Shown here one piece after another: positions 1 through 35,181 of a stretch of 35,181 nt of DNA. A program made the position numbers and the translations under genes. How positions within the stretch are numbered: position 1 is the first letter of the stretch; the number at the start of each line of letters is the position of its first letter. The notes under the pieces are model-generated. The model was not told where the DNA came from. It searched no databases and saw nothing but the letters and a program-made list of their open reading frames with translations. Origin of the DNA: Chthonomonadaceae bacterium (lineage in GTDB: Bacteria > Armatimonadota > Chthonomonadetes > Chthonomonadales > Chthonomonadaceae); assembly GCA_027450145.1 (NCBI GenBank), contig DAIDKH010000045.1:1-35181 (forward strand). Reading direction: 5' to 3'.

Positions 1-23
1 GGTCCAGAGCTGTGCTCTGGACC
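1..23 (-). terminator. Hairpin, probable terminator of the Tricorn-like gene
   Basis: Positions 1-10 and 14-23 form a perfect 10-bp inverted repeat around a 3-nt loop (TGT). It lies 27 nt beyond the stop codon of the minus-strand protease gene, where a rho-independent terminator would be expected. Any T-run on the minus strand would fall outside the window, so termination cannot be confirmed. On the plus strand the hairpin is followed only by a weak pyrimidine stretch. Confidence 0.55.
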
Positions 24-49
24 CGCTTTCTGTTAATTGATGTTCGTTC

Positions 50-3000
50 CTATTTAATGCCCGAACCTGGCGGGACAGCGGATGACCCACCGTTGGGGTT
101 CGCGCTGGTTGGCAGCAGCGTCGGAATTGGAGGTGCTGGGTGCTCCTCGATCTGCTGGAGGACAACCTTAACTGCCTCTTTAAGCTGTACGTCATCGTGG
201 GCTGCGGCTTCCGCAGGCGTTCGTACAACAGTAATGTCCGGCTTTATGCCAAGGTTCTCCAGGGTGTGACCGGTTAGGTCCCAGTATCCCACGCTTGGCA
301 GTCTAAAGTGCGTTCCGTCGAGTAACGTCGCATCGCGAGTGCCAATAACGTAACCTGGCGTGGCTACGCCAACGATTGTGCCGAGCTTCAGTGCCCGAAA
401 TCCTGACGGGAAAACCTCAGCGTCACTATAGGAGTTCTGATTGATCAGCAGTACGGTTGGTTTGTGGAACGCGCGAGCCGGGGCCGTTTGTACGAGACTG
501 TCGCGCGTTCTGTTATAGCCGTATATCCGCTGTGCAAGTGCCTGTAACAGTTGAGGATGTGTGTTTCCTCCTGGATTGCCTCTAATATCAATGATTAGTC
601 CCTGCTTTCGAAGGGCTTCCGTATCCAGCTCGCGAATGAAGAGTTTTAGCGAGCTGCCATCCATTGCCGGGATATAGATATATGCCAGTTTTCCGTCCGA
701 AAGTCGATCGACCTCTGCTCGCCGCTTCGCGATAAGGTCCTTCAGTTTAATTGCCCCAAGGGCTCCTTGGGACGTGGCGGTGACCGTAATAGTTCGAGCA
801 CCTTCAGCAACAGGCTTGTTGTTTACAACCAGGGTTAGATGCTTTCCGGCTTTATCCTGCAGCAGGTCGTAATATGTTTCCGTCATCACAACGGGCTTAC
901 CATCGATGCTAAGAATGTAATCGCCGGGAAACACGCGGGAGTGGGGGGCATCACACGGACCGTTCTTCACCACTGAGAGTACTTTAAGGCCCGGACCAGC
1001 GTAATTGGTGTCATATCTTACACCGATAGTTGCCGTTATCGGTCCCGAAGGCGAGTAGTTCGGAGCAATCTCGCTGTGCGACGAGTTTACCTCACCAACC
1101 ATCTCGCTCAAAAGATTTGCGAATTCGAACGGCGTACCAACTCCGTTTAGCTGTGGCTCGTATTTGTCACGAAGTTTTGGCCAGTCAACTCCGTGCATGT
1201 ATCTGTCGTAGAAGTTGGCGCCGAACCGGCGGTAGAATTCGTTGAAGGCCTGTAGCTGGATGAGCCTGCGATTGAACGTGTACGAGGCATTAAACGGTAT
1301 GGTGTTTGGCTGGGCCGGTGGGCCGGGAGGTATAAGCAGCCACTGTGGTTGACCAGCGCTGTCGAGATAGAAGAACCTGCGCCCGTCTGAAGAAAACTGG
1401 ATCGTGCTGTGGTCCGCTTCCTGAACTGGACCATAGATGTGCATGAGGGCTTGCCCATTCACACCTATCACCCAGAATTGGCCCCCTGCGAGGAAAACGA
1501 TGCGGCTGCCGTCGGGCGTGATGCTAAAGTCCTGGATAGGAGCGGGAGTGTTAATTTGCACGGATCGATTTGTAATATCGTCGAAATTGACGGGTACGCG
1601 TTTCGCACTCGGCTTAATTCCGGGGCCGGTACCCTTCTCCAATTGCAGCCGAAATAGCTGCGGTGGGCCATTCCTATCGCTGACATAGATAAGGAACCGA
1701 CCGTCACCGGTAAACATTGGATTGAAGTTGTTGTTCGGATATTTTGTGATGTTGGTTGGATTGCCTCCAACTGATGGAATGAGCCAGATGTCTGTAACAT
1801 CGAACCTATCGGACCGCGAGTAGGCGATCCAGCGGTTATCGGGAGACCAGTTCAACGAGAGTATGCCGTCATCGATATTGTTGCCGTTGCCTGGAGCCAG
1901 GAATCGTTCAGGAGCGCTACCGTTCCCCGGCACTACATATAGACCGGGTTTGCTTCCTGATTTTGCGAAGGCTATCATGGTGCCATCTGGCGACCAGGTG
2001 GGCCCGCGTTCCGATGCCATATCATCGGTAAGGCGTGTGGTTTTGCCTGTGGAAGCATCGATCGTGTATAGGTCTGGTTGATTACCGGCGTCACTTCTAA
2101 AAGCAATTAGTTTGCTATCGGGAGACCAGGCTATGTCTGCGTTGTGGGCAATGTTTTGGGTCAGCCTGTGGGCGTCTCCACCAGCCGCAGGCATAGTCCA
2201 TATTTGACCTTGAACTACGAGTGCAATAGTTTTGCCATCTGGCGATACTGCGCTTTCCGTTGCACCGGCATGGAGAACAACATGGGTATCCAGATTGACG
2301 CGCACGTCCGTGGGTGCAAATATTTGCAGCTCGGTAGGTTTGCCTCCAGTGGGCTTAACTGTGCAGATCTTGCCGTCGTACAGGTAACAGAGGAGTGAAC
2401 CGTCGCGAGCAAGGTCTGGCCAGCGTACCGCATCAGTAGTGTAGTGAGTTATCTGCACAGTGCCGCCGCCACGAAGTCCTAGCCTCCATATATTCGGAGT
2501 GTTCTGACCGTTCATGATGGTAGCGCAGTAAACGAACTTGCCATCAGGTGAGCACATAGGCCAGAACTGCTGGTCTCGGGATGGCTTTACCGCACTTATA
2601 TTGCCGGTTTTCACGTTCTCGACCATAAGCTGACATGCATCAGAACCACGATACCATGGGCGCCACCACGGCTCGCCGCCTCGGCAAAACACGATGTCGT
2701 CCGTGCCCGGGACGTACTTTGCAAACCTCAGCGCGCGGGTATCGTTTGTGAGCTGACGGACTCTCAGATTATGAAGGTTCACTTGCATAATGGGAATCGA
2801 GGATTCGGCCTGGCCAGAAACTCGCGCAGCTCTGCCAATTGAATAGAACAGGATGTGGCTGCCATCTGCCGACCAATCACAGCCCCAGTCGCTGCTACTG
2901 GCAAGGGTAACCTGCCGCGGCTGGCCCCCGTTTGTAGGAACGAGGTAGACGTCGAAGTTGCCGGACCTCAGGCTTGTGAAGGCGATCCACTTACCATCTG

Positions 3001-3361
3001 GAGACCAATGTGGGTAGAAATCCACATTTTGATTGACTGTCAGGCGCTTGGCAGTGCCGCCGTCGCTACCCACTATCCACAAGCTGCCCCTGTAGGTAAA
3101 GCAGATACGGTGGCCATGTGGGGACAACGCTGGGGAACTCATCCCGCTTATGGGCAGGTTAACCGGCGGCTTAAGCAAACCACTGTCGGGTAAGACAGGC
3201 GGCGGGGGTATAGCTTGAGGGGCCGCAGCTTTTGTGCCAGCAGGAGCCGACTTTGCCATAGGCTTGGCTGCCGCAACCGAGGATATCGGTACCAGTGCAG
3301 CAACGGATACAGCAGCACAGGCGGCGATGGTGAAGCGTAACGAACGCACCAGCGAAATCAT
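50..3361 (-). CDS. Secreted Tricorn-like protease (beta-propellers, PDZ, S41 peptidase)
   Basis: A 1103-residue serine peptidase of the Tricorn type (family S41), expected to cut peptides outside the cytoplasm. The start at 3361 is chosen because GGAGA sits 6 nt upstream and a signal peptide (MISLVRSLRFTIAACAAVSV...) follows; a longer reading to 3412 has neither. Repeated 'SPDGKWIAF'-type blades fill about residues 55-660 as two TolB/PD40-like propellers. Then come a Tricorn-type core, a PDZ domain (near GPGLKVLSVVKNG, 'FPGDYILSIDGKPV') and the S41 domain with IDIRGNPGG. The Tricorn tetrad appears present: Ser761-His762 (NSSHSE), Ser979-Asp980 (NSYSDAE) and Glu1035 (LENLGIKPD). Their spacing is close to Ser745/His746, Ser965/Asp966 and Glu1023 of archaeal Tricorn. 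A Pro/Gly-rich tail ends the protein. It stands alone, and its own promoter is not clear. Confidence 0.93.
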   Translation of the reverse strand: MISLVRSLRFTIAACAAVSVAALVPISSVAAAKPMAKSAPAGTKAAAPQAIPPPPVLPDSGLLKPPVNLPISGMSSPALSPHGHRICFTYRGSLWIVGSDGGTAKRLTVNQNVDFYPHWSPDGKWIAFTSLRSGNFDVYLVPTNGGQPRQVTLASSSDWGCDWSADGSHILFYSIGRAARVSGQAESSIPIMQVNLHNLRVRQLTNDTRALRFAKYVPGTDDIVFCRGGEPWWRPWYRGSDACQLMVENVKTGNISAVKPSRDQQFWPMCSPDGKFVYCATIMNGQNTPNIWRLGLRGGGTVQITHYTTDAVRWPDLARDGSLLCYLYDGKICTVKPTGGKPTELQIFAPTDVRVNLDTHVVLHAGATESAVSPDGKTIALVVQGQIWTMPAAGGDAHRLTQNIAHNADIAWSPDSKLIAFRSDAGNQPDLYTIDASTGKTTRLTDDMASERGPTWSPDGTMIAFAKSGSKPGLYVVPGNGSAPERFLAPGNGNNIDDGILSLNWSPDNRWIAYSRSDRFDVTDIWLIPSVGGNPTNITKYPNNNFNPMFTGDGRFLIYVSDRNGPPQLFRLQLEKGTGPGIKPSAKRVPVNFDDITNRSVQINTPAPIQDFSITPDGSRIVFLAGGQFWVIGVNGQALMHIYGPVQEADHSTIQFSSDGRRFFYLDSAGQPQWLLIPPGPPAQPNTIPFNASYTFNRRLIQLQAFNEFYRRFGANFYDRYMHGVDWPKLRDKYEPQLNGVGTPFEFANLLSEMVGEVNSSHSEIAPNYSPSGPITATIGVRYDTNYAGPGLKVLSVVKNGPCDAPHSRVFPGDYILSIDGKPVVMTETYYDLLQDKAGKHLTLVVNNKPVAEGARTITVTATSQGALGAIKLKDLIAKRRAEVDRLSDGKLAYIYIPAMDGSSLKLFIRELDTEALRKQGLIIDIRGNPGGNTHPQLLQALAQRIYGYNRTRDSLVQTAPARAFHKPTVLLINQNSYSDAEVFPSGFRALKLGTIVGVATPGYVIGTRDATLLDGTHFRLPSVGYWDLTGHTLENLGIKPDITVVRTPAEAAAHDDVQLKEAVKVVLQQIEEHPAPPIPTLLPTSANPNGGSSAVPPGSGIK

Positions 3362-3532
3362 AACATCTCCTTGCAGTTCGACGATGGGAAACATAAGCGC
3401 CGTTCGCCTCAATCAGATGGTGAGCATCGCGGTATCGCCGATGGCAAGTAGCCTGAACCGCGTAACGGCAGTTTGGTATAATTACGGACGAACTAACGGT
3501 TATAATACCAATAGTTGGCCGGAATCTACTCG

Positions 3533-3561
3533 TTGACACAAAACGATCTGGGCCGTATAAT
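3533..3561 (+). promoter_or_regulatory. Full-consensus sigma-70 promoter of tRNA-Leu
   Basis: TTGACA at 3533-3538 and TATAAT at 3556-3561 are separated by exactly 17 nt, a perfect match to the housekeeping sigma-factor consensus. Transcription would begin near 3568, only about 4 nt before the tRNA. Perfect promoters are common for stable RNA genes. Confidence 0.9.
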
Positions 3562-3571
3562 ATGTGCACGT

Positions 3572-3654
3572 GCCGAAGTGGCGGAATGGCAGACGCAGCG
3601 GTCTCAAAAACCGCCGAGGGCAACCTCGTGTGGGTTCGAGTCCCACCTTCGGCA
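3572..3654 (+). tRNA. tRNA-Leu (CAA anticodon)
   Basis: The 7-bp acceptor stem pairs GCCGAAG (3572-3578) with CTTCGGC (3647-3653), followed by discriminator A. The anticodon stem GCGGT/ACCGC encloses loop CTCAAAA, giving anticodon CAA, which reads UUG. A long variable arm (CGAGG-GCAA-CCTCG) marks a class II tRNA, as expected for leucine. The T-arm GTGGG-TTCGAGT-CCCAC is intact. The 3' CCA is not encoded and must be added after transcription. Confidence 0.97.
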
Positions 3655-3879
3655 TCACACCTTCAAAGTCACCGCTAGTTACCCACTTTCCAAACATTAC
3701 TGACCTCGGACTCGTTCAATTGTTCCGACTATTTCTGAATTTCAGAGCGCCGATAGTAACTTTACAGCGGTTTGCACTGGCAGGCGATAGTATCGACCAG
3801 TTGATTCCACTTCCAGATCCTATGCATACGCCACCTAATGTATCTTGCCCGCCAGGTGCAGTCTGGACGATTAGCACGC

Positions 3880-6369
3880 TCAAGGTGAACTCTGCGGTAG
3901 TTGGTCACCGTTGGCCCTTGGTCGAGTTATAGATGGGCGCCAGCTGATAACCCCAGCAAAAATGGATGCTGCCAGACAGAGTAGATAAACTCCCAAACGA
4001 TAAGCGGCTGGAACGTAACTGAACGTAATAGTTGACGGCCCTGAGGGAAGCGCTACCTCGCGAAACACACGCTGGTTTCGACTTATTGGCGCACGGTGCC
4101 CGTTTATGGCCGCCAACCAACCCGGATAGTACTCATCTTGCAACAGTATGTATCCTGTTGTTGGCATCGTAACCTTTACTGATACATTGTTCAAACCATC
4201 GCGCAAGAAAGTTGGCTTCGGACCTGGTTGGCCATTTACGAGGAGCGTAGAACACCTGCCGACTGCGTTTTTTAAAGGATAGATATTCATATCCTCCCCT
4301 TGATAAATCGGCTGAGTTGATGGCGCGAGGCTCACAGTTCCTGACCCTTCCGCCTGTGCAGGAAGAGTCACCACAAACCTCGCGGCTGTATCTGAAGCTC
4401 CTGATACATTGGGATTTTGAAAAAAGACCATATTTCCAACTTCCGGGGGGCTGGAATCCTTAAGGCCAGCGGCATTTACGCGAGCAAATCTGTCCGCATA
4501 AGCTTTGTATTGCCCCGTGAATAGCGAGTCATACCCCTGCACGTCCCTTAGTTGGTAAACAGTAGCCCCATTTGGGGGAAGAACCGCCGGCGGACTTTGA
4601 TCTAGACTCCAGACACTGTTAACCGGCCAAATTCGCTGATGGCCCACCTCAGCCTGAAGTTGTTTGATACCAGCTGTAACTGGATACACCTGGCTCGGTT
4701 GGGCCGTTGGGTTCATTAAATAGCCCGTAGAAAATAGGTCGGCAGTAACAAGCGCGCAACAGAGTAGGCCGGGACCAAGATGCACCCTTGGGTAATGCGG
4801 TTTACCCTGGTTTTGGCGCCGATACAGTAGGATGGCCGTACCAGCGGCAGTCATGAGTATAAGCCGCAGCCAGTCGTGCGATAATCGTCCAAGTGCATCG
4901 CCCAGAAGCGGCACGCCTAGCTGTTGAAAACCAGGCATGACCGATGCAATCGACCGTGCTGCGAGCGCCAATCCGCCCGCCCAAAATGTGATAACAACCA
5001 GAAGCGCCGCCTGAGCCTCTCGGCGGGTTACCCTCTGGCCGATGGCTTCTTCCATGCCCAGCGAAGCCAATACTGCACAGGCAAGGGACCACAGCACAAG
5101 CACTCGAGCTGGAGAGCCAGACTGGCCAAACCCGGGAACCCCAAAGTAAAATAGAGCATCCACAGGCGTACCCAGCGCCATTAGGAGTGCAAGGGCTGCC
5201 AGCAGCAGAAAAAAGATGTAGTTGTTGTTGTGCGCGTTTCTACGAAGCGCAATGACGCCTCCTAGGGCTGCAAAAAGCAGGCCTAGAATTGATACGTAAC
5301 TGGTGGTCTCTGCGAAGTTATGGCGCACCGCAACTTTCTGGCCACCAAAATCCATCGTGTAAAAGCCCCAATACCGGTTCTGTCTGTCATGATCGTTGCC
5401 GTAGAAATCTGGTAGCGTGGTCTGTACGATCTCGCCGGGTTGCAGCGCGTAACCCACGTAGCTTTTGTAACCTGCCGCCGAAGGTTTGGAGACTCGGTGC
5501 GACATGTGAGAGAGCTCAATACTTAGGAGCAGCTGCGGGCTGCAGATCATAAAGCCGGTGATGGTGGCTAGAACGTACATGCTGGCAAACCGCCCACGAT
5601 GAGGGCAGCGTACTGTTTGTGCTGCGGCATATAAAAAACTCGCAAGGAGACCATAGAAGGCGATTTGAAGGTGACCGGCGAGTAGCATGAGCCCTGTAGC
5701 TGCACCGAGCAGGCAGAAATTTAATCGTCGACGCTCGGCGTTATGGGCGAGTAAATATATTTGGCGAAGAATTAGAGGAATCCAACAAGATGTGGCAAGA
5801 AAGGATGGTAATTCAAGCCAGGCGATCTGCCATCCACACCAGGCGAAGATGACTCCAGCGGTAAACGCCGGCCACCAGCTGCGGCCCAGGGACCGACAAA
5901 GTAGATAACAGAACCAACCAGCCAGAGCGAGATGAAGGCAGGCACTGTATGCGAACGCTCGAGCTACAGAAAAAACAACAAAAATAATTATTGCGGGATA
6001 GAAAACGGCGCTTTGACTGTTTGCTATAAAGGGAGTACCGCAAAACTGGTAAGGATTCCATAGAGGAATAGTGCCGGTTCTTATTGCGCGTGCCGCTAAC
6101 AAGCGCCAGGGGTAAAACTGTCCGATGCCGTCCCAGTGGAGTGGGTCCCACATAGGTGCGTGCGCCACCGTAGAACTCGCGGCATAAGGATAAATGTGAT
6201 CTAGAAGGCCGGCGGGTAAAAGAACACGGTGGCCAAATATTACGTCGAATAGGAAAAACATCGAGAGTAGGAGGTAGCCAATAAAAGCACGGATGGATAA
6301 GATGGCGTCAGTGGGAATAGGTCGGCGCGATGTACCCACGGTACCTTCTGGAGTGCGTAACCGTGACAA
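3880..6369 (-). CDS. YfhO-family polytopic membrane protein
   Basis: An 829-residue integral membrane protein resembling the YfhO family, large GT-C-like proteins linked in Firmicutes to sugar modification of cell-wall or lipid carriers. The N-terminal half has about a dozen hydrophobic segments and the early luminal motif 'LLDHIYPYAAS' followed by 'WNPYQFCGTPFIANSQS', typical of the family. The C-terminal 200 residues form a soluble domain with the family hallmark 'LLQDEYYPGWLAAINGHRAPI' ending in a last membrane helix. Translation seems to begin at TTG 6369, one base after the stop of the TPR gene, with no convincing ribosome-binding site, so translation is probably coupled. A GTG ten codons in (near 6339) is an alternative. 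Substrate cannot be told. Confidence 0.85.
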   Translation of the reverse strand: MSRLRTPEGTVGTSRRPIPTDAILSIRAFIGYLLLSMFFLFDVIFGHRVLLPAGLLDHIYPYAASSTVAHAPMWDPLHWDGIGQFYPWRLLAARAIRTGTIPLWNPYQFCGTPFIANSQSAVFYPAIIIFVVFSVARAFAYSACLHLALAGWFCYLLCRSLGRSWWPAFTAGVIFAWCGWQIAWLELPSFLATSCWIPLILRQIYLLAHNAERRRLNFCLLGAATGLMLLAGHLQIAFYGLLASFLYAAAQTVRCPHRGRFASMYVLATITGFMICSPQLLLSIELSHMSHRVSKPSAAGYKSYVGYALQPGEIVQTTLPDFYGNDHDRQNRYWGFYTMDFGGQKVAVRHNFAETTSYVSILGLLFAALGGVIALRRNAHNNNYIFFLLLAALALLMALGTPVDALFYFGVPGFGQSGSPARVLVLWSLACAVLASLGMEEAIGQRVTRREAQAALLVVITFWAGGLALAARSIASVMPGFQQLGVPLLGDALGRLSHDWLRLILMTAAGTAILLYRRQNQGKPHYPRVHLGPGLLCCALVTADLFSTGYLMNPTAQPSQVYPVTAGIKQLQAEVGHQRIWPVNSVWSLDQSPPAVLPPNGATVYQLRDVQGYDSLFTGQYKAYADRFARVNAAGLKDSSPPEVGNMVFFQNPNVSGASDTAARFVVTLPAQAEGSGTVSLAPSTQPIYQGEDMNIYPLKNAVGRCSTLLVNGQPGPKPTFLRDGLNNVSVKVTMPTTGYILLQDEYYPGWLAAINGHRAPISRNQRVFREVALPSGPSTITFSYVPAAYRLGVYLLCLAASIFAGVISWRPSITRPRANGDQLPQSSP

Positions 6370-6370
6370 A

Positions 6371-6733
6371 CTAGAGACTTTCGTTTAGGAACTTTATGCT
6401 GTCAAGGGCTCTCTTATTAGTGGGGTCGAGAGTAAGCACTTTCTCAAACTCGCATTTGGCCTCCTCATACATTCCCAACATAGAATAAGTGAGTGCCAAA
6501 TCAACCAATATTTCTACGGAAGTAGGAGTGGCCTGTGATGCTTTAGTTAATTCTTCAATAGACTCGTCGAACAAGCCCGTAAACCCATACACGAGACCGA
6601 GCTGATATCTGGCGTCGCTACTGTTGGGCTCTATTGCAAGAACCTCTTGCAGTAACTGTACTGCCTCATCATATTGCCCATCAATCTTAAGGGCAATCGC
6701 CTGATCAAGTTTGGCCTGTGTATCGCTGTTCAT
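6371..6733 (-). CDS. Small tetratricopeptide-repeat protein
   Basis: A 120-residue soluble protein made almost wholly of TPR helices: 'AIALKIDGQYDEAVQLLQEVL', 'ARYQLGLVYGFTGLFDESIEEL', 'ILVDLALTYSMLGMYEEAKCEF' and a last 'VLTLDPTNKRAL'. TPRs mediate protein-protein contacts, so this is likely an adaptor; no catalytic domain is visible. The start at ATG 6733 is preferred over an upstream ATG at 6799, because the promoter at 6790-6818 would start transcription near 6783, inside the longer version. It is the first gene of a two-gene operon with the YfhO-like protein, with one base between them, so a role linked to that membrane protein is plausible but inferred. Confidence 0.88.
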   Translation of the reverse strand: MNSDTQAKLDQAIALKIDGQYDEAVQLLQEVLAIEPNSSDARYQLGLVYGFTGLFDESIEELTKASQATPTSVEILVDLALTYSMLGMYEEAKCEFEKVLTLDPTNKRALDSIKFLNESL

Positions 6734-6747
6734 GGAGAAACGTCTCC
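6734..6747 (-). promoter_or_regulatory. Small hairpin masking the TPR-gene ribosome-binding site
   Basis: On the minus strand the leader reads GGAGA-CGTT-TCTCC immediately followed by ATG. The 5-bp stem pairs the only good Shine-Dalgarno sequence (AGGGAGA) with the bases touching the start codon. This could lower or regulate initiation. The stem is short, and the effect is inferred. Confidence 0.4.
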
Positions 6748-6789
6748 CTGTGGCTGGTGTGTCGCCAACTCCTGGTAGTTCCGGCGGCA

Positions 6790-6818
6790 AGTATAGCATG
6801 TTTATTGGTTTTTATCAA
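6790..6818 (-). promoter_or_regulatory. Sigma-70 promoter of the TPR-YfhO operon
   Basis: On the minus strand, TTGATA (6818-6813) and TATACT (6795-6790) are separated by 17 nt. Predicted transcription start is near 6783, giving a leader of about 50 nt before ATG 6733. Confidence 0.75.
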
Positions 6819-6872
6819 CCTGTTTGAACTAAGTAATCTCCCAAATTACCTTGCGCGCCACATGATACTTTG

Positions 6873-6884
6873 CTTTTGCAAAAG
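6873..6884. promoter_or_regulatory. 12-bp perfect palindrome, possible operator
   Basis: CTTTTGCAAAAG is fully self-complementary. It lies in the 170-bp region between the divergent TPR-YfhO operon and the hybrid kinase, upstream of both promoters. A dimeric regulator could bind here; which one cannot be told. Confidence 0.4.
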
Positions 6885-6894
6885 TTTCTAAATC

Positions 6895-6929
6895 GAACGT
6901 GGTGGATGAACGTGGATTCAGTGTACAAT
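6895..6929 (+). promoter_or_regulatory. Direct repeats and -10 element upstream of the hybrid kinase gene
   Basis: GAACGTGG occurs at 6895-6902 and again at 6908-6915 (13-bp period), directly upstream of a -10-like TACAAT at 6924-6929. The second copy lies where a -35 box would be, and no good -35 is seen, which would fit an activator-dependent promoter. The leader from about 6936 to the GTG start is short. Confidence 0.4.
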
Positions 6930-6970
6930 TACGGTAGAAGAGGTTCTTAACAGGCAATTGACCAGTTGAT

Positions 6971-9900
6971 GTGCTGGAGGATGACACTCTGATTGACCGA
7001 ATTTCAACTGGTGTGCTGGACGCACTGGCAGTACCAGCGCTAGTCGTTGTTTGCGACTATACTAAGACTAGCGTAGGAGTAGCTGCGCTGAATGCGTCTG
7101 CGCGGCACCTGTTTCTTCTTGGGGAAACAGTGTCGGGCGTTCCCTCCTTAGACAAGATTGCGCCCGCCCTTGTTGATCTGCTTCTACGTAACAAACAGGC
7201 AAAGTCTCTGGAGCACGGTGGTATTTTATTACCTGTTGGAGATACGGCGGTTGATTACCGTGCCCATGCGGTTAAGTTACTTCCCTGCACAGACTCGAAC
7301 ACTCAATGGCTTTGTACCTTTACTCGCTCAATTGAGTCGGCGGATGTAATACGGCCACCGCGCCCGCTCGGGCATGACCATCTAGTAGAAGAGGATAGTG
7401 CGCCCCTGTGGGAAAGACTTCACCTGGGTACGGATGCAATTATAGTTAGCACCATTCCTTCGAGCAGCGTCCATTCTTCAACGGTCTTGTATGCTTCGCG
7501 AGAATTCTGCGCGATGACAGCCTTCTCGCCTCAAGATTTGATCGGCAAGCCACTTAGCGCCTTCAATGTTAACCTGGGCGATGGCGACGAATTCAATCGA
7601 ATGCTGGTCGAAGCCGCGAGCGGGGCGAGTGTTCGATTTGGCATTACGCTATTACACAAGCAAAATAGCAGCGAATATGTAGAATGCGAATCGTCCCACG
7701 TTTTCGGTGCGGATGGCACTCCTGCGCTCTTAATTCACGTTCTGCGCCGGTCTAAGGGTAGCTCCTCGAATCTGGTTGGGGCTAGTTCAAGATTACGTGA
7801 GCTAAAGGCCGTAGTGGCAAGTGGCCTGGACGGATATGCCCTGGTGAATGAACACGGCGAGCTGCTAGAGGCTAGTTCAAGTGGTCTTTTGGGACTGGGT
7901 TGGACCCGTGAAGAGTTATTGAACTGTAGTTGTCTTGATCTTGTGCATCCAGATGATCAGGAATTTGTTATAAACGTCTTCAGGGACATCAGATCGGCTC
8001 CGGGAGCCGCTCGAAGAATCGATATGCGCGTGAATAAAGCGAACGGAAGTGCAACCTGGTTAGCAGTCGTGATGACCAACCTCTTACACGAACCTGACGT
8101 ACGCGCCGTTGTTCTAAATTACAATGATGTGTCTACGCGCAAGTTCACGGAATTTGCTCTTCAGCGAAGTGAGGAGCGACACCGTTTGCTGTTTGAACGA
8201 AATCCCGGTGCAATGTGGCTTTGCCATCCCGAGACGTTGCGGTTTGTTCAGGTCAACTCGGCGGCGGAACGGGCCTACGGCTATTCCAGCGCCGAATTTG
8301 TCAACATGACGATTACGGATATACTCCCGCTTACCTCTAGGCAACTCTTCCACGAAAAATGCGCGGAGGCTGATGTCGACCTTCCAACCTCACTTGGAGT
8401 TTGGTCGCTTATTGGTGGTGATGGCTCCATAGTTGACTCACAACTGTACGCTAGTCGGCTCATAGAAGAGACCAGCGATCTCATGCTAATAATGGCAATA
8501 GACGTGACGCAGCAGACAAGGGCGCACAGGGACCTTTTGAATAGCAACCTTAAGGTTCAACTATTGCTTGAGGAAGAGCAGGAGAGATCTGAGATCTTAC
8601 ATGCGCTGGCGGAGGCGGCAATTTTAATAAACACCTGCAAATCAACACAGGATATTTTGCAGCGAGCGACCGATTATGCGCGGCGCCTCGCCCGCGCCGG
8701 CGTTGCGACGATATCCCTCAGCAAATCTGAGAATGATCAGGAGCAGGTTAACACTATTTCTACGGATCTTAGTGCCAATGCGGCTGCCCAAGCGATCGAT
8801 ACCGCAATTGAAGTGCAAGTTAACGGAGCGATTGCACCTGAAAGTGCTGAATCGGGACCGAATGCGGACCACCTGACTACCCGGCAACATCAGAACGAAA
8901 ATAGTTGGCAGACTGGTGTACCGACTAAGTTGACCGTGCCGTTACGCGATAGTGCTGGCCTAATCGTTGGGTATCTAACCGTCATTCGTGAAGAGAGCAG
9001 CAGTTACTCAGCCGACGACGAGAATGTACTGGTCCAACTCGCACAGATGGTCTCGGGTACTCTGGACAACCGAACGCTGGTGGAACAGCTAACAGAGAAT
9101 ACCGAGCGGCTGCGCAAGAGTGAGGAGCGGTACGCTTTGGCACTGGAGGGCTCTAACGACGGTATTTGGGACTGGCAGGTAAATTCCGAGTCCGTAATTC
9201 GTTCGCCTCGCTTTCTCTCATTGATTGGTTTCGATACCAACGAGGACATCGAGCAGTTGGGCTCGTGGAATATGCGCATACATCCAGATGACCGCGAAAA
9301 GGTGATTAAGGCCCGCCACGATCACCTGTATCACGGCGTTCCTTACGATATCGAGATGCGCGTATTGACCTTTTCGGGGGAGTACCGCTGGTTTCGATCA
9401 AAAGGGCAGGCGGTTTGGGATGAACACGGAACACCAGTGCGCATGGTGGGTTCATTTACTGACCTCACGGAGCGAAAGGCTCTGGAGGAGCAGCTGTTGC
9501 AGGCCCAGAAACTGGAGAGCATAGGTAGGCTAGCCGGTGGAATTGCACATGATTTTAACAATATGCTCACGGGCATACTTGGTTTCAGCGAGTTGGCCAG
9601 GCTGAAGCTTGATGATGGCAGTAACGACATTCATGACGACCTTCAGCAGATCGAAGGCGCAGCGCTTAGAGCGGCAGACCTTACTTCTCAGCTGCTTGCA
9701 TTTGCCAGAAAGCAGATCATCAGACCGCAAACTACTGATTTAAACGAACTTGCACGAAGCACTCATTCTATGTTGACCCGCCTAATCGGCGAAAATGTTC
9801 AGCTGCAGGAGGATTTGCAGGCTGATCTGTGGATGGTTAGTATCGACCCCGGGCAGTTTCAACAGGTCATTGTGAACCTGGCCGTAAATGCTCGCGATGC

Positions 9901-10636
9901 AATGCCTAGCGGTGGCAAGCTACTCATTGAAACGGCGAATGTCGTTCTAGATAACGAATATGCCGCACTTCATGGCGGCTTGCAAGCTGGCGAGTATGTG
10001 CTTCTAGCGGTCACAGACACGGGAACCGGCATGGACGAGGCGACGAAATCCCTTATTTTTGAGCCGTTCTTTACAACAAAAGAGCGTGGGAAGGGTACTG
10101 GACTGGGTCTGTCAACTGTATACGGTGTAATAAGCCAAAACCAGGGGCACGTACACGTATACAGTGAGCCTGGCAGGGGAACTACATTCAAATGTTATTT
10201 CCGGCGTGCTTACGACGATACTGTGGTCTATGAGGCGCCAATTCAACCAGTCGGTATTACTCATGGAACTGAGCACGTGTTGTTGGTTGAGGACGATGAA
10301 CTCGTACGTCACTTTGCCCAAGCAGCGCTTGTATCAGGTGGCTATAGTGTGTTACCCGTGAGTTGTGGCACAGACGCTTTAGCCGCGGTAGCATCACAGA
10401 CCCGGCCATTCGATCTAGTTGTCACCGATGTGGTGCTACCGGGAATGGGTGGAGCGGATCTGGTCAATCGCCTCACCGAACTTTTACCAGGTATTCGAGT
10501 CCTGTTCGTATCGGGCTATACCGAAAACGCTGTGGTACATCAAGGTATCTTAAGCCCTGGCACCAGTTTTCTCTCTAAACCGTTTACTGTGTCATCACTG
10601 CTAAAGAAGGTGCGCACGCTGCTTGACGCGATGTAG
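6971..10636 (+). CDS. Hybrid sensor histidine kinase with multiple PAS domains, GAF domain and C-terminal receiver
   Basis: A 1221-residue soluble signalling protein without membrane segments, so probably a cytoplasmic sensor. In order: two divergent PAS-like regions (about 15-115 and 150-260), PAS domains at about 275-395 and 400-520, a GAF-like domain (about 540-715), a PAS_3-type domain with PAC motif (about 725-850), HisKA with phosphoacceptor His860 (GGIAHDFNN), and an HATPase domain. The HATPase shows an N-box (NLAVNARDAMP), G1 (DTGTGMD) and G2 (GKGTGLGLSTVYG). A receiver follows with acidic pair VEDDE and phosphoacceptor Asp1153 (LVVTDVVLPGMGG). The kinase should pass phosphate from His860 to Asp1153; no output domain is present. 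The start is the first GTG after an in-frame stop; there is no clear ribosome-binding site, so the first residues are uncertain. No partner regulator lies nearby. Confidence 0.93.
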   Translation: MLEDDTLIDRISTGVLDALAVPALVVVCDYTKTSVGVAALNASARHLFLLGETVSGVPSLDKIAPALVDLLLRNKQAKSLEHGGILLPVGDTAVDYRAHAVKLLPCTDSNTQWLCTFTRSIESADVIRPPRPLGHDHLVEEDSAPLWERLHLGTDAIIVSTIPSSSVHSSTVLYASREFCAMTAFSPQDLIGKPLSAFNVNLGDGDEFNRMLVEAASGASVRFGITLLHKQNSSEYVECESSHVFGADGTPALLIHVLRRSKGSSSNLVGASSRLRELKAVVASGLDGYALVNEHGELLEASSSGLLGLGWTREELLNCSCLDLVHPDDQEFVINVFRDIRSAPGAARRIDMRVNKANGSATWLAVVMTNLLHEPDVRAVVLNYNDVSTRKFTEFALQRSEERHRLLFERNPGAMWLCHPETLRFVQVNSAAERAYGYSSAEFVNMTITDILPLTSRQLFHEKCAEADVDLPTSLGVWSLIGGDGSIVDSQLYASRLIEETSDLMLIMAIDVTQQTRAHRDLLNSNLKVQLLLEEEQERSEILHALAEAAILINTCKSTQDILQRATDYARRLARAGVATISLSKSENDQEQVNTISTDLSANAAAQAIDTAIEVQVNGAIAPESAESGPNADHLTTRQHQNENSWQTGVPTKLTVPLRDSAGLIVGYLTVIREESSSYSADDENVLVQLAQMVSGTLDNRTLVEQLTENTERLRKSEERYALALEGSNDGIWDWQVNSESVIRSPRFLSLIGFDTNEDIEQLGSWNMRIHPDDREKVIKARHDHLYHGVPYDIEMRVLTFSGEYRWFRSKGQAVWDEHGTPVRMVGSFTDLTERKALEEQLLQAQKLESIGRLAGGIAHDFNNMLTGILGFSELARLKLDDGSNDIHDDLQQIEGAALRAADLTSQLLAFARKQIIRPQTTDLNELARSTHSMLTRLIGENVQLQEDLQADLWMVSIDPGQFQQVIVNLAVNARDAMPSGGKLLIETANVVLDNEYAALHGGLQAGEYVLLAVTDTGTGMDEATKSLIFEPFFTTKERGKGTGLGLSTVYGVISQNQGHVHVYSEPGRGTTFKCYFRRAYDDTVVYEAPIQPVGITHGTEHVLLVEDDELVRHFAQAALVSGGYSVLPVSCGTDALAAVASQTRPFDLVVTDVVLPGMGGADLVNRLTELLPGIRVLFVSGYTENAVVHQGILSPGTSFLSKPFTVSSLLKKVRTLLDAM

Positions 10637-10677
10637 ACCAACCAGAGCTTATAAGGCAGTGATAGTTCGCAGGTGGT

Positions 10678-11619
10678 CTATGGCGTCCGTGCTGCCGAGC
10701 TGCCATATATCGCATTAATAATCGCAGCCTCCACTGGGCTTGCACTGTCGTTGTCCTGCCGAATATCAAGTCGTTGGTTAAGCGGTGTGGTTCGGTTGCA
10801 CATAAACCGCGGCTTCCGCAACGTATTGGGCGCTGCCGCGTGAAAGAGAAAAGGATGACAAAGGTAGATGTCTCCCGCTCGTCCGGTGGTTTCAACTACT
10901 CTTAATGCTGTGCCATGGTCATCCACGTAGGGTCGGTTCATGAACCTCTCCACCCGGTTACCGCTTTCGTGCCAGCTTCGGAAATTGGCCGGCCATAATG
11001 CGGCATCGTCAGAGCTTAGCGTGCCAGTAAGATCTTGCAACCAGAGATTCTGCTCAATGCAAGCTTTTATAGCGGTGCCTAACTGCATAGGTTCATTCTG
11101 TTTTGCCAGGAAGCGTGCAACGACCTGGTGCGAGCCCGTAGCGGCAAGTGTCGCGCCGCCATGGCTGCTAATATCTGAGAAAAAGCAGAGTAGCAAGAGA
11201 CCTTGGTCTGGAGCATCCACGGTATGCTGAAAGTGAATACCATCCCAGTGCCAGCCATTCGTCGAAACGGTCCAATCAGAGTCGGCGCCCACGCTGAAGT
11301 TCACTGGCCACCAACCCCACCCGTCCTGGGTCTCTCGCGTTATCCACCGCCCCGCGCCCACAAGCTCATCAACGGCCTGCTTAAGGCGTTCTGTCTTGCA
11401 TTGTCTAAATGCAGGTGTATCGTAGGTTTCCGTCAGATGGATCATTGGTTTTGTCCACGTTAAGGGATCCTTAGGGTCGGCACCCATCTCCTCTACCCGC
11501 TGCCAGACATCCTGTTGTGCAGCGAGGGCAACATCGTGTGGGTAAGCCTGTTCAACACGGACAAAGCCAAGCTGAATGAATTGATTGCGTTGTTCCTGCG
11601 AAATGATAGTTGAAGTCAT
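10678..11619 (-). CDS. Phytanoyl-CoA dioxygenase (PhyH) family protein
   Basis: A 313-residue Fe(II)/2-oxoglutarate-dependent oxygenase of the PhyH family. The iron-binding triad is visible as His124 and Asp126 (GWHWDGIHF) and distal His260 (FLFHAAAPN); an Arg follows in 'RKPRFMCNRT', as expected for 2-oxoglutarate binding. The substrate cannot be predicted, because bacterial PhyH proteins act on many small molecules. The start at ATG 11619 is 9 nt after GGGAG; a GTG two codons earlier is too close to it. The gene is monocistronic and convergent with the kinase gene, with 41 bp between the two stop codons. It is distant in sequence from the other PhyH protein at 16946-17776. Confidence 0.88.
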   Translation of the reverse strand: MTSTIISQEQRNQFIQLGFVRVEQAYPHDVALAAQQDVWQRVEEMGADPKDPLTWTKPMIHLTETYDTPAFRQCKTERLKQAVDELVGAGRWITRETQDGWGWWPVNFSVGADSDWTVSTNGWHWDGIHFQHTVDAPDQGLLLLCFFSDISSHGGATLAATGSHQVVARFLAKQNEPMQLGTAIKACIEQNLWLQDLTGTLSSDDAALWPANFRSWHESGNRVERFMNRPYVDDHGTALRVVETTGRAGDIYLCHPFLFHAAAPNTLRKPRFMCNRTTPLNQRLDIRQDNDSASPVEAAIINAIYGSSAARTP

Positions 11620-11892
11620 CAGCACATGCTCCCGCTGCGGTCATTTATTTTAGAATTCTGCGTCAATTAGCGGATACCTGCCAACATTTAAGTTAAATCA
11701 AAATTAAAGCATTTTGGTGGTGAATGTACGGAGAACTAATCGGTAACTGCGCGACGTGCAACAACAGAGGACTGAGAAATAGCGAGGACGGTGCACCTCA
11801 GGTTCTGCGATTGGTGGCCTAGGGTTACCGAAAGGACGATTAGAGGTACAAGTGACAAAGAAACGAAGATAGCACCAAGACTCAAAAAGAGA

Positions 11893-11966
11893 TAGCGGAG
11901 GGGGGACTCGAACCCTCGACACTACGGGTATGAACCGTATGCTCTAACCAACTGAGCTACTCCGCC
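11893..11966 (-). tRNA. tRNA-Met (CAT anticodon), elongator type
   Basis: Read on the minus strand, the acceptor stem is GGCGGAG/CTCCGCT (a G-U pair at 1-72) with discriminator A. The anticodon stem TACGG/CCGTA encloses TTCATAC, giving CAT. The T-arm is GAGGG-TTCGAGT-CCCCC. The gene closely resembles the elongator tRNA-Met of Bacillus as I recall it. It lacks the three G-C pairs in the anticodon stem and the 1-72 mismatch that mark an initiator tRNA. CCA is not encoded. A lysidine-modified Ile tRNA is a less likely alternative. Confidence 0.93.
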
Positions 11967-11993
11967 AGGAGCTGCACGCGTGTACGTTTCTGA

Positions 11994-12022
11994 AGTATAC
12001 CAAATCTTAGCAGGGGAATCAA
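11994..12022 (-). promoter_or_regulatory. Sigma-70 promoter of tRNA-Met
   Basis: On the minus strand, TTGATT (12022-12017) and TATACT (11999-11994) are separated by 17 nt. Transcription would begin near 11987, about 20 nt before the tRNA 5' end. Confidence 0.75.
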
Positions 12023-12128
12023 GGCTCACAACATAGGATTTTGCGATGCTGCGGTTAATAATCGAAACCGGCGTACCTATGAGGAATTTCACTTGTCGAA
12101 TGGATGGTTGCGAGACCGCTAGATAAGG

Positions 12129-12134
12129 TATACT
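12129..12134 (+). promoter_or_regulatory. Candidate -10 element for rpmE
   Basis: TATACT lies about 100 bp upstream of the L31 gene. No good -35 hexamer sits at the usual distance (only a weak TTGCGA at a 15-nt spacing), so this is tentative. Confidence 0.35.
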
Positions 12135-12236
12135 GTACTTACCAGATTAGTGTATTGAAACTAGAGAAGCAATTCATACTAATCTACACGTATATTACTA
12201 AGGCACGTTGTTGCGGCTCATCGAAAGGTTACGCAG

Positions 12237-12440
12237 ATGAAACCATCCATTCATCCTGAATATAAAGAGACGACTGTAGTTTGTCAATGTGGGAACACCT
12301 TCACTACGAGGTCGACGCGCGAGAATATCCGAACAGAAATCTGTTCTGCCTGTCATCCGCTCTATACGGGCAAGCAGAAGATTATCGATACCGAGGGCCG
12401 TGTTGAGAAGTTCTTGCAGAAGTACAAGATGAAATCATAG
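12237..12440 (+). CDS. rpmE: 50S ribosomal protein L31
   Basis: A 67-residue L31 of the zinc-binding type, part of the large ribosomal subunit. It begins MKPSIHPEY, as usual in this family, and has Cys16, Cys18, Cys36 and Cys39 (VVCQCG and EICSACHP) as zinc ligands, followed by the typical HPLYTGKQK and a basic tail. The cysteines distinguish it from the zinc-free form made under zinc limitation. A modest AAAGG lies upstream of the ATG. In many bacteria rpmE sits next to a DUF1385 gene, as here, although the prfA and prmC genes that often follow are absent from this window. Confidence 0.97.
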
Positions 12441-12471
12441 TTTGGTAACTTCGCAAGAGGTGTTGTTGATC

Positions 12472-12507
12472 ACTGGCGCATTACAGTTAACTGCTGAATG
12501 CGCCAGT
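12472..12507 (+). terminator. Hairpin after rpmE, possible terminator or attenuator
   Basis: An 11-bp perfect stem pairs 12472-12482 with 12497-12507. The 14-nt loop itself holds the palindrome CAGTTAACTG (12484-12493). The sequence after it is ATTATTAC, not a real T-run, so termination would be partial. It separates rpmE from the DUF1385 gene and covers an upstream ATG at 12498, which supports the later start of that gene. Confidence 0.45.
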
Positions 12508-12551
12508 ATTATTACAGCTCTACGGTGCGCATTATCAGGAGTGTGAAGCAA

Positions 12552-13592
12552 ATGTCCAACAGTGAGATAGCCGATATTTCTGATGGCCTAAACGTTCAAC
12601 AATTTGGCGGCCAAGCGGTAATAGAGGGCGTAATGATGCGAAGTGCGCACTGCGTGAGTGTCTCATGTCGCACCCCTGAAGGCACAATTGTCACACGTAG
12701 TGAACGCATTGATAGCTCGTTGATGAGGTATCTGGGATGGCTCAATTGGCCATTTGCGCGCGGAACACTGGCCCTGCTAGATGCAATGATTTTAGGTGCA
12801 CGCGCCCTAAATTTTGCCTCTCGAATTCAGGTGAACGACACCTCGCAAGTCTACCGCCAGGATCGCACCACCACAAGCCAATTGAAGGATATTGCAGTTG
12901 GAGGTACTGTAGTACTCAGCCTTGTTCTCGGGTTGTTCATTTTTAAGGTGCTGCCAACAGTGATTACTACTGTTGCTGTCGCACATGGCTTGCTGCCCGG
13001 CAAGAACGATCCTCATCTTCTGAACCTGAGCGATGGCGTCATACGCATGGTGATGTTCTTTGGATATATACTTGCAGTTTCGCGCATGCAACAGATCCAT
13101 CGCGTGTTTATGTACCACGGTGCTGAGCATAAAGCCATAAATACCCTGGAGGCCGGTCTACCACTCTCTGTTGAAAATGCGAGCCAAGCTAGCCGAATTC
13201 ACCCGCGGTGTGGTACGAGCTTTATATTTATCGTCTTGCTACTCGATCTCGTTTTGATCACCGTTCTACCTCGGCCGCAGGCGTTGTTATTACGAATCGC
13301 CCTACAGATTTCCGTGATCCCTGTTGTGGCCGGAATTGCATACGAGGCGATAAAGGCCGCCGGTAAATATAGGCGTCATTCACTAGTTGCGGCTGTATTT
13401 GCGCCGGGCATGGCCACACAGTATTTAACCACTCGCGAACCAGAACTCGATCAGGTTGAGGTAGCACTCACAGCGCTTCTCTCTGTGATTGCAGCAGAGC
13501 GGGCCTATGCCACTGAAAGCAACAGGAATGCAGCCGCCAACAACGATACGGCCACGGCCGTTGCCGTACCAGAGGTAACTACAACGAGTTAG
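12552..13592 (+). CDS. DUF1385 (YqhQ-like) membrane protein
   Basis: A 346-residue protein of the DUF1385 family (YqhQ in Bacillus), widely conserved but poorly characterised. The family signature FGGQAVIEGVMMRS is near the N-terminus, and the conserved 'YHGAEHKAIN' and 'HPRCGTSF' motifs are present; their His, Glu and Cys residues suggest a metal site. About four hydrophobic segments are visible ('VVLSLVLGLFIFKVLPTVIT', 'MVMFFGYILAVS', 'FIFIVLLLDLVLITVLP', 'IALQISVIPVVAGIAY'). The start at 12552 has AGGAG 10 nt upstream; an earlier in-frame ATG at 12498 lies inside a hairpin. The last 30 residues are Ala/Asn/Thr-rich and probably disordered. The gene probably shares a transcript with rpmE. 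Confidence 0.9.
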   Translation: MSNSEIADISDGLNVQQFGGQAVIEGVMMRSAHCVSVSCRTPEGTIVTRSERIDSSLMRYLGWLNWPFARGTLALLDAMILGARALNFASRIQVNDTSQVYRQDRTTTSQLKDIAVGGTVVLSLVLGLFIFKVLPTVITTVAVAHGLLPGKNDPHLLNLSDGVIRMVMFFGYILAVSRMQQIHRVFMYHGAEHKAINTLEAGLPLSVENASQASRIHPRCGTSFIFIVLLLDLVLITVLPRPQALLLRIALQISVIPVVAGIAYEAIKAAGKYRRHSLVAAVFAPGMATQYLTTREPELDQVEVALTALLSVIAAERAYATESNRNAAANNDTATAVAVPEVTTTS

Positions 13593-13615
13593 AATTATCG
13601 CTGGTTGGCGCGATC

Positions 13616-14770
13616 TTATTTACGCTGTAACCCTGCGCGTACAAAATGGTTGCCCGGCAGTCGACGCGCAAGGCCTCTCAGCTCCAGCATCGTAAGCTCT
13701 ACTGTAACAACTGATATGGGTATGTCGCATGAAGTGGCAATTGCATCAATGTGCCGTGGGCTGAGATCCAGTTGTCGTAACAGCGCTTCTTGCGATGCGG
13801 TTATATCTAATGGAAGTGGAGAAAATTGCTCGCTGTTGGCCTCGTCGTCTAGGTTGAGAACGCCTTGTACCGTTGGCCCGGTGCCAAGATTAAGTGCACC
13901 AAGAGCCTGCAATATATCTTCTACAGAAAGCGCAGGTGAGATACCTTCCCGAATTAGAGCGTTGCATCCCTCGCTGGCGGGCCGGTCAATGTTTCCGGGT
14001 ACCGCCAGTACAGATCGGCCCTGTTCAACTGCGGTTTTTGCCGTAATAAGGGCGCCGCTTGATGCCGATGCTTCTACCACCACGGTAACCTGAGAAATGC
14101 CGCTAATGATTCGGTTGCGAGCTGGAAAATGCCATGCGTCTGGCTGGGCGCCTGGTGGATATTCAGATATTACCGCCCCCTGATGGGTAATCTCCTGAAA
14201 GAGTGCTGCATTTTCAGGGGGGTACGCTACATCTGGACCGCAGCCTAGAATCGCTGCCGCTCTTCCGCCGCTTCGTATGGTGCTTCTATGTACCGAGGTG
14301 TCAATTCCCCGTGCGCCACCGCTTACCACAGTAAGCCCCGCCTTGCTAAGCCCCTGTGCAAACTGTTCTGCCACTGCTTTGCCGTACGGTGTTGCATGGC
14401 GTGAGCCGACGATGGCAACGGCAAATCGATCGCGCTCCTCCAGGTTTCCATTTCCAAAGAGAATTGCAGGCGGATCTGTAAGGTCGTTCAGGCTGCCGGG
14501 GTACTCCGGGTGATCTGCTGTGATAATGAAAGAGTTCGGCTGTTCGCACCACTTCATCTGCTCTTTGGATGGAACATTGGCAGGATCACGTAGCTTCTCT
14601 AAATGCCGCAAACTCAGTCCGTCTACCTGCAGAAATGCGTCATTATCTGCGGTGAAAAGCAAAGGAAGCTGCGCTGAAAAACAGCGCAGCAACCTTAATG
14701 CAATGCGAGGAGAAAGCTGGGCGTTAGCCAGTCGAATAAGGGACAGGTGGTCCTGATTAATCACCACCAC
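13616..14770 (-). CDS. dprA: DNA-processing protein DprA
   Basis: A protein of about 384 residues that, by homology, binds incoming single-stranded DNA and loads RecA during natural transformation. An N-terminal SAM/HhH-like region precedes the Rossmann domain, recognised from VAIVGSRHATPYG (Gly122 region), SGGARGIDTSVH, ILGCGPDVAYPPEN, 'FPARNRIISGIS', 'SGALITAKTAVEQGR' and 'VPGNIDRPASEGCN'. A C-terminal winged-helix domain ends the protein. The start is uncertain: three consecutive GTG codons (14770, 14767, 14764) lie at the 3' end of the upstream gene, with AAGGG about 11 nt before the first. Any of them overlaps the beta-propeller gene by 8-14 bases, so the two are co-transcribed and probably translationally coupled. 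The gene is convergent with the DUF1385 gene. Confidence 0.94.
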   Translation of the reverse strand: MVVINQDHLSLIRLANAQLSPRIALRLLRCFSAQLPLLFTADNDAFLQVDGLSLRHLEKLRDPANVPSKEQMKWCEQPNSFIITADHPEYPGSLNDLTDPPAILFGNGNLEERDRFAVAIVGSRHATPYGKAVAEQFAQGLSKAGLTVVSGGARGIDTSVHRSTIRSGGRAAAILGCGPDVAYPPENAALFQEITHQGAVISEYPPGAQPDAWHFPARNRIISGISQVTVVVEASASSGALITAKTAVEQGRSVLAVPGNIDRPASEGCNALIREGISPALSVEDILQALGALNLGTGPTVQGVLNLDDEANSEQFSPLPLDITASQEALLRQLDLSPRHIDAIATSCDIPISVVTVELTMLELRGLARRLPGNHFVRAGLQRK

Positions 14771-16436
14771 CGCCGCCTGCACCCTTAAAGCCCCCCCTGC
14801 CAAATCCACCACCCATGCCGGGGCCGCCGAAGTTTCCAAACCGCGACCCGCGGTTTCCCTGGGCGAGTGCCGCAGCATCCGACTCACTGGGATAGGCATC
14901 TCCAGTGGTAAACACCCAACTTCGAGTGTTGACGTTGCCGAACCAGTCCTTCGCGGTGATCACCACGGTGTGATGGCCGTCTGGCAGGGCAGTGGAAACG
15001 CCGGTACTCGTCTCTTGAAGGATGAACTCTAGAATACCAGTGTCCTTTTTAAATGTAAAACCGGATATTTTGGTTGCAGCAAGGGCATCCGAGGCGTGCG
15101 GCACGGACTTTCCGTCGATAGTGAGAGTTATGCTCGCGGGATCCAGTCCACTACCTTGGTCCGAGATTTTAGCCTTAAATGTGAACGGTGGTTGTCCGTT
15201 GCAGTACTCGCCTGCCAATGGCTCGAGAGGCGTAATCGTCGGTGGAATTGTATCCTGTGCATTGTGACTGAACGTCGTAAGAGAACCGTCGTCAGTAACT
15301 ACAAAAAGCTGTCCATTGGCGGCTACAGGAGAGACGACCACCTGGTTAAACGTGGGTACCTTTGTGAAGTCTACAGAGGTTGGGGCAATTGAAAAGTCCC
15401 ACTCTAAATCCCCAGTCGCCTTATTGAACGCGTATATGCCACCAGCCGACGATCCTACGACTACCAGGTTGTTCGTGACAACTGGTGCAGCATTGATCTG
15501 AAAGTCTACGAGAGCTGGTTTCTTCCACATCACGGTCCTGTCTGGCCCAATGCAATAGACTGCCGGCGCCGATGTAGCGATGTAGACATCCCCTTTGTTG
15601 TCTACTCCAGGGTCACACGTGAGAGTGTTGTGGGTTACCATCTGCCAGTTAATCTGCCCGGTATCATGGTAACAGGCGAGTACCTGACCTTCGGTAATGT
15701 AGATCAGTCCGTTCTTCAAGACTGGTGTCGCCGTATCGCCCGATCCCTCAAGTCTATGCTGCCACAACTCAGTTGCCGTAGCCGTATCCACGCAGTGCAG
15801 CACGTTATTGCTAGTAATGTAGTAGAGGTCTCCCTTATACTCGCTCAGGTTACCCATGAGACCAACTTGAGTGTTGAAGCCCTGTCCCCATGCGCCAGAT
15901 AACGGTTGGCCGGAATCAGCGTTGATCCCGTAGATCTTTCCATTAGCGCCGGCAAAGTAGACATTTGCGCCAACGACCGCCGGCGAGGACACGACTCCAC
16001 CGTTAATGAGTTTGAACGCAGGGTACTTCAGTTCACCAGTCGATGCATTCAGGGCGTATAGGCCATCGCCCGTAGGCACGAACAGAGTGCCATCGGCAAC
16101 GGTAGGCGTAGCCAGGGTGTCTTGACTCATCTGCGAACCTGCAGGGTAGCTCCACTTTTTGGAGCCGCTGCGAGCATCCAGTGCATAAACTTTCTTGCCC
16201 GTGCAGTAGTAAACCGTGTTATCGGCGTAGACTGGACCTGCAGGATTGGACGGAGTGGCAACCTCGGTGTATTTCCATGTCACAGCCATTGGGGCCGCCA
16301 AGGCATCCGCTGCGCTAGAATCCTGTGCGCTGCATGCATTAATGCCTGAAAAGAGCATAACAGAGCATGCCGTTAATGCACCAAAACGGTGGATAATACC
16401 GCGATGCCCATTTACACTTGTCGCGAAAAGTGACAT
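14757..16436 (-). CDS. Exported PQQ-type beta-propeller protein with Gly-rich tail
   Basis: A 559-residue exported protein. Repeats of the PQQ/BamB type ('TVYYCTGKKVYALDARSGSKKW', 'TPTVADGTLFVPTGDGLYALNASTG' and others) form a beta-propeller over about residues 40-390. An Ig-like domain follows ('PPTITPLEPLAGEYC' to 'DGHHTVVITAKDWFGNVN'), then a low-complexity tail rich in Gly, Phe and Arg. The start at ATG 16436 has AAGGGG 11 nt upstream and a signal peptide ending near 'LFSGINACSAQ', either a lipobox-like Cys or a signal-peptidase I site. A TTG at 16544 would extend it by 36 residues with another hydrophobic stretch but no ribosome-binding site. It may be a scaffold or binding protein; no enzymatic residues are seen. 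First gene of an operon with dprA. Confidence 0.85.
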   Translation of the reverse strand: MSLFATSVNGHRGIIHRFGALTACSVMLFSGINACSAQDSSAADALAAPMAVTWKYTEVATPSNPAGPVYADNTVYYCTGKKVYALDARSGSKKWSYPAGSQMSQDTLATPTVADGTLFVPTGDGLYALNASTGELKYPAFKLINGGVVSSPAVVGANVYFAGANGKIYGINADSGQPLSGAWGQGFNTQVGLMGNLSEYKGDLYYITSNNVLHCVDTATATELWQHRLEGSGDTATPVLKNGLIYITEGQVLACYHDTGQINWQMVTHNTLTCDPGVDNKGDVYIATSAPAVYCIGPDRTVMWKKPALVDFQINAAPVVTNNLVVVGSSAGGIYAFNKATGDLEWDFSIAPTSVDFTKVPTFNQVVVSPVAANGQLFVVTDDGSLTTFSHNAQDTIPPTITPLEPLAGEYCNGQPPFTFKAKISDQGSGLDPASITLTIDGKSVPHASDALAATKISGFTFKKDTGILEFILQETSTGVSTALPDGHHTVVITAKDWFGNVNTRSWVFTTGDAYPSESDAAALAQGNRGSRFGNFGGPGMGGGFGRGGFKGAGGGGGD

Positions 16437-16589
16437 ATTGATGAAGACCCCTTCGCCTCTGGAGGTTTGCAGAATGCGGTGCATTTGCGCCGATACGGCG
16501 GCGACTAGTAATACACTGCAAACGGTGCTTAAAGAGTACCGCAAAGTACCTACAATTTACTTCAATTGCACCGCTTAATTAACGGGCAT

Positions 16590-16618
16590 ATTATAGACCT
16601 GTAGACAAGTTGTGTCAA
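16590..16618 (-). promoter_or_regulatory. Full-consensus sigma-70 promoter of the beta-propeller-dprA operon
   Basis: On the minus strand, TTGACA (16618-16613) and TATAAT (16595-16590) are separated by exactly 17 nt. Transcription should begin near 16583. The leader to ATG 16436 would be about 147 nt. Confidence 0.9.
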
Positions 16619-16945
16619 CCCCTTTCCAGTGTGCCGCGCCAATGTGGGTTTAGTTGGACCGAGCCCACGAAAGAACAGTGATCCTGCCACACGTTCCAGC
16701 CGCTAGATCGTGCATGTGAGGAACTTGCTAAGCGCATACATATTCTCAGCTAAACCTCATGGTTGCGGCGTCACAGTTTAACTTGCTTAAGTGATCTGCT
16801 CCGCGCACGGGCTAAGTAAATGCGAGTTAACCTGGAGATTTGATCGTATTAACGCAGGAGTCGGAAACAACCCTCTACAATTAGTGTATGCAAACCCAGC
16901 ACATGCTTACTGCCGTGCGTGCAAAGTACGGCTTTGGAGGACGAT
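16619..16945. other. Intergenic region between divergent genes
   Basis: About 330 bp between the beta-propeller promoter and the second PhyH gene. A -10-like TACAAT lies near 16877 but without a matching -35, and the GGAGG ribosome-binding site of the PhyH gene is at 16936-16940. I see no RNA gene or coding sequence. Confidence 0.5.
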
Positions 16946-17776
16946 ATGTTTACGCCGCAACAAATATCCGATTTTCGGACTAATGGCTTTATCGACGGTG
17001 GTCGGGTGATGTCCGACGTCCAAGCAGATGCCCTCTGTTCAAGATTGTATGATGTTATGGAGGGCCGCGCTGAAGGTCATGCTGATGCACTGCGTAATAT
17101 GACCGGTCAGGAAGACAACGTGGTCATACAGATTGTTAACATTTGGCAAGCAGACTCACAGTTCGAGTCGCACCTCTACAACAAGACCATAACTTCTATG
17201 ACTGCCCAGTTAATTGGATGTGAAACGCTCCGTGTTTGGCACGATCAGGTGCAGTATAAGCCGCCTCGGGTTGGTGGCCCTACGTTATGGCATCAGGATC
17301 ATCCGTACTGGCCAGTAATAGAACCAGCGGATCTGGTTAGTTGTTGGGTTGCCCTAGAGGACGCAGATGTCGAGAATGGCTGCATGTGGATGGTGCCCGG
17401 TAGTCACAAATGGGGTCCTCATAAGGGTGGGACGATAGGTACTGATCATGAGACCTGGCGTCCGCTGCCCGACGTTACTCTGCTACCAGCAGGCGTCAAC
17501 ATCGATCCTGTGGCCTGTCCAGTGAAAAAGGGCCACGCAGTATTTCACCATTGCCTTACATGGCATGGTGCGTATCCAAACCGAAGTGAACGCGGCCGCC
17601 CCGCAATCGCAGTGCACTACATGCCAGATTGGACGCGCTACGAGCCAGATCCAAATCGCCATCACCTGGTGGAGGAGCACATAACCGTTGGTGCAGGTGA
17701 AATACTTGTAGGTGACCACTTTCCAACGGTGTTATTGAACGGCAATCCGGTCGAAGTTCCACAACATGTAATATAA
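16946..17776 (+). CDS. Phytanoyl-CoA dioxygenase (PhyH) family protein
   Basis: A 276-residue Fe(II)/2-oxoglutarate oxygenase. The iron ligands are His116 and Asp118 (LWHQDHPYW) and His207 (LTWHGAYPN). The 'RSERGRPAIAVHYMP' segment provides the usual Arg for 2-oxoglutarate, and the core motif 'ENGCMWMVPGSHKWG' is typical of the family. The start at ATG 16946 has a GGAGG five bases upstream; an earlier ATG at 16919 lacks one. The small-molecule substrate is unknown. The gene lies just upstream of the efflux operon in the same direction, with 121 bp between, so read-through is possible but not required. Confidence 0.9.
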   Translation: MFTPQQISDFRTNGFIDGGRVMSDVQADALCSRLYDVMEGRAEGHADALRNMTGQEDNVVIQIVNIWQADSQFESHLYNKTITSMTAQLIGCETLRVWHDQVQYKPPRVGGPTLWHQDHPYWPVIEPADLVSCWVALEDADVENGCMWMVPGSHKWGPHKGGTIGTDHETWRPLPDVTLLPAGVNIDPVACPVKKGHAVFHHCLTWHGAYPNRSERGRPAIAVHYMPDWTRYEPDPNRHHLVEEHITVGAGEILVGDHFPTVLLNGNPVEVPQHVI

Positions 17777-17805
17777 ATTAAGATAACTACCCCGGTTTTT
17801 CGCTG

Positions 17806-17851
17806 TCATAATTAAGTTATGAGTAAAAGCTACCTTGCATGATCGTATCAT
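17806..17851. promoter_or_regulatory. Two inverted repeats in the leader of the efflux operon
   Basis: TCATAA-ttaag-TTATGA (17806-17822) and ATGAT-cgt-ATCAT (17839-17851) are two small dyads in the 121-bp gap before the MacA-like gene. Dyads of this size often bind repressors of efflux operons, but no regulator gene is adjacent and the function is inferred. Confidence 0.35.
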
Positions 17852-17897
17852 TCTTGGTGACTTTGCGTATGCATTTTTTTAGAGGAGAGATATAGTA

Positions 17898-19661
17898 ATG
17901 GCATCGGCACAGGCAGCAGCAGCTGCCATTCGCCGCAAAACAAGGCGGCGAAATCGAAACTTAATCACCGCTGGTGCAGTGGTGGGAGTGGCAATTTTGG
18001 GATATGTCGGCTGGCATGCGACACATCCCGCAGTTAGCAGCCTTGGCCCGATGATTACTGCGCCTGTGACTCGCGGCGATATTACCGAAACGATTACAGC
18101 TACGGGTAGTGTAGATGCTCAGACCGGAGCCCAAGTCAATATTGGCTCGCAGATTACAGGTACTATTCAACACCTGTATGCCGATGTCGGCACACTTGTT
18201 AAGGCGGGCCAGCCCATTGCAATTCTGGATCTGCCGGATATGCGGGCCCAGCTGCAACAGAGTCGCGCCAACCTGGCTGAAACTGAGGCGGCACTTCAGC
18301 AGCAACTCTCAACCGTAGGTATGACTCACTCACAGGTATCCTCTGCGGTGGCCCAGGCTGAGGCACAGCTTAAGAGCTCGGAGGCTTCCTACGCCGCGTC
18401 CACGGCAACCGCCAACCTGCAATCTGCTCAGGTTCCCACAGACATCACGAAAGCGCAGGCAGCTTTGGCAACGGCACAAGCGGCGCTTAACACTGCAGAG
18501 TCTCAGAAAGTGCAGACCGATAAGGGCGCAGCCCTCCAGGTAGCCAATGCTCAGGAGGCAGTTACTCAGGCAAAGGCGAACACGGTCAATGCTGATCTTG
18601 CACTTACGCGGGATCAGGAGCTCCTCACTCGGGGATTTGTCGCTCAAAGTGTCGTGGACGCTGCGAAAGCGCAGGCTACAGTCTACCAGTCACAAACCGC
18701 CGCGGCAAAGCAGAGTTTAGCGCTGGTTAAGCAACAAGTCACTGCCTCGCTGCAAACTGCAAAAGATCAGGTCGCGCAGGCTCAGCAGGGTGTGGCCTCA
18801 GCTAAAGCGGCTCTTGCCTCGGCTGAAGCGGAACCCTATCAGGTGGCCGCCAGCAAGGCAAATGCCGAGAGTGCGGCCTCAGCAGTTAGAAACGCACGGG
18901 CGAGTTTGAAGCTTGCGCTAGGTAACCGTGCCCAAGATGCTCAAAAAGCCGCCCAGGTCGCTCAAGCTGAGCAGGCCGTTCAGGTCGCCGAGCAGCAGGT
19001 GAAGTATTACCAGGCTCAACTTGCGAAGACTATTATTCGTTCGCCCATTACCGGAACCGTGCTTCAGCTTGCAGAGCAGCAGGGCGAAACGCTAGCGGCA
19101 GGCCTTTCAGCACCTACCCTCATAGTGGTATGTGACCTCCACCGCCTACAGGTCGATGCCTATGTAGATGAGACTGACATTGGTAAGGTTCGGTTGGGGC
19201 AAAAGGCCCAGATCACAGTCGACGCTTACCCTAAAGATATCTTGACGGGCCACGTTTCTAAAATTGCATCCGGCGCTACAATCCTGCAGGGTGTGGTGAC
19301 TTACGATGTGACGATCGCCTTGGATCACCAGTCGAACCACCTTAAGCCTTCCATGACAACTAACGTGACGCTCGACGTGTCTGATCACCACAACGTACTG
19401 CTTGTGCCCAGTGAAGCCATACAACTGCACGTGAGTGGCGCATCTGTAAACGTAGTGAAAAAGGTGAACGGCAAAACAGTGATAGTGAAAACCCCCGTTA
19501 AAATCGGCGGTAGTGACGGCGTTAACACGGAGGTCAAATCCGGATTAACCGAAGGAGAAATCATCGAATTAGCAGGTGATCAAACCACCAACCACGCGTT
19601 CAATCGTGGCAACACATCTCCGTTTACCAGCGGTAAGAAACCGGCGGCCAAGAAGAAGTGA
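17898..19661 (+). CDS. MacA-like periplasmic adaptor (HlyD/membrane-fusion family)
   Basis: A 587-residue membrane-fusion protein that would link an inner-membrane ABC exporter to an outer-membrane channel. A basic N-terminus precedes one membrane anchor (LITAGAVVGVAILGYVGW). The first half of the lipoyl-like domain is at about 55-110 ('GDITETITATGSVDAQTGAQV', 'GTIQHLYADVGTLVKAGQPI'). A very long Ala/Gln-rich coiled coil (about 115-380) follows, then the second lipoyl half ('IRSPITGTVLQLAEQQGETL'), a beta-barrel ('VDAYVDETDIGKVRLGQKAQI') and a membrane-proximal domain. It is longer than E. coli MacA (about 370 residues), mainly through the coiled coil. The start has GAGGAGAG just upstream. 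First gene of a four-gene operon; it overlaps the next gene by 4 bases. Confidence 0.92.
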   Translation: MASAQAAAAAIRRKTRRRNRNLITAGAVVGVAILGYVGWHATHPAVSSLGPMITAPVTRGDITETITATGSVDAQTGAQVNIGSQITGTIQHLYADVGTLVKAGQPIAILDLPDMRAQLQQSRANLAETEAALQQQLSTVGMTHSQVSSAVAQAEAQLKSSEASYAASTATANLQSAQVPTDITKAQAALATAQAALNTAESQKVQTDKGAALQVANAQEAVTQAKANTVNADLALTRDQELLTRGFVAQSVVDAAKAQATVYQSQTAAAKQSLALVKQQVTASLQTAKDQVAQAQQGVASAKAALASAEAEPYQVAASKANAESAASAVRNARASLKLALGNRAQDAQKAAQVAQAEQAVQVAEQQVKYYQAQLAKTIIRSPITGTVLQLAEQQGETLAAGLSAPTLIVVCDLHRLQVDAYVDETDIGKVRLGQKAQITVDAYPKDILTGHVSKIASGATILQGVVTYDVTIALDHQSNHLKPSMTTNVTLDVSDHHNVLLVPSEAIQLHVSGASVNVVKKVNGKTVIVKTPVKIGGSDGVNTEVKSGLTEGEIIELAGDQTTNHAFNRGNTSPFTSGKKPAAKKK

Positions 19662-20428
19662 GCGACGTAGATTCTAAACAAGTACAGCCCATGCTCTCGT
19701 TGCGAGAGATACGTAAAACGTACGTAATGGGGGATCAGGTTGTAAACGCGCTTGATGGGGTAGATATCGATATCTACCCCGGCGAATTCGTTGCGATCAT
19801 GGGTCCAAGCGGGTCTGGCAAGTCTACTCTCATGCATATCATTGGCTGCCTGGACGCCCCAACCTCCGGTTCCTACCTTTTGGATGGAATAGAGGTCGCC
19901 GAGATGGATGATTACGAACTGGCGAATGTTCGCAACAAGAAGATTGGGTTCGTGTTCCAGGGGTTCAACCTTCTGGCGCGAACCTCGGCGCAGCAGAACG
20001 TCGAACTGCCTCTCGTTTATGGACGTCGCAAGGACAGAGCCGAGCGTGCAATTGCTGCGCTGGAAAAGGTGGGATTGGGCAATCGCCTGGATCACAAACC
20101 AAACCAGCTATCCGGAGGTCAGCAGCAGCGCGTGGCGATTGCGCGGGCGTTAGCATCCGATCCACTCATAATACTTGCAGATGAACCTACTGGCAACCTG
20201 GCAAGTTTACAGAGTGAAGAGATCATGCAGATATTCCAGGAGTTAAATGACGAAGGCATCACTATTGTAATGGTCACTCACGAGCCTGATATTGGCAGGC
20301 ATTGCAAACGCACTGTCACTATCAAGGACGGTCATCTGTTGCGGGACGAGCTCGTTGAGAACAGGGTGATGGCCGCGGATTTACTGGTTGAGATGAGGCA
20401 GGAACATGATTTGCTGCACACCGCTTAG
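19658..20428 (+). CDS. MacB-type ABC transporter ATP-binding protein
   Basis: A 256-residue ATPase of the MacB/LolD group that powers efflux or lipoprotein-type transport through the adjoining permease. Walker A GPSGSGKST (Lys55), signature LSGGQQQR, Walker B ILADEPTGN (Asp175-Glu176) and the H-loop VTHEPD are all intact. The 'FVFQGFNLLARTSAQQNVELPL' Q-loop region is typical of this subfamily. In E. coli MacB the ATPase and permease are one polypeptide; here they are separate genes. The start is a GTG whose last bases form the stop codon of the adaptor gene (GTGA overlap), indicating translational coupling. Confidence 0.96.
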   Translation: MSDVDSKQVQPMLSLREIRKTYVMGDQVVNALDGVDIDIYPGEFVAIMGPSGSGKSTLMHIIGCLDAPTSGSYLLDGIEVAEMDDYELANVRNKKIGFVFQGFNLLARTSAQQNVELPLVYGRRKDRAERAIAALEKVGLGNRLDHKPNQLSGGQQQRVAIARALASDPLIILADEPTGNLASLQSEEIMQIFQELNDEGITIVMVTHEPDIGRHCKRTVTIKDGHLLRDELVENRVMAADLLVEMRQEHDLLHTA

Positions 20429-20458
20429 TTCGTCACGATGCGGGAGTATTCATAGACT

Positions 20459-21751
20459 ATGAACATTTTCGAATGTATGCGTGTAGCTGTGCGCGGACTC
20501 ATCAGCAACAAGATGCGCACCATGCTCACGATGTTAGGCATCATTATCGGAGTAGCAGTGACTATCCTGGTAGTCGCTATTGGTGAGGGTGCATCAGCTC
20601 GCGTACAACAGACCGTCGCTGACTTAGGAACCAACCTACTTACCATCTGGAACGGTCCTCCCAGTATGCACATTGCCCCTGCCGCTGCACTCGCCGCATC
20701 AAGCGGTACGAGTGCGACCAGCAGCAACGGCGTACCGGTTCCTCCGCAGGCTCCTAACCGATTGACTCTGCAGCAGGCAGAATTCATACAGCAAAATTTC
20801 AAACAGACGGTCGCTGCCGTTTCGCCTATAATTCGTGGAAATGTTCAAATTCGCATGGGTGGAACGAATGCGACAACGAACTTGCAGGGTGTAGAAACCA
20901 CTTACCCGTTCGTGAACAACGCGAGCGTGGAATTGGGCTCATTCTTCACTCAGAGCGACGTAGACGGCAATGCCAAGGTATGCGTAGTAGGTGAAACGGT
21001 TGTAAACAATATGACAGGGTCACCAAATACCAACGTAATTGGCCGGTCCATCTACATCAATAAGCAGGAGTTCAAAATCCTAGGTGTTCTTACACCGAAA
21101 GGAACTGGGGCCTGGGGGCAGGATCAAGATGACGTTATACTCTGTCCGATCACTACGGCAATGCACCGAATCTTGCACAGGAACTTGACAGTCGACTTTA
21201 TGGGTGTGCGTTGCACGAGCGTTAAGATGATGCCGCTGGCGACCCAACAGATTGCAAGCTACCTTCGTGTTGAGCACCATCTGCAGCCTCCGTTTCCGCA
21301 AAACGATGACTTTGAGATACACAGCGCCACCGAGATCCTGCAACGGCAACAGAGCATAACCGGCACAATGACAACCCTATTATCGATTGTTGCTGTAATT
21401 TCACTCGTGGTGGGTGGAATCGGTATCATGAACATCATGCTGGTATCGGTCACAGAACGTACGCGAGAAATTGGAATCCGTAAAGCGATTGGAGCTACAC
21501 CGCGCGACATTCTCTTGCAGTTTCTTATAGAGTCATCGACCATCTCGCTGCTTGGCGGTATCATAGGAATAGCCTTGGGGGTAACGGGTGCAGTGATACT
21601 GGCGAAGCTAGGTGGATGGAATGTAATTGTAGATCCATCATCGGTGGTTGCTGCACTGGTCGTATCCGCAGGCGTTGGGATCTTCTTCGGAATCTATCCC
21701 GCCAGCAAGGCCGCAGGCTTGCACCCAATTGAGGCTTTACGCTTTGAATGA
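20459..21751 (+). CDS. MacB-type ABC transporter permease (FtsX domain)
   Basis: A 430-residue inner-membrane permease. An N-terminal helix ('MLTMLGIIIGVAVTILVVAIG') is followed by a periplasmic MacB core domain (about 45-300), then three helices of the FtsX domain (about 303-430). The conserved 'VGGIGIMNIMLVSVTERTREIGIRKAIGA' region is the contact to the ATPase. A short Ala/Ser/Thr/Pro-rich insert near residues 75-100 is the only unusual part. It lies 30 bp after the ATPase gene. Together with the adaptor it forms a tripartite-type exporter; no outer-membrane TolC homologue is encoded nearby. Confidence 0.95.
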   Translation: MNIFECMRVAVRGLISNKMRTMLTMLGIIIGVAVTILVVAIGEGASARVQQTVADLGTNLLTIWNGPPSMHIAPAAALAASSGTSATSSNGVPVPPQAPNRLTLQQAEFIQQNFKQTVAAVSPIIRGNVQIRMGGTNATTNLQGVETTYPFVNNASVELGSFFTQSDVDGNAKVCVVGETVVNNMTGSPNTNVIGRSIYINKQEFKILGVLTPKGTGAWGQDQDDVILCPITTAMHRILHRNLTVDFMGVRCTSVKMMPLATQQIASYLRVEHHLQPPFPQNDDFEIHSATEILQRQQSITGTMTTLLSIVAVISLVVGGIGIMNIMLVSVTERTREIGIRKAIGATPRDILLQFLIESSTISLLGGIIGIALGVTGAVILAKLGGWNVIVDPSSVVAALVVSAGVGIFFGIYPASKAAGLHPIEALRFE

Positions 21752-21759
21752 TCTAACTC

Positions 21760-23091
21760 GTGTCTGATTCCCAAGCGTCTAACGACGATCCTGGATCAGG
21801 TTCAAACAATATCAATTCCGCCAGCCCGGCTGCAAAGCAGCCGGGTGCTTTCATTGCGCTGCACTTCAGGAACTTTCGCCTCTATTTTATAGGGCAGATG
21901 ATCTCTGTTGCCGGTACCTGGATGCAGATAGTTGCCCAGCAATGGCTGATCTACAGCCTCACGCATTCCGCAGAATGGCTCGGTATTCTAAGTGGCGCGA
22001 GTGCCATCCCATATGTAGCTCTATCACTTCATGGTGGTCATGTAGCGGACAAATACTCTCGACGTACCATCATGGTTGTTACTCAGGCAGCAATGATGGT
22101 GCTGGCGCTCGTATTGGCTTTTCTCGCCTCTTATTTCTCTCCTGTACCCATCCAACCATGGCATATTGCCGTTCTTTCCGCTTTAGGAGGGTTGGTCAAC
22201 GCGTATGCAATGCCCGCCCAGCAGGCGTTTGTTACGGATATGGTCGACGATAGAACAGCACTTGGGAGCGCAATTGCCCTGGGATCCCTGCAGTTCAACC
22301 TTGCACGGGTTCTAGGTCCCGTGTTCGCAGGGATTGCATTAGCGCGGTTTGGTGCCGCAATGTGTTTCTTCATAAACGGCGTCAGCTTTATTGCAGTGAT
22401 TATCTCGCTCCTGATGATGCACATTCGACCAGTGGAGGCTGTGGAGCACCACGGATCGATTTGGGACGGTTTCTCCTACATCATTCGCCACTCTGCCGTC
22501 ATGCGTGTATTTTTACTGGTTAGTTCAGCGAGCTTTTGCGTATGGTCGGTAGGGACACTTTATCCCGTTTACGCCGACCATTTCGTGCATGTGGTGTACA
22601 AAGCAGTATTGTTGGCGACAACGCGAAAATCGGACTCGGCTGTCCTGCTCAGTCAGTTGATGGCGGCCACAGGCGCCGGGGCAGCCACCGGCGGATTCAT
22701 CGCTGCGGCTGCAGCGAATCGGTTAGACAGGCGAATTTCGCTTTATGGTGCCGCATTCGGCTTTGCTGGAGGCCTTCTACTCTTCGCGTTCGCTCGCAAC
22801 TACGCAATTGCCCTTAGTTTGCTGTTTGTATCCAGCGTGGGTATGGTTGTGTTTGCGGTTACAGCAAACACAACGGTGCAGGAAAAGGCACCCGATTTAC
22901 TGCGTGGTCGGATTATGGCGGTCTACGCGTTGCTGTTTGGTGGCTTGATGCCTGTTGGTGGGCTGGAGATTGGCTTCTTGGCGAGCCGGTATGGTGCTAT
23001 GACGGCAGTGACTGTTAATATTGCGGTATTTGGGGTGGTTGGTCTGTTAACTATCATTTGGCATGCAGTTGAAAACAAGCTAACCGCTTAG
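21760..23091 (+). CDS. MFS exporter (EntS-like, MFS_3 group)
   Basis: A 443-residue major-facilitator transporter with about 12 helices. The N-terminal 'FRNFRLYFIGQMISVAGTWMQ' and 'GGHVADKYSRRTIMVVTQ' (the loop 2-3 motif A) match the EntS/MFS_3 group, which exports siderophores and other small molecules. The N-terminal 35 residues are soluble and Ser/Asn-rich. The start is GTG 21760, eight bases after the permease stop, with no clear ribosome-binding site. It is the last gene of the operon, before a strong terminator. It is very similar to the MFS protein at 24541-25824, especially over MPAQQAFVT(D/E)MVD and LSFIAVIISLLMM (here VSFIAVIISLLMM). Confidence 0.93.
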   Translation: MSDSQASNDDPGSGSNNINSASPAAKQPGAFIALHFRNFRLYFIGQMISVAGTWMQIVAQQWLIYSLTHSAEWLGILSGASAIPYVALSLHGGHVADKYSRRTIMVVTQAAMMVLALVLAFLASYFSPVPIQPWHIAVLSALGGLVNAYAMPAQQAFVTDMVDDRTALGSAIALGSLQFNLARVLGPVFAGIALARFGAAMCFFINGVSFIAVIISLLMMHIRPVEAVEHHGSIWDGFSYIIRHSAVMRVFLLVSSASFCVWSVGTLYPVYADHFVHVVYKAVLLATTRKSDSAVLLSQLMAATGAGAATGGFIAAAAANRLDRRISLYGAAFGFAGGLLLFAFARNYAIALSLLFVSSVGMVVFAVTANTTVQEKAPDLLRGRIMAVYALLFGGLMPVGGLEIGFLASRYGAMTAVTVNIAVFGVVGLLTIIWHAVENKLTA

Positions 23092-23191
23092 GAAGATGCT
23101 TGATCCGCTGCAAATGCAACGCAGAAGGGCTGTTATTGCCGGTCGATTTGCGATGCAAAATGTTGCATTATGCCGCTGAAATGCGTGTTAA

Positions 23192-23226
23192 CCAACCCCA
23201 CCGGGGTGGGGCTGGCTTGGGTTTTT
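23192..23226 (+). terminator. Rho-independent terminator of the efflux operon
   Basis: CCCCACC (23196-23202) pairs with GGTGGGG (23205-23211) across a 2-nt gap, which implies a slightly opened loop. CCA/TGG pairs extend the stem, and CTTGGG then TTTTT (23222-23226) follows. It lies about 100 nt after the MFS stop codon. Confidence 0.85.
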
Positions 23227-23245
23227 GACTCTACTCTGGTACAAT
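23217..23245 (+). promoter_or_regulatory. Candidate promoter of the sulfotransferase-like gene
   Basis: TTGGGT (23217-23222) and TACAAT (23240-23245) are separated by 17 nt. The -35 element falls in the tail of the preceding terminator. A better hexamer, TTGACT at 23225-23230, has only a 9-nt spacing and cannot pair with this -10. Confidence 0.5.
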
Positions 23246-23318
23246 GGTTAGGAATATTGTGTTTTCTTCTAATGGTAGAAATATTCGGTTATAAATCTGC
23301 AGGCTAGGGAGTTCATAC

Positions 23319-23948
23319 ATGAGTTTACGAGTAGTTGGCGCAGGTTTTGGTAGAACGGGGACTCACTCCCTCAAGATAGCTCTCGAGCAGCTGCTGGGTG
23401 CCCCGTGTTACCATATGGTCGAGGTGTTTCAGCATCCCGAGCATGTTGCAGACTGGCATTCCGCCGCTACTGGTATCATGCCTAACTGGGACAAGCTCTT
23501 CAACGGCTACGCTGCAGCAGTCGACTGGCCCGCCAGTGCATTCTGGCCGGAACTCAGCGAGTACTACCCCGATGCACTCGTTCTCCTTTCATTACGTGAC
23601 GCAGAGGCCTGGTGGCGCAGTACTCAAAACACGATCTTTAAGGACGGTGGTGATCATGGTAATCCTGCCTGGCGAGCGATGCTTGAAGCTCTATTTGAGG
23701 CGCGGTTTACTAGTAACCTTCATGATCATGATGAGTGCGTGGCTGCGTTTAACAACAATAATAATCGTGCGAAGAAAGCGATATCGCCAGACCGCCTTCT
23801 GGTTTGGCAGGCAAGTGATGGATGGGAGCCCATCTGTCAGGCGCTTGGAGTCCCAGTGCCTTCAACGCCGTTCCCGCTCACCAATACGTCAGAGGACTGG
23901 GCGAGAAACCGTGAAAAGGCAGCTGAAGAGGAATCTTCCAACGGTTAG
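23319..23948 (+). CDS. Small sulfotransferase-family protein
   Basis: A 209-residue protein resembling the short sulfotransferases (Sulfotransfer_4-like) that move sulfate from PAPS to an acceptor. The N-terminal VVGAGFGRTGTHSLK (residues 5-19) is the phosphosulfate-binding loop, and 'GAPCYHMVEVFQHPEHV' and 'LSLRDAEAWWRSTQNTIF' are characteristic downstream motifs. A C-terminal 'PVPSTPFPLTNTSEDW' also fits the group. The acceptor is unknown. The start at ATG 23319 has GGGAG upstream. It stands between two similar MFS exporters, which could in principle export a sulfated product, but that is inference. Confidence 0.85.
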   Translation: MSLRVVGAGFGRTGTHSLKIALEQLLGAPCYHMVEVFQHPEHVADWHSAATGIMPNWDKLFNGYAAAVDWPASAFWPELSEYYPDALVLLSLRDAEAWWRSTQNTIFKDGGDHGNPAWRAMLEALFEARFTSNLHDHDECVAAFNNNNNRAKKAISPDRLLVWQASDGWEPICQALGVPVPSTPFPLTNTSEDWARNREKAAEEESSNG

Positions 23949-24540
23949 TTCAGATACCCAGTGAGCTTGGGAAGCCGAAGCACATTCTCAGCCCGCTGGG
24001 TGAAATGGGCTGCCAACAGCGCTTGCTTACCGATAATTGCCAGGTGATAGGAAATTCACCTTGGTGTCTGTCTAAACCGCACCTTGTCCGCTATGCCCTG
24101 TGGTTAGTCCAACGATAGAACTTGCCAATACCGGCTTGGGCAGCACACAATAGCGACTTCTTCACGGTGTTAATTTATATTACAGGACCGTTGATGAGTT
24201 CACTCCCTGTTGCAGGGTCCGATTTGGCGTTAACCAGTTTGTTTATCCATCTGTAATGATTCACAGAGGTTACCTGGTTTTTCACTCACAGATAATCGTC
24301 GTCGTAGCAGATCGGGTCGCAGAGCGTTGTCGCGTAAACGATCTGTCGTTACTACACTCCTTTTACTCCTCGGCGGGCAGGGCATGATACTAGAACCTCG
24401 GCGGCATGAGTCATTTGAGAGCGTTTGTGGGCGCACCGCTCACGTGACCATGGATATTCCCCAAAGGTTTGTGTTTATGGTACTAAACAGTTCATCTAGG
24501 GCGTATACTTAAGATGTATAAATAAGAGTGGAGCATTAGA
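23949..24540. other. Intergenic region, about 590 bp, no gene seen
   Basis: The longest non-coding stretch in the window. It holds a bulged hairpin (CCAGGTGA at 24040-24047 with TCACCTTGG to 24064), a small CCCTG-TTG-CAGGG dyad near 24210, and a -10-like TATACT close to 24503 ahead of the second MFS gene. Short open frames here have no family resemblance or good ribosome-binding sites. Confidence 0.4.
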
Positions 24541-25824
24541 GTGCGTAACAGCCCAGAGCAGCACAGACTTCTTAAACCAAATGGTACCTTCCACGCCTTA
24601 ACCTATCGCAACTTCCGACTGTTTTTTATGGGGCAATTGGTTTCAGTAGCCGGAAGCTGGATGCAAGTTATTGCCCAAAACTGGCTGGTTTGGCAAATCA
24701 CTAGAAGTACGGCTTGGTTGGGAATTGTGACTGGTGCGGGTGCCCTGCCGTTTTTGGTGTTTACCTTTGTTGGTGGCCGCCTAGCCGACTCGTACCCACG
24801 TCGCTCAATTCTGGTGGTGACACAAACACTTTTAATGCTCTGTGCGTTCCTAATGGCGCTCATTGCATCGAAGTATTCTCCAGTTCCTTTGCAGGCCTGG
24901 ATGATCGCAGTGATTGCGGCAATTACAGGTGCAGTCACAAGCGTCAATATGCCAGCGCAACAGGCCTTCGTTACCGAGATGGTGGATCGTCGTGAAGCCA
25001 TCGGTAACGCGATTGCACTCAACTCTCTGCGATTCAACATTGCCCGAGCCTTGGGACCCGCATTGGCCGGCTATGTTCTGGTTCATGCAAGTGCCGCACT
25101 GTGCTTTCTTTTGAACGGTCTCAGCTTTATAGCGGTGATTATTTCGCTTCTAATGATGAGGCTGCCTGCATTCGTGCGACGGGAGGGCAATCGCGCCATT
25201 GGTGAAGCTCTAAGATATATTCGCTCAACCGCATGGGTGGCGCAAATACTTGTACTTGTTTTTGTGTCTAGCCTGCTAATATGGCAAGTAACCACTCTTT
25301 ATCCAGCACTTGCAGGCAAGGGTCCTAACGGAGCCCGGGTTTATAGTTACCTTATGGTCAGCAATGGCGTAGGTTCGATCATCGCTGGTTTTGCCTTGGC
25401 AGCATGGGAGGTGCCGATCCGCAATAAACTGAGTGTAACCCGTGCCGCTGCACTTTCGGCGGCTGTTGTGCTAACGATCGGTATCGTGCGTGGTGTTCCG
25501 CTATTAATTATCACTGTGTTTTGCAGCGGATTCGTAATGACACTGTTTGGGATTGGCGCGCAAACACGCGTCCAAAGAGCGGTCCCAGATGCACTACGTG
25601 GCAGAGTGATGGCGGTCTACACACTCCTCGCGAATGGACGCTATTCCGTCGGAGGACTGGAAATTGGTCCGTTAGCCCAAATCGTCGGCGTCGACCAGGC
25701 CATTATCTTTAACAGCGTACTTAGCCTGGCGATTGTTGCGTCTGTTGCGGTCGTGAGTGGTAAACGAGCGGCAATTAGTTGGAATCATGAACAGGAACGG
25801 GCATTGGCCGCAGGCAAAGAGTGA
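24541..25824 (+). CDS. MFS exporter (EntS-like), paralogue of the first
   Basis: A 427-residue major-facilitator transporter of the MFS_3 group, about 12 helices. It shares long near-identical stretches with the exporter at 21760-23091, such as FRLFFMGQLVSVAGSWMQ, MPAQQAFVTEMVDRREAIGN and the region ending FIAVIISLLMM, so the two are probably paralogues. Motif A is GGRLADSYPRRSILV. Substrates are likely small molecules, exported by proton antiport. The start is GTG 24541 with GGAG 9 nt upstream (GTGGAGCATTAGA). It is followed after 68 bp by an aldo/keto reductase in the same direction. Confidence 0.92.
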   Translation: MRNSPEQHRLLKPNGTFHALTYRNFRLFFMGQLVSVAGSWMQVIAQNWLVWQITRSTAWLGIVTGAGALPFLVFTFVGGRLADSYPRRSILVVTQTLLMLCAFLMALIASKYSPVPLQAWMIAVIAAITGAVTSVNMPAQQAFVTEMVDRREAIGNAIALNSLRFNIARALGPALAGYVLVHASAALCFLLNGLSFIAVIISLLMMRLPAFVRREGNRAIGEALRYIRSTAWVAQILVLVFVSSLLIWQVTTLYPALAGKGPNGARVYSYLMVSNGVGSIIAGFALAAWEVPIRNKLSVTRAAALSAAVVLTIGIVRGVPLLIITVFCSGFVMTLFGIGAQTRVQRAVPDALRGRVMAVYTLLANGRYSVGGLEIGPLAQIVGVDQAIIFNSVLSLAIVASVAVVSGKRAAISWNHEQERALAAGKE

Positions 25825-25892
25825 TGCTTTTTTCCCTAGCGGGGTAAAGTATCAACCACAGCGATTTAATTGAATGTAACCTGGAGGAGCAA

Positions 25893-26876
25893 GTGCAATA
25901 CCGTACTTTGGGCAAGACCGGCTACCTGGTTTCGACCATAAGCTTTGGCGCCTGGGCGATAGGCGGCGCGTGGGGCGCTACCGACGACGATGAGTCATTA
26001 AACGCGCTAAATAGTGCAATTGACTGCGGTGTCAACTTTATTGATACTGCGGACGTTTATGGTGATGGTAAGAGTGAGCGGCTGATTTCGCAGTTGCGTG
26101 CAACTAGGCGCGAGCAAATTTTCGTCGCTACTAAGTGCGGACGGCGTCTTAATCCGCACGTGGCGGAGGGCTATACCGCAACCAATATCGCTGCATTCGT
26201 GGACCGCAGCCTTCATAACCTGTCGACATCTTACATCGATTTACTTCAACTGCACTGTCCGCCAACCGCGGTCTACGACGACGACAGCGTTTTTGAGACA
26301 CTGGATTCCCTGGTTGCAGCGGGAAAGGTGCGCCATTATGGAGTGAGCGTGGAGACGGTTGCGGAGGGTAAACGCGCGATTGATCGACCGGGCGTTAGTT
26401 CTATACAAATTATTTACAATATCTTTAGGCAGAAGCCTCATGACGAACTTTTCAAATTGGCTCATGACAACAATGTAGGAATTATCGCGCGTGTACCATT
26501 GGCGTCGGGGTTGCTGACCGGTAAATTACGCCCCGACACTACGTTCGAACCTGACGATCATCGTCGATTTAATAGGCACGGCGAAGCCTTTGATCGCGGG
26601 GAGACCTTTTCTGGCGTAGATTACGAAACGGGCCTGGCTGCTGTTGAGCTTTTTCGACCTCTAGTTCCTGAAGGAACCTCAATGGCTCAATTTTCGCTTC
26701 GGTGGATTTTAATGCAGAGTGCGGTAACATGCGCTATTCCAGGGGCGCGTACGGCGGAACAGGCTGCTACAAATGCTGCTGCTTCGGAGTTACCACCACT
26801 CAGCGCGGCGCAGATGGAGGCAGTGCGCAAGGTCTACAATGACAATATCCGTGGCGTCGTGCACCAACTATGGTGA
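25893..26876 (+). CDS. Aldo/keto reductase
   Basis: A 327-residue NAD(P)H-dependent oxidoreductase of the aldo/keto reductase superfamily (TIM barrel), reducing carbonyl compounds to alcohols or acting in the reverse direction. The catalytic tetrad is visible: Asp51 and Tyr56 (FIDTADVYGDGKSE), Lys81 (VATKCG) and His121 (LLQLHCPP). The nucleotide-binding end has 'CAIPGARTAEQAATNAAA'. The N-terminal 'LGKTGYLVSTISFGAWAIGG' is typical of the YghZ/Gfo-like bacterial branch. The start at GTG 25893 has a strong GGAGGAG upstream. The substrate is not predictable. Confidence 0.93.
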   Translation: MQYRTLGKTGYLVSTISFGAWAIGGAWGATDDDESLNALNSAIDCGVNFIDTADVYGDGKSERLISQLRATRREQIFVATKCGRRLNPHVAEGYTATNIAAFVDRSLHNLSTSYIDLLQLHCPPTAVYDDDSVFETLDSLVAAGKVRHYGVSVETVAEGKRAIDRPGVSSIQIIYNIFRQKPHDELFKLAHDNNVGIIARVPLASGLLTGKLRPDTTFEPDDHRRFNRHGEAFDRGETFSGVDYETGLAAVELFRPLVPEGTSMAQFSLRWILMQSAVTCAIPGARTAEQAATNAAASELPPLSAAQMEAVRKVYNDNIRGVVHQLW

Positions 26877-26982
26877 CAACTAAGTGCATCGGTCTTCCCA
26901 ATGCCCTAAAGACCTAGTACTTGATTTGCCTACATCAGAACTGGTGGATGTTTTGCAACTTGTTGGCTGAAGGATAGCTCGA

Positions 26983-28692
26983 ATGATAACGCGACGTGAA
27001 TTGCTGTACAGGGCCGGTACCGCACTACCGTCGGTATCGGCTCCACTAACAGTTTTCAGCGAACTGGGGCGACTTAAGTACCGCTGGGTCTATATTTCGG
27101 CCAATTTACAATCTGCTTCTGAGGTAGAGCGAGTCATTTCCATTTTTAAACGTGCGGCTGCAGCAGGATACAATGGCGTGGTACTGGCAGAGTGGAAAAT
27201 TCTTGTCTTCAATACGGCTAACTCGCAATACCTTCCTAACCTTAGGAGGGTAATAGCATGTGCGAAAAGTCTGCGGCTAGACCTCATTCCGACGGTTTGT
27301 CCAATGGGGGCAAGTGAGTCCATACTTCAGCGCAATCCTAATTTAGCAGAAGGTCTGCCCTGCAAGCAGGTTGAGTTTCGTGTGACAGGCGAAACGGCAA
27401 CGAGTGCTGGGAAAGGACGACAGCTTCTAAGAAATGGCAATCTGGTTCACGCTACGGGGAATAGGTTCACACAGTGGAGTTACCAGGATGGACCAGGCAA
27501 ATGCACATTTCAGGACACGCAGAGCATCCACATCGGTAACCCATCTTTACGGATAGGGATCACCACTTCACCGCAGCTCAAGGGGACCAATGGGCGCCTA
27601 TATCAAAAGGTAAACGTGCTGCCGTACCACCAGTACAGGTTTACGGTGTGGATTAAAACTGCTCACTTTCATGCCCGAGCGAGCAGTGGCTGTACTGTGT
27701 TAGATACCCGAGGGAGACCGCTTGCATTTCCCCAGTGGTCTATAGCGCCTACCCAAGGCTGGGTGCGTTATCAGATAACCTTCAACTCACTGAAATCGAC
27801 GTCCCTTACGCTCATTGTGGGAGTGTGGGGACTGAATCGCGGGGATATCTGGTTCAACAGCCCTTTCTTTGAGGAAGTTGGTCTTCTCAATTTATTACGA
27901 CGGAATGGAACCCCGCTCACTGTAACGAACAGCACCGGACTGTTATTAACAGAGGGCTTGGATTACTATGCCGTGAAGGATCCACAGATGGGAACAGTGC
28001 CGTACAAGGGATCTTTCGATATTTCTCATGATCCGCCGTCGATTACACTAAAATCTGACAGATTTGACGGGCAATCACTATTAGTAAGTTTTTGGCATGC
28101 AGTGCCCATCTACTGGGGTGAGGTAGCCGCTTGCCTAAACAATGCCGATGTTTTTCACATTATGCAGGAACAGGTGCGAGACGTGGTAACGCATGTGCAG
28201 CCTGCAGGATTATTTCTAAGCCACGACGAGATACGGGTCGCAAATTGGTGCAATGACTGCTTGGCTCTGCACGCGGACGCGGGTGCGCTTCTTGCGCATA
28301 ACGTATCTCGTTGTCAGACGATGGTGCGTCGGGAAGCGCCTGAAGCGATCCAGTGTATTTGGTCCGATATGTTTGATCCTTACCACAACGCGCATCCAGA
28401 CTACTTTCTAGATAACGGAACGCTCGCAGGCTCCTGGAATGGCCTGAACACGGATACGATTATTGTTAACTGGAACTATGGCAAGCGACGTGAGAGTATG
28501 TCATGGTTCTCAGTCAAGGGCTTTAAACAGGTACTTGCTGGCTACTACGATGGCACAGCAGTGTCTATTAAGGAGTGGCTTGCAGAAGCTAAAGAGGTCC
28601 CCGGTGTTGAGGGAGTAATGTACACTACCTGGCAGAGTGACTATAGTGAATTGGAGGCTTTTGCTCATTACGCATGGGGCACAAAAGTGTAG
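26983..28692 (+). CDS. Tat-exported protein, possible divergent glycoside hydrolase
   Basis: A 569-residue protein of uncertain family. TRRELLYRAG at residues 3-12 and the following weakly hydrophobic stretch look like a Tat signal. Residues about 33-120 ('YRWVYISANLQSASEVERV', 'AGYNGVVLAEWK', 'LRLDLIPTVCPMG') resemble the first strands of a TIM barrel. Residues about 145-300 look like a carbohydrate-binding jelly roll ('YHQYRFTVWIKTAHF', 'GWVRYQITFNSLKSTSLTL'). Residues about 360-569 would complete the barrel; an acidic pair, Asp415-Glu416 in LFLSHDEIRV, is where a GH20-type glycosidase has its catalytic Asp-Glu, and 'VMYTTWQSDYSELEAFA' resembles a late barrel strand. Glycosidase activity is inferred. 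The start has AAGGA upstream. Confidence 0.6.
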   Translation: MITRRELLYRAGTALPSVSAPLTVFSELGRLKYRWVYISANLQSASEVERVISIFKRAAAAGYNGVVLAEWKILVFNTANSQYLPNLRRVIACAKSLRLDLIPTVCPMGASESILQRNPNLAEGLPCKQVEFRVTGETATSAGKGRQLLRNGNLVHATGNRFTQWSYQDGPGKCTFQDTQSIHIGNPSLRIGITTSPQLKGTNGRLYQKVNVLPYHQYRFTVWIKTAHFHARASSGCTVLDTRGRPLAFPQWSIAPTQGWVRYQITFNSLKSTSLTLIVGVWGLNRGDIWFNSPFFEEVGLLNLLRRNGTPLTVTNSTGLLLTEGLDYYAVKDPQMGTVPYKGSFDISHDPPSITLKSDRFDGQSLLVSFWHAVPIYWGEVAACLNNADVFHIMQEQVRDVVTHVQPAGLFLSHDEIRVANWCNDCLALHADAGALLAHNVSRCQTMVRREAPEAIQCIWSDMFDPYHNAHPDYFLDNGTLAGSWNGLNTDTIIVNWNYGKRRESMSWFSVKGFKQVLAGYYDGTAVSIKEWLAEAKEVPGVEGVMYTTWQSDYSELEAFAHYAWGTKV

Positions 28693-28980
28693 ATAGCCGC
28701 TAATCTTTGTTAGTGTAGTGATCTTTAATATGCGCGTCGATAATGAGTTTATTAAGCACGAATTGTTAAGTGCCTGTTATAAAGACGGTGATTTTGTTCG
28801 TGGAATAGTTTTGAAATTTTGAATTCCGTTCATGAAAAGAAAAACGCGATTCAGCTTACGTAAGGTACAAATTCGGCGATTTTGCGAATAGCATGTCCGT
28901 CAATTTACTAGTTGCAAAACATTTAGCCTAATGGCTTGTACGCGTATGGCAATCGACAGTCGCACCGACACCGGGCAACC
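28693..28980. other. AT-rich intergenic region before the first prepilin gene
   Basis: Together with the repeat array this makes a 400-bp non-coding stretch. It contains the 10-bp palindrome CTTACGTAAG (28855-28864) and A/T runs but no recognisable RNA gene or strong terminator for the preceding gene. Confidence 0.4.
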
Positions 28981-29018
28981 TTAATATAACCTTAATTGAA
29001 ATTTAATCTTCTCTTAAC
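28981..29018 (+). promoter_or_regulatory. Array of four 11-bp-spaced direct repeats (Pho-box-like)
   Basis: TTAAT begins at 28981, 28992 and 29003, and TTAAC at 29014: four half-sites at exactly 11-bp intervals. Two of the four, with flanks, are TTTAATCT and CTTAACCT, matching the cyanobacterial Pho-box unit PyTTAAPyPyT; the others are CTTAATAT and CTTAATTG. Repeats at this period on one DNA face are typical of OmpR/PhoB-family response regulators. The array ends 82 bp before the prepilin start codon. Which regulator binds, and whether phosphate is the signal, is unknown. Confidence 0.6.
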
Positions 29019-29100
29019 CTACCAATAGTTCATTGAAGTGTAACATATGAGCGTTAGGCTTAAAGATCTCTAATCTTGTTCCCGTTCGAAAGGATACTTC

Positions 29101-30015
29101 ATGAGTCAGAACTCTCAGAAGCGTGGCTTCACGTTGATTGAATTGCTTGTAGTTATAGCTATCATTGCAATATTAGCCGCCATTTTGTTCCCGGTTTTTG
29201 CCCAGGCACGTGAAAAAGCTCGCCAGGCTACCTGCGCCAGTAATCTTAACCAAATCGGAATCGCTTGGATGATGTATTTGCAGGACTATGACGAAACCAT
29301 CCAGCCGAATAATGACGAGACTATTCCTGGCGGTTTGGATGGAACTGGGTTTACTGAGGCACCGATTTATCTACTAAATCCGTACATCAAGTCTCAACAG
29401 GTTTGGTTGTGCCCGGACCGAACCGAGTCATTTACGGCGAAGTCGTGGGCGACCGATTCCCGAGCAGACGATCCCTCCGGATGTTTCGACAACATCAATG
29501 CGACTGGACGCTGCCTCGGTTATGGCTTCGACGATGGTCTTGTTAGCGACGGAGGTTACGGCCTGCAGGACGCGAACTCCTACGATGCCAAGGGCAACGC
29601 CATGAACCCCGGCCGCGCTTACGCCGCAGTGACAGCACCCGCCTCTACCATCGCCTTTGGTGACTCGTACGACAACCCGGACTATTCTTTGGCGCTAGAC
29701 AACATTATGAGCCGATTGGGCCGACCAGGCGCACCGGCCGTCTCCTCCGGTGCTATTCGCCACATGGGTATGTTCGAGTTTGTGTTCGCCGATGGCCACG
29801 TGAAGCCCATCAAGATGACCGTAGCCAACTACGCCGGCTTTGGACCAATCGGTCTTCCTGCCAACCAGGCCGACGCCCAGGCATGGTGCATCGACCCGAA
29901 TCAAACTGGCTCGTATCCCAACGGCACCAGCGGCAACTATCCTCTTACTGCTTCCGGTGAGACCTGCACCCAGGCAATTCAGGACCTGTACAGCCACTCG
30001 ACTATCATTCCGTAA
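29101..30015 (+). CDS. Prepilin-like protein (type IV pilin / type II pseudopilin N-terminus, H-X9-DG C-terminus)
   Basis: A 304-residue protein with a class III signal: MSQNSQKRG is removed between Gly9 and Phe10, and Glu14 is the conserved +5 glutamate. The mature N-terminal helix [17 protein letters not shown] is hydrophobic, followed by '[17 protein letters not shown]'. The large C-terminal domain resembles the DUF1559/H-X9-DG proteins abundant in Planctomycetes and Armatimonadota, with His-X9-Asp-Gly in [14 protein letters not shown]. It may be displayed at the surface or form a pseudopilus; its role in these phyla is not known. The start has AAAGGA 8 nt upstream. A strong terminator follows, and Pho-box-like repeats precede it. 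Confidence 0.92.
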
Positions 30016-30028
30016 TTGCTACGTCCTT

Positions 30029-30069
30029 ACCCTGTCAGCGCTCTATTGAGCGTTGGCAGGGTTCTTTTC
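30029..30069 (+). terminator. Rho-independent terminator of the first prepilin gene
   Basis: Positions 30029-30043 pair with 30048-30062 as a 15-bp stem with two G-U pairs and the 4-nt loop TATT, followed by TTCTTTTCG. It lies 13 nt after the stop codon and just before the lipoprotein gene. Confidence 0.9.
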
Positions 30070-30091
30070 GTTACCCCAAGGAGATATCCCC

Positions 30092-30319
30092 GTGAAAATT
30101 ACAATGGCGAAATCTGCAATTGCTGCAGCATCCTTGTTACCACTGCTAATGACAGCAGGCTGTGGTGGCAGCAATATTCCTGCAGGGTCTGATGCGTCCA
30201 AGCTTCCAGTTAATACCACTCCTGCATCTCAATTGCAGGCAGAGGCTGCGCACCACGCATCTGTTAAGGATTACCTGCACAATAGAACGGCATATGCCCG
30301 TCGCGGCGCTGCTAAATAA
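30092..30319 (+). CDS. Small lipoprotein
   Basis: A 75-residue protein with a typical lipoprotein signal: MKITMAKSAIAAASLLPLLM followed by lipobox TAGC, so Cys26 would be lipidated. The mature part is about 50 residues, starting CGGSN, with Ala/Gln/His-rich helix-forming sequence ('ASQLQAEAAHHASVKDYLHN') and a basic end. I recognise no family. The start is GTG 30092 with a strong AAGGAGA 7 nt upstream. It lies just beyond the prepilin terminator with no clear promoter of its own, so it may depend on read-through from the prepilin gene. A link to the pilin is inferred from position only. Confidence 0.8.
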   Translation: MKITMAKSAIAAASLLPLLMTAGCGGSNIPAGSDASKLPVNTTPASQLQAEAAHHASVKDYLHNRTAYARRGAAK

Positions 30320-30329
30320 GCTATAATTG

Positions 30330-30351
30330 TACAGTAGGTTACTGTATTTTT
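30330..30351 (+). promoter_or_regulatory. Inverted repeat with T-run between lipoprotein and cytochrome genes
   Basis: TACAGTA (30330-30336) and TACTGTA (30340-30346) flank GGT and are followed by TTTTT to 30351 (T-run begins at 30347). Just upstream is a TATAAT at 30322-30327. It could be a weak terminator for the lipoprotein gene or an operator at the cytochrome promoter; the sequence alone does not decide. Confidence 0.45.
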
Positions 30352-30364
30352 CTGAAGGAGAGCG

Positions 30365-30805
30365 ATGAGTTTAGAACTAAAGGGTCCAAAGGGCGCAGCG
30401 GTGGCGGTGCTACTTGTTGTAGGGGCAATTGCAGCGGTTTTTTCCGTTGAGAAGGGCATTAAGATGACGACGCCCGATACTGTTCCACCGCTCACAGATG
30501 CGCAGAAGTCAGCGATTAATGCCTCGCGTGCGAAGTTACAGGCCAAGTTATCTGGCAATCAGGCGGAGATGATGAAGGCGGGGAAGATCTCCTTTGCGCA
30601 GAACTGTAGTTCCTGCCATGGCGATAAGGGGCAGGGAGTTACTGCGCCAGATCTGCAGAGCATTGGTACCGACACGTTCAGTATCGCGGAACGCATAGAG
30701 AATGGTGCTGGTAATCGCATGCCCGCGTTTGGGCAGACACTCTCTATTGATCAAATAGCAGCTACTGCCGTGTACGCTAAATCATTGCAAAAGTCGAAGC
30801 CATAA
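30365..30805 (+). CDS. Membrane-anchored c-type cytochrome
   Basis: A 146-residue class I-like cytochrome c carrying one haem, facing the periplasm. An N-terminal membrane helix (AAVAVLLVVGAIAAVFSV) anchors it. The haem-binding motif is Cys81-Ser-Ser-Cys84-His85 (NCSSCHGDKGQG), and the axial Met is probably Met109 in NRMPAFG. The 'SIDQIAATAVYAKSL' helix is the usual C-terminus. It should shuttle electrons in respiration, but no oxidase or reductase gene is near. The start has AGGAGAG upstream. A TATAAT at 30322-30327 is a candidate -10, without a good -35. Confidence 0.95.
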   Translation: MSLELKGPKGAAVAVLLVVGAIAAVFSVEKGIKMTTPDTVPPLTDAQKSAINASRAKLQAKLSGNQAEMMKAGKISFAQNCSSCHGDKGQGVTAPDLQSIGTDTFSIAERIENGAGNRMPAFGQTLSIDQIAATAVYAKSLQKSKP

Positions 30806-30835
30806 CACCAGCTCGGTAATTGCATAGCAGCTTTC

Positions 30836-30872
30836 AGAGCCCCGTTTGCGCTTAGGCAACCGGGGCTCTTCT
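30836..30872 (+). terminator. Terminator of the cytochrome gene
   Basis: AGAGCCCCG (30836-30844) pairs with CGGGGCTCT (30861-30869); inner TTGC/GCAA pairs extend the stem. The tail TCTCGT is only weakly T-rich. It lies 31 nt after the stop codon. Confidence 0.75.
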
Positions 30873-31094
30873 CGTGCCCTCTCGTGTGATCGAATTCCTG
30901 TACGCTTCCGTTTGCCGTATGCACCACATTAGGGTATAGCAAATATGCGCGAAACTCATACTCCATGAAGAGTTCACCGGAAGCGGTGCGCGTTCTATTA
31001 ATGGTGCAACTTCCACTGAATGAACTGTCATGCCCTTCAACATCGAGGTTGCTGTAAGTGGTCAGTTCACCGTATATACGCTAAGGAGAAATCA

Positions 31095-31883
31095 ATGAAA
31101 CCGCAGTACGGGTGGGCAAAGCGCTCCTCTAAGGAGCAATTTGACCGTCAAGCCGAGTTCTATGATGATCAGTGGGCTCGTTGGTCGGATGAAAGCCTGA
31201 GAGTGATGTTCTCGATGTACGAGCCAAATCGTAATGACGTTGTTCTAGACGTAGCGACGGGAACCGGGTATACGGCAATGGCGCTCGCGCCAATGGTGAA
31301 CCATGTAGTCGCCGCCGATATATCGACTGGAATGTTGGCGCAAGCACAAGGAAATGCGTCGGCCCGAGAGCTAACTAATATCACGTATTGTGAAGCGGCT
31401 GCAGAATTGATGCCGTTTAAGGATGAGTCGTTTACGCTGATAACTTGCCGCATTGCGGCGCATCATTTCGTATCAACCGAAGCATTTCTTAAAGAAGCTT
31501 ATCGTCTTTTGGGAGCAGGAGGCCGGCTACTCCTGGCGGACACGGTTGTTCCAGATGATCCGGCTGTTGATCAATGGCAAAACACAATTGAGGAGGTCCG
31601 CGATCCATCGCACGTTCGTAACTTGCACGAGCGGCAGTGGCGCAGTTTGATTGAGGCTGCTGGTTTCAACATTGTAGATGTCAATGTGAAACGCGGAGCC
31701 ATACAAATAGAAGTCGCTGATTGGATGCGAAAGGCGGGTTGTGATGAAGACCAAGAACGGACGGTACTGCGCATGTTGAAGGAGGCTCCGGATGCAGCTA
31801 AGCGCCATTTCGAGATAACTGAAACAGGTGGAGATTGGAAGGTGAGCTGGTACCGAATTGTGGCTCTAGCTGTTAAGCATTAA
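31095..31883 (+). CDS. Class I SAM-dependent methyltransferase
   Basis: A 262-residue methyltransferase of the UbiE/Methyltransf_11 group. Motif I is VVLDVATGTGYTA (residues 49-61), the motif II acidic residue is in HVVAADISTGML, and post-motif sequences 'EAAAELMPFKDESFTLITCRIAAHHF' and 'LGAGGRLLLADTVVP' follow. The methyl acceptor is a small molecule or lipid and cannot be named. The start at ATG 31095 has a strong AAGGAGA 5 nt upstream; longer readings back to 31020 lack one. It is convergent with the second prepilin gene, separated by 86 bp that contain a terminator. Confidence 0.92.
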   Translation: MKPQYGWAKRSSKEQFDRQAEFYDDQWARWSDESLRVMFSMYEPNRNDVVLDVATGTGYTAMALAPMVNHVVAADISTGMLAQAQGNASARELTNITYCEAAAELMPFKDESFTLITCRIAAHHFVSTEAFLKEAYRLLGAGGRLLLADTVVPDDPAVDQWQNTIEEVRDPSHVRNLHERQWRSLIEAAGFNIVDVNVKRGAIQIEVADWMRKAGCDEDQERTVLRMLKEAPDAAKRHFEITETGGDWKVSWYRIVALAVKH

Positions 31884-31900
31884 CGGAGAACACCGAATCG

Positions 31901-31932
31901 AAAAAAACAGGGGACTCAACTACAGTCCCCTG
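31901..31932 (-). terminator. Rho-independent terminator of the second prepilin gene
   Basis: On the minus strand CAGGGGACT pairs with AGTCCCCTG (31932-31924 with 31916-31908) around a 7-nt loop, followed by seven T's (31907-31901). It lies 37 nt after the prepilin stop codon. On the plus strand the hairpin lacks a T-run, so it probably acts mainly for the prepilin gene. Confidence 0.92.
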
Positions 31933-31969
31933 CCATTTACTACAAACGAACAACAATTGAATTAAGCGA

Positions 31970-32938
31970 TTAGTTACACCACGGGTGAGCTGCGTTGCTG
32001 TCGGTTGTCCAGAGGCAGATATTGCCAATTACCTGATCGTAAGGAATTGCCTTGGTATGACCGTCTACGAATTGAACATCGATCATGCCGCTATGTCGCT
32101 GTGGGCCAAGTGTAAGAGCCTGCTGCACAGTCTCCATATTGCCATTATTCCAGCTGTACTTAGAGTTTCCGATGTTCATCCAGTAGTTGGAGTAGAACGA
32201 TGCAGGTGCGGCCTGGCTGTTGGCATATGCGCAATCTGCGTTGTTGCCCGAGCTAGTGGGAGTGTTTCCACCACCAATTGGTGCAGCGTTGTACAGCTTG
32301 CCGGTTGCATTGCAGAGGTCCGGCGCCGCGCCATAATATGTGGAGTCCACAATCATGACGGTTCCTGACGGGCGAGGAACACTCGCATCGGCAACTGTAG
32401 CGACCGCGCCGCCGTACGGCGTTGCAAAGTTCGCTGCAGGGCTCATCCACACGTCGTTATGGCCGTAGCTATTCTGTCCACCATATCCTGCACCACCGCA
32501 TCCGATGCTAGAGGCGTTCTGCGCTCCACCGCAGAGAACCCCGGGGGTACCCTCCTCGGTAAACGGGCTAGGATTATCTGGGCACACAAACAGTTGGTAA
32601 TTCTTTGTGTAAGGCTCAAGCAGGCTTATCCAGAACGTTTTGTTACACGCAACGCCGCTAATGGCGCCTCCACACTGGATGTTAAGGATGCTGAGGAACG
32701 GGTTGGAGTTTGGTCCGGAGTTCCACCTGTGTGGGTAGAACGTTTCATCATAATCCTGAACGTACATACCTGTTGCCAGACCCATCTGGTTCAGATTAGA
32801 GATGCAGGATGCCTGGCGCGCTTTTTCGCGAGCCTGCGCGAATACCGGGAACAGGATTGCCGCGAGAATCGCGATGATTGCGATGACAACCAGCAACTCA
32901 ATAAGGGTAAAACCGGTTTGTTCGCGTTTCAATTTCAT
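31970..32938 (-). CDS. Prepilin-like protein, H-X9-DG type (second copy)
   Basis: A 322-residue protein of the same design as the one at 29101-30015. MKLKREQTG is cleaved after Gly9, leaving Phe10 as the methylated first residue, with Glu14 at +5. The next about 25 residues are nearly the same as in the first protein, after which the two diverge: the C-terminal domain is Gly/Asn/Ser-rich. The H-X9-DG motif is [14 protein letters not shown]. Several cysteines suggest disulfides after export. The start at ATG 32938 has AAGGGAGA about 12 nt upstream. An upstream 19-bp block is shared with the first prepilin gene. Role unknown. Confidence 0.92.
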
Positions 32939-33105
32939 GTCTTTGGATCTCTCCCTTAGAAACTGCGACTAGTAGCATTTAAGGACACACCAGGACGGTC
33001 GCAACGTACAAGGCGCCATGATGACACAACGTAGTGCCTTACTTAAATTCAAAATAATTGTACACTCGCGAGATTAATGCAATATTATGAAATGCCTTTC
33101 AAAGA

Positions 33106-33124
33106 TTAAGAGAAGATTAAATTT
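33106..33124 (-). promoter_or_regulatory. 19-bp block shared with the first prepilin gene, two Pho-box-like half-sites
   Basis: On the minus strand the sequence is AAATTTAATCTTCTCTTAA, exactly as at 28999-29017. With its next bases it holds TTTAATCT and CTTAATCT 11 bp apart, both matching PyTTAAPyPyT. It begins 168 bp upstream of the start codon of the second prepilin gene, in the same orientation relative to that gene as the first copy. A CATAAT about 13 bp after the last half-site may be a -10. Confidence 0.6.
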
Positions 33125-33353
33125 GAGTTCCCAGGAACAATATTAACGATCTCTAAGTTCGCGTGAATTTCACTAAAGAAGCGAGCCATAAATTGAGTGC
33201 TCACGAATGTGTTGCAAACTACGTATTTCTTCTAGTGCGGGGTACCGTAGATAAATAATCGCACAAGTTTCAATCCCTTGTCATGTTGTACAAACTGCCA
33301 GAGCTTCTACCCCTAGGGAGACTAAAAATACCCGTTAGCCGGCGAGACCACTT
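33125..33353. other. Intergenic region between divergent genes
   Basis: About 230 bp, with the preceding 165 bp of leader also non-coding, between the second prepilin gene and the secreted-protein genes. AT-rich, with no repeat array beyond the two half-sites and no RNA gene that I can see. Confidence 0.45.
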
Positions 33354-33383
33354 TTGACAGGGTGGAAGAGGGCAAGGTACAAT
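33354..33383 (+). promoter_or_regulatory. Sigma-70 promoter of the secreted-protein pair
   Basis: TTGACA (33354-33359) and TACAAT (33378-33383) are separated by 18 nt. Transcription would begin near 33390, just before the AGGAGG ribosome-binding site at 33395-33400. Confidence 0.8.
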
Positions 33384-33408
33384 CGGCTGTATACAGGAGG
33401 TGTGTTTA

Positions 33409-34371
33409 ATGAAGTTAACTCGCAGACTATCTGCGCAGATTTGTCTCTTTATGGTCGCCTGCTTAGCCTCGCCTGCGTTTGCATCCACAGATGTGCAAGC
33501 GCCTATAACCTATGGATTAAAACCTGGCACCCATCGAATCTACACAGTGAAAGCACTTTTTGACGGCCGATTTCCACCATTTGATCAGCCAGGTAATCCG
33601 CCGGTACACCTCGCTGCATTGTTAACCTATGACGCGCACGTGCTCAGCAGTAATAGGGAAGGGGCCACCGTAAGTTTTACCGTTACTCACGCTGATATCA
33701 ACCTAATTGCTAACCGAATTAAATTAGACGCCAAACCAGATCCCAACAACGAGATTCCTTACCCTATCGACTTGCAAACTGTGCAGAGTGCGTTAGACAG
33801 CGAAGTCGTGTTGAAACCCAATGGTTCCATTACGCGGGTCCTCAGCAAAAGCTCTAATCTCATTAAGGTGAACATCGGTTTCGACCTGCGCAAACTGTTT
33901 ACGCTCATGATGCCCGTAATTTTTCCCGCTACTCTATTATCGCCTTCTACGAGCTGGACTAACGACACGGGTGTTATCGGCTCTACACCTGCCGATGTTC
34001 GTTACACTACCACGGTTACGACAGCAAAGGAGGGTGCGACTGGGCTGGTACTCTCCCTCTCCCAGGTTGCTAAGTCCACCATTTCTGACACTCTGAATTC
34101 GGCCGGGGAGTCAACAAACATTGCCGCTAAGGCGGTGACGAAATTGGCGGGTACAGTGAACTTAAAAGGTGCGATGCAATTTGTTACATCCCCACAATCC
34201 ATAGCGAATGTTGTAGAGCTATCGCAGGGACGCTATGATCTCACGGTTCACCTGACGCGAACCCCGGTTGCGACTGAAGCAAAATCGCCGGACGCCCAAT
34301 TCCAGAGTGGTCCTATCGATGTAACCGGTAGAATGCTGGTCACCCTGAGCAAAGGCGAACCGAAATCTTGA
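33409..34371 (+). CDS. Secreted protein of unknown function
   Basis: A 320-residue protein with a clear signal peptide (MKLTRRLSAQICLFMVACLA... cleavage after ...SPAFA). The mature part is rich in beta-strand-like Val/Thr stretches: 'AALLTYDAHVLSSNREGATV', 'LVLSLSQVAKSTISD' and 'RYDLTVHLTRTPVATEAK'. I see no catalytic motif or lipobox and do not recognise a family. It looks like a periplasmic or surface beta-rich domain. The start at ATG 33409 has AGGAGG 8 nt upstream; a GTG at 33400 overlaps that site. It is followed by a second secreted gene overlapping by 4 bases. Confidence 0.8.
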   Translation: MKLTRRLSAQICLFMVACLASPAFASTDVQAPITYGLKPGTHRIYTVKALFDGRFPPFDQPGNPPVHLAALLTYDAHVLSSNREGATVSFTVTHADINLIANRIKLDAKPDPNNEIPYPIDLQTVQSALDSEVVLKPNGSITRVLSKSSNLIKVNIGFDLRKLFTLMMPVIFPATLLSPSTSWTNDTGVIGSTPADVRYTTTVTTAKEGATGLVLSLSQVAKSTISDTLNSAGESTNIAAKAVTKLAGTVNLKGAMQFVTSPQSIANVVELSQGRYDLTVHLTRTPVATEAKSPDAQFQSGPIDVTGRMLVTLSKGEPKS

Positions 34372-35181
34372 AACGCACTTGTACGCGCTGGTGGTATGCT
34401 GCTGCTGCTGTGACTGCACCACTATGCGCCAGCGCAGCAAATTCGGTCTCAAAACCAGTAACACTTCGTCTTCGCTATACACCTGCTGCAGTTCACAGGT
34501 ATCAAACGGCCCTTACAATAACCGCCAACGAAACCGGAAGCAGCAAGCCGCTGGTGAGCATATCCGAAGCCCTTCTACAGCAGGAGACGGTGACTAAGGT
34601 CCTATCAAATGGCGATGGGATTATACGGGTGCAGACCATTTCCGGACAGGGTCTAGCGGACGGAAAATCGTTCACACCGGCTACTACAAACAGTGCGTCG
34701 TTGCTTGAGTTTTCACCGCAGGGTGAATTTGTCAAAGCATTGCAACTTCCCGCAGTAGATAAGAATGTTCCTGAAATCGGCAGAGTACTGGGTGAGGGTA
34801 TTCTTAGCAGTCACGGTGTTTTCCTTCCAAGGTATCCTGTTCACATAGGTTCGTCCTGGAATCGGACATTCAATATGAGAGTGAATGGCCGATTGTCGAA
34901 GTCCGTGGTATTTTCCAAGCTCGTCGGATTCCAGAGGGTCGGTCTCTACAACACTAGCCACGTTCACGCGGTACTGGCAGCTCCACTATCCTTTACCTTT
35001 ACCCTGCGAAAGGGTAAAGGTATGGAATCACAGCACGTGAAGGGGCTAGTGAAAATCGTGTATGACGCCAATGTTGCGATGCCACAGGGAATCGTCGTGC
35101 GAATGGCCGCGTACGGAAAGTTATGGATGAAGTTTATACCGGGTAAAGCGCATAGTCATCCTGCCGGTAACAAGCGTTCAA
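34368..35181 (+). CDS. Secreted protein of unknown function, incomplete at the window edge
   Basis: An open frame starts with TTG at 34368, whose bases overlap the TGA stop of the preceding gene (TTGA), and stays open for 271 codons to the window end. The start gives a signal peptide (MKRTCTRWWYAAAAVTAPLCASA, cut near Ala/Asn). The rest is beta-rich and resembles the preceding protein in style: 'VTLRLRYTPAAVHRYQTALTI', 'GDGIIRVQTISGQG' and 'MPQGIVVRMAAYGK'. Similarity is too weak to call them paralogues by eye. No catalytic motif is seen. The start is atypical but is supported by the signal peptide, the overlap and the lack of interruption. Confidence 0.72.
   Translation, partial: MKRTCTRWWYAAAAVTAPLCASAANSVSKPVTLRLRYTPAAVHRYQTALTITANETGSSKPLVSISEALLQQETVTKVLSNGDGIIRVQTISGQGLADGKSFTPATTNSASLLEFSPQGEFVKALQLPAVDKNVPEIGRVLGEGILSSHGVFLPRYPVHIGSSWNRTFNMRVNGRLSKSVVFSKLVGFQRVGLYNTSHVHAVLAAPLSFTFTLRKGKGMESQHVKGLVKIVYDANVAMPQGIVVRMAAYGKLWMKFIPGKAHSHPAGNKRS
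34994..35022 (+). repeat. 12-bp perfect hairpin inside a coding region
   Basis: Positions 34994-35005 pair with 35011-35022 around the 5-nt loop GCGAA. It lies within the secreted-protein gene, encoding part of FTFTLRKGKGM, so it is not a terminator in an intergenic sense; no T-run follows. Confidence 0.6.

Follow-up and report, generated by a model that had tools for sequence, protein, structure and literature searches.

In E. coli, PhoB binds 11-bp direct repeats that replace the -35 element, with the -10 element following the last unit at about 17 bp, and the PhoP box of B. subtilis is made of TTAACA-like repeats. In cyanobacteria, the SphR site consists of three or more tandem 8-bp repeats separated by 3-bp linkers, with the consensus CTTAACCT (PMC1906773), and mutating any one of three TTAA cores abolishes or strongly reduces the binding of Synechocystis PhoB (PMC11126600). 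Type IV pilus genes have been listed among the putative targets of Synechocystis PhoB (PMC11126600), and P. aeruginosa responds to low phosphate with the Hxc type II secretion system, which includes HxcT (PMC9769906); thus, a link between phosphate control and pilus-like machinery has precedents. The Fimbriimonas genome contains 79 PulG-like genes, 65 of them with a methylation motif, for which a role in attachment was merely suggested (PMC4072686). In the literature, we have found no published Pho-regulon study for the bacterial group to which the DNA analysed here belongs.

The array and its gene

The window, i.e., the whole stretch of 35,181 bp analysed, is contig C45 of a 4.14-Mb genome (168 contigs, 96.65% complete). 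The initial annotation described four TTAA(T/C) half-sites in 11-bp register, and the letters confirm all the starts: TTAAT (28981-28985), TTAAT (28992-28996), TTAAT (29003-29007), and TTAAC (29014-29018) follow each other in exact 11-bp steps. The bases preceding half-sites 1 to 4 are C, C, T, and C; since a pyrimidine precedes each half-site, the unit can be written as YTTAAYN5 and the array starts at 28980, spanning four units with a YTTAAY core at 28980-29023 (+). On this strand, the predicted Pho-box units are CTTAATATAAC (unit 1; 28980-28990), predicted from its sequence and the array score, CTTAATTGAAA (unit 2; 28991-29001), whose half-site is kept in the same-genus orthologue of genome G011, TTTAATCTTCT (unit 3; 29002-29012), identical in G011, and CTTAACCTACC (unit 4; 29013-29023), whose CTTAACC is identical in G011, with diverged DNA from there up to the -10 element. 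The predicted -10 element, TAACAT (29041-29046, +), lies 28 bp downstream of the beginning of unit 4 and is not accompanied by a good -35 element; the G011 orthologue has TAGAAT at the same 28-bp offset.

The gene behind the array (29101-30015, +), its predicted target, encodes a 304-aa protein that is, as had been proposed, a prepilin. It is of the DUF1559 type and matches PF07963 (N-terminal methylation motif; E=3.9e-10, 39.3 bits, cut-off 21.2), PF07596 (DUF1559/SBP_bac_10; E=1.3e-7, 32.3 bits, cut-off 23.3), and TIGR02532.

A second 11-bp array in the window, with the two units TTTAATCTTCTCTTAAT (33105-33121, -), is located upstream of another prepilin gene, whose G011 orthologue has TTTAACCTTCACTTAAT. 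These first two units are nearly equal to units 3-4 of the main array. A proximal unit, ATTAAT (33073-33078, -), reached through one 10-bp step in the register, lies 16 bp before the -10 element predicted from the sequence, TACAAT (33057-33062, -). The predicted target (31970-32938, -) is a DUF1559-type prepilin of 322 aa that matches PF07963 and PF07596. There is also a two-unit match, TTTAATTTTGATTTAAC (11692-11708, -), 82 bp upstream of the ORF 10678-11625 (-), which may be due to chance.

When compared with the known systems, the array shares both unit and spacing with the SphR/PhoB Pho box of Synechocystis PCC 6803 (8 + 3 = 11 bp, at least three repeats), and the Synechocystis pstS2 site CTTAATTCtatCTTAATTTcgaCTTAATCA (PMC1906773) is nearly interchangeable with the arrays found here. 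The resemblance to the cyanobacterial Pho box pointed out in the initial annotation is borne out: a YTTAAY core, of the CTTAAC/T type, recurs in four units at 8 + 3 bp. The two differ in that the arrays belong here to another bacterial group, that about half of the strong sites examined are located before prepilin genes, and that unit positions 7-8 are only weakly biased (84 units of relatives). The E. coli PhoB box also has 11-bp direct repeats and phosphate uptake and scavenging genes as targets, but its half-site is CTGTCA, whereas those of the window are CTTAAT, TTTAAT, and CTTAAC, and thus the array is not of the E. coli type. The B. subtilis PhoP box is similar in having TTAAC-type half-sites at about 11 bp and an OmpR-family regulator, but in the arrays described here a pyrimidine precedes the half-site and TTAAT is as frequent as TTAAC.

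Conservation and promoter geometry

Orthologues of the window pilin, which were found by protein search, have not lost the array. Three or four units are present at the same place in the orthologue of the same genus (G011, 98%), in those of two other genera (G008, 83%; G010, 72%), and in a 56% homologue from a fourth genus (G007), while no array is visible upstream of a 55% homologue in G016. Between the window and G011, the array is nearly unchanged from unit 2 on, but the stretch that separates it from the -10 element and the upstream DNA have diverged, and thus the array behaves as a phylogenetic footprint.

The computed distance to the -10 element is also fixed. In 79 arrays, the offset of TANNNT, counted from where the last unit begins, peaks at 16-17 bp (32 cases) and at 27-28 bp (28 cases), two values that are exactly 11 bp, i.e., one repeat, apart. 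The window pilin and its orthologue use the longer offset of 28 bp and pstS uses that of 16 bp; the shorter spacing (16-17) is like the E. coli PhoB layout. Since the offsets are fixed one repeat apart, this geometry fits a class II activator bound on one helix face.

Phosphate genes and prepilins behind similar arrays

The pstS gene of the same genome is preceded by CTTAACATTTTCTTAAT, the last unit of which begins 16 bp before TATACT, and the gene cluster behind this array contains pstS first, then a fused pstCA gene, and then pstB. The fusion joins PstC and PstA in one 692-aa ORF (L032:6104-8182, +) that scores above the cut-off for both TIGR02138 and TIGR00974. Such arrays also precede four of the genome's six genes for PF04185 phosphoesterases, and the other two have no array. 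In L041 (8165-8453), a two-unit array separates a flagellin-like gene from a divergent gene for a PF04185 phosphoesterase and may serve either of them.

The pstS genes of the relatives were found by protein search, with the motif disregarded. Of the 14 pstS loci from the family, 12 have 2-5 units upstream in the 11-bp register. The two remaining loci have a gene for an S-layer-type porin (matching Porin_O_P and SLH in the one that was checked) ahead of pstS: in G014 the array is located before this phosphate-porin gene, and in G005 the contig ends ahead of the region upstream of the porin. In these two relatives (L326:2100-3737, -, and L332), the S-layer/phosphate-porin gene and pstS apparently form one unit under the Pho array. 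The TTAA pairs upstream of the relatives' pstS genes are spaced at 11 bp (25 pairs), 22 bp (15), and 33 bp (8), with 0-3 at the other spacings. Because these upstream regions were chosen without regard to the motif and carry it, we take the motif to be this lineage's Pho box.

Among the distinct triple arrays listed by pattern search, which is not a random sample of genes, 41 of the 87 examined (the one of the window included) are located upstream of a prepilin gene. Prepilins account for about 2% of the genes (a rough value, from 68 in 4.1 Mb) and are thus strongly over-represented. The other genes of the relatives that carry arrays encode PstS, PhoU, a phytase-like protein, type I phosphodiesterases, and a phosphate-selective porin, and further ones encode a secreted protein with a lamin-tail domain, a SpoU methylase, and a DinB-like protein. 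A three-unit array is found before a gene of the genome analysed that encodes a small DUF1572-like protein (L038, about 8255-8500) and before that of the DinB-like protein in G010 (L177); this DUF1572-like/DinB-like gene is a possible Pho target. On the whole, the arrays cluster upstream of phosphate and prepilin genes, which the initial annotation had proposed to check, i.e., the pstS gene of the same genome, 12 of the 14 from relatives, four of the six PF04185 genes, and many prepilins.

About 70 DUF1559 prepilin genes are dispersed over the genome in this lineage, and the genome analysed has 68 prepilin genes with the N-methylation motif, nearly all of which share one protein start. Upstream of these 68 genes, TTAA pairs occur 15 times at 11 bp, 7 at 22 bp, and 4 at 33 bp, with 0-3 elsewhere; upstream of the relatives' pilin homologues, the corresponding counts are 36, 20, and 9. 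The half-site matrix test was passed by 12 of the 68 prepilins versus 2 of 275 control genes (Fisher p=1.0e-7), the controls being mechanical ORFs from random stretches and their number approximate. Periods of 8-10 and 12-14 bp gave no comparable prepilin enrichment in the same test. Two of the 12 passing prepilins, those on contigs C8 and C62, are weak and seem to be false positives. The possibility that all the prepilins are Pho targets was discarded, since only those 12 score; with 56 of 68 genes lacking an array, pilins in general are not targets.

On the prepilin tree, which has many weak forks, the Pho label requires 9 changes versus 11.2 for shuffles, and 17 of 500 shuffles were as low. 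The label is thus mildly clustered, mainly in the clade of the window pilin (C45, C4, C126, C11, and C71), and the other labelled genes are scattered. From this mild clustering it does not follow that the putatively Pho-controlled pilins arose once, and the scatter suggests that arrays may have been repeatedly gained or lost among the prepilins. Pilus or pilus-like machinery has been linked to low phosphate in P. aeruginosa and, through putative PhoB targets, in Synechocystis, but there it consists of a single secretion operon or of pilus-biogenesis genes, whereas here many dispersed DUF1559 paralogues have their own arrays.

Candidate regulator and competing explanations

The genome encodes five ordinary OmpR-type regulators, and only the one on contig C29 has an RTVDVH recognition helix of the PhoB/PhoP type. 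This protein (L034:8982-9662) contains a receiver domain and a winged-helix OmpR C-terminus, and its gene is followed by the adjacent gene of a PhoR-like PAS histidine kinase, confirming that a PhoB-like regulator is present. It reaches 269.5 bits with the PhoB model TIGR02154 (curated cut-off 296.2) and 273.5 bits with the YycF model (cut-off 340), and it also misses the MtrA and RpaB cut-offs; the kinase is closest to PnpS/PhoR, below both cut-offs. Since the curated cut-offs were missed, the names PhoB and PhoR rest on context, from which we infer the identity of the regulator. The nearest solved structure is that of mycobacterial RegX3, the phosphate regulator of its host. The N-terminal portion of the PnpS profile, apparently the transmembrane/sensor part, is missing from the kinase ORF (L034:9675-10727, +), and the kinase may be soluble. 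The phoU gene is located on another contig, and neither phoB nor phoU of this genome has an obvious array upstream, so there is no sign of phoB autoregulation.

Because the same repeats are found in front of phosphate-uptake genes, phosphatase genes, and the pilin genes of relatives, the array is very probably a phosphate-regulator site, i.e., a Pho box for a regulator of the PhoB/PhoP/SphR type, most likely the C29 protein, that would activate the pilin gene at low phosphate. The control of this pilin by a PhoB-like regulator, predicted initially, is supported by the conservation of the array, the arrays of the phosphate genes, and the C29 pair. Points that speak against this reading are the missed cut-offs, the absence of obvious arrays at phoB and phoU, the two PF04185 genes, the 56 prepilins and the G016 homologue that lack an array, and the longer -10 spacing of the window pilin. 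We infer activation rather than repression, and a low-phosphate signal. When phosphate is scarce, the PhoR-like kinase would phosphorylate the C29 regulator, whose dimers would align head to tail on the four repeats, all on the same face, and assist the binding of RNA polymerase at the -10 element (29041-29046). The prepilin gene 29101-30015 would then be switched on together with pstS-pstCA-pstB, some ten further prepilins, and the genes for secreted phosphoesterases.

The same data have to be weighed against an array that is a mere coincidence or a purely structural element. A/T-rich upstream DNA in which four TTAA words happen to fall at 11 bp could produce such an array, since TTAA words are frequent in intergenic DNA, and the pairs TTAAYN6TTAAY are in modest excess at spacing 11 in the whole genome (43 versus about 25 per spacing). 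This genome-wide count is a weak test, because several matches are inside ORFs and the signal is in upstream regions. However, the four-unit array scores 36.6 bits with the half-site matrix, versus 13.7 bits for the best four-unit 11-bp array in 400 kb of the same genome on both strands, the matrix scan having covered this 400-kb sample and the upstream regions of all 68 prepilins. The exact patterns were searched over the full 4.14-Mb genome, in which the triple TTAAYN6TTAAYN6TTAAY has four matches; two of these overlap in the array described here, which leaves three loci including that of the window. Moreover, a search of 17 family genomes gave 41 matches to YTTAAYN5YTTAAYN5YTTAAY and 0 to its reversed control pattern, while in the phylum the triple array is present in 52 of 291 genomes and control matches in two. 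No equally good array was thus found at random, and a chance origin, already refuted by the conservation of the array in orthologues with diverged flanks, is discarded by the period controls, the reversed-pattern controls, and this conservation; we regard it as the least credible of the explanations. Only slightly less improbable is that phased TTAA tracts, acting as curved DNA or as a UP-like element, raise promoter strength without a specific regulator. Helical phasing and a -10 element at a fixed distance would agree with this, but the core is a sequence-specific YTTAAY rather than an A-tract, is limited to a small gene set rich in phosphate functions, and is absent from 273 of the 275 controls and from 56 of the 68 prepilins.

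More serious, although still unlikely, is the possibility that the array is read by another OmpR/PhoB-family regulator, such as a WalR/YycF-, MtrA-, or RpaB-like protein with a role in the envelope or in growth, and that pstS is just one of its targets. In fact, the C29 protein obtains a slightly better score with the YycF model than with that of PhoB, and many targets are envelope or secreted proteins. Nevertheless, every curated cut-off was missed, that of YycF by more than that of PhoB, most of the targets other than pilins are phosphate genes (pstS, found in almost all the genomes, phosphoesterases, the phytase-like protein, the phosphate porin, and phoU), and the motif equals the Pho box tested in Synechocystis (PMC11126600). 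The computed association with phosphate genes leads us to read these arrays as those of a putative Pho regulon with prepilins as a major class.

The job of the pilin is probably surface attachment or a secretion/uptake pseudopilus in phosphorus scavenging. We lean slightly towards the idea that phosphate starvation switches the cell to a considerable subset of the prepilins, including one conserved clade, that would belong permanently to the Pho regulon and form a phosphorus-scavenging surface structure, which may serve for attachment, for the capture of DNA or organophosphates, or as a pseudopilus exporting phosphoesterases. What is new here is a large dispersed prepilin family with its own predicted Pho arrays, conserved over genera. 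These bacteria have dozens of prepilins per genome without a known reason, and a Pho box on a defined subset of them provides a regulatory handle, since the arrays predict which prepilins should appear at low phosphate. A Pho-box matrix for the group would thus allow the phosphate regulon to be predicted gene by gene.
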